Assembly (NCBI GenBank): GCA_026388095.1
Contig: JAPLKL010000079.1
Location: 62,001-126,000 of the forward strand
Reading direction: 5' to 3'
From: Elusimicrobiota bacterium
Lineage (GTDB): Bacteria; Elusimicrobiota; Elusimicrobia; UBA1565; UBA9628
DNA: 64,000 bases
Shown: positions 1 through 64,000 of the stretch, piece by piece
Layout: each line of letters begins with the position of its first letter
How positions within the stretch are numbered: position 1 is the first letter of the stretch
The notes under the pieces: generated by a model
Told to the model about the DNA's origin: nothing
Database searches by the model: none
What the model saw: the letters and a program-made list of their open reading frames with translations, nothing else
Made by a program: the position numbers and the translations under genes

Positions 1-2
1 TG

Positions 3-233
3 GCCACGCGCTGCCCGTCGGGGCCGGATGAGATCATCGAAGACGGCAGCAGCGGGCTGCTGGTGCCGGTGCGCGACGAGCGGGCCATGGCCGACGCCAT
101 CCTGCGCGTGCTGCGCGAGCCGGACCTGCGCCAACGACTATCCGAGGGGGGGATGCGCCGGGCCGAGGATTTCAGCATGTCCGCGCACATGGCCGGCTAC
201 GAGCGCGTCTTTTCCGAGGTCATGGCCCCGTGA
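3..233 (+). CDS. Glycosyltransferase family 4, C-terminal fragment
   Basis: Only the last 76 residues are inside the window; the 5' part lies upstream. The fragment reads PDEIIEDGSSGLLVP near its start, which is the donor-nucleotide-binding glutamate loop of GT-B, GT4-type glycosyltransferases, followed by the usual helical tail. The family transfers a sugar from a nucleotide sugar to a growing glycan, normally at the cytoplasmic face of the membrane. The stop overlaps the GTG start of the next glycosyltransferase (GTGA), so the two are translationally coupled and probably act on the same polysaccharide. Acceptor and sugar cannot be deduced. Confidence 0.8.
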   Translation, partial: ATRCPSGPDEIIEDGSSGLLVPVRDERAMADAILRVLREPDLRQRLSEGGMRRAEDFSMSAHMAGYERVFSEVMAP

Positions 234-1318
234 GCCGGGTCTGCGCCAGCGTGCTGGTCCGCAACGGGCGCGACGTGGTGGAGCCGTGCCTGGAGAGCCT
301 CCTCCGGCAGAAGCTTCCGGGCGGCAGCGTCGAGATCGTGGCGCTGGACAACGGCTCAGAGGACGGCTCCGGGGCGTTTCTGCGCAAGCTGCAGAAGCGC
401 TGGCCCCGGCTCATCGTGAAGTCGAGCCCGGCCAACATGGGCTTTGCTCCCGGGCACAACGCGGTGCTCAAAGAGAACGCCCAACGCTATGACTATTTCC
501 TGCTCGTCAACCAGGACGCGCGCCTTGAGGGCGAGGACTGCCTGGCCCGCCTCGTTGAAGCGGCGCGGAAACTGGGCGATGAGGCCTTGATCCAGCCCTT
601 GGTGCTCGACCTCTCGGGCCGGCCGGTCTCGGCCGGCCTGGAGCTGGCCTACACCGGGGCCGCGGCCCCGACTTTGGAGCCGGTGCAAAGCGGCGGCAGC
701 GCGCCCGTGGAGATCGCGGCCGTTCACGCGGTGGTCCTGCTCATCAGCCGCAGGGCGCTGGACAAAGTCGGATTTTTGGAGGACTCGTATTTCGCCTACC
801 ATGAGGACGTGGAATATTCTCTGCGCGCCAGACTGCACGGGGTGAGGTCGTGGTGCGTGCCGTCTGCGCGGGCCTTCCACGACCAGCTTCCCGAGCGGTT
901 CCGGAAGAATTTTTTCGCGCAGTATCTGATGGAGCGCAACCGCTACCGCTACCTGCTGAGCTACTTCAGCTGGCCGCTTTTGCTGGCGCTCTTGCCCGCT
1001 TTGCTCGTTCAGGAAGCGGCCATGCTGGCCTGGTTCGGGCTGTGCGGGAATCTGGCCGGAAAATCGCGCGGCTGGAAAGAGACGGCCTTGGACTGGGACC
1101 GGATCATGGCCCTGCGCCGGGCGGGCCGGGAGCTTCTGCGAGTCTCCGCGTTCCGACGGGATTTCTACCTCGCCCACGGCTCCGGCGTGGGCGCGCGCCG
1201 CATCCTTGCCGACCCGGGTTATCCGCTCTGGGCCAAGGCCGGGACCCTGTTGGTCTCAGGCTTCCTGCGCCTCTACGGCGGCGTGTACAAGCTGCTGGTT
1301 TTGGCCGCCTGCCGTTAG
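230..1318 (+). CDS. Glycosyltransferase family 2 (rhamnosyltransferase-like)
   Basis: A 362-residue GT-A glycosyltransferase. The N-terminal nucleotide-binding fold carries DNGSEDGS at about residues 40-47, NMGFAPGHN at 69-77 and the metal/nucleotide motif NQDA at 94-97. The acceptor-side motif YFAYHEDVEYSLRAR lies near 187-201. This spacing is typical of the WbbL/RfbN rhamnosyltransferase-like group. Hydrophobic stretches around residues 245-275 could anchor it to the membrane. The GTG start overlaps the stop of the preceding GT4 gene. It probably adds a sugar to a surface polysaccharide; the sugar is not determined by sequence alone. Confidence 0.85.
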   Translation: MSRVCASVLVRNGRDVVEPCLESLLRQKLPGGSVEIVALDNGSEDGSGAFLRKLQKRWPRLIVKSSPANMGFAPGHNAVLKENAQRYDYFLLVNQDARLEGEDCLARLVEAARKLGDEALIQPLVLDLSGRPVSAGLELAYTGAAAPTLEPVQSGGSAPVEIAAVHAVVLLISRRALDKVGFLEDSYFAYHEDVEYSLRARLHGVRSWCVPSARAFHDQLPERFRKNFFAQYLMERNRYRYLLSYFSWPLLLALLPALLVQEAAMLAWFGLCGNLAGKSRGWKETALDWDRIMALRRAGRELLRVSAFRRDFYLAHGSGVGARRILADPGYPLWAKAGTLLVSGFLRLYGGVYKLLVLAACR

Positions 1319-1335
1319 CTCCCTACCCGTCACTG

Positions 1336-1357
1336 TCGCGAGCGTCAACGCTCGCGA
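1336..1357 (+). repeat. Perfect 9-bp inverted repeat downstream of glycosyltransferase
   Basis: TCGCGAGCG and CGCTCGCGA flank a TCAA loop, 18 bases after the glycosyltransferase stop. There is no run of T after the stem, so it is not a canonical rho-independent terminator, but it lies where transcription of the operon should end. The AT-rich stretch after it (1360-1420) is unlike the surrounding GC-rich DNA. Confidence 0.6.
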
Positions 1358-1530
1358 AACTATTTATAGTCCTATCTATAAAATACTCGCGAATGTGACA
1401 AAAATGTCATTGACAAACATAGCAGCCGGGGCTAACCTTCCGTATTGGTGTTTGTTATACCGGAATAGCCATTTTCATGCTTTGCAGACCAGCCGCGCTG
1501 CTATCGGTTATCTCCGTCGAAGCGGGGCGT

Positions 1531-1887
1531 CTATTTCTTGCGTTCAAACAACCCCCTGGACAAGCGCCGGTTGTTGCGGACGCTGAACCGGTTCAAGGCC
1601 CGGTCCTCGGTCGCCTCGGCGATCTTGTTGAAATCCGCGTTGCGCCTGACGAGGTCGGTCACGAAGCGCCTGTCGATCGCCGCCCATTTGGGGTCCATGG
1701 CCTCGATCTCCTCGTCGAGGCGCGCGACGGCCGCGTCGATCCTGCGGTCCAGACGCTCGACGGCCTGATGCAGTTTGTAGTCCAACTTCTGGTTCATATC
1801 GTCGATCCTGCGGTGGAGGTCCGAGACGGCGACGGTAAGCTCGCGCACTCCGATCTTGAATGTGGGGGCAGCGCTGATTTTTTTCAT
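1531..1887 (-). CDS. Small coiled-coil protein, unknown
   Basis: A 118-residue hydrophilic protein that I do not recognise. Residues about 13-75 form a heptad-like helix with repeated LDRRID, RLDEEI and RIDDM segments, so a coiled coil is likely. There is no signal peptide, membrane segment or Cys cluster, and the C-terminus is basic. It is isolated between convergent and divergent neighbours. A perfect palindrome lies immediately upstream of its ATG (1893-1906) and could be an operator. No function is proposed. Confidence 0.55.
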   Translation of the reverse strand: MKKISAAPTFKIGVRELTVAVSDLHRRIDDMNQKLDYKLHQAVERLDRRIDAAVARLDEEIEAMDPKWAAIDRRFVTDLVRRNADFNKIAEATEDRALNRFSVRNNRRLSRGLFERKK

Positions 1888-2309
1888 GGCGCAATGTTAC
1901 AACATTTCGAAAGTCCGAGTGGAAGTCCGCCTCCTCTGAGGGCGGCGACTCTTGAGCTTGAAAATGTAATTCCCATAACCTCTTTTTAATGTTCTACCTC
2001 GCGGCGCGCGGTAAGAGCGTGAAAAGAGCCGCTACTGCAAGCACGATTTGTTCTCCAAGTCGCCGTCATTGCAGAAGGCGGCCCAATGGAGAACCAGAGG
2101 TGCCAGTCCTGACGTTCGGCTTGGACCTGGCTGCGGGGTTCGGGAACGGCGATTCCTCGTGCTCAGACGGGGGGCTTGGAGGACTCCAGCCGCTGGATGC
2201 GGCCTTCGTGGGCCTCCAGTTTGCCCCGTATTCAATTTTGGCCGGGAATTGAATGCCCGCGGCGGCCAGGGAACAAATCGCGTCCTCGCTCGTATATATA
2301 GGGAGGGCC
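1888..2309. other. Non-coding or degenerate stretch upstream of comM
   Basis: A 422-base gap without a convincing gene. Open frames on both strands here lack plausible composition or a ribosome site. On the minus strand one frame near 2160-2225 reads KLEAHEGRIQRLESSKPPV then stop, resembling the tail of a coiled-coil protein with an in-frame stop upstream, so a decayed gene is possible. The right end contains TATATA (2293-2298) and the GGAGG ribosome site of comM. Confidence 0.4.
1893..1906. promoter_or_regulatory. Perfect 14-bp palindrome before the coiled-coil gene
   Basis: AATGTTACAACATT is self-complementary and begins 6 bases upstream of the minus-strand ATG at 1887. Position and symmetry fit an operator for a dimeric repressor. 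No regulator can be named. Confidence 0.35.
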
Positions 2310-3842
2310 ATGTTATCCAGGATATCGTCGTTCGGTCTGCGCGGGGTGGAGGGTTATCCGGTGATGGTGGAGTTGGATCTGGCCAACGGCCTGCCGGGCT
2401 TCACCACGGTGGGCCTGCCCGACGCCGCGGTGCGCGAATCGCGCGACCGGGTGTGCGCGGCGGTGCGCAACTCAGGCTACCAATTCCCGCAACGCCGGAT
2501 CACGGTCAACCTGGCTCCGGCCCAGTCCCGCAAGCAAGGTTCCCATTTCGACCTGCCCATCGCCTTGGCCGTGCTGGCCGCCTCCGGCCAACTCCCCGCC
2601 GGGGACTGGATGCGGAGCTTCTGCTTCGTGGGCGAGCTGGCCCTCGACGGCGGCCTGCGACCCGTGCGCGGGGTCCTGGCCATGGCGGCCAAAGCCAAGA
2701 GCCAGGGCTTCAGCGGCATCATCGCGCCTCGGGACAATGCTACCGAAGCCGCGGCCACGGGCCTGACCGCATACGGCGCCGTGACCTTGCGCGAAGTGGC
2801 TGATTTCCTGGCCGGGGCGCCGCAGGCTTCTCTGAGCGCGTCCTCAAGGGCCGCAGCTGAGGAAGCCGCAGAGACGGACTTGGATTTCAGCGACGTGCGG
2901 GGCCAGCCCTTGGCCAAACGGGCGTTGGAGATCGCGGCCGCCGGCGGGCATCACATCCTCCTGGTCGGGCCGCCGGGCGCAGGCAAGTCCATGCTGGCCC
3001 GACGGCTGCCGACGATCCTGCCGGAACTGACTCCTGAAGAAGCCCTGGAAGTCACGCGCATCCATGGCGTCTGCCAGGACCGGCACAAAGCCGGCCTCAT
3101 CAGCCGGCGCCCTTTCCGCGCGCCTCATCACGGCGCTTCGCACGTGGCCTTGATCGGCGGCGGACATCTGGCTCGGCCTGGCGAGGTTTCCTTGGCCCAT
3201 GGCGGAGTCCTTTTCCTGGACGAATTGGCGGAGTTCAGCCGGCTGGCTCTGGAATCCCTGCGTCAGCCCTTGGAAGATGGGAAGGTGGTGGTGGCCCGGG
3301 CTCGGGAGACGGTGGAGTACCCCGCTAGGTTCTCCTTGGTCGCCGCGTGCAACCTGTGCCCTTGCGGCTGGCGGGGGCACCCGGTGCGGCCGTGCGCATG
3401 CACGCCCTTGGCCATGGCCCGGTATCTGTCCAGGCTTTCCGGCCCGCTCCTGGACCGCATCGATATGCAGATCGAGGTCTCGCCCGTGGCTTTCGAGCAG
3501 TGGGCAGCCAGCGGCCAGATCAGCCCGGAGGAGACTTCCCGCCGCATCCTGGACCGAGTCCGGAGGGCACGGCAGGTCCAGGTCGAACGCCTCGCGTCTT
3601 CGGGTCTCAGGGTCAACGCCCACATCCCGCCCCGGGACTTGCGCCGTCACTGCGCCCTGGACGCGGCCGGGCTCGGTCTCCTTGAGGAAGCGGCCCGCAA
3701 GCTCGGTCTTTCCGCCCGCAGCTTGGACCGCGTCCTGAGGGTGGCCCGGACTATCGCGGATCTGGATGACAGCCCGGGCGTCTCCATCCGGCATCTGGGC
3801 GAGGCCATGCAATACCGGAGTCTGGAACGGCTGCGGCCATGA
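2310..3842 (+). CDS. comM: YifB/ComM family Mg-chelatase-like AAA+ ATPase
   Basis: A 510-residue protein, the normal family length. The N-terminal Lon-protease-like ChlI domain (about residues 15-170) is followed by an AAA+ module with Walker A GPPGAGKS near 220, Walker B LFLDELAEF near 300, and the family-specific Cys-rich insert ACNLCPCGW..PCACT near 348-365. ComM is a hexameric helicase that promotes branch migration during integration of transforming DNA. The ATG at 2310 is chosen because it begins the conserved MLSRISSFGL start and has an agggagg ribosome site 5-10 bases upstream; an upstream in-frame ATG lacks one. dprA lies 1.5 kb downstream, supporting a competence role. Confidence 0.93.
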   Translation: MLSRISSFGLRGVEGYPVMVELDLANGLPGFTTVGLPDAAVRESRDRVCAAVRNSGYQFPQRRITVNLAPAQSRKQGSHFDLPIALAVLAASGQLPAGDWMRSFCFVGELALDGGLRPVRGVLAMAAKAKSQGFSGIIAPRDNATEAAATGLTAYGAVTLREVADFLAGAPQASLSASSRAAAEEAAETDLDFSDVRGQPLAKRALEIAAAGGHHILLVGPPGAGKSMLARRLPTILPELTPEEALEVTRIHGVCQDRHKAGLISRRPFRAPHHGASHVALIGGGHLARPGEVSLAHGGVLFLDELAEFSRLALESLRQPLEDGKVVVARARETVEYPARFSLVAACNLCPCGWRGHPVRPCACTPLAMARYLSRLSGPLLDRIDMQIEVSPVAFEQWAASGQISPEETSRRILDRVRRARQVQVERLASSGLRVNAHIPPRDLRRHCALDAAGLGLLEEAARKLGLSARSLDRVLRVARTIADLDDSPGVSIRHLGEAMQYRSLERLRP

Positions 3843-3873
3843 GGATGATTCGCTCCGGAGACGGATTTTTTGT

Positions 3874-3879
3874 GATAAT
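3874..3879 (+). promoter_or_regulatory. Extended -10 promoter element
   Basis: TGTGATAAT matches an extended -10 (TG-N-GATAAT). It is followed about 12 bases later by the strong ribosome site TAAGGAGG and the ATG at 3904. It probably starts the transcript through the secreted protein, TPR and HTH genes and possibly dprA-topA. Confidence 0.55.
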
Positions 3880-3903
3880 GTTGCAGCTTTATAAGGAGGT
3901 TCC

Positions 3904-4515
3904 ATGAAGAGTATCCTGGAGCGGATGGCGAGCGCGGCGAGGCTGTGCCTGCCTGCGGTCATGCTCTGCGCCTTGGGCGGCCGGACTGCCCTCGCGGCGC
4001 CCGCGTCGGCTGCGCCGGCGCCCTTCGATAGCGACGCGGCCGAGTGGCCGGAGACGACTTCGGCGCCAGAGGAAGCCCGAATCCCCGACTCGATGCCCGA
4101 GGATATCATCTCGACCGACGCTTTCCGGGGAAGCGGCCGGGACGCTATTTCGCGCAGCATGCCGCGGGAGGCCAGCCTATTCGAAACGTCCGCGCCGCGC
4201 CGACGGGCGCCCAAGGGCTGGAAGGAAGACGGGCAGGTCGCGGAGGCCCATGCCTCGAAAATCGTGCCTGGACCGGGCGACCTGGCCTATGGCCAGATGA
4301 AGAAGGCGGCGCCGGTACGGGTCGGAGACCTGCTCTATGTGCTGCGGCGCGATGTCCCGACCGAGGCCGACGCGGATCCCGACGCCCTCTATCTGGAGCG
4401 CATCGGCGTGGTGCGGGTGGAGTCCGTCCTGCCCAAGGGGCGGGTGAGCCTGCGCGTGCTCAAGTCCGCGACCGAAGTGTCGCCGGCCGACCTCCTGTCC
4501 CGGACGCCGCTATGA
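3904..4515 (+). CDS. Secreted protein of unknown function
   Basis: A 203-residue protein I do not recognise. A Sec signal peptide occupies roughly residues 1-31 (positive start, hydrophobic core, ALAAPASA cleavage region). It is followed by an acidic, Pro/Ser-rich low-complexity stretch to about 110 and a compact C-terminal region (about 115-203). That region contains PGDLAYGQ, VGDLLYVLRR and RIGVVRVESVLPKGRVSLRVL, resembling small beta-rich domains found beside LysM modules; this resemblance is only an impression. A strong TAAGGAGG ribosome site precedes the ATG. The stop overlaps the start of the next gene (ATGATGA), so the two are probably co-translated. Confidence 0.7.
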   Translation: MKSILERMASAARLCLPAVMLCALGGRTALAAPASAAPAPFDSDAAEWPETTSAPEEARIPDSMPEDIISTDAFRGSGRDAISRSMPREASLFETSAPRRRAPKGWKEDGQVAEAHASKIVPGPGDLAYGQMKKAAPVRVGDLLYVLRRDVPTEADADPDALYLERIGVVRVESVLPKGRVSLRVLKSATEVSPADLLSRTPL

Positions 4516-4904
4516 TGAAGTACGTCCTATGCGTCCTGGCCTTGGCCGGCGGATACTACTACCTCAGCCGGCACGCCAGCCTGGAGGCCAGCCTGCAGTA
4601 CGTCACGCAGCACAAGGGCGCCTCCTGGGCCCCGCGCGCCAACTACACCATCGGGTGGATCTATCACCAGCGCGAGGAGTACGGCAAGGCCGAGGCGGCC
4701 TTCACGCAACTGCTGACGGATTACCCGACCGGCCAGTTCGCCGCCCCGGCTCTGGTCTACCTTGAGGACTCGGCGGAGTCAGTCAAAGATTGGGACGCGG
4801 CCAAGGCGGCTTTGGACCGCTACATCGAGGAGCATCCCGACGGCGCCGAGATCAAGCTCATGCGCGAACGGCGGGAGATGCTGCACTATCATCATGGCCT
4901 CTAA
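4512..4904 (+). CDS. Membrane-anchored TPR-like protein
   Basis: About 130 residues. The N-terminus MMKYVLCVLALAGGYYYL is a short hydrophobic segment that could be a membrane anchor or an uncleaved signal. The rest contains helix pairs typical of tetratricopeptide or Sel1-type repeats: PRANYTIGWIYHQREEYGKA followed by AAPALVYLEDSAESVKDW. Such proteins scaffold envelope complexes. Start may be the ATG at 4512 or the adjacent one at 4515. It overlaps both neighbours by a few bases. Confidence 0.65.
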   Translation: MMKYVLCVLALAGGYYYLSRHASLEASLQYVTQHKGASWAPRANYTIGWIYHQREEYGKAEAAFTQLLTDYPTGQFAAPALVYLEDSAESVKDWDAAKAALDRYIEEHPDGAEIKLMRERREMLHYHHGL

Positions 4905-5349
4905 AGGCCCTTTCGCCGCGCGCGTGGCGGCCGGCCTGCGCGCCCGGGGCCTGACCCTCCGCGGCCTGTGCCGCGAGGCCGGACTGGACGCCTCCTTCTT
5001 CTCCAAGGTCCTCGCCGGCAAGCGCAGCCCGCCCTCCGACGAGGCGCTGCTGCGGCGCATCGCCCAGGCCCTGGGCCTCGACGCCGTGGAGCTCATCGTG
5101 GCCGCCGGCCGCATCCCGGCCGAGTGGGGCGCCCTCTGGGAGGATGCTGAACTCTTCCGGGAGGTCCACGCTCGCGCTGCGGGGGGGGGCCAGCGGCCGG
5201 GTGACGCCGATGGGTCGGATCGCCGAGGACGGCGCAGCCGCCCGCAGGCGATGGGCCCCATCGGCGGCAGGACCCGGCCGCCGGAATCCGACGCGGAGCC
5301 GCTGCCGGAGCTTCCGCCGCGGGAGGGTCTCTCGGAGGAGCTCTTGTGA
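4894..5349 (+). CDS. XRE-family helix-turn-helix protein with disordered tail
   Basis: A 151-residue protein whose N-terminal 65 residues are a Cro/C1-type HTH (LTLRGLCREAGLDASFFSKV, then KRSPPSDEALLRRIAQALGL). The remainder from about residue 95 is low-complexity and basic/Pro-rich. That tail is encoded by a run of nine G (5181-5189) and a long inverted repeat (5205-5214 with 5257-5266), so its reading frame could be length-variable. The gene overlaps the preceding TPR gene and the dprA start (GTGA). It is a DNA-binding regulator by fold; its targets are unknown. Position just before dprA hints at local regulation. Confidence 0.7.
   Translation: MASKGPFAARVAAGLRARGLTLRGLCREAGLDASFFSKVLAGKRSPPSDEALLRRIAQALGLDAVELIVAAGRIPAEWGALWEDAELFREVHARAAGGGQRPGDADGSDRRGRRSRPQAMGPIGGRTRPPESDAEPLPELPPREGLSEELL
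5205..5266. repeat. Inverted repeat inside HTH gene tail
   Basis: CGCCGATGGG (5205-5214) is perfectly complementary to CCCATCGGCG (5257-5266). The 42 bases between contain further GC-rich symmetry. It lies wholly in the low-complexity part of the HTH gene, as if a palindromic element had entered the coding sequence in frame. Confidence 0.5.
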
Positions 5350-6317
5350 ACCAGGGGCTCACCGCGGCGCAGGAGCATCTGCTGCGGCTCAACGCCGCCG
5401 CGACCATGGGGGCGGACCGCTCGCGCGGCTTCGACGCCCTCGGCGAATGGCGGCGCGCCCAGGAGATGGGGGTGAGCCTTCTGTTCCGGGACGAGCCCGG
5501 CTACCCGGAGCTGCTGCGTTCGATAACGGACGCCCCGCTGGTCCTGTACGTCTGGGGCCGGCTCGACGCCGGGCGCGACGCCCTGGCTTTCGTGGGCTCG
5601 CGCCAGCCCACGCCTTACGGCCGCCGCATGACGCGACAACTGGTCCGCGACGCGTCCGCGCGCTTCGTCATCACCAGCGGTCTGGCGCGCGGCATCGACA
5701 CGGAAGCCCATCGGGCCGCGCTCGAGTCCCAAGGGACGACTTGGGCGGTGCTGGGCAGCGGGCTGGGGCGCATCTATCCGCCGGAGAACGAGGCCTTGGC
5801 CCGGGAGATCGTCGCCGGCCGCGGCTGCGTGCTCAGCGAGTTCCCCATGGACGCCGAGCCGCTGCCGGGGCATTTCCCGCGCCGCAACCGCATCGTGGCG
5901 GGCTTGTGCTGGGGGACCGTGGTCGTCGAGGGGCGCGACAAGTCCGGTTCGCTGATCACCGCGCGCCTGGCGGCGCAGCAGGGCCGGGAGGTCTTCGCCG
6001 TGCCCGGGCCGGCCGACTCGCCGCTCAGCGAGGCGCCGCTGCGGCTCATCAGCCAGGGCGCCAACATGGTCAGGTGCATGGCGGACATCTGGCCGGAGCT
6101 TCCCCCGTCGTGCCAGGAGGCTCCCGTCCGGCCGCTTGTGGCCCCGGCGCATGAAAAAATCCTACAATTGCTGGGCTCCGAAACGCGCTCCGTCGCGGAG
6201 CTCGGTGCGGAATCCGGCCTGGACATCTCCAGCCTGACCCAGACGCTTTTTGAACTGGAGCTCCAAGACTTGGTCGAAGCCGTGCCTGGACAGCGCTATG
6301 CCAAAAAAAGCAGCTAA
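5346..6317 (+). CDS. dprA: DNA processing protein DprA
   Basis: A 323-residue DprA/Smf. It has the Rossmann-like core with VGSRQPTPYG, TSGLARGIDTEAH, LGSGLGRIYPPEN and the ssDNA/RecA-loading signature FPRRNRIVAGL, then GSLITARLAAQQGREVFAVPG. The C-terminal 70 residues form a winged-helix DML1-like domain. DprA binds incoming single-stranded DNA in the cytoplasm, protects it and loads RecA. Start GTG at 5346 overlaps the HTH gene stop. Its stop lies inside the first codons of topA; the dprA-topA-xer order is a recognised conserved arrangement. With comM upstream, natural transformation is likely encoded. Confidence 0.94.
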   Translation: MNQGLTAAQEHLLRLNAAATMGADRSRGFDALGEWRRAQEMGVSLLFRDEPGYPELLRSITDAPLVLYVWGRLDAGRDALAFVGSRQPTPYGRRMTRQLVRDASARFVITSGLARGIDTEAHRAALESQGTTWAVLGSGLGRIYPPENEALAREIVAGRGCVLSEFPMDAEPLPGHFPRRNRIVAGLCWGTVVVEGRDKSGSLITARLAAQQGREVFAVPGPADSPLSEAPLRLISQGANMVRCMADIWPELPPSCQEAPVRPLVAPAHEKILQLLGSETRSVAELGAESGLDISSLTQTLFELELQDLVEAVPGQRYAKKSS

Positions 6318-8652
6318 GACACCTAAGACGGAGAAGACGGCCAAGAAAGGGACCACGCAGCCCTGCCTGGTGATCGTGGAGTCGCCGGCCAAGGAGCGGA
6401 CCATCGCGCGTCTGCTCAAGGGCTCCTACGTCGTGCGCAGCTCCTTCGGCCACGTGCGGGACCTCCCGGTCAAGAAACTGGGAGTCGATCCGGAGAAGGA
6501 CTTCGCCCCGCAGTATGTCGTCCTGCCCCGGGCCAAGAAGCTGCTCCCCGAGCTCCGGGAGCTGGCCGAGAGATCCCCCGCCGTCTATCTGGCCACCGAC
6601 CATGACCGCGAGGGCGAGTCCATCGCCTGGCACCTAGTCGAGCTCCTGGGCCTGGAAGCCGACAAGGTCCGGCGCATCACTTTCCACGAGATCACCCCTT
6701 CCGCCATCACCGAGGCCCTGGCCGCTCCGCGGTCCATCGACAATCACCTGGTCAACGCCCAGCAGGCTCGGCGCGTCATCGACCGGCTGGTAGGCTACCT
6801 GCTCTCGCCGCTGCTGTGGGCCAAGGTCCAGAGCGGGCTCTCGGCCGGCCGGGTGCAGTCCGTGGCGGTCCGGCTCATCGCGGAGCGCGACCGCGAGATC
6901 AATGCCTTCGCCTCCGAGACCTTCTGGACGCTCGGGGCTGCTCTGGAGCTGCCCGGCAGCCCGCCCCCGTTCGAGGCCCGGCTATCTACTTGGCAGGGCG
7001 AAAAGGTGGAGACCGTGAAGACCACGGACCTGTTCGCCGAGCAGTATCGGGTCAAGACCACCACGCTCAAGACCCCCGAGCAGGTCCGGGACCTCGAGGC
7101 GGCCCTCCGGGGCGCCCCCTTCAAGGTGGTCAAGGTGGAGCGCCGGGAGCTGCGGCGCCGGCCGCCGGCGCCTTTCTCCACGAGCACTCTGCAGCAGGCC
7201 GCCTCCCAGAAGCTGGGCTTCGCGGCCGAGCGCACCATGCGCGTGGCCCAGACCCTCTACGAGGGCGTCGACCTCGGCGGCGGTGAATCCGTGGGCCTTA
7301 TCACCTACATGCGCACGGATTCGTTCTTCATCTCCAAGGTGGCGGCGGCGGAAGCCGCCGCTTTCGCGCGGGAGCATTATGGGCCGGAGTTCGTCCCGGC
7401 TCAGCCGCCGACCTACCAGACCAAGGCGCGCGGCGCCCAGGAGGCGCACGAGGCCATCCGGCCGACCGGCGTGGCCCGCCGGCCCGAGGACCTCAAAGCG
7501 CACCTCAATTCGGACCAGGCCCGGCTCTATGAGCTCATCTGGAAGCGCTTCCTGTCCAGCCAGATGACCGAGGCACTCTACGACACGGTGGCTGCGGACA
7601 TCGAGAGCGGCCCGGCGCTGTTTCGGTCCAGCGGCCGCACCCTCAAATTCGAGGGCTTCCTCAAGGTCCACCAGGTGCCCACTCCCGCGGAGGCGGATGC
7701 CGCCGACGAAGCCGAAGAAGGTGAGGAGGAAGGCTCCCGCCTGCCCCAACTCGCGGAGGGCGACCTTCTTCAGCTGCGCGAGCTCAAGCCGGAGGAGCAT
7801 AAGAGCAGCCCGCCCCCTTGCTACAACGAGGCGAGCCTGATCAAGGCCATGGAGAAGCACGGCATCGGCCGGCCCTCCACCTACGCCCCCACCATCAAGA
7901 CCATCGTCGACCGCGGCTACGTCCGGCGCGGCTTGAAGGACCGTAGGCTCCTGCCCACGGACCTGGGCTTGCTGGTGACGGAGAAGCTCAAACAGCATTT
8001 CCCGGACGTGGTCAGCCTGAGCTACACGGCCGAGGTCGAGGAGCGCCTGGACCAGATCGCCGAGGGCCACGAGACCTGGACCCGGGTGGTCGGCGACTTC
8101 TACCAGCCTTTCAACCGTGCCGTGCAGGCCGCCTCCGTCGAGATGACGGTGTCCAAGGTGGCGCCCAAGCAGTCGGACGAGAAGTGCCCCGTCTGCACCC
8201 AGCCCATGCTCATCCGCGAAAGCCGCTTCGGCAAGTATCTCTCCTGTTCCGCCTTTCCCAAGTGCAAGGGCAAGATCCAACTCGGGCCGGACGGGCAGAA
8301 GATCGTGCCCGAGAAGACCGAGGAAGTCTGCGACGTCTGCGGCAAACCCATGGTCATCCGCACGGGGCGCAAAGGCCGCTTCTTGGCCTGTTCGGGCTAC
8401 CCGGCCTGCAAGAACACCTTCTCCCTCGACGCCGACGGCAAGAAGATCGAGGGCTCCCGCCCTCTGGCGACCAGCCGGAAGTGCCAGAAGTGCGGCAACT
8501 TCATGTGGCTGCGCTTGGGCAAGCGGGGCCATTTCCTGGCCTGTTCGGGCTTCCCGAAGTGCCGCAACATCAAGCCCGTGTCCAAGGAGGACGGGGAGAC
8601 TCTGCGCCTCGAGGCCGAGGCCCTGCGGGCCCAGCGGACTCCTCAGGCCTGA
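6298..8652 (+). CDS. topA: DNA topoisomerase I
   Basis: A 784-residue type IA topoisomerase that relaxes negative supercoils. After a short basic Lys/Thr-rich N-tail the Toprim domain begins with LVIVESPAKERTIARLL and contains the metal motif DHDREGES. The catalytic tyrosine is Tyr337 in GLITYMRTDS. Downstream are HEAIRPTG and the KHGIGRPSTYAPTI signature. The C-terminus holds three topoisomerase zinc ribbons starting CPVC, CDVC and CQKC (about residues 626, 679 and 733). An acidic insert rich in Glu/Asp sits near 465-485. The start is the ATG at 6298, which overlaps the end of dprA by 20 bases. Confidence 0.96.
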   Translation: MPKKAAKTPKTEKTAKKGTTQPCLVIVESPAKERTIARLLKGSYVVRSSFGHVRDLPVKKLGVDPEKDFAPQYVVLPRAKKLLPELRELAERSPAVYLATDHDREGESIAWHLVELLGLEADKVRRITFHEITPSAITEALAAPRSIDNHLVNAQQARRVIDRLVGYLLSPLLWAKVQSGLSAGRVQSVAVRLIAERDREINAFASETFWTLGAALELPGSPPPFEARLSTWQGEKVETVKTTDLFAEQYRVKTTTLKTPEQVRDLEAALRGAPFKVVKVERRELRRRPPAPFSTSTLQQAASQKLGFAAERTMRVAQTLYEGVDLGGGESVGLITYMRTDSFFISKVAAAEAAAFAREHYGPEFVPAQPPTYQTKARGAQEAHEAIRPTGVARRPEDLKAHLNSDQARLYELIWKRFLSSQMTEALYDTVAADIESGPALFRSSGRTLKFEGFLKVHQVPTPAEADAADEAEEGEEEGSRLPQLAEGDLLQLRELKPEEHKSSPPPCYNEASLIKAMEKHGIGRPSTYAPTIKTIVDRGYVRRGLKDRRLLPTDLGLLVTEKLKQHFPDVVSLSYTAEVEERLDQIAEGHETWTRVVGDFYQPFNRAVQAASVEMTVSKVAPKQSDEKCPVCTQPMLIRESRFGKYLSCSAFPKCKGKIQLGPDGQKIVPEKTEEVCDVCGKPMVIRTGRKGRFLACSGYPACKNTFSLDADGKKIEGSRPLATSRKCQKCGNFMWLRLGKRGHFLACSGFPKCRNIKPVSKEDGETLRLEAEALRAQRTPQA

Positions 8653-8713
8653 GCACATGACCATCAACGCATTCCCTGAGGACGGTCAGTACCAGAGCGC
8701 TGCCGCGCTCTAG
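8653..8713 (+). repeat. 61-bp structured repeat, copy 1 (topA-xer gap)
   Basis: Begins directly after the topA stop with GCACATGACC and ends with CTAG, 3 bases before the xer start codon. It is 56/61 identical to the copy at 10671-10731. It contains TGACC/GGTCA outer arms and a 3' hairpin AGAGCGC-TGCC-GCGCTCT. The A-T pair in that hairpin is C-G in copy 2, a compensatory change. It could be an RNA leader element or a mobile REP-like unit. Confidence 0.8.
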
Positions 8714-8716
8714 CAC

Positions 8717-9643
8717 ATGCCGCTGCGCAACTGGGTGCAGAGGTTCCTCATGCACCTGCGGGGCTTCCGCAATTATTCGCCCCACACATTGCGCGCCTAC
8801 GGGGCCGACCTGGAGCAGTTCCGCCGGAGCCTGGGCGACCCGGAGCCCGCCGCCATAGACCGCAACGAGGTCCGGGCGTATCTGGCCCAGTTGCAGGCTC
8901 GGGGCAACCTCGGCCGCAACACCGTGCTGCGCAAGGTCTCGGCCCTGCGGGCTTTCTTCCGTTTCCTGCGCCGGGAAGGGGTCATGGACCAGGACCCCTT
9001 CTGCGCCCTGCCCCTGCCCCGCAAGGCGTCGCGGCTGCCCAAGTTCCTGACGGAGAGCGAGATCTCCGAACTGCTGGCTCAGACCGGGCCGCAGCAGCCG
9101 TCTTGCCGGGAGAGGGACCGCGCCATCCTGGAACTGCTCTACTCCAGCGGCCTGCGTCGCTCGGAACTGGCATCCCTCAACGTGGGGGACGTGGATTTCG
9201 TGTCGGGTTTCGTGCGGGTCATGGGCAAGGGCTCCCGGGAAAGGCTCGTGCCGGTGGGGCACGCGGCCCTGTCCTGCCTGCGTGAGTACCTGCGCCAGCG
9301 CGGTCCGAGCTCCGCTAAGGGCGAGAGCCCCCTCTTCCTGAACTCCCGCGGGCTGCGTCTGAGCGACGCCGGGGTGGCGTTTCTGCTCAAGGGCTGGCTG
9401 CGCCGCGCGGGCTGGCTCAAGACCGTCACCCCGCACGCTCTGCGCCACAGCTTCGCCACGCACCTGCTCAACTCCGGCTGCGACCTGCGCTCGGTGCAGG
9501 AGATGCTGGGCCACAAGAGTCTGGCCACCACGCAGATATACACCCATGTCTCTTTGGAGAAGCTCAAAGAGGTCTACAGCCGCTCTCACCCTCGGAGTTC
9601 GGCGCCGCAGGCGCCGAACTCAGAAAAAGGACAACGGCCTTGA
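8717..9643 (+). CDS. xerC: Tyrosine recombinase XerC/XerD family
   Basis: A 308-residue site-specific recombinase. The N-terminal core-binding SAM-like domain covers about residues 1-85. The catalytic domain shows Arg147 (SGLRRSEL), His240 and Arg243 (HALRHS), His266 (LGHKSLATT) and nucleophile Tyr275 (IYTHVS). The family resolves chromosome dimers with FtsK at dif. Placement after topA follows a common dprA-topA-xerC order, so XerC is the better guess, but XerD cannot be excluded. The C-terminal tail after LKEVYSRSHP is encoded by a perfect 12-bp-stem palindrome and looks like an addition. No ribosome site is seen; the 61-bp repeat occupies the upstream position. Confidence 0.88.
   Translation: MPLRNWVQRFLMHLRGFRNYSPHTLRAYGADLEQFRRSLGDPEPAAIDRNEVRAYLAQLQARGNLGRNTVLRKVSALRAFFRFLRREGVMDQDPFCALPLPRKASRLPKFLTESEISELLAQTGPQQPSCRERDRAILELLYSSGLRRSELASLNVGDVDFVSGFVRVMGKGSRERLVPVGHAALSCLREYLRQRGPSSAKGESPLFLNSRGLRLSDAGVAFLLKGWLRRAGWLKTVTPHALRHSFATHLLNSGCDLRSVQEMLGHKSLATTQIYTHVSLEKLKEVYSRSHPRSSAPQAPNSEKGQRP
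9595..9621. repeat. Perfect 12-bp-stem palindrome in xerC 3' end
   Basis: GAGTTCGGCGCC and GGCGCCGAACTC flank a GCA loop, inside the last codons of xerC and 19 bases before the TTG start of the next gene. No T run follows. It may act as a processing or translation-coupling hairpin, or be an in-frame palindromic insertion. Confidence 0.65.
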
Positions 9644-10662
9644 TCCCCGACAAGATCGCCCTCCTCATGGAGGAGACCGGCTGCGACCAGGGCGAGGCGG
9701 AGCTGGCCCTGGAGATGTGCGGCTACGTGGTCGAGGAAGCGGTCAAGGCTATCCCGCGGCTGCACAAGAATATCGTGGTCTTCAAAGGCAAGATCGTGCA
9801 GCCGGAGCAGAATCTCTTCGGCCTTCTGCTGGTCATCCTCGACGTGAAGTCCCGCGCGGTCCTGCGCACCCGGGCGGTGGTCTCCTACAACCCGGCGGTC
9901 TGCGCGGTGAGCCTGGAGAAGGACTGGTTCGAGTTCGAGAAGTATCTCTATGGCTGCCGGCTTTGGGAAGGCAGCCTCCCCACGGAGAGCCTGGAGATCG
10001 AGCAGGCCGTGGCCGGCCGCCTGCGCTCCGGCGCGGAGGCCGGGCTCTTCGATGCCCAGCCCACCGGCGCGGATAAGGTCCAAGCCGAGGTCGCCGGCGT
10101 GCTCAAGCAGCTGCTGCGCTCGGGAAGGCTCGAACTCCGGCTCAAGAAGGATGTCCTGGACTTGGGTCAATACCAGTCTTTGAGACCGGCCCCATCCGGT
10201 AGAGGAGAACGGCAGCCCTCCGGGGGCGGCGCGCCCAGGCGCGCCGCCGCCGCCCCCTGGCGCGCTGCCGGCGGTCCCCAGCCGGACGAACTGCTGGTCT
10301 TGAAGGTCACGTTGGAGTCCGATCCGGCCGGGATGCCCGCGGCTGAGCTGCGCGCCGGGGACCTGGTGGCGGCCACCATCGCGGATAACCGCGACATCGC
10401 CAAATACCTGGCCAAATTCTTCGGCGGGCATTCAGACCAGGGGCCGGTGCCCATCCCCGCGCCAGTCGAAGCCATCGAAGCCGCGCCGGCTCCTGCCGCG
10501 GGCGATCCGCAGGCGCTGCTGGTGCGGGTGCGCTTTTCGGCCGGGGTCTGCGGGGATGCGGAGGTCGCTTCCCAGGTCCGGCTGCGCGCTGTGCGCAAGG
10601 CGCCCGGGATGCCGGAGAAAGTCTCTTGGTGGCAGCGCTTTTTCGGGACGAACAAGGGATAA
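9640..10662 (+). CDS. Unknown protein with UBA-like N-terminus
   Basis: A 340-residue protein I do not recognise. Residues 1-38 ([20 protein letters not shown]) look like the three-helix UBA/TS-N fold found in EF-Ts and NAC-type proteins. An alpha/beta region follows to about 180. Then comes a low-complexity Gly/Arg/Pro/Ala linker (about 183-222) encoded by a GC-rich hairpin, a second folded part (about 224-270), an Ala/Pro linker, and a short C-terminal region ending [11 protein letters not shown]. There is no signal peptide. TTG start at 9640 overlaps the xerC stop, with AAAAAGG upstream. Co-transcription with xerC and position before purA do not reveal a role. Confidence 0.65.
10225..10248. 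repeat. GC hairpin in linker of the UBA-like gene
   Basis: GGCGGCGCGCC and GGCGCGCCGCC form an 11-bp stem with a 2-base loop. It encodes the Gly/Ala/Arg linker of the surrounding protein. Confidence 0.55.
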
Positions 10663-10670
10663 CACGACCA

Positions 10671-10731
10671 GCACATGACCGTCAACGCATTCCCTGAGGA
10701 CGGTCAGTGCCAGCGCGCTACCGCGCGCTAG
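10671..10731 (+). repeat. 61-bp structured repeat, copy 2 (before purA)
   Basis: Second copy of the element at 8653-8713. Outer arms are longer and perfect here (TGACCGTC with GACGGTCA), and the 3' hairpin reads AGCGCGC-TACC-GCGCGCT. It ends at the start of the purA ribosome site (GGGAGG), 9 bases before the ATG, so it would form the 5' leader of purA. Confidence 0.8.
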
Positions 10732-12024
<1,293 letters not shown>

Positions 12025-12088
12025 GCCGTATCAGGCCTGGGCCCAACGCGATTCCTCGACGACGCACGCCGTGTCAAGGGCTTGGGTC

Positions 12089-12116
12089 TTGACAAAATCG
12101 CGGGGTCTGTTATACT
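12089..12116 (+). promoter_or_regulatory. Strong sigma-70-type promoter for small RNA
   Basis: TTGACA (12089-12094) and TATACT (12111-12116) are separated by 16 bases, the best match to the -35/-10 consensus noticed in the window. Predicted start is near 12123. Confidence 0.75.
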
Positions 12117-12122
12117 GGATTT

Positions 12123-12215
12123 AGGCGTCAGTCGCGCCTATGATTCCGCCCGGCCTTAACTAGCTATCTTCGGGATAGAGGGGTAAGATAGTTGGTAAGG
12201 CCGGGCCTCTTTTTT
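12123..12215 (+). ncRNA. Candidate small structured RNA (about 93 nt)
   Basis: Bounded by a near-consensus promoter and an intrinsic terminator, with no open frame. The 5' part folds as TAGGCG/CGCCTA (12122-12140). The 3' part is a long stem closed by CCCGGCCTTA/TAAGGCCGGG. Inside it CTATC can pair either with GATAG across a TTCGG loop or, as CTATCTT, with AAGATAG, so two exclusive folds are possible. The downstream HEAT-repeat gene seems to have its own -10, which argues for an independent small RNA rather than a leader. It does not resemble tRNA, 6S, tmRNA or SRP RNA as far as I can tell. Confidence 0.6.
12149..12215 (+). terminator. Intrinsic terminator of the small RNA
   Basis: A stem of about 21 pairs with one bulge and two G-U pairs (12149-12170 with 12185-12205) is followed by CCTCTTTTTT. 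This is the clearest rho-independent terminator in the window. Confidence 0.8.
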
Positions 12216-12257
12216 GGTGGCGGAATCCGGTCGTGTCGTATCCCCGCCCGCTTTTGC

Positions 12258-12263
12258 TAGAAT
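12258..12263 (+). promoter_or_regulatory. -10 element, leaderless geometry
   Basis: TAGAAT ends 6 bases before the ATG at 12270, so transcription would begin at or next to the A of the start codon. Confidence 0.5.
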
Positions 12264-12269
12264 CCCACC

Positions 12270-12995
12270 ATGAATGCGTCTTCTGTCCTCATGACGATTT
12301 TCCTCTCCGGCGCATCCACCCAGGCGCAGGCGCCGCAGACGCCGGAGACCGACCCCTTCCAGGCCGCTTCGGCCAAACTCAAGGATCAGTCGCCCGGGAC
12401 GCGCCGCCAAGGCGTCAGCGAACTGGGCCGGCTGCGGCGTGCCGAGGCCGCCCCCGCCCTGGTCGGGATCCTCAAGGACCAGGATGCTTCCGTGCGCTCG
12501 GCTGCGGCCCGGGCCCTGGGCAGTCTGGGCGACCCGGCCTGCGTGCCCGCCCTGCGCGAGACCCTCCAGGACACGGACCTCGGCGCCCGCATGAGCGCCG
12601 TCCAGACTTTGGCCAAGTTCGGCGACGTCTCCGGGCTGCCGGCGGCCTATGCCGCCCTGGAGTCCAATGACACCAACGCCCGCGGGCTCGCCGCCGAGGC
12701 CGTGGGCATGGTCGCAGACGCCTTGACCGGCCTACCGGCCTTGGACAAGGCCTTCACATTGGAGACCGACCCCAACACCAAGAAGATCATCGATTTCGCG
12801 CGCGGCCAGCTGCGGGCTCGGCTGGGCCTAAAGGCGGCGCCCGCACCTGCGCCTGCGGCGCAGGCCGCGAGCCCCGCTCCGGCCCCGGCAGCCGCGGGCA
12901 AGAGCGGCAAGGTGACCCGCAAGCAGAGGGCCGGGGCTAAGAAGAAGCCGGCCGCGGCTCCGCGGGCCGCGGCCCAGCCGGCGCAGCCGAAATGA
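12270..12995 (+). CDS. Secreted HEAT-repeat protein
   Basis: A 241-residue protein with an N-terminal signal-like segment (MNASSVLMTIFLSGASTQAQA). Four to five HEAT/PBS-lyase-type repeats span about residues 35-185, for example VGILKDQDASVRSAAARALG and LRETLQDTDLGARMSAVQTL. The C-terminal 55 residues are an Ala/Pro stretch ending in a Lys-rich tail. HEAT solenoids mediate protein-protein contacts, so a periplasmic scaffold role is plausible. The stop overlaps the ATG of the CHASE2-cyclase by 4 bases, suggesting the two act together. No ribosome site is seen, consistent with a leaderless message. Confidence 0.75.
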   Translation: MNASSVLMTIFLSGASTQAQAPQTPETDPFQAASAKLKDQSPGTRRQGVSELGRLRRAEAAPALVGILKDQDASVRSAAARALGSLGDPACVPALRETLQDTDLGARMSAVQTLAKFGDVSGLPAAYAALESNDTNARGLAAEAVGMVADALTGLPALDKAFTLETDPNTKKIIDFARGQLRARLGLKAAPAPAPAAQAASPAPAPAAAGKSGKVTRKQRAGAKKKPAAAPRAAAQPAQPK

Positions 12996-15124
12996 AGATC
13001 GCGGCCAAGAAGAAGGACCGGTTCCCGCGCAATTTCTGCATCGCCTTCACGCTGATCTTCCTAGCCCTGTACTGGCCGGGGATCTTGGGCATGTCGATAC
13101 GGGGAGTCTTCGCCCACTCCGAGGATGTCTGGACCGACATCATGTTCCGCTGGCGCGCGGACAAGCTCCCGACGGGAGACCCGCGCATCATCCTGGCGGC
13201 CATCGACGAAGAGACGGGCCAGAAGTACGGCTTCCCTCTGCCGCGCGAGGTGCACGCGCGCCTGCTGGACAAGCTCAAGACCTACGGGGTCAAGACCGCG
13301 GCCTTCGACGTGATGTTCTTCGAGCCGCGGCCCGGAGACGCCCAACTCGAGGCTTCCACCCGGCGCTTCGGGCACGTGATCCACCTCTTCGCTTTCTCGG
13401 AGAAGGATGTGGAGGTCCCCGGTCGGGAGCGCATGCAGGTCCTTACGGTCAGCGAGCCGATCCCGGGGCTCAAGAATGCGGCGCAGTACGTGGGCTACTC
13501 CAGCGTCCAGAACGTGCTCGACCCGGACGGCCACCTGCGCAAGGCCCGGCTCTTCGACCAGCGCACCCAGGACCTGCGCGACATGAACGAGATGGCCCCC
13601 AATATGGACGCGGTGAGCATGGCCAGCCTGCTGGATATGCCGGTCTCCGAGGTGCGCGCCCGGTTCGCCGAGCCGCAGCCGCGCACTTTGTTCTTGAATT
13701 TCCGCCGGCCGGTGGAATGGCTGCGCCATGAGAAGAGGGACGAGGCCGTGCAGCGGGAGGGCAAGACCACCAACCTGCAGACGGTCTACTGCGCCTACCG
13801 CGGCATCTCGGTGCTGGACCTGCTCGACGGAGAACTCACGCCCGCGCAGAGGGAGGTGCTCAAGGGCTCCTTGGTGATCATCGGCTCCACCGCCGTGGGC
13901 TACTACGACCAGTATCCCAGCCCCTTCAGCCCTCGGGCCGCGGGCATGGAGTTCCACGCCAACAGCATCGACAACGCGCTGCACGGGGATTACCTGCGCG
14001 TCACGCCGCGCAGCACCGTCCTGGTGATCCTGCTGGTCATGATCTGGCTGCCGCTGGTGCTGCTGCGCTTTACGCCCGCGATGGGGAACTCCGTCGTGGC
14101 CGGCGTGTTCCTGGCCTGGATGGGATTCACTTACTGGCAGCTCTGCCGCGGCGTGCGCACCGATTTCGTGGCTCCGGTCGTGGGGTTGGTGCTCTCCTTC
14201 CTGGTGCAGACCGTGCGCCGGGTCCTGACCGAGAGCGCGCAGAAGAAGTTCATCCAGCACACCTTCGGCCAGTTCGTCGCGCCCGAGGTGGTGGAGAAGC
14301 TGGTGGCCGACCCCGGCTTGGTCAAGCTGGGCGGGGAGAAGCGCGAGATGACCGTGTTCTTCCTGGACATCGCGCATTTCACCACCATCTCGGAGAAGAT
14401 GACGGCCGAAGCCCTGATCCAATTCCTCAACAGGTACCTCTCGGCCCTGAGCCAGGTCATCCAGGACCACAAGGGCACCGTGGACAAGTACATCGGGGAC
14501 TGCATCATGGCCTTCTGGAACGCGCCCCTGGACGACCCCGACCACCGCATCAATGCCTGCCTGGCCGCGGTGAAGTGCCAGGAGACCATGGCGGAGCTCA
14601 ACAAGGACCTCGACCCCGGCCTGCCCGAGATCCCCGCGGCCCGCATCGGCCTCAACGCCGGGGACATGAACGTGGGCCTGACCGGGTCGGAGAGGAAGCT
14701 GGCCTACACGGTCATCGGCGACGAGGTCAACCTGGCCTCGCGCCTGGAGGGCGCCAACAAGTTCTTCGGCTCGCGCATCATGGCCAGCGAGGCCGTCTAT
14801 TCAGGCGCCAAGGATGCGGTCGAGGCCAGGGAGTTGGGGCGCGTTCTCGTCGTAGGCAAGGCCATCCCGATCCGGGTCTATGAACTGCTGGCCAAGAAGG
14901 GGCAGTTGTCTGAGCAATGGCAGAAGGCCCTCCCTTTCTACAATGCCGGTCTCGCGCATTACTACAAGAGGGAGTACGACCAGGCGTTGGTGTCATTCGA
15001 GGAGGTCGTCAAGGTCTTCCCGAAGGATGGGCCGACGGCGCACTACATCAGCACGGCCCGAGACTACGTCGCCATCCCGCCGGACCCGGGTTGGGACGGG
15101 GTCATCAAGCTGACCGCCAAATAG
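12992..15124 (+). CDS. CHASE2-domain class III adenylate/guanylate cyclase
   Basis: A 710-residue membrane sensor. One TM helix near residues 12-35 leads to a periplasmic CHASE2 domain (about 40-335, with IILAAIDEETGQKYGFPLPR). Three TM helices follow (about 340-410), then a class III nucleotide cyclase domain (about 440-620). Metal aspartates lie in VFFLDIAHF and GDCIMAFW, and the transition-state Asn/Arg in NLASRLEG. The substrate-selecting positions look adenylate-type (Lys in EKREMTVFF, Asp in YTVIGDEVN). The C-terminal 70 residues form TPR-like helices. The expected product is cAMP in response to an unknown extracytoplasmic signal. It is coupled to the HEAT-repeat gene. Confidence 0.9.
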   Translation: MKIAAKKKDRFPRNFCIAFTLIFLALYWPGILGMSIRGVFAHSEDVWTDIMFRWRADKLPTGDPRIILAAIDEETGQKYGFPLPREVHARLLDKLKTYGVKTAAFDVMFFEPRPGDAQLEASTRRFGHVIHLFAFSEKDVEVPGRERMQVLTVSEPIPGLKNAAQYVGYSSVQNVLDPDGHLRKARLFDQRTQDLRDMNEMAPNMDAVSMASLLDMPVSEVRARFAEPQPRTLFLNFRRPVEWLRHEKRDEAVQREGKTTNLQTVYCAYRGISVLDLLDGELTPAQREVLKGSLVIIGSTAVGYYDQYPSPFSPRAAGMEFHANSIDNALHGDYLRVTPRSTVLVILLVMIWLPLVLLRFTPAMGNSVVAGVFLAWMGFTYWQLCRGVRTDFVAPVVGLVLSFLVQTVRRVLTESAQKKFIQHTFGQFVAPEVVEKLVADPGLVKLGGEKREMTVFFLDIAHFTTISEKMTAEALIQFLNRYLSALSQVIQDHKGTVDKYIGDCIMAFWNAPLDDPDHRINACLAAVKCQETMAELNKDLDPGLPEIPAARIGLNAGDMNVGLTGSERKLAYTVIGDEVNLASRLEGANKFFGSRIMASEAVYSGAKDAVEARELGRVLVVGKAIPIRVYELLAKKGQLSEQWQKALPFYNAGLAHYYKREYDQALVSFEEVVKVFPKDGPTAHYISTARDYVAIPPDPGWDGVIKLTAK

Positions 15125-15131
15125 AGAAGCC

Positions 15132-15839
15132 ATGGATATCTTCTGGAGACTGCTCTTCGGGCATCTGCTGGCCGACTTCACGCTCCAGACCAACTTCATC
15201 AACCGCTGGAAACGCCACAGCGCCTGGGGCATGCTGGCCCATTGCTCGCTCCATCCGCTCTGCTACGCCGCGCTGACCTTCCACTCCCTGGGGCAGGACT
15301 GGGTGGCTGTAGGACCCCTGCCGCTCAAGGGCTGGGTCTGCCTCCTGATCCTCTTCGCGGCCCATTACCTGGAGGACGAGTGGCGGGTCACGACCATCTC
15401 CAGGTTCAAGACCCCGGACAATACCCTGTACTTCTTTTGGGACCAGGTCATCCATGCGGCGCTCATCTTCGCGGTCTCGCCGCTGAACCTGGGCAGCGGC
15501 GAGTTCGGGATCCCGGAGAAGTGGCCCGTGCTCGGCTGTCTGGCCGTGCTCCTGACGCACACGACCACGGTGGCGACCTACTTCCTGGAGAAGGACCTCT
15601 ACGGCAACGAATACCCCGGCTTCGACGAGAAATGCCTGGGCATAGCGGAGCGGTTGGTGCTGGGCCTGAGTTTCCTCCTGCCGCATCACGGCTGGCTCCT
15701 GGTAGCGCCGGCCTGGCTGGCGGGCATGGGCGTGCTGCGTTCACGCCGGTTGCTGGATATGTCGTGGTTCAGCTTCGGCTTCGGGGCGGTGATGAGCATC
15801 GTCTGCGGGGTCTGCGCCCGCGCCGTCTACTATTCCTGA
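15132..15839 (+). CDS. DUF3307-type integral membrane protein
   Basis: A 235-residue hydrophobic protein with about six membrane helices. The N-terminus FWRLLFGHLLADFTLQTNFI matches the DUF3307 family start (HLLxDFxLQ), and HYLEDEWR and FFWDQVIHAALI carry the family's charged intramembrane residues. The function of the family is not established. It follows the cyclase by 7 bases and may share its transcript. Confidence 0.75.
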   Translation: MDIFWRLLFGHLLADFTLQTNFINRWKRHSAWGMLAHCSLHPLCYAALTFHSLGQDWVAVGPLPLKGWVCLLILFAAHYLEDEWRVTTISRFKTPDNTLYFFWDQVIHAALIFAVSPLNLGSGEFGIPEKWPVLGCLAVLLTHTTTVATYFLEKDLYGNEYPGFDEKCLGIAERLVLGLSFLLPHHGWLLVAPAWLAGMGVLRSRRLLDMSWFSFGFGAVMSIVCGVCARAVYYS

Positions 15840-15866
15840 GTCCCGGTCTGTGGGGGGGTCTTTCCC

Positions 15867-17540
<1,674 letters not shown>

Positions 17541-17558
17541 GTGGGCTCGGGTATTTTC

Positions 17559-17564
17559 TATACT
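17559..17564 (+). promoter_or_regulatory. -10 element upstream of MNT/HEPN pair
   Basis: TATACT lies 56 bases before the ATG at 17621. AAGGGAGA serves as a ribosome site, so this transcript has a conventional leader. Confidence 0.45.
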
Positions 17565-17620
17565 GTTCTGAGACGGGAGATCCCAGCGAAAGTCGCAGTG
17601 AGTCCGGCAAGGGAGACAGC

Positions 17621-17914
17621 ATGGGCCGCGAAGAAATACTGAAGACCATCCAGGCGCATGGCGGGCACTTGCGTCTTCTGGGTGTCCGGCGGCTGGGCTT
17701 GTTCGGCTCTTATGCCCGCGGCCAAGCCTCCCGGTCGAGCGATATGGATTTCTTGGTCGAGTTCGAGGAGAAGTCCTTCGACGCATACATGGACCTGAAG
17801 GATTATCTGGAGAAGCTTTTCCATCGCCGAGTGGACTTGGTCCTCAGGGACGCCATCAAGCCCAGGCTGCGCCCCGCCATCCTGCGCGAGGTCGTCTATG
17901 CCCAGGGACTATAA
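17621..17914 (+). CDS. mntA: MNT nucleotidyltransferase, antitoxin of HEPN/MNT pair
   Basis: A 97-residue minimal nucleotidyltransferase. The polymerase-beta signature [20 protein letters not shown] (about residues 25-44) holds the Gly-Ser and Asp-x-Asp catalytic motif, with a third acidic residue in RVDLVL. In characterised pairs such as Shewanella MntA-HepT, MntA transfers AMP groups from ATP onto a tyrosine of the HEPN toxin and inactivates it. It overlaps the HEPN gene by 17 bases. Confidence 0.88.
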
Positions 17915-18230
17915 GGTCTATCTGGCGGATATCCTGGAAGCCGTCGGCAGCATCCGGCGCTACACCAAGGGCTACTCGCTGCAGCGTCTGTCCCGGGACC
18001 GGAAGACCTTGGATGCGGTGGTCCGCAATCTGGAAGTGATCGGCGAGGCGGCCAAGAACATTCCTTCCGGCGTGCGGCAGAAGCATCCCGAGGTGGAATG
18101 GAAGAAGATGGCCGGGCTGCGCGATATATTGATCCACCAGTACTTCGGGGTCGATGTGGCGATCGTGTGGGACGTGGTGCGCAACAAACTGCCGCAGCTC
18201 GGCAAAGAGGTGCGGCAGATGTTGCGATGA
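17898..18230 (+). CDS. hepT: HEPN-domain toxin (HepT-like)
   Basis: A 110-residue all-helical HEPN protein. The RNase motif R-x4-H-x-Y is seen as [13 protein letters not shown] (about residues 74-86), including the tyrosine that is AMPylated in characterised MntA-HepT systems. [13 protein letters not shown] (about 44-56) is the typical first signature. It overlaps the MNT gene, as expected for a toxin-antitoxin pair; such modules often serve in phage defence or plasmid stability. The yajQ gene follows after 28 bases. Confidence 0.88.
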
Positions 18231-18258
18231 TCGCCGCCCGGCGCCGCTAGGAGGCTCT

Positions 18259-18756
18259 ATGGCACAGGACTTCTCGTTCGACGCTGTCAGTGAAGTGGAC
18301 TTGAACCTGGTGGCAGAGTCCATCCAGGTGGCGATGAAGGAGATCGTCAACCGGTTCGACTTCAAGAACGCCAACGCCTCGATCGAGCTCGACGCCAAGG
18401 CCAAGATGCTGATCGTGCGCGCCTCGGACGAGATGAAGATCGAAAACGCCTTGGACATCATCTACACGCGCATGGCCAAGCGGGGCATCCCGCTGAAGAA
18501 CTTCACCAAGGGCAAGATCGAAACGGCTTTGGGACAGACCGCGCGCCTGGAAGTGGGCATCCAGTCCGGCATCCCGACGGAGAAAGCGAAAGAGATGGTG
18601 GCGGCCATCAAGGCGGCCAAGCGCAAGGTGAACGCGACCATCCAGGCGGAGCAGCTCCGGGTGACCAGCAAGTCGAAAGACGAGCTGCAGGCGGTGATGG
18701 CTCTGCTGCGCCAAGGGACCTTCGGGGTGGAGCTGCAGTTCAAGAACTTCCGATAG
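18259..18756 (+). CDS. yajQ: YajQ family nucleotide-binding protein
   Basis: A 165-residue protein of standard family length with two ferredoxin-like halves. The start MAQDFSFDAVSEVDLNLV and the conserved EIVNRFDFKN, VRASDEMKIENALDI and GIPTEKAKEMVAAIKAAK are all recognisable. YajQ proteins bind nucleic acid and, in Xanthomonas, cyclic di-GMP, acting as effectors of transcription. The ATG at 18259 has TAGGAGG 7-13 bases upstream; an earlier in-frame ATG inside hepT is not needed. Confidence 0.92.
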   Translation: MAQDFSFDAVSEVDLNLVAESIQVAMKEIVNRFDFKNANASIELDAKAKMLIVRASDEMKIENALDIIYTRMAKRGIPLKNFTKGKIETALGQTARLEVGIQSGIPTEKAKEMVAAIKAAKRKVNATIQAEQLRVTSKSKDELQAVMALLRQGTFGVELQFKNFR

Positions 18757-18760
18757 GCGC

Positions 18761-18818
18761 CTGCGGTATCGGAGGTTCCGCCGGTGCCGGCGGGACGGAA
18801 TTCCTTACGGCCGGCGCG
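18761..18818. repeat. 58-bp palindromic repeat, family 2, copy A
   Basis: CTGCGGTATCGGAGGTTCCG begins a GC-rich unit 50/58 identical to 30657-30714. It contains nested inverted repeats (CGGA/TCCG and GCCGG/CCGGC). It lies between the convergent ends of yajQ and the lipoprotein gene and could act as a bidirectional terminator. Confidence 0.7.
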
Positions 18819-18834
18819 CCGCGGCTCTGCGGCT

Positions 18835-19287
18835 CTACTGGAACTTCAGCAGGTTATCGATCACCAAAGTGGTGAAGTACGGGGCGTTTTGCCCCGCCTG
18901 GAGGTTCAAGGCCTTCATCTGGAGGATGGCTTCCACCCTGAGATTCGCGGGTATCTGCAGAAGGTCCAACAGCATCGCAAGACTCGGCCCGCTCCCGGAA
19001 GATAGGTCGCTGATGATGTTGTCGTAGTTCACTGAGATGAAAGCCCGGACCTGCTTCGCCTGCGGGCTGTTCGCCGATCTTCCGCCGACCTGTCGCATGC
19101 GGAGGTCCAGCGAGCACCACTCCACCAATATGAGGTTATAGCACTTGGCCACGGCATCGGCGGCGACGGTGACTTTGGCGGCTCCGGGCTCGGGGGTAAT
19201 GGTCAACGCTTTGCTGCTGCGCATGGTCATGCAGCCGGTCAGCAGGAATGGGAATAAAGCGAGGCAGAGGGCCGCGGTTTTTTGCAT
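18835..19287 (-). CDS. Lipoprotein of unknown function
   Basis: About 150 residues. The N-terminus MQKTAALCLALFPFLLTGC is a lipoprotein signal with lipobox LTGC, giving a lipidated Cys for membrane anchoring. The mature part is soluble and helical, with two further cysteines (KCYNLILVEWCSLD) close together. I do not recognise the family. The ATG at 19287 is preferred over a TTG three codons upstream because a TATAAT lies only 8 bases before the ATG, so the message would be almost leaderless. Confidence 0.7.
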   Translation of the reverse strand: MQKTAALCLALFPFLLTGCMTMRSSKALTITPEPGAAKVTVAADAVAKCYNLILVEWCSLDLRMRQVGGRSANSPQAKQVRAFISVNYDNIISDLSSGSGPSLAMLLDLLQIPANLRVEAILQMKALNLQAGQNAPYFTTLVIDNLLKFQ

Positions 19288-19295
19288 CGGTTCCA

Positions 19296-19301
19296 ATTAT
19301 A
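19296..19301 (-). promoter_or_regulatory. -10 element of lipoprotein gene
   Basis: TATAAT on the minus strand, 8 bases before the ATG. Expected 5' untranslated region is about 2 bases. Confidence 0.5.
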
Positions 19302-19344
19302 CCTCGTAAAAAGTCAAAGCGGGGCACCGCGGCGGGAAATTGAC

Positions 19345-19350
19345 TATAAT
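19345..19350 (+). promoter_or_regulatory. -10 element of hutI
   Basis: TATAAT, 15 bases before the hutI ATG. There is no purine-rich ribosome site between them. The lipoprotein promoter faces the opposite way about 45 bases to the left. Confidence 0.55.
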
Positions 19351-19365
19351 CCCCGTTGCCAACCC

Positions 19366-20628
19366 ATGCGCTACCTCATAGTCAACTCCTCACAGCTCCT
19401 CACCATGGCCGGCCCGGACCGCGCGCGCCACGGCCAGGAGATGCGATCCGTCGGCCTCGTGCGGGAAGGCGCCGTCCTCATCGAAGACGGCAAGATACTC
19501 GCCGCCGGCCTGCGCGACCTCGTCCAGGCCCATGAGCTCGCTTCCACGGCCCGCCTCCTCGACGCCGGCGGCAAAGTCGTCCTCCCCGGCTTCGTGGACA
19601 GCCACACCCACCCCGTCTTCGCCGGACCTCGTCTGAAAGACTTCGAATCGCGCCTCAAAGGCAAGACCTACGCGGACATCGCGGCGGACGGCGGCGGCAT
19701 CCTGTCCACGGTCAATGGCGTGCGCGGCGCCAGCTTGAACTCCCTCATAGAGGGCCTCCGCCGCCGGGCCGCGCACTTCCTGGAGTGCGGGACCACCACC
19801 ATAGAGGCCAAATCCGGCTACGGCCTCGACCTCGCCAACGAACTCAAGATGCTCCGGGCCATCAAGGCGGTCCACTCAGCCGGCCCCCTTGAGCTCGTCG
19901 CCACCTTCCTCGGCGCCCACGCCATCCCCGGCGAGATGAAGCACGACCGCGAAGGCTACATCAGGCGCGTGTGCGAGGAGATGCTGCCCGCTGTCGCCCA
20001 GGAGAAGCTGGCGACCTTCGTGGACGCCTTCTGTGAGCAAGGCTACTTCAGCGTCGAGGAGACCCGGCGCATATTCGCAGCGGCGGCCAAGGCGGGTCTC
20101 AAACCCAAGATCCACTCTGAGCAGCTCAGCCGCAGCGCCAGCCTCCCCATGGCGCTCAAAGCCGGGGCGGTCTCCGCCGACCACCTGGACTGCATCGACG
20201 ACTCGGACCTCCCCCTGCTCTGCAAAGCCGGCACCGTGGCTGCCCTCGTCCCGGGCTCCAACTACTTCCTCAACAAGCCCTATCCCCCGGCCCGCCGCCT
20301 CATAGACGCGGGCGCGGCCGTGGCCCTGGCCACCGACTTCAACCCCGGCTCCTGCCCCTGCTGGGACATGCGCATGATCATGTCCATCGCCTGCACACAG
20401 ATGAGGATGACCCCGGAAGAGTCCTTGGTCGCCGCCACCATCAACGGCGCCGCGGCCCTCGGCCTGGAGAAGAGCCACGGCAGCGTCGAGCCCGGAAAGG
20501 TCGCGGACCTCGTCTGCTGCGAAGCCGAGGACTACAGGGAGCTGCCTTATTATTTCGGCGCCCCTCAGGTCGCCTGGACCATGAAGCGCGGCGTCATGGT
20601 CCATTCCCGGCGCGAGTATAGGCTATAA
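19366..20628 (+). CDS. hutI: Imidazolonepropionase
   Basis: A 420-residue amidohydrolase that opens imidazolonepropionate to formiminoglutamate. Metal ligands appear in the order expected: VDSHTHPVFAG, then the imidazolone-binding loop GGGILSTV, GYGLDL, FLGAHAIP, the KIHSEQLS His, the SADHLD His and the metal Asp in ALATDFNPGSCP. Start at the ATG 19366 gives the family's usual N-terminus and follows a TATAAT; longer in-frame versions would start upstream of the promoter. It forms the histidine pathway with hutU and the FTCD fusion. Confidence 0.94.
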   Translation: MRYLIVNSSQLLTMAGPDRARHGQEMRSVGLVREGAVLIEDGKILAAGLRDLVQAHELASTARLLDAGGKVVLPGFVDSHTHPVFAGPRLKDFESRLKGKTYADIAADGGGILSTVNGVRGASLNSLIEGLRRRAAHFLECGTTTIEAKSGYGLDLANELKMLRAIKAVHSAGPLELVATFLGAHAIPGEMKHDREGYIRRVCEEMLPAVAQEKLATFVDAFCEQGYFSVEETRRIFAAAAKAGLKPKIHSEQLSRSASLPMALKAGAVSADHLDCIDDSDLPLLCKAGTVAALVPGSNYFLNKPYPPARRLIDAGAAVALATDFNPGSCPCWDMRMIMSIACTQMRMTPEESLVAATINGAAALGLEKSHGSVEPGKVADLVCCEAEDYRELPYYFGAPQVAWTMKRGVMVHSRREYRL

Positions 20629-20629
20629 T
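20624..20629 (+). promoter_or_regulatory. -10 element overlapping the hutI stop
   Basis: TATAAT spans the hutI stop codon and lies 10 bases before the receiver-protein ATG. AGGAG lies between, so either mode of initiation is possible. Confidence 0.45.
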
Positions 20630-20639
20630 AGGAGCGCTT

Positions 20640-21017
20640 ATGGCCCTGCGCTTCATAATCGTCGAGGACAACCTCCTCACGCGCGAGATGATCAAGGACA
20701 TGCTCGATCTCCTCGGCCACCAGGTCGTGGCCGAGACCGACGACTTGGCCGGCACCTTGGCGGCCTATCGACAGCATAAGCCCGACGGCCTCACCATCGA
20801 CCTCTCCTTGCCCAAGGAAGACGGCCTCACCATCTTGAAGGCCCTGCGCAAGGCCGATCCCAAGGTGCGCGCCATCATCGTCTCAGGCAACAGCCAAGCC
20901 CGCATCAGGGAGGAAGTGATCAAGGCCGGCGCCGTGGACCTCCTCCCCAAGCCCATCGAGCTCGATTCCTTGCGCAAGGTCCTGGGCCAGGTGGCCCCCA
21001 ATGCAGATAACGCCTGA
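20640..21017 (+). CDS. CheY-like response regulator receiver protein
   Basis: A 125-residue stand-alone receiver domain. The acidic pocket is VEDN near residue 8, the phospho-acceptor Asp is in LTIDLSLPKEDG near 55, the Thr/Ser is in IIVSGNS, and the conserved Lys in LLPKPIEL near 107. It has no output domain, so it acts by protein interaction as CheY does. It overlaps the CheC-like gene by 17 bases, suggesting a paired receiver and phosphatase. Confidence 0.9.
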   Translation: MALRFIIVEDNLLTREMIKDMLDLLGHQVVAETDDLAGTLAAYRQHKPDGLTIDLSLPKEDGLTILKALRKADPKVRAIIVSGNSQARIREEVIKAGAVDLLPKPIELDSLRKVLGQVAPNADNA

Positions 21018-21588
21018 AGATCAGAAGGCCATCCTCGGGCTTCTGGAAAGCGGCATCGGGGCCAGCACGTCCAAGCTTGCCGCCATATCCCGGACCCAGT
21101 GGGCCATCAAGGCCACCGCGCTCAAGGCCTACGCCACGGCCGAGGACTTCGCGGAATTGGGCCAGCCCAGCCAGCACTACTACGGCGCCTACTGCTCCTC
21201 GCCCGGCCGCGTGTTCCTGTCCTATTTCACCTCGCTCTCCTCCGGCCTGATGACCCAGGCTTTTCTGGCCAGCCGCCGCCGCGGCGTGGAGGCGACCCCC
21301 CAGATGCAGGATGTCGCGGTCGCCGAAGTCTCCAACATCGTCATCAACGCCATCGCCGCCGCCTTGGCCGACCGCTGCGGCATGGCCTTCATCCTCTCCG
21401 CGCCCACGAGCGTGCGCGGCACGCGCGCGGAGATCATCAAGGCCGCTTTCGGAGCGTTGCAGCCCGTGGGCAAGATCTTCAGCGTCACCATCAGCCTCAC
21501 CTCCCAGGACATCGCGGCCGACTGCACCTTGATGATGATGCTCGACGACCTCATCGTCAACTTCATCCTGAACGCCCTGGGCAGGTAA
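21001..21588 (+). CDS. CheC/CheX-like phosphatase domain protein
   Basis: A 195-residue protein. The segment QDVAVAEVSNIVINAIAAAL (about residues 102-121) carries the E-x2-N signature that CheC, CheX and FliY use to dephosphorylate CheY-P. Only one such motif is evident. The beta-rich C-terminus (FSVTISLTSQD..CTLMMMLDD) fits the same fold. No other chemotaxis or flagellar genes are in the window, so this receiver/phosphatase pair may serve a non-flagellar pathway. Assignment rests on a short motif plus context. Confidence 0.65.
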   Translation: MQITPEDQKAILGLLESGIGASTSKLAAISRTQWAIKATALKAYATAEDFAELGQPSQHYYGAYCSSPGRVFLSYFTSLSSGLMTQAFLASRRRGVEATPQMQDVAVAEVSNIVINAIAAALADRCGMAFILSAPTSVRGTRAEIIKAAFGALQPVGKIFSVTISLTSQDIAADCTLMMMLDDLIVNFILNALGR

Positions 21589-21597
21589 GAGGGGCGG

Positions 21598-22338
21598 ATG
21601 GCTCCCAAGATCCTGCTCTTCGACATCGACGGCACCCTGGTCCGGGCCGGGGGCGCGGGCCGCAAGGCCCTCAACGAGGCGACCTCCACGCTCTACGGCA
21701 AGGAGCGTGTGTGCAGCGAGTTCTCCTTGGCTGGACGCACGGACCTCTGGAACTTCGCCACCGCCTATCGCCTAGCCACCGGCCGCCGGCCCACCAAGGC
21801 CGCCGTGGCCCGGCTCTACCGCGAGTACCTGCGCCTCCTGCCCCGCTACGTGCGCCGGGCGACGCGGGAGAAGACCTACATACTGCCCCCCGGCATCAAG
21901 ACCCTCCTCAAACGCCTTCGGCGAGAGCCGGGCGTGCTTCTGGGCCTGGGCACCGGGAATCTCGAACAGGGAGCGCGCATCAAGCTCGGCCCTTCCGGCT
22001 TCAACGGCTACTTCCGTTTCGGCGGCTTCGGCTCGGACTCCTTCCATCGCGACCTCATCTTGAAGAAGGCCGTGCGCCGGGCGGCTTGTCACGCGGGGGG
22101 ACGCGTCCAGCGTCAGGACGTGTTCGTGATCGGGGACACCCCTTTCGACGTGGCCGCCGGCCGCAAGGCCGGCTACAAGACCGTGGCCGTGGGCACGGGA
22201 TTCTCGTCCTGGGCGGAGCTCAAGCGCTCGCGGCCGGACCATCTGGCGCGCGATTTCCGGGGGGTGGACAAATGGCTGAAATGGTTCGGGATGAGCAGCT
22301 CACGGCAGGCCAGGCGGCGGAACTCGCGGGCCGCATAG
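21598..22338 (+). CDS. HAD-superfamily hydrolase (phosphoglycolate-phosphatase-like)
   Basis: A 246-residue HAD hydrolase. Motif I LLFDIDGTLVRAGGAG contains the nucleophile and acid Asp pair, motif II is in LGLGTGN, motif III Lys is in LKKAVRR, and motif IV is VIGDTPFDVAAGRKAG. A helical cap between motifs I and II places it in the Gph/beta-phosphoglucomutase group. Substrate is unknown. It begins 10 bases after the CheC-like gene, and its 3' end overlaps the aldehyde dehydrogenase start by 67 bases. Confidence 0.85.
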   Translation: MAPKILLFDIDGTLVRAGGAGRKALNEATSTLYGKERVCSEFSLAGRTDLWNFATAYRLATGRRPTKAAVARLYREYLRLLPRYVRRATREKTYILPPGIKTLLKRLRREPGVLLGLGTGNLEQGARIKLGPSGFNGYFRFGGFGSDSFHRDLILKKAVRRAACHAGGRVQRQDVFVIGDTPFDVAAGRKAGYKTVAVGTGFSSWAELKRSRPDHLARDFRGVDKWLKWFGMSSSRQARRRNSRAA

Positions 22339-23612
22339 CCGCGGCCTCGGCCAAGACCGCGGCCCTGCCCGCGCATGAGCGCGCGAGAATCCTCACGCGC
22401 ATCTCCGAGGGTCTGGCCGAACGCGCCGAGGAATTCGCCCGGCTCATCACCGAAGAGGTCAAGAAGCCCATCAAGGACTCGCGGCGAGAGGTGGCGCGCG
22501 CGGTCTTCACCTTCCGCTGGGCCGGGCAGGAAGCGCTGCGCCTGGGCGGGGAGGTCATGCCCCTGGACCTGGAGCCCGGCTCGGAGGGCCGCCTGGCCTT
22601 GACCCGCCGTTTCGCGCGCGGGCCGGCGCTGCTCATATCGCCTTTCAACTTCCCCTTGAACCTGGTGGCGCACAAGGTGGCGCCCGCCATAGCGTTGGGG
22701 GCGCCCTACGTGCACAAGCCGGCCTCCTGCGCCCGGCGCGTGGCCGAAGCGCTGGGCCGCCTGGTCGTCGCATCCGGCTGGCCGGCCGAGGCCATGGCCG
22801 TGGTCAAGGTCGGCGGCGAGGCGGCCGAGGCTTTGGTCAAGGACGATCGTTTCGGCGTGCTGTCCTTCACGGGCAGCGGAGCCGTGGGCTGGAGGCTCAA
22901 GTCCTTGGCCGGAAGGAAGGCGGTCCTGCTGGAGCTGGGCGGCAACGCGGGCGTGTTCGTGGGCGGGGACGCGGACCTGGAGCTGGCCGCGGCGCGCTGC
23001 GCCTGGGGCGGCAACGTCTACGCGGGCCAAGTCTGCATCAAGGTCCAGCGCATCTTCGTGCTGGACAAGGTCTACGCCGAGTTCAAGGCGCGCTTGCTCG
23101 ATAAAGTCTCGGAGCTCAAGCTGGGAGCTCCGGCGGACGAGAAGACCGACGTGGGGCCGCTCATCACGGAGGCCGAGGCCAAGCGCGTGGAGTCCTGGGT
23201 CAAGGAAGCGGTCTCGGCCGGGGCCGCGGTGCTCTGCGGCGGCAAGAGGAATGCCGACTGGTTCGAGCCGACCGTCCTGGAAGGCGTGCCTGAGCACTGC
23301 CGGGTGAGCTGCGAGGAGGTCTTCGGCCCCGTGACCAGCGTGGCCGCGGTGCCCTCGGCGGACGAGGGACTACGGCGCATGGCCGAGACCCGCTACGGCC
23401 TGCAAGCCGGGCTTTTCACCAAGGACCTGGGCACGATCATGCGCTTCTGGGAGCGGCTGCCCGTGGGCGGCATCATCGTCAACGATGTCCCGACTTTCCG
23501 CTCCGACGCCATGCCCTACGGAGGGACCAAGGACTCCGGCATCGGCCGCGAGGGACTGCGCTTCTCCATCGAGGAGTTCTCCGAGCTGCGGACCTTGGTG
23601 CTGAGGCCTTAA
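22272..23612 (+). CDS. NAD(P)-dependent aldehyde dehydrogenase
   Basis: A 446-residue ALDH, slightly shorter than the usual 480-500. Visible are the oxyanion Asn in ISPFNFPLNLV, cofactor Lys in PYVHKPAS, SFTGSGAVG of the Rossmann fold, catalytic Glu in LLELGGNAG, catalytic Cys in YAGQVCIKVQRI, and EEVFGPVTSV. It oxidises an aldehyde to the acid; the motif pattern resembles the glyceraldehyde-3-phosphate/lactaldehyde dehydrogenase branch. The ATG at 22272 (or 22281) lies inside the HAD gene and has GGGGTGG upstream. The 67-base overlap is unusual but needed to include the N-terminal helices. Confidence 0.88.
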   Translation: MAEMVRDEQLTAGQAAELAGRIAAASAKTAALPAHERARILTRISEGLAERAEEFARLITEEVKKPIKDSRREVARAVFTFRWAGQEALRLGGEVMPLDLEPGSEGRLALTRRFARGPALLISPFNFPLNLVAHKVAPAIALGAPYVHKPASCARRVAEALGRLVVASGWPAEAMAVVKVGGEAAEALVKDDRFGVLSFTGSGAVGWRLKSLAGRKAVLLELGGNAGVFVGGDADLELAAARCAWGGNVYAGQVCIKVQRIFVLDKVYAEFKARLLDKVSELKLGAPADEKTDVGPLITEAEAKRVESWVKEAVSAGAAVLCGGKRNADWFEPTVLEGVPEHCRVSCEEVFGPVTSVAAVPSADEGLRRMAETRYGLQAGLFTKDLGTIMRFWERLPVGGIIVNDVPTFRSDAMPYGGTKDSGIGREGLRFSIEEFSELRTLVLRP

Positions 23613-23622
23613 GGGGGATATC

Positions 23623-24129
23623 ATGAAGAAAGCATCGATCGGGCTGCTCGGCGGGGCGTTGGTCCTCCTGGGCTGGCTGGCCGCTGGATGGGCGCAGGAG
23701 GGGCCGGGCGGGGGAATGCTCTATCTGCGGACCCCGGAGGAGAGGCTGGCTAGGCTCGATGGAGTCCTCCACATGAGCCTGGCGCAGAGGGCTGCGGCCC
23801 TGCGCGTCTTGAGGCGGGTGGACGCGACGGTGCGGGCCGCGGTCAAAGGCGGAGACGACAAGATCCGCGCGCTCCTTGACCAGGAGCGGCAGGTGCAGTT
23901 CGACGAGGTCAAGTCCGACACGGAAGTGGCCCCGGCTTCCATGGGCGGACGCGGGAATTTCCGGCCCCTGCAGCAGCAGATGCAGGGACAAGGGGGCGGC
24001 CAGGGCGGGCAGGGGGGCGGGATGCAGGGCGGACAGGGGATGGGCGGCATGTCCGGCCAAGGCGGCGGACAGCAGGGCGGCCCTGGTGGTCAGCAGGGCC
24101 GGCGCATGGGGCCGGGCGGCCGGCGCTAG
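23623..24129 (+). CDS. Secreted Gly/Gln-rich protein
   Basis: A 168-residue exported protein with a clear signal peptide (residues 1-24, ending GWAQE). A helical mid-section (about 38-95, with LDGVLHMSLAQRAAALRVLR) resembles Spy/CpxP-like periplasmic helices. The last 60 residues are almost only Gly, Gln, Met and Arg (GQGGGQGGQGGGMQGGQG). Such tails are disordered; metal or polymer binding is possible but unproven. The start has AAGGGGG upstream. I do not recognise a named family. Confidence 0.7.
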   Translation: MKKASIGLLGGALVLLGWLAAGWAQEGPGGGMLYLRTPEERLARLDGVLHMSLAQRAAALRVLRRVDATVRAAVKGGDDKIRALLDQERQVQFDEVKSDTEVAPASMGGRGNFRPLQQQMQGQGGGQGGQGGGMQGGQGMGGMSGQGGGQQGGPGGQQGRRMGPGGRR

Positions 24130-24199
24130 GCTTCCCCTGGCACCCTATCTTTGAATTCGATATCCTATCTCCTCTCATAGAGTTCTGACGGAGGCCCCA

Positions 24200-25762
24200 A
24201 TGGCACAACAGACCGAGAAGCAGAAGCCGGCCGCGGCGGAGGCTGGCATCACCACCCGCGCCCAGGACTACGGGCAGTGGTACCTCGACGTCATCAAGCG
24301 CGCCCAACTCGCCGAGCACTCGGCCGTGCGCGGCTGCATGGTCATCCGGCCCCATGGCTACGCCATCTGGGAGAAGCTCCAGCGCGAGCTCGACGACCGC
24401 TTCAAGTTCACGGGCCACCAGAACGCCTACTTTCCCATGTTCATCCCCCTTTCCTTGATGGCCAAGGAGGAGGCGCATGCGGCGGGCTTCGCCAAGGAAT
24501 GCGCGGTGGTCACCCACTACCGCCTAAAATCCGTCAATGGGAAGGTAGTTCCGGACCCCGAGTCCCAACTCGACGAACCCTTGATCGTCCGGCCCACCAG
24601 CGAGACCATCATCTGGGAGACCTTCAAGGGCTGGATCCAGAGCTACCGCGACCTGCCCTTGCTCATCAACCAGTGGTGCAACATCGTGCGCTGGGAGATG
24701 CGCACGCGGCTGTTTTTGCGCACCGCGGAGTTCCTCTGGCAGGAGGGCCACACCGCCCACGCCACCGCGGCGGAGGCCATCGAGGAGACCGAGCGCATGC
24801 TCGGCGTCTACGCCGACGTGGCCGAGAACGTCCTGGCCGTGCCGGTCATCCGCGGCCGCAAGACCGCGGGGGAGCGCTTCGCCGGGGCTCTCGACACCTA
24901 TTGCATCGAGGGTATGATGCAGGACGGCCGGGCCCTGCAGATGGGCACCAGCCACTACCTGGGCCAGAACTTCGCCAAGTCCGCGGATGTGCAGTTTTTA
25001 AACGCGGCCGGCAAGCTCGAGTACGTCTACGCCTCCTCCTGGGGCGTGTCCACGCGCCTCATCGGGGCGCTGATCATGGCGCACAGCGACGACACGGGAC
25101 TGGTCCTGCCGCCCAAGCTGGCCCCCATCCACGTGGTCATCGTTCCCATCTTCAAAAGCGACGAGGAGAAGGTCAAGGTCATGGCCGAAGCGCGCCAGAC
25201 CCTGGCCGAGCTCAAGACCCAGGGACTTTCGGTCAGGCTCGACGAGCGCGAGGGCTTCTCTCCCGGGGACAAGTTCTACGAGTGGGAGCGCAAGGGCGTT
25301 CCCCTGCGCATCGAGATCGGACCCAAGGACCTGGAGAAAGGGACCTTGTGCCTGGTGCGGCGCTTCATCAAGGACCTGCCCGGCGAGGCCGACGGGGCCC
25401 GGCGCAAGCGCGCCAAGAGCTTCCTGCCCCGCGCCGAGGCCATCGCTTCGGTCAAGCCCACCCTGGACGGCATGCAAAAGGAACTCCTGGAGCGCGCCCG
25501 CTCCTTCCGGGACAGCCGCACCCGCGTCATCGACACCCTCGCGGAGTTCGAGAAGTTCTTCAAGGACGAGGGCGGGGGCTTCGCTTGGGTGCACTGGGCC
25601 GGAGAGGCCGTGCACGAGGATGAGATGGCCAAGCGCTTCGAGACCTCGATCCGCTGCATCCCGCTGGCCGAGGACATCCCGGCCGCGGCCCGGGGCTCGG
25701 GCCAGTGCATCCTCACGGGGCAGCCCTCGGCCCAGCGCGTCGTGATGGCGAAGGCCTACTGA
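24200..25762 (+). CDS. proS: Prolyl-tRNA synthetase, archaeal/eukaryotic type (ProS3)
   Basis: A 520-residue class II aminoacyl-tRNA synthetase that charges tRNA-Pro. Motif 1 region GYAIWEKLQRELDDRFK, motif 2 LRTAEFLWQEGHTAHAT, and motif 3 SWGVSTRLIGALIMAHSDD are present. The anticodon-binding domain starts at VVIVPIFKSDEE, and a C-terminal zinc-type extension ends with the Tyr-rich terminus KAY. It lacks the editing insertion of bacterial-type ProRS, as usual for this type. A GGAGG ribosome site precedes the ATG. Confidence 0.95.
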   Translation: MAQQTEKQKPAAAEAGITTRAQDYGQWYLDVIKRAQLAEHSAVRGCMVIRPHGYAIWEKLQRELDDRFKFTGHQNAYFPMFIPLSLMAKEEAHAAGFAKECAVVTHYRLKSVNGKVVPDPESQLDEPLIVRPTSETIIWETFKGWIQSYRDLPLLINQWCNIVRWEMRTRLFLRTAEFLWQEGHTAHATAAEAIEETERMLGVYADVAENVLAVPVIRGRKTAGERFAGALDTYCIEGMMQDGRALQMGTSHYLGQNFAKSADVQFLNAAGKLEYVYASSWGVSTRLIGALIMAHSDDTGLVLPPKLAPIHVVIVPIFKSDEEKVKVMAEARQTLAELKTQGLSVRLDEREGFSPGDKFYEWERKGVPLRIEIGPKDLEKGTLCLVRRFIKDLPGEADGARRKRAKSFLPRAEAIASVKPTLDGMQKELLERARSFRDSRTRVIDTLAEFEKFFKDEGGGFAWVHWAGEAVHEDEMAKRFETSIRCIPLAEDIPAAARGSGQCILTGQPSAQRVVMAKAY

Positions 25763-25780
25763 AGTTCCGTTGTTAGCCTT

Positions 25781-26194
25781 TCAGTGCAGCGGCCCGCGCA
25801 GCCGCGAGAGCGACCCCATGGACTGCACTTGCTCCCTGAACTCGACCCAGGTCGAAGCCTGGATGAGCCGGCCGGTCAGGTTGAAGATGAGGACGTAGGC
25901 GAGCACCGCCAGGGCCGTGCGGCGCTTGTGCTGGTTCTTCCGGTAGAGCTTCCAGGCGCAGACGCCGGTGTAAACGGCGCCTGCGGGCAACAGGAGATAG
26001 GAGAGCCGGGACCAGCCGGCATAGGTCACCGAGACATAGTCGCCGAGCAGAGACCAGAGCAAGCTCGAGCTGAAGGCCAGCCAGAAGGCCTTGCGCAGGA
26101 CGCCGTGATTGCCGTGGCGATGATGCCAGCGTACGCATTCTATGCCCAGCAAGGGCACGCAGGCCAGCGGCACCAGAAACAGCAATATGATCAT
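25781..26194 (-). CDS. Small integral membrane protein, tandem paralogue 1
   Basis: A 137-residue protein with four predicted membrane helices, beginning MIILLFLVPLACVPLLGI. It shares LRKAFWLAFSSSLLWSLLGDY and SYLLLPAG with the neighbour at 26240-26644 (LRKAFWFAFSGSVFWALLGAY, SYLLLLGG). The two are therefore tandem duplicates. Family and function are unknown. A TATAAT lies 10 bases before the ATG, implying a near-leaderless message. Confidence 0.72.
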   Translation of the reverse strand: MIILLFLVPLACVPLLGIECVRWHHRHGNHGVLRKAFWLAFSSSLLWSLLGDYVSVTYAGWSRLSYLLLPAGAVYTGVCAWKLYRKNQHKRRTALAVLAYVLIFNLTGRLIQASTWVEFREQVQSMGSLSRLRGPLH

Positions 26195-26204
26195 GGCTCG
26201 CTCA

Positions 26205-26210
26205 ATTATA
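26205..26210 (-). promoter_or_regulatory. -10 element of tandem paralogue 1
   Basis: Minus-strand TATAAT, 10 bases upstream of the ATG at 26194. Confidence 0.5.
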
Positions 26211-26239
26211 CAACGGCTGGGGAGCGCCTGGGGAAAAAA

Positions 26240-26644
26240 TCAGTGCAGGCTGCGGAGCAAGGAGAATCCACGGGACCCGACGGCCTTCCCGTTGATGTCG
26301 CTCCAAGTCGAACCCGGCACCAGCCATTGGGTGAGCAGGAAGACCGCGGCGAAGGTCAGCAGGGCCAACTCCGCCTTGAGCTTGCGGAAATGGTCACGGG
26401 TGACCAGGAACATGCAGGCCGCGGACAGGCTGGAGCCTCCCAGCAGGAGGAGATAGGAGAACCAGGTCCAGGCCGGCAGCAGAGTGCTCAGATAGGCGCC
26501 CAGCAGGGCCCAGAACACGCTCCCCGAGAAGGCGAACCAGAAGGCCTTGCGCAGGCAGTTGCGCTCCCCGGTGGATACGAACCAGTGGATGGGCACCAAG
26601 CTCAGAAAGGGCACCAAGGCCAGGATAAGCAGGATGGGTACCAT
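26240..26644 (-). CDS. Small integral membrane protein, tandem paralogue 2
   Basis: A 134-residue, four-helix membrane protein starting MVPILLILALVPFLSLVPI, paralogous to the adjacent 25781-26194 gene. The ATG at 26644 is chosen because an in-frame ATG six codons upstream overlaps a TATAAT and so would not be transcribed from it. GAGAGGCGG lies just before the chosen start. No recognisable domain. Confidence 0.7.
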   Translation of the reverse strand: MVPILLILALVPFLSLVPIHWFVSTGERNCLRKAFWFAFSGSVFWALLGAYLSTLLPAWTWFSYLLLLGGSSLSAACMFLVTRDHFRKLKAELALLTFAAVFLLTQWLVPGSTWSDINGKAVGSRGFSLLRSLH

Positions 26645-26660
26645 GACCGCCTCTCTCTTC

Positions 26661-26666
26661 ATTATA
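26661..26666 (-). promoter_or_regulatory. -10 element of tandem paralogue 2
   Basis: Minus-strand TATAAT, 16 bases before the ATG at 26644. It overlaps an alternative upstream ATG and thereby helps decide the start. Confidence 0.45.
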
Positions 26667-26703
26667 GCTCCAGAAAGTCAAAGAGGAGTCAAACCCAGTT
26701 TGG

Positions 26704-26709
26704 TATCAT
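26704..26709 (+). promoter_or_regulatory. -10 element of the FTCD gene
   Basis: TATCAT lies 30 bases before the ATG at 26740. CAAGGAGG is a good ribosome site, so this is a conventional leadered message. Confidence 0.4.
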
Positions 26710-26739
26710 ACCGATGCGAAGGACCGGCAAGGAGGCTTT

Positions 26740-28422
26740 ATGAGCGCTTTGGTGGAGTGCGTCCCCAATTTCAGCGAAGGCCGCGACCGCAAGGTCATAG
26801 ACGCCATCGCCGACGCGGTCAGAGCCGTGCCCGGCGTGGCCCTCTTGGACGTGGACCCCGGCGCGGCTACCAACCGCACGGTCTACACCTTCGCCGGAGC
26901 CCCCGATGACGTGCTGGAGGCCGCGTTCCAGGCCATCCGCAAGGGCGTCGAACTCATCGACATGCGCCGGCAGAAGGGCGAGCACGCGCGCCAGGGCGCC
27001 TGCGACGTCTGCCCCTTCATCCCCATCGACGGCGTCGGCATGAAGGATTGCGTGGAGCTTTCCCGCAGGCTCGCCGAGCGCGTGGGCAGGGAGCTCGAAG
27101 TCCCGGTCTATCTCTACGCCGAGGCCGCGGCCCGGCCCGAGCGCAAGCGCCTGCCCGACATCCGCACCGGTGAGTACGAGGCCCTGGAGGAGAAGCTCAA
27201 GAAGCCCGAGTGGAAGCCCGATTTCGGCCCGGCCAAGTTCAACGCCAAGGCCGGGGCGACCGCCGTGGGCGCGCGGAACTTCCTGATCGCCTACAACGTC
27301 AACCTCAACACCGCGAGCGTGGCCTTGGCCAAGGACATCGCCTTCGCCATCCGCGAGTCCGGCCGCCTCAAGCGCGACGCGGCGGGCAACAAGGTCCAGG
27401 GCCCGGATGGCAAGGACCTGCGCGAGCCGGGGCTGTTCAAGGGCGTGCAGGCCACGGGCTGGTTCATCCCCGAGTACCGCCGCGCCCAGGTCACCATCAA
27501 CATACTGGACCTGGACTCCGCTCCGGTGCACAAGGTCTACGATGCCTGCGGCGAGCTGGCCGCGCAGAAGGGCCTGCGCGTGACGGGCAGCGAGGTGGTC
27601 GGCCTGGTGCCGCGCCGGGTCCTGCTCGAAGCCGGGCGGTACTTCCTCAAGAAGCAGGGGCAGAGCGCGGGCGTGTCCGATGCTGAGCTCGTGGAGACCG
27701 CGGTCCAGTCCTTGGGGCTTTCCGATGTCGCGCCCTTCGACCCGGCCGCCAAGATCATCGAGGAGCGCTTCCGCAAGGCCACGCCCCTGGCCGACGCTTC
27801 TCTGAGGAGATTCTTGACGGAGCTCGCCTCCCGCGCCCCGGCTCCGGGCGGCGGCTCCGTGGCCGCCCTTTCCGGCGCCTTGGCCGCGGCCTTGTGCTCC
27901 ATGGTCTCGGCGCTCACGCACGAGAAGAAGGGCTACGAAGCGTCCCGGGACGAGATGGAGGCCATGGCCGTCAAAGCCCAGGGCCTGCTTAAGTCCATGA
28001 TCCAAGCCGTGGACGAGGACACCGAGGCCTTCAACAAGCTCATGGCCGCGCTGGGGCTGCCCAAGGCCGACGAGGCTCAGGCTACGGCGCGCAAGGCCGC
28101 GATCACGGCCGCGACCAAGCAAGCCACCCGGGAGCCTCTGGGCGTCTTGGAGAAACAGGTGGCGGTCCTGGACTGCGCCAAGCTCGCGGAAACGCACGGC
28201 AACCCCAACGCGGCCTCCGACGCGGGTGTGGCGGGCTTGATGGCGCGGGCCGCGGCTTTGGGCGCCTACTACAACGTGCTCATCAATCTGGCCGGCATCA
28301 AGGAGAAGGCATGGCGGACCAAGACCTTGCAGCGCGCCGACGCCGCGCTGGCGCAGGTCGAAAAGAGGGCCAAGGCGCTCGAAAAGTCCATGCGCAAGAA
28401 GCTGCTCCTGCCGCTGAAGTAA
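26740..28422 (+). CDS. ftcD: Bifunctional glutamate formimidoyltransferase / formimidoyltetrahydrofolate cyclodeaminase
   Basis: A 560-residue fusion. Residues about 1-320 are the formiminotransferase, starting ALVECVPNFSEGRD with LLDVDPGAATNRTVYT, GEHARQGACDVCPFIP and GARNFLIAYNVNL. Residues about 345-560 are the helical cyclodeaminase (LASRAPAPGGGSVAALSGAL). The enzyme moves the formimino group of formiminoglutamate to tetrahydrofolate and then releases ammonia to give methenyl-THF. The same fused order occurs in animal FTCD; many bacteria encode the parts separately. It completes the histidine route after hutI. Confidence 0.94.
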   Translation: MSALVECVPNFSEGRDRKVIDAIADAVRAVPGVALLDVDPGAATNRTVYTFAGAPDDVLEAAFQAIRKGVELIDMRRQKGEHARQGACDVCPFIPIDGVGMKDCVELSRRLAERVGRELEVPVYLYAEAAARPERKRLPDIRTGEYEALEEKLKKPEWKPDFGPAKFNAKAGATAVGARNFLIAYNVNLNTASVALAKDIAFAIRESGRLKRDAAGNKVQGPDGKDLREPGLFKGVQATGWFIPEYRRAQVTINILDLDSAPVHKVYDACGELAAQKGLRVTGSEVVGLVPRRVLLEAGRYFLKKQGQSAGVSDAELVETAVQSLGLSDVAPFDPAAKIIEERFRKATPLADASLRRFLTELASRAPAPGGGSVAALSGALAAALCSMVSALTHEKKGYEASRDEMEAMAVKAQGLLKSMIQAVDEDTEAFNKLMAALGLPKADEAQATARKAAITAATKQATREPLGVLEKQVAVLDCAKLAETHGNPNAASDAGVAGLMARAAALGAYYNVLINLAGIKEKAWRTKTLQRADAALAQVEKRAKALEKSMRKKLLLPLK

Positions 28423-28430
28423 GAGGGGAT

Positions 28431-29552
28431 ATGGGAGACAAGGTGATCGGCGAGGATGTGGTCTGGGTGCCTTTCCACATCATGGAGCGCTTCATGGCTG
28501 ACGCTTTCCAGGGCCTGGGCGTGCCGGAGGCTGACGCCAAGGTCTGCGCCGAGGTGCTCATCACCTCCGACAAGCGGGGCATCGACTCGCACGGCGTGGC
28601 GCGCTTCAAGACCATCTATTACGACCGCATCAAGGACAGGATCCAGGAGCCGGTCACCAAGTTCGATATCGTGCGGGAAGGCCCCACGACCGCCGTGGTG
28701 GACGGCCATGACGGCATGGGCCACGTCATCGGCCAGAAGGCCATGCGGATGTGCATAGACAAGGCCAAGAAGTACGGCATGGGCATGGTGGCCGTGCGCA
28801 ACTCGACGCACTACGGCATAGCCGGGTACTATCCCTTGATGGCCTGCTCGGCCGGCATGATCGGCATCACGGGCACCAACGCGCGGCCCTCGGTGGCCCC
28901 GACCTTCGGAGTGGAGAACATGCTGGGGACCAACCCGTTGACCATCGGCCTGCCCACGGACGAGGATTTCCCGTTCGTCATCGACTGCGCGACCTCCATC
29001 ACCCAGCGCGGAAAGATCGAGGTCTATGCCCGCGCCGGCAAGCCCATGCCCGAGAGTTGGGTCATCGATTCCCAGGGGGGGACCAAGACGGACAGCCGGG
29101 CGGTCCTGCAGGAGCTCATCAAGGGCACGGCCGCCTTGGTGCCGCTGGGCGGCATCGGAGAGGAGACCGCGGGCTACAAGGGCTACAGCTACTGCGCCGT
29201 GGTGGAGATACTCTCAGCGGCCCTGCAGGGCGGGAGCTTCATGAAGGCTCTCTTGGGCTTCGAGAAGGGCAAGAAGGTGCCTTATCATCTGGGGCACTTC
29301 TTCATGGCCGTGGACATCGAGGCCTTCTGCCCGCTCGCCGAGTTCAAGAAGACCGCGGGCGAGATCTGCCGTCAGCTGCGCGCCTCCAAGAAGATGCCCG
29401 GAGCCGAGCGCATCTACACGGCCGGGGAGAAGGAGCACCTGGCCTGGCTGGAGCGCAAGGACAAGGGCGTGCCGGTCAACGCGGAGCTGCAGAAAGAGGT
29501 CAAGGCCGTGCAGGCGGAGCTGGGCCTCACGCAGTACAAGTTCCCGTTCTGA
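28431..29552 (+). CDS. Malate/L-lactate dehydrogenase (Ldh2/YlbC family)
   Basis: A 373-residue NAD(P)-dependent 2-hydroxyacid oxidoreductase. The family hallmarks DKRGIDSHGVARF (substrate Asp/His), GMVAVRNSTHYGIAGYY (catalytic His) and GTNPLTIGLPT are present. The fold is unrelated to classical LDH. The substrate may be malate, lactate, sulfolactate or ureidoglycolate. The ATG at 28431 has AGAGGGG just upstream and follows ftcD by 8 bases, so the two are probably co-transcribed. Confidence 0.9.
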   Translation: MGDKVIGEDVVWVPFHIMERFMADAFQGLGVPEADAKVCAEVLITSDKRGIDSHGVARFKTIYYDRIKDRIQEPVTKFDIVREGPTTAVVDGHDGMGHVIGQKAMRMCIDKAKKYGMGMVAVRNSTHYGIAGYYPLMACSAGMIGITGTNARPSVAPTFGVENMLGTNPLTIGLPTDEDFPFVIDCATSITQRGKIEVYARAGKPMPESWVIDSQGGTKTDSRAVLQELIKGTAALVPLGGIGEETAGYKGYSYCAVVEILSAALQGGSFMKALLGFEKGKKVPYHLGHFFMAVDIEAFCPLAEFKKTAGEICRQLRASKKMPGAERIYTAGEKEHLAWLERKDKGVPVNAELQKEVKAVQAELGLTQYKFPF

Positions 29553-29575
29553 ACAACATATCCAACGACGCGCCG

Positions 29576-31282
29576 GTGCTCTCCGCCCAGAGTTCGAATC
29601 TCCTCCTGCTCTGCGTGCTGTTCTGCGGGTTCCTGGCGGGCGGCTTGCGCGCCCCCCTGGTCGCAGCTCCGGTCCTGGCCTGCGTCGCGCTGACCGCGCT
29701 CCTGGGCCCCACGCCGGTCGGTGCGATCCTCAGGCCGTGGCTCTATTTCCTGGGCTGGCTGGCCCTCTCCATCTGCGCCAGCCCACAGCCCTTCACCGGC
29801 TTGGCCGCCGTCTCCCGTTGGGGCACTACGGCGCTCTATTTCTGCTTGGCCGCCTCCTTTTGGGGGGAGGCGGAGCGGCGCCGATGGTTCTGGGCCTTGG
29901 CCGTCTGCGCCGCGGTCCTGGCCGTCTGCGCCGTCGTGATCCAAATCCCAAGCTATCCGTATGTCGGCGTCCTTCCGCCCTACTACAACTACACCTGCTT
30001 CGTGCAAGCGGCTCTGCTCTGCGCCGCCTTCGCCGCGCTGCTGCGGCGGGATGGGCCGCAGGGAGCCCCGCGCTGGGCCCTCGTCGCGATCGCGGCTGCG
30101 GCCCTCTTGGAGATATGTTTGGCGCATTCGCGCGGAGCTTTGGTGGCCGCAGCCGCGGGCACGGGCGTGTTCGTCTGGAGGCACGCGCCTCGGCGCCGGC
30201 TGCTGCCTTTGGCCGTGGCCCTGGCAGCCTTGCTCGCTCTGACGACCGTGGCCAAGATCCAGGTGGCCAGGGCCTTCAAGAGGCCGCAGATCTGGAAGGC
30301 GGCCCTCCAGTGCGCCTGGGACCATCCCATCCTGGGGGCCGGCCCGGGGCGGTTCGCCGACGCCTTCCTCCGGCACAACTTCCCCGTCGGCTACGGGGTG
30401 GGCAACTTCCGCGCTCGCGCCGACCACGCGCATAGCGAGGTCCTGGAGTCCCTGGCTGAGTTCGGCGTCCCCGGACTATTGCTCCTATTGGCCGCGCTCT
30501 GGGCTTCTCTCAAGCCCCCGCCTCCGGAGAGGTCGACCTGGACCCGGGAAGCGGGTTTGGCCGCTTTCGCCAGCATGTCAGTCCAGTGCCTCTTCGACAA
30601 CATACTCCAACTGCCCGCTCTGGGCCTGCTCTATGTCTCGGCCCTCGCCGTGGCGTCTGCGGTATCGGAAGTTCCGCAGGCACCGGCGGGACGGACTTCC
30701 TTACCGCGGGCGCAGCCGGAGCCTGTGGGGAGGTCCTCCTGGAAAAGTCTGGCCTGGGCGTGTCTGCTCATGGCCTCTGTCTTCTGGATACCCGGCCGGC
30801 TCGTCGAGCGCTGGCAGGCCTCGGGCCGGCCCGGGGCGCTCATGCGGGCCGTGCGGCTGGCTCCGGCGGACCCATACCTGCGGGAGGGCCTTTACCAGGC
30901 TTGGCTCTCGCAGCGCCCTCCGCAGGTCGATGAGGCTTTGGTCCAGCTGGCCCAGGCCGAGGCGCTGAGTCCTTTCAACGCGGTCTACCCCGAGGAGAGC
31001 GCCCAGCTCCTCGGGAGCAGGGGGGCCTGGCCGCAGGTCCTCGCTGCCGCGGACCGGGCCGTTGCGCTGGAGCCGGATTATCTGGCGGCGCGGTTGTCGC
31101 GCACCGAAGCGCTGATCCGTCTGGGGCGCAGTTCAGAGGCCCGCGGCGAGTTGTCCGAGATCGGCCGGAGGAGCTTGGCCCTGGGGGCTCAGCCCAACAA
31201 AGAGCCGGGCTATGTCGCCTTCATCCGGGGATTCGACCGGGCTGCCTACGAAAGACTGATCCTGCAGGCCGGCTCAGACTGA
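29576..31282 (+). CDS. O-antigen ligase / polymerase-like membrane protein with C-terminal TPR
   Basis: About 568 residues. Around ten membrane helices occupy residues 10-370. The Wzy_C/O-antigen-ligase signature lies at about 225-310 (HPILGAGPGRFADAFLRHN, RADHAHSEVLESLAEFGVPG). The C-terminal 140 residues are TPR-like helices (QVLAAADRAVALEPDYLAAR). Such proteins transfer or polymerise glycans at the periplasmic face. Start is uncertain: GTG 29576 is the first usual start in frame after the preceding gene. A palindromic repeat (30657-30714) is embedded in frame between the membrane and TPR parts. The 3' end overlaps the convergent gene by 9 bases. Confidence 0.82.
   Translation: MLSAQSSNLLLLCVLFCGFLAGGLRAPLVAAPVLACVALTALLGPTPVGAILRPWLYFLGWLALSICASPQPFTGLAAVSRWGTTALYFCLAASFWGEAERRRWFWALAVCAAVLAVCAVVIQIPSYPYVGVLPPYYNYTCFVQAALLCAAFAALLRRDGPQGAPRWALVAIAAAALLEICLAHSRGALVAAAAGTGVFVWRHAPRRRLLPLAVALAALLALTTVAKIQVARAFKRPQIWKAALQCAWDHPILGAGPGRFADAFLRHNFPVGYGVGNFRARADHAHSEVLESLAEFGVPGLLLLLAALWASLKPPPPERSTWTREAGLAAFASMSVQCLFDNILQLPALGLLYVSALAVASAVSEVPQAPAGRTSLPRAQPEPVGRSSWKSLAWACLLMASVFWIPGRLVERWQASGRPGALMRAVRLAPADPYLREGLYQAWLSQRPPQVDEALVQLAQAEALSPFNAVYPEESAQLLGSRGAWPQVLAAADRAVALEPDYLAARLSRTEALIRLGRSSEARGELSEIGRRSLALGAQPNKEPGYVAFIRGFDRAAYERLILQAGSD
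30657..30714. repeat. 58-bp palindromic repeat, family 2, copy B (in coding sequence)
   Basis: 50/58 identical to 18761-18818. Here it contains the perfect pairs GGAAGT/ACTTCC and CGGAA-G-TTCCG. It is translated in frame as a Ser/Pro/Ala/Arg-rich linker (SEVPQAPAGRTSLPRAQPEP), which separates the membrane domain from the last helix and TPR region. Confidence 0.7.
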
Positions 31283-31732
31283 GGCGGCCGGGCCCGGTTC
31301 CGTGGACTGCGCGGGCTCGGGCAGGTAATCCAACTCGATGCGGCATTTGGCTTGGCAGCCGCAGGTCTGGGTGGAGCCGGCGAAGATCGGCTCCGGGCAG
31401 ACGCCGCCGCTCTCGCTGAGGGTCCGGTGCTTGGCCACGGCGTTGGCGATGGCTTCCGAGAAGTCGAAGTGGCCCGAACCGCAGCGGCCCGGGCAAGGAG
31501 CGTCGAACCGGTACTGGTCGTTGGGCTTGAGGTCCATCACCTTCTCTTCCAGGAGCTGCTGCTGGGCGGAGAGGAACTGCAAAGTGACCTTGAGGTGCTT
31601 GACGAAGGGATAACGGACTCCCAGGACTCCCCCGGAGGACTCGCGGTTGTGGGCGTCGGCGGCGCGCTGGACCTTCTCCTCGTTCTTGTTGGGTCCGGCG
31701 TTCTTGCGTCTTTTCTTGAAATATCTTGCCAT
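31274..31732 (-). CDS. Cys-rich small protein, unknown (possible zinc binding)
   Basis: A 152-residue protein starting MARYFKKRRKNAGPNKN, hence basic at its N-terminus. The C-terminal half has six cysteines in CPGRCGSGHFDF, GGVCPE and TCGCQAKC, a pattern suited to zinc. There is no signal peptide. I do not recognise a family. TATACT lies 9 bases before the ATG and there is no ribosome site, so the message is probably leaderless. Confidence 0.68.
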   Translation of the reverse strand: MARYFKKRRKNAGPNKNEEKVQRAADAHNRESSGGVLGVRYPFVKHLKVTLQFLSAQQQLLEEKVMDLKPNDQYRFDAPCPGRCGSGHFDFSEAIANAVAKHRTLSESGGVCPEPIFAGSTQTCGCQAKCRIELDYLPEPAQSTEPGPAASV

Positions 31733-31741
31733 GTTGAACTT

Positions 31742-31747
31742 AGTATA
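31742..31747 (-). promoter_or_regulatory. -10 element of Cys-rich gene
   Basis: Minus-strand TATACT, 9 bases before the ATG at 31732. Confidence 0.5.
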
Positions 31748-31796
31748 GCAGTTATCGAAAACGCCGGGAAACGGCTTCCGCCGCGGTCCGGCGGGT

Positions 31797-32609
31797 TCAG
31801 CGCAGCAGAGGAACGGCCTTGGACTCCTGCGGAGCCGGCTGGGGCGCGACGGCGGCAGGCGCGGGCGCGGCGACCCCGGCCGAGGTCTCGAGCAGCAAGC
31901 CGACGGCGTAGCCGTTCGCATCCACGCTGGTCTTCCGGCCCGGCGCAAGGGTCGCGGATTTGCGGGCGTCGAGTGGAGGGCGCAAGGGAGTGTCGTCCGT
32001 GACGACATAGCCCACCTGGAAGCCTCCGGCCCGCCTCTCCAAAGGGTTTACGATCATGCCGAAGACGTCCTGCCGTCCGTTCACGTAGTGGCCCTCGGTG
32101 AGGTGGATCCCGTCGTCGGGCGTCCCCACGTGCCGGCAGGTCTGCCGCCATTTGTGGCCCGAGGCTTCCGCGGTCAGCCGGTAGTTGCGCGTCCCCGGCG
32201 CGTCCCAGGCGGCCTCGGCCGCGCCGCCGTCCAGCGACAGGGTCACTTTCCAGGATCCGCATTCGGCGACGGTGACGCGCGAGGCCAGAGGAAGCTCGAC
32301 CGTTCCGGAATCGTCCATCTTGATCGGCTCCTGCATGCCGCGCCTGGGGACGAAGAGACCGATCCGATATCTCAGACCCAGGGCGCGGCCGCCGGCCGGC
32401 CAGACCACGGCGTCGAGTTCCAGCTCCTGCTTAGGATCAGGCGCCTGAGCGAAGCTCCCTAGACCGGAACGGTCCGCGTCTTCGTAGAGGCGGATGGTCC
32501 TCTGGAAGGTCTTGCGGCCGTCGGTCAACTCGACGGAGACCGAGTGGGCAAGCGCGGCGGATGCTATCGAAACGGGCGACGCGAGGAGGGCGGCAAGCAA
32601 GGCGATCAT
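31797..32609 (-). CDS. Secreted protein of unknown function
   Basis: A 270-residue exported protein. The signal peptide is MIALLAALLASPVSIASAALA. The mature part looks beta-rich, with one pair of Cys (ECGSWKVTL, RQTCRHVG) and a C-terminal Ala/Pro tail before KAVPLLR. Nothing in it matches a family I know. A weak TACCTT lies about 9 bases before the ATG. It could be a periplasmic or surface protein. Confidence 0.68.
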   Translation of the reverse strand: MIALLAALLASPVSIASAALAHSVSVELTDGRKTFQRTIRLYEDADRSGLGSFAQAPDPKQELELDAVVWPAGGRALGLRYRIGLFVPRRGMQEPIKMDDSGTVELPLASRVTVAECGSWKVTLSLDGGAAEAAWDAPGTRNYRLTAEASGHKWRQTCRHVGTPDDGIHLTEGHYVNGRQDVFGMIVNPLERRAGGFQVGYVVTDDTPLRPPLDARKSATLAPGRKTSVDANGYAVGLLLETSAGVAAPAPAAVAPQPAPQESKAVPLLR

Positions 32610-32712
32610 GATGGACCTAAGGTAGCATGGCCGGCCCGGACTGTCAATATGCGCCGGCTGGACCAGGGGCGTTTTTCATAGAATGCTGAGGAGACGCTCG
32701 CTGGAGCCGAAT

Positions 32713-33597
32713 ATGAGATCAGAGAAGGCCTTTGCTGCCGGCGGGGTCAGGATCAACTATCTGGAGACCGGTTCGCCGACCGGCGCGCCAGTGGTCATGT
32801 TCCATGGCGGCGCCTGGCGCTGGCAGGAATACCTCTCTCTGATCCCGGCCCTTGCCAAGCGCTGGCGTGTCTACGCTCTCGATCTGAGGGGCAACGGGGG
32901 TTCGGGGTGGACTCCCGGACGATACCGCCTCGAGGATTTTCGCGATGACGGGGCGGCTTTTCTGAGCCGATTTCCGGGGCCGGCCGTGCTGGTGGGGCAT
33001 TCGATCGGAGGAGTGGTCGCCCTCATGGTCGCCGCGCGCTGTCCTGATCGGGTCAGAGCGCTCATCATCGAGGATGCCCCGTTGACCGCGGGCAATTACA
33101 GGGACCTCATCGAATCGTCTCGCGGGATGTTCGAGAACTGGCTGAGGCTGAAGGGATCGGCGCGGTCGAGAGCGGAGCTGTCCTTGGCCCTGGCCCGCGA
33201 ATATCGGGATTGTCCGGGGGTGACGAGTTCCTGGATCCTGTTCTTCTCCGGCTGCCTCTGGCAGCTCGATCCGACCTTCTTCGACCCTCTGCTTCATGAC
33301 TTCGCCGGGTTCATTAGAAGCTACGACTACAAGAGGGTCATCGGTCGGATCCGCTGTCCTATCCTCTTCCTTCGCGGCGAGACCAAGCTCGGCGCGGTGA
33401 TGACCGATGAGGAGCTCCATTGGCTCAAAAGGAATGCCGCCAATGCGGCCTGCGTCGAGATCGCGGGAGTCGGCCATCTCCTGCACCTGCAGGATCAGGG
33501 GCAGGCGCCTGTGCGGAAGGAGATGACGGCATTCCTGGAACGCGTCTGCCGTCGAGACGGCAAGCCCCGCTCCGCTAGGTCCAGACGCCCGGGATGA
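32713..33597 (+). CDS. Alpha/beta-hydrolase
   Basis: About 294 residues. It has the oxyanion HGGAWRWQEY, the nucleophile elbow VGHSIGGVVALMVAARCP with catalytic Ser, an acid candidate in RGETKLGAVMTDEELHW, and the catalytic His in GVGHLLHLQ near the C-terminus. It is a serine hydrolase of unknown substrate, likely cytoplasmic. An ATG ten codons upstream (32683) overlaps a TAGAAT -10 (32679-32684), so the ATG at 32713 with GGAG upstream is preferred. The 3' end overlaps the convergent radical SAM gene by 23 bases. Confidence 0.86.
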   Translation: MRSEKAFAAGGVRINYLETGSPTGAPVVMFHGGAWRWQEYLSLIPALAKRWRVYALDLRGNGGSGWTPGRYRLEDFRDDGAAFLSRFPGPAVLVGHSIGGVVALMVAARCPDRVRALIIEDAPLTAGNYRDLIESSRGMFENWLRLKGSARSRAELSLALAREYRDCPGVTSSWILFFSGCLWQLDPTFFDPLLHDFAGFIRSYDYKRVIGRIRCPILFLRGETKLGAVMTDEELHWLKRNAANAACVEIAGVGHLLHLQDQGQAPVRKEMTAFLERVCRRDGKPRSARSRRPG

Positions 33598-34630
33598 CGG
33601 CGGAGCATTCGGGGCACTTGCCCTCGACGAGCCGGTCAGCCAGGACCATGAAGCCGCGCCGCTCGATGACGCGGGTGGCGCAGGAGGGACAGAGGGTGTC
33701 CTCCAGCCCCTCCAGCCGGCCGGGGATGTTGCCCGCATAGACGAAGCGCAGGCCTTCGGCGCGGCCGATCTCGCAGGCGCGCAGCAAGGACTCGGACGGG
33801 GTGTCGCGCTCCGCGAGCTGGTAGTCCTGGTGGTAGGCGGTGACGTGCCAGGGGATGTCCTTGGACACGCCGGCCACGAAGGCGGCGAGCGCGCGCAACT
33901 CGGGATCCGAATCGTTCCAGCCCGGGATGACCAGGGTCACCACCTCGACCCAGAAGCCCAGGACCTTGAGGTCCGTGATGCTGCGCAGGACGGCGCGCAT
34001 GTCCCCGCCGGTCATGTCGCGGTACTTGGCCTGGTCGAAGCACTTGAGGTCCACCTTGTAGAGGCTCATGCGGGGCTTGAGGTACTCGAGGACTCGGCGC
34101 GTGGCGTGACCGTTGGACACGTAGGCGCAGCGCAGCCCCTGGCCCAGGGCTTCGTCGAAGACCGCCGCGGCCCATTCCGAGGTGATGAGCGGCTCGTTGT
34201 AAGTCGAGACCACCACTTTGGCCCCGCTGGCCTTGGCCTGGGCCGCCACGGAACGAGGGGTGCAGCGCCGCACCGCGGACTCGGCCTGCGGGTCGCGCAG
34301 GACCTGGCTGGAGAGCCAGTTCTGGCAGAACTTGCAGGAGAAGTTGCAGCCTAGCATGCCGAAGGACAATGTGGCCGCGCCGGGCAGGACGTGGAAGAAG
34401 GGTTTCTTCTCGATGGGGTCCACGCGCAGGCCGGAGACGTAGCCGTAGGGGACCATGAGCCTGCCGCCGCGGTTGAAGCGCATGCGGCACACGCCGGCCC
34501 TGCCCTCGGCGATGAGGCACTCGTGGCCGCAGGCGGAGCAGCGCACGGAGCCGTCGCCGCGCTTCTCGTAGAGCTCTCCCTCGCGGGTCAAGCGCCGCAA
34601 AGCGGCGTCCAGGTTCTCGGCGGGGCTCAT
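33575..34630 (-). CDS. amrS: AmmeMemoRadiSam system radical SAM enzyme
   Basis: A 351-residue radical SAM protein of the PflA-like group. The cluster motif CxxxCxxC is seen in LGCNFSCKFCQNW (about residues 94-106). It is preceded by a Cys pair, RCSACGHECLIAEG near 31-44, and there is a C-terminal CPSCAT..CPEC zinc-like cluster. The family is named for constant association with AMMECR1 and Memo proteins; the modification it makes is not established. The gene overlaps the upstream Memo-AMMECR1 fusion by 4 bases, so all three activities are co-transcribed. Confidence 0.92.
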   Translation of the reverse strand: MSPAENLDAALRRLTREGELYEKRGDGSVRCSACGHECLIAEGRAGVCRMRFNRGGRLMVPYGYVSGLRVDPIEKKPFFHVLPGAATLSFGMLGCNFSCKFCQNWLSSQVLRDPQAESAVRRCTPRSVAAQAKASGAKVVVSTYNEPLITSEWAAAVFDEALGQGLRCAYVSNGHATRRVLEYLKPRMSLYKVDLKCFDQAKYRDMTGGDMRAVLRSITDLKVLGFWVEVVTLVIPGWNDSDPELRALAAFVAGVSKDIPWHVTAYHQDYQLAERDTPSESLLRACEIGRAEGLRFVYAGNIPGRLEGLEDTLCPSCATRVIERRGFMVLADRLVEGKCPECSAVIPGVWT

Positions 34631-36045
34631 CGCGGCTCTGAGAAGGCGGTGACCGTGAAGGTCGCGAGCTCCGCGCCGGGCTGCTTCCAGGCGTCTACGG
34701 GCAGGCCGGCCTTGTGCTCGCAGAGATAGGCCATGAACTCGTCTCGGTCCGGCAGCTTCTCCCAGACCTGGGGCAGGAACAGCCCCTGCCTGGCGCCGCG
34801 GCCCACGACGACTCCCAGGCCGGGCCGGATGTCCTCGGGCCGCGCGGGACGAGGCGCGGAGAGGATGGAGATCTCGGCGCGCAGGCCGGAGAGCTCCTCG
34901 ACGCTAACGGCCGGGAAGCGCGGGTCGTCGGCCGCGCTGCACACCGCGTAGCGGGCCACCGCGTTGCCCAAGGTATCGCGGGCCGCGGTGGTGCCGATGC
35001 AGCCGCGCAGGTTCCCGTCTCTTTTGGTCCAGGTGACGAAGACCGCGGCGGGCAGGTTGAAGCGCGGCCGGTCGAAGAGCCGGGGCCTGTGCCGCTGGCC
35101 CCCGAGGCTGCCTCGGACGCTGGCGCGCGCCAGGCCCAGGAGCTCGGTCTTTTCCTCAGCGGTGACCTGCTCCATGGGCCAGGAGCGGCGCTGGCCGCGG
35201 CAGAGCAGCAGGGCCGCGCCGTAGCCCACCGTGCGGCCTTCGTCTCCGCCGCGGTCGGCGGAGTTGGTGCAGGCCAAAGCCTCGCCCCAATCCGCGCCCA
35301 GGCTCCCGGCCGCGGCCTGGACCGCGGCCGCGGCCGCCTTGCCGCACCAGGTGCAGTGCAGCTCGGCCCCGCCGAGGGTCATCAGCGCCGCTTCGGTGCG
35401 CCAGAGATAATCCGGCTCCAAAGTCAGGAAGCTCTCCAGGGAGGCCGGGTCGACCTGCCGCGCGACTTCCCAGGCCGGATAATGGGAGAGGTCGCTGGCC
35501 GCGATGACCAAGGCCTTCTTGCCTTTGAGCGCCCCGGCCAAGGCGCGGCCGAAGCGCACCGTTTCGGTGAGGCTCTGGCTGTTGCTCACCACCGGCAGGA
35601 GCTTGAAGTCCTGGAAAGTCCTCTGCAGGAAGGGCAGCACCACTTCCACGGAGTGCTCCGAAGCGTGCGCAATGGCCGAGACCGTGACCCCGTCGCCGGA
35701 CTTGAGCAGTTGCGCCGCCTCCTCTTGGGCCACCGGCACTTCGCCCAGAGGGGTGCGCAGGGCCGCGTGTTCGGGAAGGAAGAAGCCCGGCCGGTCGGCG
35801 AAGTGCGCGGTGCCCACCACGGCCACGACCTCGGGCGCCAGCCCGGCCAGGGCCCGGAAGACCTGGGCCGTCGGAGGTCCGGAGTAGTCGTAGCCGGCAT
35901 GGGGGCACAGGGCGCCTACGACGCGGCCTTCGACCGCGGTCTTGGGCGCTTGGGCCAGCAGCCGGTCGACCGTTTCGCGCAGGACGCCGGGGTCCGCGGG
36001 ATAGAAGCGGCCGGCCGCGGCCGGGGGGCGCACGCGGGAAGACAT
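34627..36045 (-). CDS. AmmeMemoRadiSam system protein B (Memo) fused to protein A (AMMECR1)
   Basis: A 472-residue fusion. Residues about 1-270 are Memo-like, related to extradiol dioxygenases: VGALCPHAGYDYSGPPTA, VVGTAHFADRPGF, AHASEHSVEVVLPFLQ and ASDLSHYP hold metal-type His/Asp residues. Residues about 292-472 are AMMECR1 (FVTWTKRDGNLRGCIGTT). The partners act with the adjacent radical SAM enzyme in a conserved but uncharacterised modification system. A TAGAAT lies 6 bases before the ATG, so the message is probably leaderless. Confidence 0.92.
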   Translation of the reverse strand: MSSRVRPPAAAGRFYPADPGVLRETVDRLLAQAPKTAVEGRVVGALCPHAGYDYSGPPTAQVFRALAGLAPEVVAVVGTAHFADRPGFFLPEHAALRTPLGEVPVAQEEAAQLLKSGDGVTVSAIAHASEHSVEVVLPFLQRTFQDFKLLPVVSNSQSLTETVRFGRALAGALKGKKALVIAASDLSHYPAWEVARQVDPASLESFLTLEPDYLWRTEAALMTLGGAELHCTWCGKAAAAAVQAAAGSLGADWGEALACTNSADRGGDEGRTVGYGAALLLCRGQRRSWPMEQVTAEEKTELLGLARASVRGSLGGQRHRPRLFDRPRFNLPAAVFVTWTKRDGNLRGCIGTTAARDTLGNAVARYAVCSAADDPRFPAVSVEELSGLRAEISILSAPRPARPEDIRPGLGVVVGRGARQGLFLPQVWEKLPDRDEFMAYLCEHKAGLPVDAWKQPGAELATFTVTAFSEPR

Positions 36046-36051
36046 GGCCCG

Positions 36052-36057
36052 ATTCTA
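36052..36057 (-). promoter_or_regulatory. -10 element of Memo-AMMECR1 operon
   Basis: Minus-strand TAGAAT, exactly 6 bases before the ATG at 36045, giving a predicted transcript start at the start codon. Confidence 0.5.
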
Positions 36058-36216
36058 TTAAACGGGGAGGCCTTTCTCCAGCGCCCGGCGCTTTGTGACT
36101 AGCCGGGGTACATCCATGGCTGATGATATCCGCTCCGCCTAGCCACGGCTCTGCCTGGCCGCCGCCCGCCTGAAGTTCCCTTTCCGATCCTGGCGTTCAC
36201 TCCGGCGGCGGTTTGC

Positions 36217-36251
36217 TATTATAGCGTTCGCCAGCCCCCCATGGGGGGCTG
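36217..36251 (+). promoter_or_regulatory. Possible metE promoter with 20-bp palindrome at transcript start
   Basis: TATTAT (36217-36222) is followed at 36232-36251 by the perfect palindrome CAGCCCCCCATGGGGGGCTG. If this promoter is used, the leader would begin with that hairpin. A second -10-like TACAAT lies at 36313-36318. I see no recognisable SAM or cobalamin riboswitch in the 112 bases before the ATG. Confidence 0.35.
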
Positions 36252-36334
36252 TGAGGGATGATTGTTCTCGACAATTCCGGGATATGTTACCCGAAGACCT
36301 GCTTATCCCGACTACAATCAGGAAAGGAGAGGTC

Positions 36335-38614
36335 ATGGTCACGGCGGTCAATCTGGGTTTCCCTCGCATCGGCGCCGGCCGCGAGCTGAAAAAGGCGCTG
36401 GAGAGCGCCTGGCAGGGCAAGAGCTCTTACGAAGCGCTCTTGCAGACCGCCGCAGGCCTGCGCCGGCGCCACTGGCAGGTGCAGAAGGACGCGGGCATCC
36501 ACGTCAGCCCCTGCAACGACTCCTCGCTCTACGACCACATGCTCGACATGGCCGTGCTGCTGGGCTGCGTGCCCCAGCGGCATGCGGAGGTCGGCGCCCC
36601 CGGCAGCCTGGAGGTCTATTTCTCGATGGCGCGCGGCAGCAAGGACGCCGCGGCCATGGAGATGACCAAGTGGTTCGACACCAACTACCACTACATCGTC
36701 CCTGAGTTCGAGGCGGGCCAAACCTTCAAGATTGGCGGGACCAAGGTCTTCGACGAATTCAAGGAAAGCCGCGCGCAGGGGTTCGCGACCTTTCCGGTCC
36801 TGGTCGGCCCTGTCACCTTTGCCTTGCTGGGCAAGCCAAAGTATCAGGGCTTCTCGCTGCCGGACACCGTGGCCAGGCTGGCGCCGGTCTACGTCGAGAC
36901 ATTGAGGAAGCTGCGCGAGCAGGGCGCCGATGAGGTCCGGCTCGACGAGCCCTGCCTGGTCACGGATCTGAGCGCCCAGGCGCGCGCTGTCTATAAGAGC
37001 GCTTATGCCGAGCTGGCGAAGGCTTCGCCCGGCCTGAGGCTTTGGCTCAACACCTACTTCGGCGATCTCGGCGACAACTGCGAGCTGGCCTTCTGCCTGC
37101 CGGTCGCGGGCATCCATGTCGACCTGCGCCGCGCGCCGCAGCAGTTGGGGCCCGCCCTGGAGTCGGCAGCGGCCACGGGCAAGTCGCTGTCCTTGGGCCT
37201 GGTGGACGGGCGCAACGTGTGGCGCAACGACCTGAGCGCCTCGCTGGCGGTCCTGGAGCGCGCGGCGGCCAAGCTTGGGCCGGATCGGGTCGCCGTGGGG
37301 CCGAGCTGTTCCCTGCTGCACGTGCCGATCGACCTGGACCTGGAAGATACGCTCGACGCCGAGCTCAAGGGCTGGCTGGCCTTCGCCAAGCAGAAGCTGG
37401 TCGAGATCGCGGCCTTGGCCAAAGGCCGGGCTTCCAGCACCGACGCCTTGCGAGCTTCCGACGCGGCCCAAGAGTCTCGCCGCACGTCGGCCCGCATCCA
37501 TGACCCCGTGGTCCAGCAGCTCCTCGCGTCGCTGAGCCAGGACATGTGCCGGCGCCGCTCGCCTTTCTCCGAGCGCGCCCAGGTGCAGCGCGCCGGATTC
37601 CGCTTGCCCTTGTATCCCACGACCTCCATCGGCTCTTTTCCGCAGACCGGCGGGATCCGCGAGGCGCGCGCGGCCCATAAGCGCGGCACGCTCTCCGACG
37701 CCGCCTATGAGGCGGCCATGAAAGCTGAGATCGAGTCCGTGGTGCGCTATCAGGAAAGCATCGGCATGGACGTGCTGGTGCACGGCGAGGCCGAGCGCAA
37801 CGACATGGTGGAATATTTCGGCGAGCAGCTGAAGGGCTATGCCTTTTCCAAGAACGGCTGGGTGCAGAGCTACGGCTCGCGCTGCGTCAAGCCGCCCATC
37901 ATCTTCGGCGACGTCTCCCGCCCCAAGCCCATGACCGTGGCCTGGGCGAGCTTCGCCCAGTCGCTCACGCCCAAGATCGTGAAGGGCATGCTGACCGGGC
38001 CGGTGACCATGCTGCAATGGTCGTTCGTGCGCGATGACCAGCCGCGCGCGCAGACCTGCCGGCAGCTCGCGCTCGCCATGCGCGACGAGGCGGCGGACCT
38101 GGAGCGCGCCGGCATCCGCATCATCCAGATCGACGAGCCCGCGGTGCGCGAAGGCCTGCCCCTGCGCCGATCCGAGTGGAAGGAGTATCTGGACTGGGCG
38201 GTGCAGGCCTTCCGCCTGGCTTCCAGCGCGGTGGCTGACCGCACCCAGATACACACCCACATGTGCTACGCGGAGTTCAACGACATCATCGCGGCGGTGG
38301 CGGCGCTGGACGCGGACGTGATCTCCATCGAGACCTCGCGCTCGCAGATGGAGCTGCTCGACGCCTTCTCGGCCTTCCGGTATCCCAATGAGATCGGCCC
38401 GGGCGTCTACGACATCCACTCCCCGCGGGTGCCTCCCATCGAGGAGATGGTGGCTTTGCTGGAAAAGGCGCGCCGGGTGCTCTCGCCCGAGCAGATCTGG
38501 GTCAATCCCGATTGCGGGCTCAAGACGCGAGCCTGGCCGGAGGTCAAGGCCGCCCTGCCGAACATGGTGCGGGCCGCCCAGGTGATGCGCGAGCGGGAAA
38601 AGAGGGCCGCCTAG
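36335..38614 (+). CDS. metE: Cobalamin-independent methionine synthase
   Basis: A 759-residue MetE transferring a methyl group from methyl-tetrahydrofolate polyglutamate to homocysteine. The N-terminal half starts TAVNLGFPRIGAGRELKKAL; the catalytic C-terminal barrel has PTTSIGSFPQTGGIREARAA, VHGEAERNDMVEYFGEQLKG, SYGSRCVKPPII and MLTGPVTMLQWSFVRDD. Zinc ligands are seen in IHTHMCYAEF and NPDCGLKTR. The ATG at 36335 has GGAAAGGAGAGG upstream; a longer in-frame version starting at 36251 begins inside a palindrome and is unlikely. It overlaps the convergent murU stop by 4 bases. Confidence 0.96.
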   Translation: MVTAVNLGFPRIGAGRELKKALESAWQGKSSYEALLQTAAGLRRRHWQVQKDAGIHVSPCNDSSLYDHMLDMAVLLGCVPQRHAEVGAPGSLEVYFSMARGSKDAAAMEMTKWFDTNYHYIVPEFEAGQTFKIGGTKVFDEFKESRAQGFATFPVLVGPVTFALLGKPKYQGFSLPDTVARLAPVYVETLRKLREQGADEVRLDEPCLVTDLSAQARAVYKSAYAELAKASPGLRLWLNTYFGDLGDNCELAFCLPVAGIHVDLRRAPQQLGPALESAAATGKSLSLGLVDGRNVWRNDLSASLAVLERAAAKLGPDRVAVGPSCSLLHVPIDLDLEDTLDAELKGWLAFAKQKLVEIAALAKGRASSTDALRASDAAQESRRTSARIHDPVVQQLLASLSQDMCRRRSPFSERAQVQRAGFRLPLYPTTSIGSFPQTGGIREARAAHKRGTLSDAAYEAAMKAEIESVVRYQESIGMDVLVHGEAERNDMVEYFGEQLKGYAFSKNGWVQSYGSRCVKPPIIFGDVSRPKPMTVAWASFAQSLTPKIVKGMLTGPVTMLQWSFVRDDQPRAQTCRQLALAMRDEAADLERAGIRIIQIDEPAVREGLPLRRSEWKEYLDWAVQAFRLASSAVADRTQIHTHMCYAEFNDIIAAVAALDADVISIETSRSQMELLDAFSAFRYPNEIGPGVYDIHSPRVPPIEEMVALLEKARRVLSPEQIWVNPDCGLKTRAWPEVKAALPNMVRAAQVMREREKRAA

Positions 38615-39351
38615 CGGAGAGTGTCCTCTTTGAGCGACGCCGCCCGCCGCCGGACCTCGGCGAGCTTGGCCGCGTCGCCGATGTCGTTGTAGTAGGCTCC
38701 ATCGCTGCGCCAGGCCATGATGGCGGCGCCCTCGCCGGCCAGGCGCAGGTAGGTGCGGGTGATGGGGAATACCCCGCTCTCGCTGATGCGGGAGAGCAAC
38801 TCGGGGGAGATCACGTGGATGCCGTTGAAAGCCATGCGGCGGGCCGCGGGCGCCTCGGCGGCGGCCCACTGCCGGCTGCCGTCCTTCAGGTTCTCCCGGC
38901 CGCAGAGCCGGCCGGACTCGTCGAAGAGCAGGTAGCGCTGGGTCGCCCGGTCCGAGACGGCCACAGTGGCCAGGGCGCCGCTGGCTTGATGGCTGCGATA
39001 CATCTCGGCCAGGTCGATCTCGCTGTACACGTCGCCGTTGTGCAAGAAGAACGGCTGGCCGTCTGAGAAGAAAGCGGAGGCCTTCTTAAGGCCTCCCCCG
39101 GTGTCGAGCAGTTCGGTCTCGTGCGAGACCTCGACCGGCACTCCCAGGTCGCGGCTCTTGAGGAAGACTTCGACCTGCTCGGCCAGATGGAAGGTGTTGA
39201 CGATGACCCCGTCCGCCCCGGCCTGGACCAGTCGCCGGATGACGAGTTCGAGCATGGGGGCCCCGGCGACTTCCACCAGGACCTTAGGGATGTTGTCCGT
39301 CAGGGGACGCAGCCGGCGGCCCTCGCCGGCCGCCAGCACCATGGCCTTCAC
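38611..39351 (-). CDS. murU: N-acetylmuramate-1-phosphate uridylyltransferase (MurU-like)
   Basis: A 246-residue nucleotidyltransferase. The N-terminal signature VLAAGEGRRLRPLTDNIPKV binds the nucleotide; HNGDVYSEID carries the metal Asp. In the known cell-wall recycling route, MurU converts MurNAc-1-phosphate plus UTP to UDP-MurNAc, bypassing de novo synthesis. The GTG start overlaps the stop of the sugar-kinase gene (GTGA), matching the amgK-murU pairing in other Gram-negatives. A hexose-1-phosphate or mannose-1-phosphate nucleotidyltransferase is the alternative, but the AmgK neighbour favours MurU. Confidence 0.85.
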   Translation of the reverse strand: MKAMVLAAGEGRRLRPLTDNIPKVLVEVAGAPMLELVIRRLVQAGADGVIVNTFHLAEQVEVFLKSRDLGVPVEVSHETELLDTGGGLKKASAFFSDGQPFFLHNGDVYSEIDLAEMYRSHQASGALATVAVSDRATQRYLLFDESGRLCGRENLKDGSRQWAAAEAPAARRMAFNGIHVISPELLSRISESGVFPITRTYLRLAGEGAAIMAWRSDGAYYNDIGDAAKLAEVRRRAASLKEDTLR

Positions 39352-40787
39352 GTGACCGGGACCGAGGTCTCTTCCTTCTCCAGCTCCCGGTGCCGCAGTT
39401 CGACCTGGGCGTCGTACTTCTCGCGCAGATGGCGGGCCAAAGCCTCGGCACAGTAGACCGAACGGTGCTGGCCGCCGGTGCAGCCGAATGCGACCATGAG
39501 GTCCGTGAAATTGCGGCTGCGGTAGTTCTCCACGGACTGCCCGATGAGGGCGCAGGCGTGCTCCAGGAAGCGCCCCACCTCGGTCTCCTTCTCCAGGAAA
39601 GCGATGACCTCGGCGTCCCTGCCGTTGAGCTTGGCGTACTGGCTGTGCTTGCCGGGGTTGGGCAGGGCCCGGCAGTCGAATACGAAGCCTCCGCCGTGGC
39701 CTTTTTCGTCGGTAGGCACGCCCCCGCGGTAGGAGAAGCTCTGGATGCGCACGATGAGGCGCAGGGATGCGCTGCCGTACTGGCGCAGGGTGGAGGAACC
39801 CACCATGCTGCGGAAGACGCCCATGAGCGCGGGCAGCTTGACCGGAAGCTCCGTGGAGCGCAGGAGGTACTCCAGGTTGCGGATGGCGTAGGGGATGCTC
39901 TGCAGGAAATGAGTCTTGCGCTCGTAGAAGCCGCGCAGGCCGTAGGCGCCCATGGCCTGCATGATGCGGATGTAGACGAAGGCGGGATAAAGCTTGAGGA
40001 ATTTGGCCCGGTCGATGGGCGCCAGCTCGCAGGCGCTGTCCAGGTAGAGCTCCAGGAGCTCCTCGCGCAGGGCGAAGGGAAGGTCGGCCTTGGCGTCGAA
40101 GAGCAAGGACGCGATGTCGTACTGCAGGGCGCCCTTGCGGCCGCCCTGGTAGTCGATGAACCAGGGAGAACTCTCCCTCACCATGATGTTGCGCGACTGG
40201 AAGTCGCGGTAGAGGAAGTAGTCCCGGTCCGCTTCGAGCAGGAGCTCGGTGAAGCGCTTGAAATCGTTCTCCAGGGCCTGCTCGTGGAAGGGGACGTCGG
40301 CCAGTTGGAGGAAGTAGTACTTGAAGTGGTTGAGGTCCCACATCATGGACTGCTTGTCGAAGCTCTTGCGCGGGTAGCAGTCCTTGTAGTCGAGGGTCTT
40401 TCCGGCCGAGATCTGGATGCTGGGCAGAGCCTTGACGACCTTGCGATAGACCGCGAGCACGCCAGGGGCGAGGACGGCCTGGACTCGGTTGGCGCTCAGG
40501 TATTGGAAGAGGTTGGTGTCGCCCAGGTCCTCTTCGAGGTAGATGCCCTTCTCGAGTTCCTCGGCGTATATCTCCGGGACCGGCAGGCCGGCTGAGCGGA
40601 AGTGCCGGGAGAAGGCGAGGAAGGCCTGGTTCTCCAGGCGGTCGGAGTTGACCGCGCCGATGACGCCGCGGTCTCCGCCTTGGATTCGGTAGAGCCTGCG
40701 GCTGGAGCCGTCGCCCTTGAGCGGGGCGGAGGACTCGGGCGGCCGGCCGTACTTCTTCTCGAACAGCTGCTTGAGTGCCTCTTCCAT
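39348..40787 (-). CDS. AmgK-like sugar kinase fused to RapZ C-terminal domain
   Basis: A 479-residue fusion. Residues about 1-335 form an aminoglycoside-phosphotransferase-like kinase: SSRRLYRI P-loop region, YLEEDLGDTNLF hinge, FLYRDFQSRNIMV catalytic loop with Asp, and WFIDYQGGRKG metal loop, as in AmgK. AmgK phosphorylates the anomeric position of MurNAc/GlcNAc for MurU. Residues about 345-479 match the RapZ C-terminal half: FVFDCRALPNPG and GCTGGQHRSVYCAEALA. In E. coli that domain senses glucosamine-6-phosphate. TACAAT lies 9 bases before the ATG. Confidence 0.88.
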   Translation of the reverse strand: MEEALKQLFEKKYGRPPESSAPLKGDGSSRRLYRIQGGDRGVIGAVNSDRLENQAFLAFSRHFRSAGLPVPEIYAEELEKGIYLEEDLGDTNLFQYLSANRVQAVLAPGVLAVYRKVVKALPSIQISAGKTLDYKDCYPRKSFDKQSMMWDLNHFKYYFLQLADVPFHEQALENDFKRFTELLLEADRDYFLYRDFQSRNIMVRESSPWFIDYQGGRKGALQYDIASLLFDAKADLPFALREELLELYLDSACELAPIDRAKFLKLYPAFVYIRIMQAMGAYGLRGFYERKTHFLQSIPYAIRNLEYLLRSTELPVKLPALMGVFRSMVGSSTLRQYGSASLRLIVRIQSFSYRGGVPTDEKGHGGGFVFDCRALPNPGKHSQYAKLNGRDAEVIAFLEKETEVGRFLEHACALIGQSVENYRSRNFTDLMVAFGCTGGQHRSVYCAEALARHLREKYDAQVELRHRELEKEETSVPVT

Positions 40788-40796
40788 TCTGAGGCC

Positions 40797-40802
40797 ATTG
40801 TA
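40797..40802 (-). promoter_or_regulatory. -10 element of AmgK-RapZ/murU operon
   Basis: Minus-strand TACAAT, 9 bases before the ATG at 40787; near-leaderless geometry. Confidence 0.5.
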
Positions 40803-40885
40803 CCATACCGCGGGTCGGACCCTGAAAGCCGGAGGCCTGAAAATGTATCATAGGTGAACCGCCACATTCTATAAGGAGAACTAAT

Positions 40886-41815
40886 ATGAAATTCAAGGAT
40901 TTCGACGAGCTCGTCAGGATGGTGAAAGGCAAATCCAACCGCATCGTCTCCCCCGGCGCCAACAACGCGGAGGTCATCGAGGCCATCAAGATCGCGGACG
41001 GCTACGGCCTCATCTCCGGCGGCGTGCTCATCGGCGACAAGGCCCAGATCGAGTCTTTGGCCGCCGGGGCCAAGCTGGATCTCAAGAAGTTCGAGCTGGT
41101 GGACTGCCAGGACAAGGCCGAGATGTGCAAGCTGGCCGTGGCCTTCATCAAGCAGGGCAAGGGCGATTTCCTGGTCAAGGGCGGCGTGGACACCGCGCTC
41201 TACGCCAAGGCCATCTTGGACAAAGAGGCCAAGCTGGTGCCCGAGGGTGGGACTTTGAGCCACGTCGTGCTCTTCCAGACCTCCCACTATCACAAGCTCT
41301 TCCTCGTTACCGATGCGGCTCTGCTCATCTCCCCGACCTTGGAGCAGAAGAAGAAGATCATCGAGAACGCGGTCGGCCTCATGCGCGTCTTGGGCGTGGA
41401 CCGGCCCAAGGTCTCCGTGGTGTGTCCGGTCGAGAAGGTCAATCCTAAGGTGCCCAGCACCGTGGACGCAGACGAGCTCTCCAAGATGAGCCGCGACGGG
41501 CGCATCCAGAACTGCGTAGTGGAGGGGCCCTACGACATCTACATCTCGGTTGACCGCAAGCTGGCCGACGAGAAGGGCGTCAAGGGCGGCGAGGTTCCGG
41601 GCCAAGTGGACGTCATGCTCCTGCCGGACCTCGACGCGGCCAACCCGGTCTACAAGTGCATTACCTATTTTGCCGAAGGCATGAAATCGGCCGCGCTGGT
41701 CGTCGGGGCTACGGTGCCGGTGATCTTGCCCTCGCGCACGGACCCGCCGCTCACTAAGGCGCTCTCGATCGCGCTGGCTTCCTTCATGAAGGACCAGAAG
41801 AAGGTCGCGGCCTAG
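40886..41815 (+). CDS. Phosphate acetyl/butyryltransferase
   Basis: A 309-residue phosphotransacylase. It starts FKDFDELVRMVKGKSNRIV and contains GVLIGDKAQIES, the conserved DFLVKGGVDTALYAKAIL, HVVLFQT and the substrate-site TDAALLISPTLEQKKKII. The family swaps CoA for phosphate on an acyl group (acetyl or butyryl), linking acyl-CoA to substrate-level ATP formation through an acyl kinase, which is not in this window. An AAGGAG ribosome site precedes the ATG. Confidence 0.88.
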   Translation: MKFKDFDELVRMVKGKSNRIVSPGANNAEVIEAIKIADGYGLISGGVLIGDKAQIESLAAGAKLDLKKFELVDCQDKAEMCKLAVAFIKQGKGDFLVKGGVDTALYAKAILDKEAKLVPEGGTLSHVVLFQTSHYHKLFLVTDAALLISPTLEQKKKIIENAVGLMRVLGVDRPKVSVVCPVEKVNPKVPSTVDADELSKMSRDGRIQNCVVEGPYDIYISVDRKLADEKGVKGGEVPGQVDVMLLPDLDAANPVYKCITYFAEGMKSAALVVGATVPVILPSRTDPPLTKALSIALASFMKDQKKVAA

Positions 41816-41816
41816 G

Positions 41817-42146
41817 TCATACCCGGCAGTCGCAGCCCTTCCGCCGCAGGAGTTCTCTCTGCGTGCGCGGGGAGTCCACGAAGCGGCCCTGGCGGCCTAG
41901 CCCTTTGGCTAGGTGCCGGGGCAGGGGGCTATGATGTCTATAGCCCCGGCGCAACATTTCCGCGACCTCCATTGTGTGCCGCGCAAACAGGGCCTTGAGC
42001 CGGCCCTGCCAGCGCAATGTCTCGGGGTGGCGGGAGTAGCCTTTCTTGTTCCGGGTGATGACGCTCCAGATCGCATGCAGTTCCCGATGCTCGCCCAGGA
42101 GGTGGCCCCGGCACAGGAGCCGCGGCGGGATGTCCCAGATGCGCAT
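41817..42146 (-). CDS. Pyrimidine-dimer DNA glycosylase (T4 endonuclease V-like)
   Basis: A 109-residue protein. MRIWDIPPRLLCRGHLLGEHRELHAIWSV, followed by HPETLRW and the RGYRHHSPLP block, matches the bacterial pyrimidine-dimer glycosylase family related to phage T4 DenV. DenV-type enzymes flip out and cleave UV-induced dimers with AP-lyase activity. This member is shorter than T4 DenV (138 residues). It converges on the phosphotransacylase with one base between stops. A TATGAT lies 10 bases before the ATG. Confidence 0.7.
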   Translation of the reverse strand: MRIWDIPPRLLCRGHLLGEHRELHAIWSVITRNKKGYSRHPETLRWQGRLKALFARHTMEVAEMLRRGYRHHSPLPRHLAKGLGRQGRFVDSPRTQRELLRRKGCDCRV

Positions 42147-42156
42147 GGCTCAGCAT

Positions 42157-42162
42157 ATCATA
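42157..42162 (-). promoter_or_regulatory. -10 element of the glycosylase gene
   Basis: Minus-strand TATGAT, 10 bases before the ATG at 42146; the overlapping TATGCT is an alternative. Confidence 0.4.
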
Positions 42163-42241
42163 TCGGATGTTTTGAGGTTCTTTTGACAGCCGTGGGGTAA
42201 AATTGTTTTAGTCACGCTTGATGATCCCAAAGGAGAAACCA

Positions 42242-42718
42242 ATGACTAGAAGGACTTGGTCCATCGCCGCCGTTCTGGGAGCGGCCCTGCTGGCGCCTGC
42301 CGTCTGCCGGGCTCAGGAAGAAGCGAATCAGATCGGAGTCGGCGCCTACATTGGCACCCCCTTCGGTTTCTCCGCGAAGTATCTCATCGACAAGCGCAAC
42401 GCCGTGGACTTGGCTCTCGGCGAGCAGGGCGGCAGCCTGGATTTCCACTTCGATGTGCTGACCCATTTCCGGGATCTTCCCAAGCAGCCTCCGAAGGGCA
42501 AGCTGGCCCCCTATCTGGGCTTGGGTCTTAAGATCAAAGACGAGGATGAGACTCTCATCGGCATGCGCTTCCTGGGCGGCGTCGCCTACATCATCGAGAA
42601 GACTCCCTTGGAGGTCTTCGCCGAGATCGCCCCGGTCCTGCGCATGGCCCCCAGCCTGGGCAGCAACCTCGACGGCGGCGTGGGCCTGCGCTACTACTTC
42701 GGACTCGCGAAGAAATAG
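42242..42718 (+). CDS. Small outer-membrane beta-barrel-like protein
   Basis: A 158-residue exported protein. The signal peptide is residues 1-24, ending AVCRAQEE. The mature sequence alternates polar and hydrophobic residues with Gly/aromatic turns (GAYIGTPFGFSAKYLI, PYLGLGLKIKD) and ends GGVGLRYYFGLAKK. That suggests an eight-stranded barrel like OmpW/OmpX. The ATG at 42242 has AAAGGAGAAACC upstream. The short size and terminal aromatic strand fit outer-membrane insertion; no specific function. Confidence 0.68.
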   Translation: MTRRTWSIAAVLGAALLAPAVCRAQEEANQIGVGAYIGTPFGFSAKYLIDKRNAVDLALGEQGGSLDFHFDVLTHFRDLPKQPPKGKLAPYLGLGLKIKDEDETLIGMRFLGGVAYIIEKTPLEVFAEIAPVLRMAPSLGSNLDGGVGLRYYFGLAKK

Positions 42719-42726
42719 CGGCCGCC

Positions 42727-43806
42727 GTGCCCGACTCCCAGTCCACCGAACGGCTCGTCATGCACGTGGACATGGACTGCTTCTTCGCCGCGGTGGAGGA
42801 GCGCGCCGACCCCAGCCTCAAGGGCAAGCCGGTGATCGTGGGCGCCGATCCCAAGGGCGGGCAGGGCCGGGGGATCGTGGCCACCTGCAACTACGAAGCC
42901 CGGCGCTACGGCCTGCACAGCGCCATGCCTATCTCCACAGCTTATCGCAGATGCCCCAACGGGGTCTACCTGCGGCCGCGCTTCTCCCTCTACAGCGAGG
43001 CCAGCCGAAAGGTGATGGACATCCTCCGCCGCAGCGCCGACGTGCTGGAGCCCGCTGGCATAGACGAGGCCTACCTCGACGTCTCCAGTCGGGGCAGCTT
43101 CAAGGCCGCCGGGGAGCTGGGACGGGAGATCCAGGAGCGGATACGCGCCGAAGCCGGGCTCTCCGCCTCGGTCGGCGCGGGCCCCAACAAGCTCATCGCC
43201 AAGATCGCCAGCGACCACCGCAAGCCGGGGGGCTTGACCGTGGTCATCCCGCGGCGCGTGGCCGAGTTCCTGGGGCCCAAGGGCGTAGGCGCTCTGCGGG
43301 GCGTGGGCCCCAAGACCAAGGAGCATCTCGAAGGCCTGGGCTTGCGGACCATCGCCCAGCTCCTGGGCGCCCCTGAGTCGAGGCTCATCCAGGAGTTCGG
43401 CAAGTTCGGCGGCTTCTTGTGGCGCGAGGCCCGGGGCCTCGACGACCGTCCCGTAGACCCGGACTGGGTGCAGAAATCAATCGGGCGGGAGCACACCTTC
43501 GAGACCGACACCGCGGACCTCGAGCGGGTCCACGCGCGCCTGCGTGACTGCGTGCGCGAGGTTCACCAGGAGATGATCGCGGACGGCCACTGGTGCCTGA
43601 CCTTGTGCGTCAAGGTGCGCTTCGAGGGCTATGAGACTCATTCCCGGCAGACGACCTTGAAGCTTTCCACGGGAAGCCTGGCTCAGCTGGACAGCGGGGC
43701 TTTGGCCTTGCTCGAACCCTTCCAAAGGCAGGGCAAGCGCTTCCGCCTCATCGGTTTCTCCGTCTCGAACCTGGTCCCGCCCGAGGACCTGCTGCCTCTG
43801 ACCTAA
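42727..43806 (+). CDS. dinB: DNA polymerase IV (Y-family translesion polymerase)
   Basis: A 359-residue DinB. The palm motif VMHVDMDCFFAAVEERADP and IDEAYLDVS supply the catalytic acidic residues; YEARRYGLHSAMP is the finger motif, and SVGAGPNKLIAKIASDHRKPGG is followed by the HhH thumb. It bypasses damaged template bases and causes mutation. The start is GTG at 42727, 8 bases after the barrel gene, with an alternative ATG at 42760. It lacks an obvious C-terminal clamp-binding extension. The stop overlaps the convergent gene by 4 bases. Confidence 0.93.
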   Translation: MPDSQSTERLVMHVDMDCFFAAVEERADPSLKGKPVIVGADPKGGQGRGIVATCNYEARRYGLHSAMPISTAYRRCPNGVYLRPRFSLYSEASRKVMDILRRSADVLEPAGIDEAYLDVSSRGSFKAAGELGREIQERIRAEAGLSASVGAGPNKLIAKIASDHRKPGGLTVVIPRRVAEFLGPKGVGALRGVGPKTKEHLEGLGLRTIAQLLGAPESRLIQEFGKFGGFLWREARGLDDRPVDPDWVQKSIGREHTFETDTADLERVHARLRDCVREVHQEMIADGHWCLTLCVKVRFEGYETHSRQTTLKLSTGSLAQLDSGALALLEPFQRQGKRFRLIGFSVSNLVPPEDLLPLT

Positions 43807-45662
43807 GCCTTCTTCCGGTTCTTGATCAGGCCGTGGATCTTCTTGGCCGCCCAGGCGAAGGGCTTGACGAAGGGGCAGTCCAGCAGGTTGTTCAGGGCCT
43901 GCTTGAGCGGGGACTGCGCCACCACGGGAGTCGGGCTCACGGGATAGCCGCCTTGGAATTCGGGGGTCGCGGCCACGGCATCGTCGGCCATGTACATGAT
44001 AGGCCGGCGATTGGCCTTGAGGCTGACGAGGTAGATCATGAGATCGAGGGTCTGCTGGATGGCGAAGGTGGCCCAGAACATGGGCATGCCGCCGGATCCG
44101 AAGAACACGCCGGTCAGGCAGAAGAAAAGGTCGCGGATCTGCTGGATGGCGGAGCGCTGCCAGCGCGAGATGCGGCCGTTGTCGTAGAGGGCGTTGAGGC
44201 CCTGGTAGCCCAAAGAGCCGAAGAACGAGCCGACCACCGTGGAGAGGCCCATGGCCTTCCAGTAATCCAGGGACCACGGCGGCACGGTCTTGGGCAAAGC
44301 GGTCCAGGCGATGAAGCGGAAGAGGGCGCCCCAGAACTGGCCGTAGATGAGGTTGAATATGGACTGGTAGTTGAGGCCTTTCTCCTTGCCGAGCTTGTTC
44401 TGGAAGTTGGACCAGGTGTTGATCCAGAGGCCGTGGAACACGTTGAGGCCGATGGACACGACCAAAGCCGCGATCAGGGCCAGGGGGTGGCCGGTGTACA
44501 TGCTCCCCCAGACCCCGATGGTCATGACCGTGGGCACGGCCTTGGAGACCACGCCGCCTACGAGCTCGGATGTGGTGGGGGCGGTGTAGGCGTTGTAGAT
44601 GGTCTTGCCGAGATAGGCGAGCTGGCGGAAGGGCCAGGTGACGGGCTCGATGACGTAGCGCCACAGGCGGCTGTTGACGACCGCCGTCTTCTGCTGCTGC
44701 GCCGTGGCGGCCGGACCGGTCTCAGCCGGCTTGGGAGCGGGCTTCCAGTCGACGGATATCTTCTCGACTTCGAACTTGGCGGTGACGCCCATGCCGCGCA
44801 AGGACTCATTGACCTGCTTGGCGTCCGCGTCCGTGATGCTGCCTGCGGGCGCGTTCTTGGCCAGGATGAGGCGCACGCGGCCGAGCTTGTTGAGGCTGTC
44901 CTTGAGCTCGGGGTTCGCGGCCAAGGTCTGGGGGAGCTCGGCCAAGGTGGTGACCACCGGGGCCAGGTTGGCGCGGGTGATGTAGATCTTGGTCTTGGCC
45001 AGGGCCGCGGAGGTCTCGGCCTGGGGGACGGCGATGGACTGGGTCTGCTCGGGAGCGGCAGGCTTGAGGCCGGAGGCGAAGGCTTGGTCCGGCGTGACCG
45101 CGGCCGAGATCTCCGCGGAGTCGGCCTTGGCTTTGGAGCCGGTGAAAACGGTGTCGAGGACCTGGGCCTTGCCCGCCGAGTCGTTGGCTTGGGAGATCCG
45201 CTCTACGCCGGCCTGCAGGACGAGCTGCGCGGAGACGATCTCGGCAGGGGTCTCGGTCTTCGAGGTCTGCGGGGCGGCCAGGCGGAGGGGGGCGGAGACT
45301 GAGACCGGGACTGCGGCCTGCGTGAGCTGGATGGCTTGGGTGGGAGCGTTTTGGGGGATGACGACTGGGGCGGTCTTGCCGGCCTCGACCACCGAGGGGG
45401 CGGCGGGCATGACCTTGATGGAGCCGGAGAGGCTGGCCGGGGAGAGCTGGATGCTGCCTGGGTTGACCTGGATGAGGGAGACGCCGGAGCTGCCGGTCTT
45501 GCCGGTGGCGGGGGAACCGGTGTCGGAGACGGGGGTGTTGACGCTGGCGTTGGCGCCGGCGTAGCACTCGAGGCCGGGGGAGATGAAAACGAGCGCGAAG
45601 CTGAGCGCCACGCTCGTCGAGGCCTTGATGAGTCTTCGGGTCTTGTCCATCTTATTGCCCAT
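43803..45662 (-). CDS. Large secreted/membrane protein with disordered N-terminus
   Basis: A 619-residue protein I cannot assign. A signal peptide (residues about 9-35, ending CYAGANA) leads to about 270 residues of Ala/Val/Pro/Thr/Gln-rich sequence. A small alpha/beta part follows (about 220-300, KIYITRANLAPVVTTLAELP), then several membrane helices (about 350-570). The N-terminal segment has the ordered motifs LSPASLSGS, VVEAGKTAPVVIPQNAP and VSVSAP, which recur in the secreted amylase at 49630-51792. That suggests a lineage-specific export or surface module. Confidence 0.68.
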   Translation of the reverse strand: MGNKMDKTRRLIKASTSVALSFALVFISPGLECYAGANASVNTPVSDTGSPATGKTGSSGVSLIQVNPGSIQLSPASLSGSIKVMPAAPSVVEAGKTAPVVIPQNAPTQAIQLTQAAVPVSVSAPLRLAAPQTSKTETPAEIVSAQLVLQAGVERISQANDSAGKAQVLDTVFTGSKAKADSAEISAAVTPDQAFASGLKPAAPEQTQSIAVPQAETSAALAKTKIYITRANLAPVVTTLAELPQTLAANPELKDSLNKLGRVRLILAKNAPAGSITDADAKQVNESLRGMGVTAKFEVEKISVDWKPAPKPAETGPAATAQQQKTAVVNSRLWRYVIEPVTWPFRQLAYLGKTIYNAYTAPTTSELVGGVVSKAVPTVMTIGVWGSMYTGHPLALIAALVVSIGLNVFHGLWINTWSNFQNKLGKEKGLNYQSIFNLIYGQFWGALFRFIAWTALPKTVPPWSLDYWKAMGLSTVVGSFFGSLGYQGLNALYDNGRISRWQRSAIQQIRDLFFCLTGVFFGSGGMPMFWATFAIQQTLDLMIYLVSLKANRRPIMYMADDAVAATPEFQGGYPVSPTPVVAQSPLKQALNNLLDCPFVKPFAWAAKKIHGLIKNRKKA

Positions 45663-45822
45663 CCTCGCGATAGTATGGGTCCGCGAGAGAAAGAATGGCT
45701 GGGCCCAAGGGGCAGGGGGCCTTGATTTTAGGGCCCTGTGCAGCTTGGGACCTTTGCCGGACTCTCCAATGCTAGCTTAGCCCCAAAAGCCGGGATTGGC
45801 AAGGTTTTTTTCTGGGGTGCGT

Positions 45823-47055
45823 CTAGGCGGCGCGGGAGAAACACCGCGCGGCCAAGCTATCCAGCCGCGCCATGGCGCCCTTGTCGCCGAAGCGCACGAA
45901 CTCGGGGTCGCGGAAGAAGGTCGTGAACACCGCGTAGGAGCCCCAGGCCACCACCAGCACCGACGTGGTCAGGATGGTGTAGAACCTCTGATAGCCGAAG
46001 CTCGCGAACAGGCCGAACTGCATGGTCAGGCTCGAAAGCTGGTAGAGGTGCATCATGGTGTTGTGACCGATGAATCCCACCTTGCGCATCTTGTTGATGG
46101 CCGGGATCAGCGGCCCGCCCGAGAGCATGCCTTGGAGTATGTTCAGGAATATGAGGCCGATGCCGGACCAGGTGTAAACCAAGGGGTTCTCGCCCAGAGG
46201 CCCCAGAACCAGACGGTTGAGGAACTCGAAGCCGCAGAGCTGGAAGTACACGAAGAAGAGGTCCCCGAAGTAGGCTTTGTATATGCGCAGGAGGCCGGTC
46301 ATCCTGCCCAGGAACTTCATGTAGGTCTGGCCGAACACCGTGAAGATCGCGTCCTGGAACTGGTACCAGGACGTGGAGAGGATCGCCCGCATCACGGGCA
46401 GCTCGCCTTTCTGCACGCTCGTGATCATGAAGCCCAGGCGCACCACCAGGTTCAAGCCGAAGGTCTTGTAGTAAAGATAGCGGAAGTCCTGCTGGTTCGG
46501 CTTGGTCATGCAAGACCTGAAGATGGCCTTCATGTTGCGGAAGAAGTCCATGTCGAACTCGACGAGGCCCTTCTTCTTCGGCACCGGCTTGTCGTGCGCC
46601 TCGGCCTTGGCAAGCTTCTCTTTCCGATACTGCTTCTTCTCGTGGTCGTCGAGGAAATAGCCCTTCAGGTCCTCGAAGAAGGCGGTCTCATGCAAGGACA
46701 CCTTGCAGCAGACCGCGTCGTGGAAGCGGCTGCGCAGCGTGCGGATGAAGTTGCGGTCCTCGGGGGATATCTCGGTGAGCAGGTTGCTGCCCATGCCCTC
46801 GGAATAGGTGCGCGTGGGATAGACCACCATGAAGACCCGGTCCGCGCCGGCAAGGACTTTGTGGTTGTCTTCCAAGAAGAGGTCTGAGTGGCAGACCCTG
46901 CGCAGGTTCCCGTTGCCCTGATGGTCGAGGTCCGCGCCTTGGCAGAGGTAGTAGGCCCGCTCGAAATGAGTCGCGGTCTCACCTTTGACCGCGGTGTCCA
47001 CGGCCAGGATCACGGCGCTCCTCGGGTCGATCTGCGGGCCGCTGGGCTTATGCAT
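45823..47055 (-). CDS. Multi-spanning membrane protein, unknown
   Basis: A 410-residue protein with no recognised family. The N-terminal 190 residues are soluble, with ILAVDTAVKGETATHFERAY and several Cys (YLCQGAD, RRVCHSDL, DAVCCKV). The C-terminal half has about five or six membrane helices (for example YFGDLFFVYFQLCGFEFL and IGLIFLNILQGMLSGGPLI). It sits between the other membrane protein and a GH13 enzyme on the same strand. TATAAT lies 11 bases before the ATG. Confidence 0.66.
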   Translation of the reverse strand: MHKPSGPQIDPRSAVILAVDTAVKGETATHFERAYYLCQGADLDHQGNGNLRRVCHSDLFLEDNHKVLAGADRVFMVVYPTRTYSEGMGSNLLTEISPEDRNFIRTLRSRFHDAVCCKVSLHETAFFEDLKGYFLDDHEKKQYRKEKLAKAEAHDKPVPKKKGLVEFDMDFFRNMKAIFRSCMTKPNQQDFRYLYYKTFGLNLVVRLGFMITSVQKGELPVMRAILSTSWYQFQDAIFTVFGQTYMKFLGRMTGLLRIYKAYFGDLFFVYFQLCGFEFLNRLVLGPLGENPLVYTWSGIGLIFLNILQGMLSGGPLIPAINKMRKVGFIGHNTMMHLYQLSSLTMQFGLFASFGYQRFYTILTTSVLVVAWGSYAVFTTFFRDPEFVRFGDKGAMARLDSLAARCFSRAA

Positions 47056-47066
47056 GGGGCCTCTAC

Positions 47067-47072
47067 ATTATA
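47067..47072 (-). promoter_or_regulatory. -10 element of the 410-residue membrane protein gene
   Basis: Minus-strand TATAAT, 11 bases before the ATG at 47055; it lies within the 18-base gap to the upstream GH13 gene stop. Confidence 0.5.
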
Positions 47073-47073
47073 G

Positions 47074-49506
47074 CTATAGTTCGAAGAGAACGTGGTCGAA
47101 TATCTTGGGCACGCCCGCGGCCGCCTGGCCGTCGAGCGCGAAGAAGTTCCAGTCTTCCTTGGCGTCCGCGACGAGACGGGGCTCGCCCAGGTAGCCGTCC
47201 CAGGTGGAGATGAAGACCTTCATCCCGGAGAAGGTCTCGATCGAGTCGAAGAACCGGTTGGAGAAGGTGAAGGTGACGAGGCGCTTCTTGAGCTCCACCT
47301 TGTCCGTCACGTCTCCCAGAAGAGGCGCGCCGAAGGAGTCGGGCGTGGAGTCCTCGGCGCCGAAGGAGCGGATGCCCCAGCCGTAGAGCAGGAAGCCCTG
47401 GTTGAACTCGAAGTCGTCGCGCGCATGGCCCAGCTTGGGGAGGAACTTGCGGCCCGGCTGGCCCGGGAAATCGAAGAACACGTTGAAATAGACGTGGTCG
47501 TAGCCGTGCGGCGGGTTCCACGCGTTGGTGACCCGCTCCATGCGCAGGCGCAGCTGGAGGTCCCGGCCGCTGGTGTAGGCGCCGACGCTCTCCAAAGACA
47601 ATTGGCCGTCGTAGCTCGGATCCGCCGGGGCGTGGACCTTGCGGTGCAACCCTCCCTTCTGGTCCCTGGGAACCTTGGCTTTGGCCAGGATCTCGTAGGG
47701 ATTGCGGACCTTCAGGGGCACGGCAGGGGACAGGATGTGCCCGCCGGCCTTGGTCGCGGCCAGCAAGGCGACCGTGTGCGGGCCGTTGTCCAAGGCCGCG
47801 GTGTCGAGAGAGACGGTCCCGGAACCGGCCGGCAGCGGGATGCGGCGGCCGTAGTTGTCGTCGGCCAGAAGGAAGATCTCGGAGATCTCCTGCGGCTTTT
47901 TCAGGCACAGGCCCAGGTCCAAGGTCCCTTTGACCGCGCCGGTCGGACAGCCCTTGAGCTCCATCTCCGGCGCTGTCCGGTCCGGCTCGGCTTTCCGCGC
48001 CCCCTTGATGAGGAGGAACGACTCCGGCGCCAAGGCCAAAGAACCCGTAGCGGCGGTGCGGCCCTCGGAAGAGAGCAGGACCTCATGCGCCTCGAAGCCG
48101 CCGGGCAATTCGTAGAACATGGAGTCCGCCGCCGTGTTGAAGACCGCCACACAGGTCTCCTCCCGGAGGCTCATGGAATAGGCGAAGAGCCCGCAGCCCG
48201 GCGAGGTCCGCTCGACTACGAGGTCGCCCCGCGAGAAAACGGGATTGGCTTTGCGCAGCTCGATGAGTTTGCCCAGGAACGCGGCCTGAGGAGAGGCCCG
48301 GTCGTAGAACTTGTCGTCGAACATCTTCTGCCGCGAGAGCGTGAAGCCGGCCTCGGTGCCGTAGGTGAGGCACGGGATGCCGGGCAGGGTGAAGAGGGCC
48401 AGCAAAGACTGCTGCACCGCCGCGGCCGAGCCCCGGCTGCAGATGCGCTCCACGTCGTGGTTGTCCAGGAAATTGACCCAGAGGTGGCGGTTGTGGCGCT
48501 TGGCGCGCAAGGCCTTGCCCAGGCGCTCGGTGGGGAGCTTGCGGAAGAAGACCTGGGTGAGGGCTTCGTTGAGAGGCAGGTCTATGGCCGAGTCGAGGCG
48601 GCAGGTCCGCCCCTCCTTGACGTAGCGGTTGATGGCCTTGTAGTCATAGGACCAGACTTCGCCGAAGACGAGGAAGTCGTCCTTGCCCTGCTGCTCCGCG
48701 AAGCGCTTGACGCCGAGCTCGCCAGGCGCCTCGTCATGCAGGAAGCGCTCGTAGAAGGATTCGGGGGTGTAGTAGACGGTGTCCACGCGGAAGCCGTCCA
48801 CGCCGACGGCCTCGATCCAGTAGCGGTAGATCTCCTTGAAGCGCCTGACGACCTCGGGGTTGTTGAGATTGATGTCGTCGAGGTCGCCCATGGCGTAGGT
48901 CAAGGTCTGCTCGCGGCTGTTGAAGTCCGTGATATTGGGCGTGAAATTGTAGACGGCCGCGGCCTTCTGTCCCGGGATGTTCGGGTTGTTGAGGCGGAAG
49001 ACGGGGTCGTTGGGGGCCTTGGGCGGCAGGTCGGGGGGGTAGGAGCCGTCCAGGCTGCGCCAGTTCTTCTCCGGATGGGCGGGGTCGTAGTCCTTGGCGT
49101 CCACGGTGAAGTAGTTGCCGGTGTGGTTGACCACGATGTCCTGGATGACCTTGAGGCCGAGCTTGTGGGCTTCGGATACGAGCTGCTGGTAGTCCTCCAG
49201 CGTGCCGAAGTGGGGGTCGATCTTGGTGAAGTCGTAGGCCCAGTAGCCGTGGAAGCCGCGGGTCTTGATGTAGGGGTTGATCCACTGGTTGTGCACGGGA
49301 GGGGTGAGCCAGACCGCGTCGAAGCCCAGGGCCTTTATGTGCGGGAGCCTGGAGATGACGCCTTTGAGGTCGCCGCCCTGGAAGCAGTCGTCGTTGTCCG
49401 GGTCGAACTCGCCTTTGCCGAAATCGTCGATGGTGGCGTCGCCGTTGCAGAAGCGGTCGATGAGGATGAAGTAGATGACCTTGTCCTGCCAGGCTTTGAG
49501 GCTCAT
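47074..49506 (-). CDS. GH13 alpha-amylase-family enzyme with C-terminal beta domain
   Basis: An 810-residue glycoside hydrolase. The (beta/alpha)8 barrel (about 1-450) has VIQDIVVNHTGNY, nucleophile Asp in GFRVDTVYY, acid/base Glu in VFGEVWSYD and third Asp in FLDNHDVERI. The following part (about 480-800) includes a barrel-flanking beta domain and a C-terminal domain resembling glucodextranase-C/DOMON modules (GYDHVYFNVFFDFPGQPG). No signal peptide is evident, unlike the neighbouring amylase. It should act on alpha-glucans or maltodextrins. TACATT lies 13 bases before the ATG. Confidence 0.9.
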   Translation of the reverse strand: MSLKAWQDKVIYFILIDRFCNGDATIDDFGKGEFDPDNDDCFQGGDLKGVISRLPHIKALGFDAVWLTPPVHNQWINPYIKTRGFHGYWAYDFTKIDPHFGTLEDYQQLVSEAHKLGLKVIQDIVVNHTGNYFTVDAKDYDPAHPEKNWRSLDGSYPPDLPPKAPNDPVFRLNNPNIPGQKAAAVYNFTPNITDFNSREQTLTYAMGDLDDINLNNPEVVRRFKEIYRYWIEAVGVDGFRVDTVYYTPESFYERFLHDEAPGELGVKRFAEQQGKDDFLVFGEVWSYDYKAINRYVKEGRTCRLDSAIDLPLNEALTQVFFRKLPTERLGKALRAKRHNRHLWVNFLDNHDVERICSRGSAAAVQQSLLALFTLPGIPCLTYGTEAGFTLSRQKMFDDKFYDRASPQAAFLGKLIELRKANPVFSRGDLVVERTSPGCGLFAYSMSLREETCVAVFNTAADSMFYELPGGFEAHEVLLSSEGRTAATGSLALAPESFLLIKGARKAEPDRTAPEMELKGCPTGAVKGTLDLGLCLKKPQEISEIFLLADDNYGRRIPLPAGSGTVSLDTAALDNGPHTVALLAATKAGGHILSPAVPLKVRNPYEILAKAKVPRDQKGGLHRKVHAPADPSYDGQLSLESVGAYTSGRDLQLRLRMERVTNAWNPPHGYDHVYFNVFFDFPGQPGRKFLPKLGHARDDFEFNQGFLLYGWGIRSFGAEDSTPDSFGAPLLGDVTDKVELKKRLVTFTFSNRFFDSIETFSGMKVFISTWDGYLGEPRLVADAKEDWNFFALDGQAAAGVPKIFDHVLFEL

Positions 49507-49519
49507 GGGGTGTGGTCAG

Positions 49520-49525
49520 AATGTA
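49520..49525 (-). promoter_or_regulatory. -10-like element of GH13 gene
   Basis: Minus-strand TACATT, 13 bases before the ATG at 49506. Confidence 0.35.
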
Positions 49526-49583
49526 CAAATTTTAACGGCATGGCCACCGGCCACCTCTAAAGGAACAAACGAACCGAAGAATG

Positions 49584-49610
49584 GCCCGGGCCCCTCGTAG
49601 GGGCCCGGGC
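49584..49610 (-). terminator. Intrinsic terminator after secreted amylase
   Basis: A perfect 12-bp GC stem (GCCCGGGCCCCT with AGGGGCCCGGGC, loop of 3) lies 20 bases after the amylase stop. In minus-strand direction it is followed by a T-rich tract ending TTCGTTTGTTCC. Confidence 0.65.
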
Positions 49611-49629
49611 TACAAGAACGGCAACGGCC

Positions 49630-51792
49630 CTATTTGGCCTTGGATTTGACAAAGACTCTCACGCCGTGGGGCGGGACCTGCACCCAGACCTTGGCGCCGC
49701 CTTCCTGCGGGGCGTAGGCCTTGGCCTTGTTGGCCGGGTCCACGGCGTCTTCGAGCACCGTGCCCGCCGGGGTCAGGCTGCCGTCCACGTACATGTCCGC
49801 GGACCGGGCCTCGGTGGCGGTGTTGAGCACGACTAAGACTTCTTCGCCCTTGTAGATGCGGCTGAAAGCGTAGATGCCCGCGCCGTTCTGGTCCGACCAG
49901 CGCACGTACTGCTCGCCGCGCGACAGGGCCGGGTGCGCCTTGCGCAGGTCGGCCAGCTGCTTGAGCCAGAGATAGGTGGGAGCGTGGGTGTCGAACTTGT
50001 CGCCCGCGGAGCTGGGGAACTTGTACTGCCCATCGGCGAACATGTCCGGCCGGTTCTCCGGGTCCGCGGGGAGCCACGGGCCCTCGGGGTCGAGCCGGTC
50101 CGTGGTCTGCCGGAACGCCTGCTCCGTGCCGTAGTAGATCAGCGGGATGCCCGTGCTGAAGAGCAGGAAAGCCATGGCCATCTTGAGGACGCTCACCGGC
50201 TCGCCGTTTCTTAGGAAGCGGTAGGTGTCGTGCAGGTCGATGAAGCGCAGCAGGCGGCTCACCGAGGAGCCCAGCACCGACATCGCCTGCTTGAGGCTGT
50301 CTTCGATGGCCCGCGCCGGGGCCTTGCCGTGCAAGGCCCAGTTGAGGCGGCGGTACTCGGGATAGGCGTAGGCGCTGTCGATTCCCGCCTCGTTGAGGTC
50401 CCGGGCCACGTCCCCGTCCACGCCCGTGGAGTTCTCGCCCAGGATGAAGAGGTTCTTCTTGCCGAGCTTGGCCGCGTACTCGCGGACCTCCTTGGTGAAG
50501 CGCACGCGGAAAGCCGGGTTGATGTGGCGGATGGCGTCGATGCGGAAGCCGTCTATGTCGGTCTCCTTGAGCCACCACTGCGCCATGTGGATGAGCTTCT
50601 CCTGGACCTCGGGCTTCTCGGAGGCCCAGTGCCTGTAGTTGGGGGGGAAATCGCCGTTGATGGCCTGGTCGTGATCGTCCCAGTTCCCGATGACCCCGTG
50701 CCGGGTGAAATTCTCGGGCGCGGTCATCTCGGTCGGGAAGAGCTTGTGGTTCCAGACCCCGATCTCCTTGGGCGCCTGGTCCAGGCCGCGCCACTGCGAG
50801 CCGTCCTTGTACTCGAAGACCGGGCCCACGTGGTTGATGAGCAGGTCGAAGACCACGCGCAGGCCGCGCTGGTGCGCCTTGGCCACCAGCTCCTTGAAAT
50901 CCGCCATGGTGCCCAGTTGGGGGTCCACGGCCAGAAGGTGCAGGGGCGCGTAGCCGTGGTAAGCCTCGGGGATTCCCAGGACCACCGGGTTGAGGATGAT
51001 GGTGGTCACGCCCGAGCCCTGGATGTAATCGAGCTTGTCGATGAGGCCGCGCAGGTCGCCGCCGTGGCGGGTGTTTCCGCTCTTGGGGTCGCCCATGGGC
51101 TTGCCCTGGGGGCTGCGCGCGAAGCGGTCCAGGAAGACGGAGTACATGACCTCGTCGCGCCAGTCCTCGGGGGAGGCGGTGTAGGCGCGGTTGGGGTCGA
51201 TGGCCACGGAGGCTTCGGCCAAGGACTTCGGAGCCTCGGCCGGGAATTCCGGCTCGGTTCCGATGGCCGGGTCGACCGCCTTCTTCTCGAAGGGGGCCGC
51301 CAGGCGCACCGGCAGGGTCGCGGAGACGCGGCGGAGGGACTCGCCCTGCAGGGGCGCCACGGCCGGGGCCGGGCCGGAAAGAGTGGCGTTGGCGACGAAC
51401 TGTCCGCTGCCGGCGGAGGGCACCGCGGCCGCGGCCGGAGCGGTCCGCGAAATCGGGGCGCTGACCGGCGCCTGGAGGACGGTCTTGACCTCGACCGGAG
51501 CCTGGGGGGCGATGACCGAAGGATCCAGGCCGGCCTTCACGACCGGGACCGTGAGGGAAGCGCCGCTCAGGGAGCCGGAGAGGTTGGCGGGGGCCAAGAG
51601 CCCGACCTCGAGCTTGGGCAGCGCCGTCGGGGAATTGCCGCCCACCGCGGCCGAGGAGTTCGCGCTTTGGCCGCCCTCCGCCGAGACCTGGCCGGAGACC
51701 ACGTTGCCGGCGAAGACGAAGCCCGGCTGGGCCGCCAGCAAGGCCGCGATCAGGGCCAGGGCCAAAGACTTGCGCAGGGCTTCGTGCTTCAT
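49630..51792 (-). CDS. Secreted GH13 alpha-amylase
   Basis: About 720 residues. The signal peptide (MKHEALRKSLALALIAALLA) is followed by about 190 residues of Ala/Pro/Val-rich sequence containing LAPANLSGS, VVKAGLDPSVIAPQAP and PVSAP, echoing the 619-residue neighbour. The catalytic barrel starts near 205 (WRDEVMYSVFLDRFARSP). It has VVFDLLINHVGP, nucleophile GFRIDAIRHI, acid/base LFILGENSTG and FIDLHDTYRF. A C-terminal beta domain ends KVWVQVPPHGVRVFVK. It is likely exported or surface-bound to degrade alpha-glucan. ATG 51792 is preferred over 51813 because TACACT lies 6 bases before it. Confidence 0.9.
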   Translation of the reverse strand: MKHEALRKSLALALIAALLAAQPGFVFAGNVVSGQVSAEGGQSANSSAAVGGNSPTALPKLEVGLLAPANLSGSLSGASLTVPVVKAGLDPSVIAPQAPVEVKTVLQAPVSAPISRTAPAAAAVPSAGSGQFVANATLSGPAPAVAPLQGESLRRVSATLPVRLAAPFEKKAVDPAIGTEPEFPAEAPKSLAEASVAIDPNRAYTASPEDWRDEVMYSVFLDRFARSPQGKPMGDPKSGNTRHGGDLRGLIDKLDYIQGSGVTTIILNPVVLGIPEAYHGYAPLHLLAVDPQLGTMADFKELVAKAHQRGLRVVFDLLINHVGPVFEYKDGSQWRGLDQAPKEIGVWNHKLFPTEMTAPENFTRHGVIGNWDDHDQAINGDFPPNYRHWASEKPEVQEKLIHMAQWWLKETDIDGFRIDAIRHINPAFRVRFTKEVREYAAKLGKKNLFILGENSTGVDGDVARDLNEAGIDSAYAYPEYRRLNWALHGKAPARAIEDSLKQAMSVLGSSVSRLLRFIDLHDTYRFLRNGEPVSVLKMAMAFLLFSTGIPLIYYGTEQAFRQTTDRLDPEGPWLPADPENRPDMFADGQYKFPSSAGDKFDTHAPTYLWLKQLADLRKAHPALSRGEQYVRWSDQNGAGIYAFSRIYKGEEVLVVLNTATEARSADMYVDGSLTPAGTVLEDAVDPANKAKAYAPQEGGAKVWVQVPPHGVRVFVKSKAK

Positions 51793-51798
51793 ACTGTC

Positions 51799-51804
51799 AG
51801 TGTA
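51799..51804 (-). promoter_or_regulatory. -10 element of secreted amylase
   Basis: Minus-strand TACACT, exactly 6 bases before the ATG at 51792; leaderless geometry. Confidence 0.42.
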
Positions 51805-51934
51805 GGGCGGCAAGTCATCACATGCCTGAGCCGTCCGGTCCCTCCGGCCCAGTGTGTGGGCCCAGCCGGAAATGGGCCCTTAGGGCCTGCTCCCTGCATC
51901 CTCGTGAGAAGTATTGTGCCTATACGCGGGAATA

Positions 51935-52699
51935 TCAAGACCTAGGGCTTTTCTTGAACACCAGCTTGGTGCCGATGAAGGTCTCGGAGTAGAGCTTCTT
52001 GGCCGCGCCGAGGGAAAGGCCCGCGCAGTGATGCGGGAAAGCCGCGTGGTCGGCCAGGCGGTTGGCAGGCCCGTGGAGGATGAGCCCCCCGGTGAAGAAC
52101 ATGACGAACTCCCCCAGGGCGTTGGCGCGGACCGAGGTCCCGACCTGCGGCGGCTCGTATTGCAGCCGGCCGTCCTTCTGCTCGGACACGCCGCGCTCCG
52201 GGTGCGCGAAGCGCTCCTTGGATACGATCCAGAGCGTCTGGGGCAGCGGCTGGGCCAGCCCTCCGAAGGCCGCCGAGGAGTAGGACAGGGAGAAGCTCTT
52301 CAGGGACTGGTCTCCGCGCATGAGATGGATCTTCTGCTCGGCCAGGTCGATGAGCAGGTAGGTGGTCATGATCTCCCATTGCTTCTCCAGGAGCCGCTTC
52401 TCCTCCTGCAGGGCCAGCCCGGCCTCGTACACGGCGCGGTGCGAGCTCGTCAGCCCCGCCAAGGAAGCCTTCAGCCGCGCCACATCCTCGGCCTTGAGGT
52501 CGCGCAATGACTGCAGGTCGGCCGCGGCCGCGGCCGACTTCTCGCGCTCCTTGGTCAACAGCAGCCACTCGGACCGGCGCGGCTCGGCCTGGGACCGCAC
52601 CCAGGAGCCGGTCAGATGCATCCCGACCAGGATCGCGGCCCCGGCCGCGGCCACCAGGCCGAGGGGCGCGCGGCGCAAGAGGCGAAGTGTGGTCTTCAT
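51935..52699 (-). CDS. Divergent L,D-transpeptidase-like protein
   Basis: A 254-residue membrane-anchored protein (TM at about residues 10-30, then a coiled coil to about 100). The C-terminal YkuD-like domain runs from LLIDLAEQKIHLMRG to GTKLVF. The usual S-HGC-(V/I)-R active-site block is altered to FPHHCAGLS, keeping a Cys and an upstream HG (LILHGPAN) but losing the Ser, Gly and Arg. It may be inactive or have a changed substrate. It follows the canonical transpeptidase gene by 2 bases, so the pair is an operon from duplication. Confidence 0.78.
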   Translation of the reverse strand: MKTTLRLLRRAPLGLVAAAGAAILVGMHLTGSWVRSQAEPRRSEWLLLTKEREKSAAAAADLQSLRDLKAEDVARLKASLAGLTSSHRAVYEAGLALQEEKRLLEKQWEIMTTYLLIDLAEQKIHLMRGDQSLKSFSLSYSSAAFGGLAQPLPQTLWIVSKERFAHPERGVSEQKDGRLQYEPPQVGTSVRANALGEFVMFFTGGLILHGPANRLADHAAFPHHCAGLSLGAAKKLYSETFIGTKLVFKKSPRS

Positions 52700-52701
52700 C
52701 G

Positions 52702-53466
52702 TCAGTAGATATAGACCTTGGTGCCGACCGGCACCGTCTCGTAGAGCTTCTTGAGGTCGGCCGCGGCCAGGCGCACGCAGCCATGGGAGGCCGGACGGCC
52801 CAGGAGCTCCTCGTGCAGGGTCCCGTGGATGAGGTAGCCGTCGCCCAGGTTGAGGACATAGGCGCCGAGCTCGCCCGGCACCTTCCGGCTCGGGTCCTCC
52901 GGCGGGGGGATGGGCGACCGGGCTTCCACGTAGGCCCAGTCGGGCTTTGTCCACTCCGGGCTCTCCGCCTTGCCGATCACGCGGAACTCCCCGCGCGGGG
53001 TCACGAACTCCCAGCGGCGGCCGGTCTTGGCGTCGACCAGCGTGCCGCCGCGACCTACGGAGCAGTCGGCCTGCCAGAGCAGCTTCAAGCCTTTCTTGAG
53101 GTAGAGCTTGTTGACCTTGGCGTCGACTACGACATGGAGGCTGCCGCGCACGCGCTGGCCCACCTGGCGGCGCAGGACCGAGACCTCGCCCGCGATGACG
53201 TGCTGGGTGCGCAGGAACCCCCGGTCCTGGGGCAGGAAGTTCGGGAGCTTGTTGAGGAACTCGCTCTCCTGGGAGTCGGCCTGGATCTGGGCGCTGAGGT
53301 CCGAGATCTCCCGGGCGCGCTGGTCGAGTGTCCGGGCCACGGCCCCCAGGCGGTCGTTGGCGCGGTACAGGCTGACCACGGCGCGCGCCAGGCGCAGAGA
53401 CTCGGCGCCGAAGGCCAGCACCCAGCAGGTCAGGGCGATGACGGTGAGCCGGCCCCAGTCCATCAT
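52702..53466 (-). CDS. L,D-transpeptidase (YkuD domain)
   Basis: A 254-residue protein with an N-terminal membrane anchor (LTVIALTCWVLAFGAESL), a coiled coil to about 100, and a YkuD domain. The intact catalytic block is ASHGCVRLAAADLKKLYETV with Cys nucleophile, preceded by GYLIHGT. Such enzymes make 3-3 peptidoglycan crosslinks or attach proteins to the wall in the periplasm. It overlaps the stop of the upstream SGNH-TPR gene by 4 bases and precedes a divergent paralogue. Confidence 0.9.
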   Translation of the reverse strand: MMDWGRLTVIALTCWVLAFGAESLRLARAVVSLYRANDRLGAVARTLDQRAREISDLSAQIQADSQESEFLNKLPNFLPQDRGFLRTQHVIAGEVSVLRRQVGQRVRGSLHVVVDAKVNKLYLKKGLKLLWQADCSVGRGGTLVDAKTGRRWEFVTPRGEFRVIGKAESPEWTKPDWAYVEARSPIPPPEDPSRKVPGELGAYVLNLGDGYLIHGTLHEELLGRPASHGCVRLAAADLKKLYETVPVGTKVYIY

Positions 53467-55553
53467 GGCCGCTCCGCCAAAGAGCGCAAGGCTTCCTGGA
53501 GCGCGCGGCGCGGCGCGGGATCGTCCCAGATGCGACGCCGGGACAGGGCCGCAGTATAGGCCCGCCGGGCTTGGGCCCTCTCCCCCCGGCTGGCGAGCAG
53601 AGCGCCCAGGCTGAGATAGGCGGAGGCGAAGTCCGGATCGGCGGCGATGGCGCCTTCCAGGTCGGCTTGCGCCTGCCTCGGGCGGCCCTGCAAGGACTCC
53701 AGCACGCCCTTGTCGTTGAGCAGCTTCGGGTCGCGCGGGGCTCGCGCCAGGGCTTGCGCGATGACCGCGAGCGCCTCTTCGGACCGCCCCTGGCGCCTCA
53801 GCGATTCGGCTTTGAGCGCCGCCTGCAGGGCCGGGCGAGGCAGGGCCGGCTGGGCGGGGTGGGGGATGGTGCGCAGCCCCCAGAGTCCCCGGATGGATTG
53901 GACTTCCGGGGACGAAAGCTCCGGGCCGGCGATGGCAGAAAGTACGCTCGCCGCCTCCTTCCGGCGGCCGAGCTGCCGCAGAGCCAGGGCTTGGTAGACT
54001 CCCCAGAACGCGATATTCGGGGCGGCGCGCAGAGCCTCATCGAAGTACTCCAGGGCCCGGCGCGGCTGTCCCGATCTGCGGTACACCTCCCCGGCATGGA
54101 CCAAGGCGAAGGCCCAGCGCCGCTCGAAACCTCCGGCCCCGCTCCTGGTCCAAGGGTTGGATTCGACCGCCTCCCGGCAAAAAGGCTTCAGCCAGGGCAG
54201 CGCCGCGAAAGCGGCGGGGTCGAGTTCGCGCAGATCTTCGAGTGAGACGAGGATCTGTTCCGAGATCCTGGGCGAGTCCCGGTCGCTGATCGAGATCGCC
54301 CAGGAGAGTTTGTTGACGTAATCCTTCCGGGGCTCCGCCGGGTCGGGCTTGGGCGCCGCGAGGGCGGAGCCCTCGCGTCGGAGCCAGGCCGCGTCGAGCG
54401 GCCCCTTGGCGGCGGTCGGGTGGTGGACCAAGGACCGGGCTATGGCGTAGGAGACCACAGGGTCCATGAAGCGGTACCAGTGGGTAGGGTCGCGATAGAT
54501 CTTCCCGCCGTCCCGGGCGTAAGGCAAGCCGTCGAACGCGGCCTCCAGGTCGGCCAGAGGCGTCTCCAGCTCGGCCGCCGCCGCCCGGACCACGGCATTG
54601 GTGTCCAAGGCCCCGCGGCACTTCTTTGCCGCAGCATATTCCCTCAGGGCGCCGAGGGTGTCGCCTTGTCTGGCCAGGGTGCGGGCCAAGAAGTAGTGCG
54701 CGTATTCCTCTTCCGGGTGTCGGGACAGGGACCGTCGCCAGAAGGCCGCGGCGGAGGAGAGGCCGTCTTTCCCCTCAGGGTTCCAGGCCTGGAGGGCATC
54801 CTCGTGCCAGAGCCAGGGCGGCAGATGTCCGCCCGGCGGGTTGTCCAGGCGCCTGGGCAAAGTGCAAAGGACCGTGGCGGCGCCCGCGCGCCGCGCGGCC
54901 AGGACCATGCCGCGGAGGTAGTCGGCGAAGGGCCCCAGAGGAATGGGCCGTCCGGGCCCTGTCAGCGGGGCAGAGGCGCCGCTCTGCGGGAGCCCGAGCC
55001 ACCGGCGCAGACGTAGGGCCAGCAGGACCCGCCGCGGCGGAGGGCCGGCATCGCTGCGGGACTCGTTGTTGCCGCTCATGAGCACGATCAAGTCCGGGGC
55101 GTAGCGCAGGACTTCCTTGAGGACCAAAGTTTCGCGGTAGCTGTCGTAGGCCCCCATGCCGCAATGCACGACCTCGACGCGCCGGCCGGGCAGGACGTGC
55201 TCCAGCACGTCCTGCAGGGCCCGTCCGGCAATCCGCTGGGGGTCTAATTCGTACTGGTACGCGACCGAGCCGCCGATGACGAAGACGCGGAACGTGTCCG
55301 TGGATTTGAGCGCCGGGAAGCTGGAAGGACGGGAGAGCGGCCGCCGGGAGACGCGATAGGCGCGGCCGTCGGGGCGGAGCTCTTCGGCGAAGAAGTCATC
55401 GTAGATGTCGAGATACCAATACCGGGCGTCCACGGTGGAGGGCAGGTCGGGGGTCCGGTCCCCGCCGCGATGGCGGTGCAGCATGCCGGCCGCCAAGGCG
55501 GCTCCGGCGAGAACGGCCCCTAGGATCGCGAAGGTCCGTCCTCGCCGGGTCAT
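53463..55553 (-). CDS. SGNH/GDSL-hydrolase-like protein with TPR domain
   Basis: A 696-residue protein. The N-terminal anchor (TFAILGAVLAGAALAAGML) leads to an SGNH-like fold: block I VIGGSVAYQYEL (Ser in GGS), Gly block HCGMGAYDS, Asn block LMSGNNES and block V DPTHWYRF with Asp and His. The C-terminal half (about 500-690) has TPR helices (LEYFDEALRAAPNIAF, ADPDFASAYLSLGALLASR). Such proteins often modify envelope polysaccharide by O-deacetylation. The ATG at 55553 is chosen because codons further upstream come from the adjoining MITE. Operon with two L,D-transpeptidases supports an envelope role. Confidence 0.82.
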   Translation of the reverse strand: MTRRGRTFAILGAVLAGAALAAGMLHRHRGGDRTPDLPSTVDARYWYLDIYDDFFAEELRPDGRAYRVSRRPLSRPSSFPALKSTDTFRVFVIGGSVAYQYELDPQRIAGRALQDVLEHVLPGRRVEVVHCGMGAYDSYRETLVLKEVLRYAPDLIVLMSGNNESRSDAGPPPRRVLLALRLRRWLGLPQSGASAPLTGPGRPIPLGPFADYLRGMVLAARRAGAATVLCTLPRRLDNPPGGHLPPWLWHEDALQAWNPEGKDGLSSAAAFWRRSLSRHPEEEYAHYFLARTLARQGDTLGALREYAAAKKCRGALDTNAVVRAAAAELETPLADLEAAFDGLPYARDGGKIYRDPTHWYRFMDPVVSYAIARSLVHHPTAAKGPLDAAWLRREGSALAAPKPDPAEPRKDYVNKLSWAISISDRDSPRISEQILVSLEDLRELDPAAFAALPWLKPFCREAVESNPWTRSGAGGFERRWAFALVHAGEVYRRSGQPRRALEYFDEALRAAPNIAFWGVYQALALRQLGRRKEAASVLSAIAGPELSSPEVQSIRGLWGLRTIPHPAQPALPRPALQAALKAESLRRQGRSEEALAVIAQALARAPRDPKLLNDKGVLESLQGRPRQAQADLEGAIAADPDFASAYLSLGALLASRGERAQARRAYTAALSRRRIWDDPAPRRALQEALRSLAERP

Positions 55554-55564
55554 GTCAAGAAGGC

Positions 55565-55820
55565 CTAGCAGGCTGCTGATAAAGTCCGTTCTGCGAGCGC
55601 CCGGCGGCCGTCTGCCGGGCGCAACCGACCCGCGAAGCGGGGCGGCAGAACCCATCCGATAGGTTGCACGAAGGATGGCGCCTTCGGCGCGACTGGCCCA
55701 GACAGCCCAGACAGGCTGCGCCTGTCTGGGCCAGTTCGGGGACGGACTGTTGCCCGCTACCGAAAGGACTGTGTCCGGACACAGTCCTTTCCGCAGGAGG
55801 GTTTATCAGCAGCCTGCTAG
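55565..55820. mobile_element. MITE-like element with 19-bp terminal inverted repeats and six hairpins
   Basis: CTAGCAGGCTGCTGATAAA (55565-55583) is exactly complementary to the right end (55802-55820). CTAG at each tip could be the duplicated target. Interior hairpins: 7-bp stem 55588-55594/55645-55651 enclosing 55597-55622 (9 bp) and 55629-55641; ccatcc/ggatgg 55652-55678; 55678-55690; 13 bp 55693-55705/55722-55734 with an alternative inner partner; and a 30-bp perfect palindrome 55762-55791. It contains no transposase. Ends ending GGCTGCTGA are familiar from bacterial insertion sequences, so a transposase elsewhere could move it. Confidence 0.82.
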
Positions 55821-55945
55821 CGCAAGACTCGCGTATCCTGGTCAGGGTCAGGAAGGTGGTCAGGCCCGCATCAAGCTCGGTGTGAACCGAGGCCTTCCGG
55901 GCCGTCGAATTGATGATTTTCTCCGGAGCCTGCATCCGGCTGATA

Positions 55946-56668
55946 TTATAGCCTCTCTGGCTTTGAAAGTGCCAAGGGACGTGCGGACGAGAATGTGAAT
56001 CCCAGCAAGCTCATTGCGACGATCAATACGACCGCGTGACGCGAGATGCTTGGTGGGGCAGACCAGGCCAGAACGCAGAGGTTCCAGCCCGAGTGCAGGA
56101 CCAGGGGCACTAGGAGCGAGCGTGTGCGTAGCGCGGTGATACAAAGCACCACGGAGATGATGGCCAGCGCAATGGCCTCTGTCCGTGTCGGGAAATGCAT
56201 CGTCACGAAGAAAACTGAGACCAGTGCTGTGGAGATAGCGGGCGAACCGAGGCGGCGAAGCAGAAAATTGAAGCAAAGTCCTCTATAGAAGAACTCTTCG
56301 GCCGCGGGCCCGGCCGTCGTGAAAGCGACGTAGTCGAAGGCCGTGTTCACCCCCAGCGGCATCCGACCCCCGGAGGAGGTAATCGTGCCGGTTAAGGCGA
56401 CAGCGGCGAGGGCGAAGATGGTAATGAGAACCAGCCTGTGCGTCGGCCCCGGGTGCCACGATATTGGGCGCAAGGGATATCTGCGGGACCACAACAGGAC
56501 CCCTCCGAGCATCCAGATGTTCGTGAAGATGAATCTCTGCCAGGAAACATCTGGCCTGCCAAGCCACCCTGGCAATCCCAGGATGATGGCAAAGCCGGTG
56601 GCGATGACCATGATGACGCTGGCCTCATCGACAACTGCCGGTTGCGGCGCGGTCTCTGCGGCGCTCAT
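55946..56668 (-). CDS. CPBP-family intramembrane metalloprotease
   Basis: A 240-residue protein with about seven membrane helices. The CPBP/Abi motifs are AAEEFFYRGLCFNFLLRRLG (Glu-Glu and Arg), FVTMHFPTRTEAIALA (His) and LVLHSGWNLCVLAW (His/Asn). The family includes Rce1-type CAAX proteases and bacteriocin self-immunity proteins. The ATG overlaps the stop of a 36-residue membrane peptide gene (ATGA), so the two are translated together. Substrate is unknown. Confidence 0.88.
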   Translation of the reverse strand: MSAAETAPQPAVVDEASVIMVIATGFAIILGLPGWLGRPDVSWQRFIFTNIWMLGGVLLWSRRYPLRPISWHPGPTHRLVLITIFALAAVALTGTITSSGGRMPLGVNTAFDYVAFTTAGPAAEEFFYRGLCFNFLLRRLGSPAISTALVSVFFVTMHFPTRTEAIALAIISVVLCITALRTRSLLVPLVLHSGWNLCVLAWSAPPSISRHAVVLIVAMSLLGFTFSSARPLALSKPERL

Positions 56669-56775
56669 CGAGGTTTCTTGAGCCGCGACTTGATCAGCGA
56701 CCACGCCAAGCGGACGAGCAGGAACACGACAGCGAATACGAAGACCAACAGGAGGCTGGGGACCCAAGGACTCAT
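56665..56775 (-). CDS. Tiny membrane peptide (36 aa), copy 2
   Basis: MSPWVPSLLLVFVFAVVF begins a single-helix peptide with a basic tail (SRLKKPR). It is paralogous to the 37-residue peptide at 56871-56984. Start is chosen at the conserved MSPW; homology of the DNA also covers the preceding GHQA codons, so a longer N-terminus is possible. Its stop overlaps the CPBP protease start, giving coupled translation. Function unknown; a membrane-active peptide, a protease partner or a substrate are possible. Confidence 0.6.
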   Translation of the reverse strand: MSPWVPSLLLVFVFAVVFLLVRLAWSLIKSRLKKPR

Positions 56776-56870
56776 GGCCGCAGCCTGATGCCCTGTCCCT
56801 AAACTGGCATGACGGGATGCTGCGAAGAGTTGCTGCAGGGTGGTGAGCGACATGCCCAGGGCCTCCGCGA

Positions 56871-56984
56871 TCAAGATTGCTGCTTCCCATCGCGCGACTT
56901 CATCTTCTTCCATCCCAAGCGGGAAATGAGGAACAACGCCGCGGCGCAGAAAACAAGGAACAAGGCCGGCAGCCATGGGCTCAT
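56871..56984 (-). CDS. Tiny membrane peptide (37 aa), copy 1
   Basis: MSPWLPALFLVFCAAALF opens a single-helix peptide ending in a charged tail (GWKKMKSRDGKQQS). It matches the second copy at 56665-56775 in MSPW, LVF and the length of helix and tail. A GAGG lies just before the ATG. An in-frame upstream ATG (57068) would add 28 residues, but the paralogue does not support it. A 7-bp-stem hairpin (57012-57028) lies 28 bases upstream. Confidence 0.58.
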   Translation of the reverse strand: MSPWLPALFLVFCAAALFLISRLGWKKMKSRDGKQQS

Positions 56985-57310
56985 GACCTCGGCTTGATGA
57001 CCACCCATCGCGCTTCCCGCGGGGAAGCAGTTCTCAAGAAGTGTGCATCGGATGAGATAGTTCGTCATTCCCGTAACCTCCGTCGATATCGGACCGTACG
57101 CCCCGGCAAGCCGGTAACCGCTATCGCCGCGTATCTACAACACGGACGCGCCAAGCGCATTTTGGAGCATGTCGAGGCATATCCCTTGCAAAGCCGAGCC
57201 AGATTCTGAAAGCGCTATCTTACCACACCTTGACCGCGGCGGGATGCTTTGTAGACCGGGCGCTAACCTAGCCGGGTCCGCCGCAAGCGTCCCAGCCATC
57301 CTCCGCGGGT
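56985..57310. other. Non-coding gap between pilin and peptide genes
   Basis: A 326-base stretch with no convincing gene. It holds a 7-bp-stem hairpin (57012-57028, GCTTCCC/GGGAAGC), and GC-rich partial dyads around 57228-57290 that could fold in the pilin 3' untranslated region. On the minus strand GGTAAGATAGC near 57215-57225 resembles a -10 region, which could start a transcript for the downstream peptides and CPBP protease. Confidence 0.4.
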
Positions 57311-57499
57311 TCAGTGCTCTCCACCCATCTGTGTGGCCACGGATGAGATCTGATTCTTGATCTGGTCGAAGAGTCCGGGCATGAACCTCTTCATGGCCAC
57401 GCCGGAGATAAGGACGACTCCGACGACGACGGTGAGCATGAGCAGGTACTCCACGGTATTCTGGCCCTTCCGGTTGGAGAACAAACCTTTCCATTTCAT
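57311..57499 (-). CDS. Flp-like type IVb pilin
   Basis: A 62-residue prepilin. The class III signal is short and basic (MKWKGLFSNRKG), with cleavage expected after Gly12 to leave QNTVEYLLML. Glu at +5 and Tyr at +6 are the Flp/Tad pilin hallmarks, needed for processing and assembly. The hydrophobic helix runs about 18-37, and the short C-terminal region is FMPGLFDQIKNQISSV. Tad pili mediate surface attachment. Tad assembly genes and the TadV/PilD peptidase are not in the window. GGGAGG precedes the ATG by 4 bases. The upstream region carries the same promoter-like motif as the sigma gene. Confidence 0.85.
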   Translation of the reverse strand: MKWKGLFSNRKGQNTVEYLLMLTVVVGVVLISGVAMKRFMPGLFDQIKNQISSVATQMGGEH

Positions 57500-57501
57500 A
57501 T

Positions 57502-57549
57502 GGCCTCCCGAGCGGTTGCCTCGCTCGTGGTCTCAGACACGGGAGGGCC
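57502..57549 (-). promoter_or_regulatory. Hairpin that can sequester the pilin ribosome site
   Basis: In minus-strand RNA, GGCC-C-TCCCG (57540-57549) can pair with CGGGAGGCC (57502-57510), which contains the pilin Shine-Dalgarno, with one bulge. An inner GAGCG/CGCTC stem lies next to it. The 5' arm falls inside the spacer of the ECF-type promoter, so only longer read-through transcripts would contain it. Confidence 0.5.
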
Positions 57550-57560
57550 TGGAAAGGTTC
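57532..57560 (-). promoter_or_regulatory. ECF-type promoter of pilin gene
   Basis: GAACCT (57560-57555), a 17-base spacer, then TCTGAG (57537-57532). The wider motif GAACYTTTC-N13-GTCTGAGA is identical in form and spacing to that before the sigma gene. It resembles the RpoE consensus GAACTT/TCTGA. Predicted leader is about 25-30 bases with a ribosome site. Confidence 0.65.
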
Positions 57561-57585
57561 TTGGAATTCGGTAAATTCCTAGTTA

Positions 57586-57975
57586 CTACTTGCCCTGTCC
57601 TAGCGAGGTGGCGGCCCCGGAGATCATCTGTTGGATCGAACTGAAGAGGCCAGGCATGAAGCGCTTGAGAGCGACGCCGGTGACCAGTACGACGCCGACG
57701 ACCACGGTCAAAGCAAACACGTACACCAACGAGTCCATCGGCTCGGAACGCCTGGCCACGGGCCGCAGACGGTCCCGAATTTTGTCCAGCAGCCTGGCAG
57801 GCAAGGCTCGCTTGCCATGCTGGCGGAAAGCCGCGCTGGCCTTCTTGAAGCGCTCCAACTCCCGGCCGCAGGAGGCGCAGGCGCGCAGGTGCTCGGCGAC
57901 CTGGGCCTTGCGCTCCGCCGGCAGTTCGCCGTCGAGGAATGCGGAGAGGTCTTCCGCGCTCACATCATGCGCCAT
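57586..57975 (-). CDS. Zinc-finger anti-sigma factor with pilin-like transmembrane segment
   Basis: A 129-residue protein. Residues 1-45 are a zf-HC2 anti-sigma domain with the H-x3-C-x2-C motif (His29, Cys33, Cys36 in EHLRACASCGREL). A basic linker leads to a membrane segment at about 85-104 and a C-terminal tail. From Tyr85 to Phe111 it is identical to pilin residues 18-44 at 21 of 27 positions, including LTVVVGVVL and KRFMPGLF. The pilin cleavage Gly and Glu+5 are replaced (DSLVY instead of NTVEY), so it should stay unprocessed. It overlaps the sigma gene stop by 1 base. Confidence 0.85.
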   Translation of the reverse strand: MAHDVSAEDLSAFLDGELPAERKAQVAEHLRACASCGRELERFKKASAAFRQHGKRALPARLLDKIRDRLRPVARRSEPMDSLVYVFALTVVVGVVLVTGVALKRFMPGLFSSIQQMISGAATSLGQGK

Positions 57976-58499
57976 TACTCCTCCTCCTGGCCGAGCCGCT
58001 GCGCGAGCAGCATGCGGGCCCTGACCAAGCGCGACTTCACGGTCCCCAGCGGAACATCCAAGGATTCGGCGATCTCGCCGTAGCTGCGGCCATCAAGCTC
58101 GCGCAGCACCAGCACCGCCCGTTCCTCAGGGGTGAGTCCAGCGAGGGCCGATTCGATGCGCGCCTTGAGATCCTGGGCTTGCGCCTGCGCCTCCGGGCCG
58201 GGGGACTGATCCGCCGCGTCTGCCGGCTCCGAGTCCACGGCTTTCGGGTCGTCGGCCCGGAAGAACCGCAGGAAGCGCCACTTCGCCTTGGCGCGCAGGA
58301 GGTTCTTCCAGGTGTTCACTGTGATCCGATAGACCCAGGAGCCGGGATCGGCTTCTCCGCGGAAAGCTGGCAAGCCGCTCACCGCCTTGAGAAGCGCCTC
58401 CTGGGTCAGGTCCTCCGCGTCCGTGCGGTCGCCGGTCAGGCGCAAGGCCAGGTTGTAGACCATGGCCGCGTAGCGCTCGACCAACTCTTCCGGCGTCAT
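57975..58499 (-). CDS. ECF RNA polymerase sigma factor
   Basis: A 174-residue sigma-70 family protein lacking regions 1 and 3. Region 2 (about 6-75) has MVYNLALRLTGDRTDAEDLTQEAL and GSWVYRITVNTWKNLLRAK. An acidic linker follows, and region 4 (about 118-170) has LTPEERAVLVLRELDGRSYGEIAESL and VPLGTVKSRLVRAR. It directs RNA polymerase to a dedicated promoter set when released from its anti-sigma factor, encoded immediately downstream. ATG at 58499 abuts the -10 of a candidate self-promoter; a TTG at 58484 (codon 6) would fit a transcript from it. Confidence 0.94.
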   Translation of the reverse strand: MTPEELVERYAAMVYNLALRLTGDRTDAEDLTQEALLKAVSGLPAFRGEADPGSWVYRITVNTWKNLLRAKAKWRFLRFFRADDPKAVDSEPADAADQSPGPEAQAQAQDLKARIESALAGLTPEERAVLVLRELDGRSYGEIAESLDVPLGTVKSRLVRARMLLAQRLGQEEE

Positions 58500-58528
58500 C
58501 TCAGACCCGGCTCCGGGGAGAAAAGTTC
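58500..58528 (-). promoter_or_regulatory. ECF-type promoter before sigma gene
   Basis: GAACTT (58528-58523), a 17-base spacer, then TCTGAG (58505-58500) directly before the annotated ATG. It has the same GAACYTTTC-N13-GTCTGAGA motif as the pilin gene, suggesting self-regulation. The initiation point would fall about five bases inside the gene, which implies a downstream start codon. Confidence 0.5.
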
Positions 58529-58538
58529 TCCATCCGTC

Positions 58539-58700
58539 CTAGCTCTCCGGCTCGAACATGTCCTTGCCCACGCCGCAGACCGGGCAGGTCCAGTCCTCCG
58601 GGACCTTCTCCCAGGGGGTGCCGGGCGGGATGCCGTGCTCCGGGTCGCCCGCGGCCGGGTCGTAGACGTAGCCGCACGGCATGCAGACGTATTTCTTCAT
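58539..58700 (-). CDS. Rubredoxin
   Basis: A 53-residue rubredoxin with the two iron-binding knuckles [11 protein letters not shown] and [14 protein letters not shown], standard in length and spacing (Cys6, Cys9, Cys39, Cys42). It carries single electrons in the cytoplasm. The ATG overlaps the stop of the flavodiiron protein gene (ATGA), so it is the likely electron donor to that enzyme for oxygen or NO reduction. Confidence 0.96.
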
Positions 58701-59893
58701 TTCATCGCCTCCTTGAGCCTGGACGCGACCTTCTGGCCCATGCCATAGGCCGCTGCCAGGGCCGCCGCGTCCGGGACGTACTGGCACTTCACCGGCTCCA
58801 CCGTGGCCACGCCCATCTCGGTCAAAGCGTCCTGCACCAGCTTGAGGGACTCGCCGGCCCAGCCGTAGGAGCCGAAGGCCGCGCCCACCAGATTCTTGCG
58901 CCGCAGGCCCTTGAGGTAGCTCAGCAAGTCCGCCACCGTGGGGAACAGCTGCTTGTTGATGGTGGGCGAGCCGACCAGGAGCGCCCCGGCCTCCAGGAGC
59001 TCGGTGGCCACGTCGCTGCGGTGGCTGCCGCTCAGGGGCATCACCACGGTCTCGACCCCGGAGCCCATGAGGCCTTCGGCCGCGGCGCGGGCCAGCCTGT
59101 CGGTCGAGCCCCACATGGTGTCGAAGACCACCACCGCCTTGTTGCGCGGCTTCTGCCGGGCCCACTCGCCCCACAGCGAGACGATCCGGGCCGCGTCCTG
59201 GCGCCAGACGGGGCCGTGGTCCGGCGCGATCATCTTGGGAGCCAGCCCGGACTTGGCCAGCTTGTCGAGCAGCGTCAGGACGATGTCCGAGAAAGGCAGC
59301 AGGATGTTGGCGTAGTACTTGGCCGCCTCGACGAAACGCTCCGGGGTCTCGTCGTCGAAGCGCTTGGATGAGGCCAGGTGCATGCCGAAGCCGTCGTTGG
59401 AGAACAGCACGCCCGCGCCCTCGAGATAGGAGAACATGCTGTCGGGCCAGTGCACCATCCGCGTCTCGATGAATGAGAGCCGCTCGCCGCCCAGGTCCAG
59501 CTTCTCGCCGTCCTTGACCGCCTGGACCGGCACGTCCCAGTGGAAGTGCGCGTTGAGCGCTTTGACCCCCATGGCCGAGGCGAAGACCTTCTCGGGCTTG
59601 ATGAGCTTCAGAACCCGGGGCAGGGCCCCGGAATGGTCCATCTCCGAGTGGTTGGAGACCACGGTGCGGATGGACTTCGGATCGCAGACCGAACTGATGC
59701 GGGAGAGCATCTCGTCTGCGAAGGGGGCCTTGACCGTGTCGATCAAAGTGGGCTTCTCAGCCATGACCAGGTAGGCGTTGTAGGTCGTGCCCCGGCTGGT
59801 GGCGTAGCCGTGGAAGTCCCGGATGCCCCAATCTATGGCGCCCACCCAGTAGACCTTGTCCGTCACCTGTACCGCTTGGAACGGGCCTTTCAT
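58697..59893 (-). CDS. Flavodiiron protein (FprA family)
   Basis: A 398-residue A-type flavoprotein. The metallo-beta-lactamase-like domain has diiron ligands His82, Glu84, Asp86 and His87 (NHSEMDH), His148, Asp167 and a His in APDHGPVW. The flavodoxin domain from about 255 starts [15 protein letters not shown] and binds FMN ([23 protein letters not shown]). These enzymes reduce O2 to water or NO to N2O, protecting anaerobes. It is coupled to rubredoxin downstream and overlaps the murB stop upstream. Confidence 0.95.
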
Positions 59894-60798
59894 GACGCCT
59901 CCTCTGAGAAACCTAACGGGACCTGCTCGAGCTCCAGCTGCACGCCGGTCTTGGCCAGCACCGCCGCGCGCACCTGGGCGATGAGCGCCATGACGTCCCG
60001 GGCCGTGGCCCCGCCGACATTCACGATGAAGCCCGCGTGCTTGGGCGAGACCTGGGCGCCTCCGACCGTGAGGCCTTTGAGCCCGCAGGAATCGATGAGG
60101 CGCGAGGCGAAGTCTCCCGGCGGCCTCTTGAACACGCTGCCGGCCGAAGGATATTCGAGAGGCTGCTTTTCGGCCCGGGCCCGCAAGGTCGCGCCGCGCG
60201 CCTCGCGCAGTCGGCCCGGGTCGTCCGGCGCGAGCTGCCACTCGGCGGACAGGAAGACCAGGCCGGCGACGCCCTCCACCTTGCGGTAGCCATAGCGCAG
60301 CTCGGGCCGGGCGCGGCGCACCAGCCGGCCCTCCGGGTCCAGGGCTGTGAAGGAGACCAGATGCTCATAAGTCTCTTGGCCGAAGGCTCCGGCGTTGATC
60401 CAAAGCGCTCCGCCCACGGTCCCGGGTATGCCCGAGAGCTTCTCCATCCCCGTCAGGCCCGTCTCCACGGTGCGCGCCACCATGGCGTCGAGGACGGCGC
60501 CGGATCGGGCTGCGACATGGGTCGCCGACACGGCGAAGCCGCGCATCCCGCGGGTGGAAGCCGTGACGCCCGGCAGGCCGGAGTCGCTGACGATGACGTT
60601 GGAGCCCAGGCCCAGGACCGCCAGCGGCAGCCCGCGGCGGCGCACGAAGCCCAGCAGCCACACCCATTCCTCCTCCGATTCAGGGAAGACCAGGCTTTCC
60701 GCGACGCCTCCGACCTGGAAGGTGGTGTAGGGGGCCAAAGACTCGTTGAGCCGGCAGCGGTCTTGGAAACGGGTCTTGAGGTCTTCGCTCCAGGCCAT
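59890..60798 (-). CDS. murB: UDP-N-acetylenolpyruvoylglucosamine reductase
   Basis: A 302-residue flavoenzyme making UDP-MurNAc for peptidoglycan. FAD-binding signatures are TTFQVGGVAESLVFP, LGLGSNVIVSD and SGIPGTVGGALWINAGA. The catalytic Ser lies in PSAGSVFKRPPGDFASRLID, and the C-terminus has SPKHAGFIVNVGGATARDV. It has the short (type II, Gram-positive-like) architecture. It forms an overlapping operon with the flavodiiron protein and rubredoxin. TATAGA lies 8 bases before the ATG with GGAGG between. Confidence 0.94.
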   Translation of the reverse strand: MAWSEDLKTRFQDRCRLNESLAPYTTFQVGGVAESLVFPESEEEWVWLLGFVRRRGLPLAVLGLGSNVIVSDSGLPGVTASTRGMRGFAVSATHVAARSGAVLDAMVARTVETGLTGMEKLSGIPGTVGGALWINAGAFGQETYEHLVSFTALDPEGRLVRRARPELRYGYRKVEGVAGLVFLSAEWQLAPDDPGRLREARGATLRARAEKQPLEYPSAGSVFKRPPGDFASRLIDSCGLKGLTVGGAQVSPKHAGFIVNVGGATARDVMALIAQVRAAVLAKTGVQLELEQVPLGFSEEAS

Positions 60799-60806
60799 GC
60801 CTCCAG

Positions 60807-60812
60807 TCTATA
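60807..60812 (-). promoter_or_regulatory. -10 element of murB operon
   Basis: Minus-strand TATAGA, 8 bases before the ATG at 60798. The intervening bases include GGAGG. Confidence 0.4.
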
Positions 60813-60868
60813 AAATCGGTGTCAGGCTTTCACGAAGGCTTCGGGTTCCTGCCGGGGTCCGAAGTCGC

Positions 60869-60874
60869 TATAAT
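60869..60874 (+). promoter_or_regulatory. -10 element of SDR gene
   Basis: TATAAT, 32 bases before the ATG at 60907, with GAGGAGG as ribosome site: a conventional leadered message. Confidence 0.5.
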
Positions 60875-60906
60875 GACACGCAAAGCCAAGACCGAGGAGG
60901 CAACCG

Positions 60907-61656
60907 ATGCCGGAATCTTCAGGTTTCAAGGGTCAGGTCGCGGTGGTGGCAGGCGGGGCGTCGGGCATGGGCAACGCCGCGGTGCGGTTGCTGGCCGGGA
61001 ACGGATGCCGGGTGCACGTGCTCGATGTCCAGAGCACGACCGACGGCGCGTTCCAGCCGTGCGATGTCCGCGACTACGGCCAGGTCCAGCGCTGCATCCG
61101 CGACGTCGTGGCGAAGGACGGCCGGATCGACCTGCTGTTCGTCGCCGCCGGCGTGCACCTGTTCGCCAACATCGAGGACACGAGCATCGAAGAGTTCGAG
61201 CGCGTGTTGTCCATCAACCTGAGAGGCGCGTTCCACGTCCTGAAGGAAGTCCTTCCGGTCATGCGCCGGCAGCGGTACGGCAACGTCGTGCTCATGGGGT
61301 CGGACCAGGCGTTCGTCGGCAAGGGCAGCAGCGCGGTTTACGGTCTGACCAAGGCGGCCATCGGCCAGCTCACCAAGAGCAGCGCCATCGACTACGCCCA
61401 GTACAACGTGCGGGTCAACTGCATCTGCCCGGGGACCATCGACACGCCGATGGTGACCCCGTCCGTGGAGCGTCTCCATCGTGCCAGCGGCATGCCGACC
61501 GAGGCCATCTACGAGGCCCTGCGCAAGGCGCAGCCCATCCAGCGGCTCGGCACGTGCGAGGAGATCGCCAAGGCCGTTCTGTTCCTGCTCTCCGACGACT
61601 GCCCATTCATGACCGGCGCCCTCGTCGCCGTGGACGGCGGGTACACGTGCCAGTGA
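60907..61656 (+). CDS. Short-chain dehydrogenase/reductase
   Basis: A 249-residue classical SDR. The cofactor motif is VVAGGASGMGNAA (TGxxxGxG-like, with Ala-Gly-Gly), AAGVH is the NAG-like motif, catalytic Ser lies in NVVLMGSDQ, and the Tyr-Lys pair is in AVYGLTKAAIGQL. It ends PFMTGALVAVDGGYTCQ as in 3-oxoacyl-ACP reductase-like proteins. The Asp after the second strand (VLDVQ) favours NAD(H). Substrate unknown. It stands alone between the murB operon and a lipoprotein gene. Confidence 0.9.
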   Translation: MPESSGFKGQVAVVAGGASGMGNAAVRLLAGNGCRVHVLDVQSTTDGAFQPCDVRDYGQVQRCIRDVVAKDGRIDLLFVAAGVHLFANIEDTSIEEFERVLSINLRGAFHVLKEVLPVMRRQRYGNVVLMGSDQAFVGKGSSAVYGLTKAAIGQLTKSSAIDYAQYNVRVNCICPGTIDTPMVTPSVERLHRASGMPTEAIYEALRKAQPIQRLGTCEEIAKAVLFLLSDDCPFMTGALVAVDGGYTCQ

Positions 61657-61689
61657 GACGGGGCGGAGTCATTCCTGCGGACAAACTGG

Positions 61690-61695
61690 TAAGAT
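61690..61695 (+). promoter_or_regulatory. -10 element of lipoprotein gene
   Basis: TAAGAT, 10 bases before the ATG at 61706 and overlapping an alternative upstream ATG (61694). Confidence 0.42.
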
Positions 61696-61705
61696 GTTGG
61701 CGCGA

Positions 61706-62140
61706 ATGAAGATCCGCTTGCGCTGTCTGCTTTGGGCGCTGGCCCTGGCGCCGGGGTTCTCAAGCTGCTCGACGGAACCCGTGACCTCCGAGTTCGGAGA
61801 CGCCGCGTCGGCGCGGGCCGGCCGGGTGACGCGGCGGTCCTTGAGATGCGGGGATCCCCGTTCCATCCGCGACTTCAAGGATTACCTGCTCGCCAGTGTG
61901 AACCCGGACCCCTACGAGGTCGAGCGTTGGGCCCTGTGCCTGTGCGGGGATGCGGCCCGCCAGGCCGGCGTCAACGGGCGCCGGCCCCTCCCGGCGCAGG
62001 CCGCGCTGGCCGCCCCCGCCTATGACGTGAACAGCCGCGATGAGAGCGTGGCCCAGATCCGGGATTGGTTCAAGGGGAACCTCCCCATCACGGAAGCGCA
62101 AGCCGCCAAGATGACGGACTGTCTTTACGGCAAGGAATAG
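61706..62140 (+). CDS. Small lipoprotein, unknown
   Basis: A 144-residue protein. MKIRLRCLLWALALAPGFSSC is a lipoprotein signal with lipobox FSSC. The mature part has four more cysteines (LRCGDP, WALCLCGDA and the C-terminal TDCLYGKE) and is otherwise hydrophilic. No family is recognised. The ATG at 61706 is preferred over one four codons upstream, which overlaps the TAAGAT element. It is followed after 8 bases by a nucleotide-carrier-like gene and may share its transcript. Confidence 0.65.
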   Translation: MKIRLRCLLWALALAPGFSSCSTEPVTSEFGDAASARAGRVTRRSLRCGDPRSIRDFKDYLLASVNPDPYEVERWALCLCGDAARQAGVNGRRPLPAQAALAAPAYDVNSRDESVAQIRDWFKGNLPITEAQAAKMTDCLYGKE

Positions 62141-62148
62141 GGGCCAGG

Positions 62149-63390
62149 ATGGCTGAGACCCAGCGGCCGCATGGCGGGCTGGTTCCCGCCATGGCCTGCA
62201 TCTCGCTCTCGGCAGCCTTCCTGGTCGGGGGCTACGAGTTCGCCCGCAGCACCGTGGCCTCCCTGTTCATCGAGGCGTTCGGCGCCAGCCGCATGCCTTA
62301 TGCCATGACCATGGTCCCGCTGCTCATGGCCCTCCTGATCTACTGCTACGGCCGCATCCTCACCCGCCTGGGCAGCCTTTGGACTTTGCAGGTCTCTTTG
62401 GGGCTCTCCGCGGCGGCCTTCCTGGCCGCCTACGCGGCCTTGCGTTCCGGCTGTAAGCCGGCCGTGGCCGGCATCTACGTATTCACCGAGGCCTACATCG
62501 TCATCCTGGTCGAGCAGTTCTGGTCCTTCATCAACAGCACCTTGGACCAGTCTCGGGCCAAAGCTTTCAACGGCCCGATCCTAGGAGGCGCCGCGGTGGG
62601 GCCCGTGCTGGCCGGCCTGGCCCTCAACCGCTTCGCCTCCGTCCTCGGCTCCGAGCAGTTCGTGCTCTTGAGCGGCCTGTCCCTGGTGCCCGCGGCCGCT
62701 CTGGCTTACGCCGCCTATCGGCTCGCCGGGGAGCCTCAGCCCACGGTCGCGGAGCGCGGCGGCGGCAGGGGCCCGCTGCGCTTGCGCCTCATCCTCGACC
62801 ACAAGGTCCTGCTTTTCATGGCCGGGGTGGTGGCCCTGTCCCAGTTCTTCGCGGTCGCGACCAACCTGCGGCTCTACGAGCTGCTGGAGACCGCGCTGCC
62901 CAACAAGGACGCGCGCAGCGCGTACCTGGGGACCTTCTGGGCCATGGTCAACGGCCTGGCCTTCCTCATGCAGTTCGTGGCCACGCCCCTGGTGCTGCGG
63001 CGACTGCCCTTGGCCATGATCCTGGTGGGCATCCCGCTGGTGCACGTCTGCACCGCCGGCCTGATGCTCGCCCATCCCGGCCTGACCGTGGCCGCGGCGG
63101 CCCTGCTCCTGTTCAAGGGCATCGACTACTCGGTGTTCCGCGCCAGCAAGGAGCTGCTCTACATCCCCCTGCCTTTTGACGCGCGCTACCGCGCCAAACA
63201 GGTGGTGGATGCCTTCAACTACCGCTTCTCCAAGGGAGTGGCGGCCGGCGGCATCTCTTTGGCCAAGAGCCTGTTGGGGGTCTTGCCCGGCTGGGCCTAT
63301 CCGGCGATCAGTCTGGCCGCGGCCGGGGCCTGGGTCGCGGCCGCGGTCCCCCTGGCGCGGAAAGCCCAGGAGGGGACCAAACCGGCGTGA
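62149..63390 (+). CDS. ATP/ADP-translocase-like membrane transporter
   Basis: A 413-residue protein with about 11-12 membrane helices. The segment FKGIDYSVFRASKELLYIPL, then ARYRAKQVVDAFNYRFSKG, closely resembles the conserved region of the NTT (Tlc) nucleotide transporter family, including the Lys, Arg and Glu residues of the substrate path. It lacks a long C-terminal regulatory domain. NTT proteins in parasites exchange ATP for ADP, but free-living bacteria also carry divergent members of uncertain substrate. ATG 62149 has AGG just upstream. Confidence 0.78.
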   Translation: MAETQRPHGGLVPAMACISLSAAFLVGGYEFARSTVASLFIEAFGASRMPYAMTMVPLLMALLIYCYGRILTRLGSLWTLQVSLGLSAAAFLAAYAALRSGCKPAVAGIYVFTEAYIVILVEQFWSFINSTLDQSRAKAFNGPILGGAAVGPVLAGLALNRFASVLGSEQFVLLSGLSLVPAAALAYAAYRLAGEPQPTVAERGGGRGPLRLRLILDHKVLLFMAGVVALSQFFAVATNLRLYELLETALPNKDARSAYLGTFWAMVNGLAFLMQFVATPLVLRRLPLAMILVGIPLVHVCTAGLMLAHPGLTVAAAALLLFKGIDYSVFRASKELLYIPLPFDARYRAKQVVDAFNYRFSKGVAAGGISLAKSLLGVLPGWAYPAISLAAAGAWVAAAVPLARKAQEGTKPA

Positions 63391-64000
63391 CCGCCGCGGC
63401 CTTGATCGCCCGCGCGCGCCGGGTCGCGGTGCTGACCGGCGCGGGCATCTCCGCGGAGAGCGGCTTGGCCACCTTCCGCGACTCGGGCGGGCTCTGGGAG
63501 CAGCACCGCGTGGAGGACGTGGCCACGCCCGAGGCCTTCGCCCGCGACCCGGCCTTCGTGTGGCGCTTCTACAACGCCCGGCGCAAGGCCGGCGCCTCGG
63601 CCGCGCCCAACCCCGCGCACCTGGCTTTGGCGCGGCTCGAGCGGAAGGTCCAGTCGGTCGTCATCCTGACCCAGAACGTGGACGGCCTGCACCAGCGCGC
63701 GGGCAGCCGCCAGGTGCTGGAGCTCCACGGCAGCCTCTGGCGCGCGCGCTGCACGGAATGCCGGCGGGCCTTCACGGACCTGCCGGTCGAGCTGCCCCTG
63801 CCGCCCCGCTGCGCGGACTGTCGGGGTCTGCTGCGGCCCGACATCGTCTGGTTCGGAGAAGCCCTGGACCCCGATGTCCTCGGGGCGGCCGCGGAGGCGC
63901 TGCAGGTCTGCGACCTCTTCCTGGTGGTGGGGACTTCGGCCCAGGTGCAGCCCGCGGCTTCCTTCGCTTTCGCCGCGGTCGAGCGGGGCATCGGCGTCAT
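63387..64000 (+). CDS. cobB: Sir2-family NAD-dependent protein deacylase, 3'-truncated by window end
   Basis: The first 204 residues of a sirtuin; the 3' end is outside the window. GTG start at 63387 overlaps the transporter stop. It has the NAD-binding GAGISAESGLATFRDSGGLW, LTQNVDGLHQRAGS, catalytic His in LELHGSLW, a four-Cys zinc site (ARCTECRRAF and PRCADCRGLLRP) and VVGTSAQVQPA. FYNARRKAG carries the Tyr-x-x-Arg of class III (SIRT5/CobB-like) enzymes, which predicts desuccinylase or demalonylase ability besides deacetylation. Confidence 0.92.
   Translation, partial: MTAAALIARARRVAVLTGAGISAESGLATFRDSGGLWEQHRVEDVATPEAFARDPAFVWRFYNARRKAGASAAPNPAHLALARLERKVQSVVILTQNVDGLHQRAGSRQVLELHGSLWRARCTECRRAFTDLPVELPLPPRCADCRGLLRPDIVWFGEALDPDVLGAAAEALQVCDLFLVVGTSAQVQPAASFAFAAVERGIGV

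Follow-up and report, generated by a model that had tools for sequence, protein, structure and literature searches.

An anti-sigma factor bearing a copy of the Tad major pilin's tail suggests a pilus-state circuit in Elusimicrobiota

A three-gene cassette of Elusimicrobiota joins an ECF sigma factor to an anti-sigma factor that ends in a copy of the tail of the Tad major pilin, and places a second, processable Flp pilin beside them. On balance, we favour the reading that this is a dedicated pilus-state circuit, in which tail mimicry reads the major pilin and the second Flp pilin is deployed. The cassette lies in the window, by which we mean the whole stretch of 64,000 nucleotides analysed here, taken from a 4.6-Mb Elusimicrobiota genome (G000). 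Its sigma gene (57975..58499, (-)) encodes 174 aa with Sigma70_r2 (5e-18) and Sigma70_r4_2 (2e-17) domains; its anti-sigma gene (57586..57975, (-)) encodes 129 aa that comprise a ZAS domain, a membrane helix and the pilin-like tail; and the adjacent Flp prepilin gene (57311..57499, (-)) encodes 62 aa with an intact GQNTVEY signal, a helix that resembles that of the major pilin and a tail that differs from it. Comparison of the reading frames revealed that the sigma and anti-sigma genes overlap, and the coordinates, frames and proteins of all three genes match those given in a preliminary description of this DNA. At 56665-56976 and 56871-57068 (-) of the window, two small ORFs overlap and resemble each other at their ends (MSPWVPSLLLVFVFAVVFLLVRLAW and MSPWLPALFLVFCAAALFLISRLGW); each apparently encodes one membrane helix, and neither had a Pfam match.

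Searches of 57 relatives and then of 341 genomes of the phylum recovered the full-length cassette (ECF sigma, zf-HC2 anti-sigma, small Flp prepilin) from 14 Elusimicrobiota genomes in three families, labelled f1, f2 and f14, and a damaged copy of the fusion from one more genome, G032. The order of sigma, fusion anti-sigma and processable pilin is kept, with an extra gene between anti-sigma and pilin in G017 and a pilin about 650 bases away in G035. The sigma gene adjoins the fusion anti-sigma gene in 14/14 cassettes, that of G037 being cut by a contig end, while the flanks of the 14 cassettes are mostly unrelated between genomes. In a tree that included the phylum's paralogous ECF factors, the cassette sigmas grouped in a single clade (support 90/86), which suggests that the cassette arose once. 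The earlier claim of a relationship between anti-sigma factor and pilin survives comparison with these homologous loci, where the fusion architecture is conserved.

The anti-sigma factor was previously credited with a normal zf-HC2 domain, and this is borne out: residues 8-36 (57868..57954, (-)) match PF13490 above its cut-off (E 8.4e-10), the H-x3-C-x2-C pattern is present, and H29, C33 and C36 are invariant across the 14 copies. When the family profile was compared to solved structures, the best relative was RsiW (5wuq, 2.5e-9). By its domain and its pairing with an ECF sigma gene, the protein classifies as a ZAS anti-sigma factor, and it is predicted to inhibit that sigma. An AlphaFold2 model of it shows one helix from residue 82 to 126, with low confidence in that part. 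Where the pilin has KGQNTVEYLL, the window's anti-sigma factor has EPMDSLVYVF, and we regard it as a pilin mimic and not a pilin because the prepilin cleavage site and Glu5-Tyr6 are missing. The loss of the cleavage Gly, noted before for the window copy, extends to all other pairs except G043, in which an RG aligns by chance; the loss of Glu+5 is likewise real in the window copy but fails as a general rule, since G006 and G044 have Glu there.

A direct count upholds the reported 21/27 identities between the anti-sigma factor (YVFALTVVVGVVLVTGVALKRFMPGLF) and the adjacent pilin (YLLMLTVVVGVVLISGVAMKRFMPGLF). When the anti-sigma factor was compared to its own genome, both the Tad-locus pilin (6e-20) and the adjacent pilin (9e-12) scored far above chance. 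The former is the Tad major pilin, encoded on another contig (C41) among genes for a secretin (8e-40), RcpC/CpaB (8e-17), TadE (3e-11), a single protein that combines CbiA and T2SSE (TadZ/TadA) and two T2SSF proteins (TadB/C), a gene content by which the locus qualifies as a Tad pilus system. The pilin-like tail of the anti-sigma factor spans residues 104-129 (57589..57666, (-)). From the invariant Lys104 to residue 127, it (KRFMPGLFSSIQQMISGAATSLGQGK) is identical to the tail of the major pilin (KRFMPGLFSSIQQMISGAATSLGQGN) at 24/24 positions, as against 14/24 for the tail of the adjacent pilin (KRFMPGLFDQIKNQISSVATQMGG). The end of the anti-sigma factor had been described as a paralogous copy of the neighbouring pilin; that it is a pilin-derived C-terminal segment stands, but its closest template is the Tad major pilin. 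The adjacent pilin was rejected as template throughout: in each genome that yielded a Tad major pilin, the latter was the closer of the two.

Across 11 genome pairs, namely the cassette genomes in which a major pilin was found, with G044 set aside, the 24-residue anti-sigma tail matches its own major pilin at 15-24 positions of 24 and its own adjacent pilin at 9-15. The draft genomes G041, G183 and G032 were searched for a major pilin, and none was found in them. In family f2, KPQ.SGIFNQ.MGMISGAA occurs in both anti-sigma factor and major pilin, in G006 both carry SQIQTMISGAAGSLGQG, and in G017 both stop exactly at LGQ. When anti-sigmas and pilins were re-paired within families, 6 of 3456 arrangements scored as high as the real one; f2 is uninformative in this test because its pilins are nearly identical. 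Ranked among 44 distinct major-type tails, a genome's own tail is the best or tied best match in G000, G006, G017, G035, G043 and G191, and falls within the best ten of the 44 (ties counted) in the remaining genomes. Taken together, these sequence comparisons indicate that the anti-sigma tail follows the major pilin of the genome or family to which it belongs, at the level of the genome in part of f1 and at that of the family in f14. In the f2 anti-sigmas of G035 and G037 (L045:4293-4790 and L046:247-726), the pilin-like tail is not the end of the protein: a linker rich in Gly, Ser and Pro follows, then another hydrophobic segment and a basic terminus, an arrangement that resembles a C-terminal sorting signal. 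In two long anti-sigmas of paralogous ECF operons (L004:910-1887 (-) and L093:3530-4462 (-)), a weak resemblance to the tail can be made out (PLQGMVSGAASDL; YSPAVFQAV...GGAAASAG); these proteins are perhaps older relatives of the fusion, or perhaps the resemblance is due to chance.

One exception was observed in G044, where an f1-type tail meets an f2-type major pilin, the sole one found, at 13/24 positions. The cassette sigma of this genome nests with that of G000 in the tree, and relatives of a gene flanking the cassette occur in f2, to which G044 belongs, but not in the window's genus; these placements fit horizontal transfer of the cassette, which is likelier than contamination. Simple contamination during binning was rejected because the flanking gene has kin in that genome's own family. 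At this locus (L041, G044:C76), the cassette seems to have passed from one family to another along with part of the rubredoxin gene end that lies ahead of it in the window's genus.

The identity of the tails was then set against their silent sites. The G000 tail pair has 0 non-synonymous differences over 55 sites and 12 synonymous differences over 17 (pS 0.71), and the G006 pair 0 over 54.8 and 11 over 17.2 (pS 0.64); a second Tad pilin of G006 gives a pS of 0.60 with the anti-sigma tail. Since the sigma genes of G000 and G006 differ less (pS 0.50), the two tail copies are at silent sites at least as diverged as the species. Three tail positions differ between G000 and G006, and in each genome both copies share the residues found there. 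Residues that stay identical while silent sites change point to selection at the protein level and not to recent gene conversion, which we rejected as the source of the identity. An old conversion near the species split is conceivable; judged from 17 synonymous sites only, selection must have kept the tails identical after any such event.

The part shared over the 11 genome pairs is the extracytoplasmic tail, not the membrane helix: within the window's genus 14/16 and 11/16 helix positions match between anti-sigma factor and major pilin, elsewhere 4-8/16. The adjacent pilin is the mirror image, with signal and helix near those of the major pilin and a different tail. Its class III-type signal conforms to G-Q-x-x-V-E-Y (GQNTVEYLL) and is followed by a hydrophobic helix; in Pfam, it scores just under or below the cut-offs for Class_IIIsignal (6e-5, 23.4 bits; cut-off 23.7) and Flp1_like (1e-5, 25.0 bits; cut-off 33.5). 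An AlphaFold2 model of this pilin shows two stacked helices, 13-39 and 41-59, and a search of solved structures with the pilin profile gave no match. Sensing had been proposed to work by like-with-like packing of membrane helices. Because the conserved mimic lies outside the membrane and the helix matches well only in the window's genus, this mode is not favoured; the comparison speaks for recognition through the outer tail, and against helix packing as the conserved principle.

A two-part, ECF-type promoter motif links the sigma gene to the adjacent pilin. In the window, GAAC-N18-GTCTGAG occurs before the sigma gene (58500..58528, (-); GAACTTTTCTCCCCGGAGCCGGGTCTGAG), and a second copy of the motif lies before the adjacent pilin (57532..57560, (-); GAACCTTTCCAGGCCCTCCCGTGTCTGAG). 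Across cassettes, the motif takes the form GAAC-N15..18-[TG]GTC[TC], with a background of 0.011 per 100 bases and strand, and it precedes the adjacent pilin in 14/14 cassettes. It keeps to the pilin and not to the anti-sigma gene in G017, with its inserted gene, and in G035, with its distant pilin. Before the sigma gene it is present in all seven readable f1/f2 cassettes (7/7; those of G024 and G037 are truncated at contig ends or unreadable) and in 0/5 f14 cassettes, and in f14 similar sites also occur near paralogous ECF factor loci. In several cassettes (L042:4302-4847, L043:3483-4001, L045:3775-4296 and L047:3363-3884), the start codon called for the sigma gene overlaps the -10-like part of the motif (TGTCCAAG, GTGTCTGAG), which probably means that translation begins a few codons further on or that the mRNA has hardly any leader.

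Genome-wide, a relaxed form, GAACYTTN{14,15}GTCTG, has exactly two sites in G000 and two in G006, all of them inside the cassette, and a backward control gave 0; G017 has five such sites, one of them in the cassette. With the strict pattern, G000 gave four sites and the backward control also four; of the G000 sites, two belong to the cassette, one lies at 31273-31300 of the window, among overlapping reading frames, and one at C11:20514. With the relaxed motif confined to the cassette of G000, the predicted regulon of this genome is limited to the cassette, and the second pilin would be the output; further members in G000 were rejected, the relaxed pattern having no site outside the cassette there or in G006. 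No motif was found immediately before the major pilins, and Tad genes were dropped as candidate targets for this reason. The same motif before sigma and target in G000 marks a predicted autoregulated ECF circuit, and the adjacent pilin is likely the sigma's target and not the thing sensed. That the anti-sigma factor senses a pilin, as first proposed, remains the most economical reading, that of a pilin-state sensor; the proposal erred in the partner, since the mimicked pilin is the Tad major pilin and the neighbour looks like the output.

In the circuit that we favour, the anti-sigma factor would span the inner membrane: on the cytoplasmic side its zinc-binding domain would hold the ECF sigma, and on the outer side it would expose a copy of the major Tad pilin's tail that cannot be cleaved. 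This tail would join the contacts made by the tail of the major pilin, most likely by packing with unassembled pilin in the membrane pool. Depending on the size of that pool or its state of assembly, the anti-sigma factor would be shielded or destroyed by regulated proteolysis, and the freed sigma would transcribe its own operon (in f1 and f2) and the adjacent second Flp pilin, which offers the same assembly helix with another tail. As for the sign of the response, our guess, by analogy with PilS, is that a depleted pool would lead to cleavage of the anti-sigma factor and production of the second pilin.

Other explanations of the copied tail were weighed against this circuit. A protease, chaperone or assembly protein, for example an Rce1-like one, might bind the tails of both the anti-sigma factor and the major pilin; pilins would then compete for this factor, and the sigma would report load on, or blockage of, assembly with no direct pilin contact. 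We think this rather unlikely. In its favour, mimicry is conserved in the tail, beyond the membrane, where site-1 proteases act. PrsW and Rce1-like proteins belong to one superfamily. Genes for Rce1-like proteases adjoin the cassette in 4/14 genomes. In the window, one such gene (CPBP; PF02517, E 1e-16) lies downstream at 55946..56890 (-), a candidate anti-sigma protease whose membership of the circuit is putative, and CPBP family genes also stand beside the cassettes of G041, G017 and G044, in other positions and orientations (L043:2722-3450; L042:3224-3955; L041:4661-5398 and 5433-6299), as candidate site-1 proteases. The ZAS domain, moreover, is like that of RsiW, which is cleaved by PrsW and destroyed by PrsW and RasP (PMC3498285). 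Against a shared factor, similarity revealed no such gene beside the other cassettes, whose neighbours were Pfam-scanned in part, the place and strand of the protease gene vary, and nothing ties these proteases to the pilin.

It is improbable that a pilin tail was fused once by accident as a mere membrane anchor, with gene conversion keeping up the similarity. The segment is short, such fusions arise easily and an old conversion could have occurred, but the residues are still identical where silent sites have diverged as between species, the helix that would be the anchor is the part not kept, and the promoter ties the cassette to another pilin in 14/14 cases. We hold it more improbable still that the anti-sigma factor is pulled into the base or platform of the pilus through its pilin-like part, so that mechanical pulling or assembly would free the sigma. 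The copied tail would indeed sit among pilins in the filament, and the copy extends to the membrane helix in the window's genus; elsewhere that helix is generic, the prepilin cleavage site is missing, and Glu5 and Tyr6, which together are required for Tad pilus assembly in Caulobacter (PMC11067988), are mostly lost.

The favoured circuit shares features with several known systems. In Pseudomonas aeruginosa, the membrane sensor PilS of PilS-PilR reads PilA in the membrane, contacting the major pilin in the inner membrane and adjusting pilin transcription (PMC6058289); here a comparable contact is predicted. The sensor there is a histidine kinase that has six membrane segments, whereas here an anti-sigma factor with a pilin-derived tail would do the sensing, with the second pilin as its likely target. 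In Caulobacter, Tad pilins, each of which touches six neighbours in the filament, are recycled to an inner-membrane reservoir, and the recycled pilins are proposed to act on PleC (PMC11067988). The likeness lies in an inner-membrane pool of Tad pilins acting on a regulator, but PleC is a kinase, with neither a pilin mimic nor an ECF sigma factor. With RsiW and other ZAS anti-sigmas, the protein shares the zf-HC2 domain, a single membrane helix and a short outer part. We are not aware that RsiW copies any other cellular protein in its outer part, whereas here that part is a pilin tail that appears to evolve along with the pilin. The outer part of RsgI of Clostridium thermocellum senses polysaccharide substrates (PMC12203970) and that of RsiV senses lysozyme (PMC4183432). 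As in these two cases, the outer part would sense what the regulon deals with; unlike them, with their external signals, it copies a subunit of the cell's own filament. Searches of open papers yielded no pilin-mimicking anti-sigma factor. To our knowledge, none built in this way has been described, and we see about an even chance that it represents a new class, in which the sensor mimics a filament subunit and has co-evolved to stay identical with it, letting the cell read pilus assembly and switch subunits.

How bacteria with Tad/Flp pili sense whether their pilins have been assembled is an open question, addressed mostly by work in Caulobacter, and this cassette may hold an answer. Its predicted regulon is tiny and defined, and with three small genes and two promoters the circuit could be rebuilt in a laboratory strain, where the co-varying tail positions provide a ready set of swaps for finding the contact that is sensed. 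Mimicry of a machine's own subunit may thereby be one route to a sensor.
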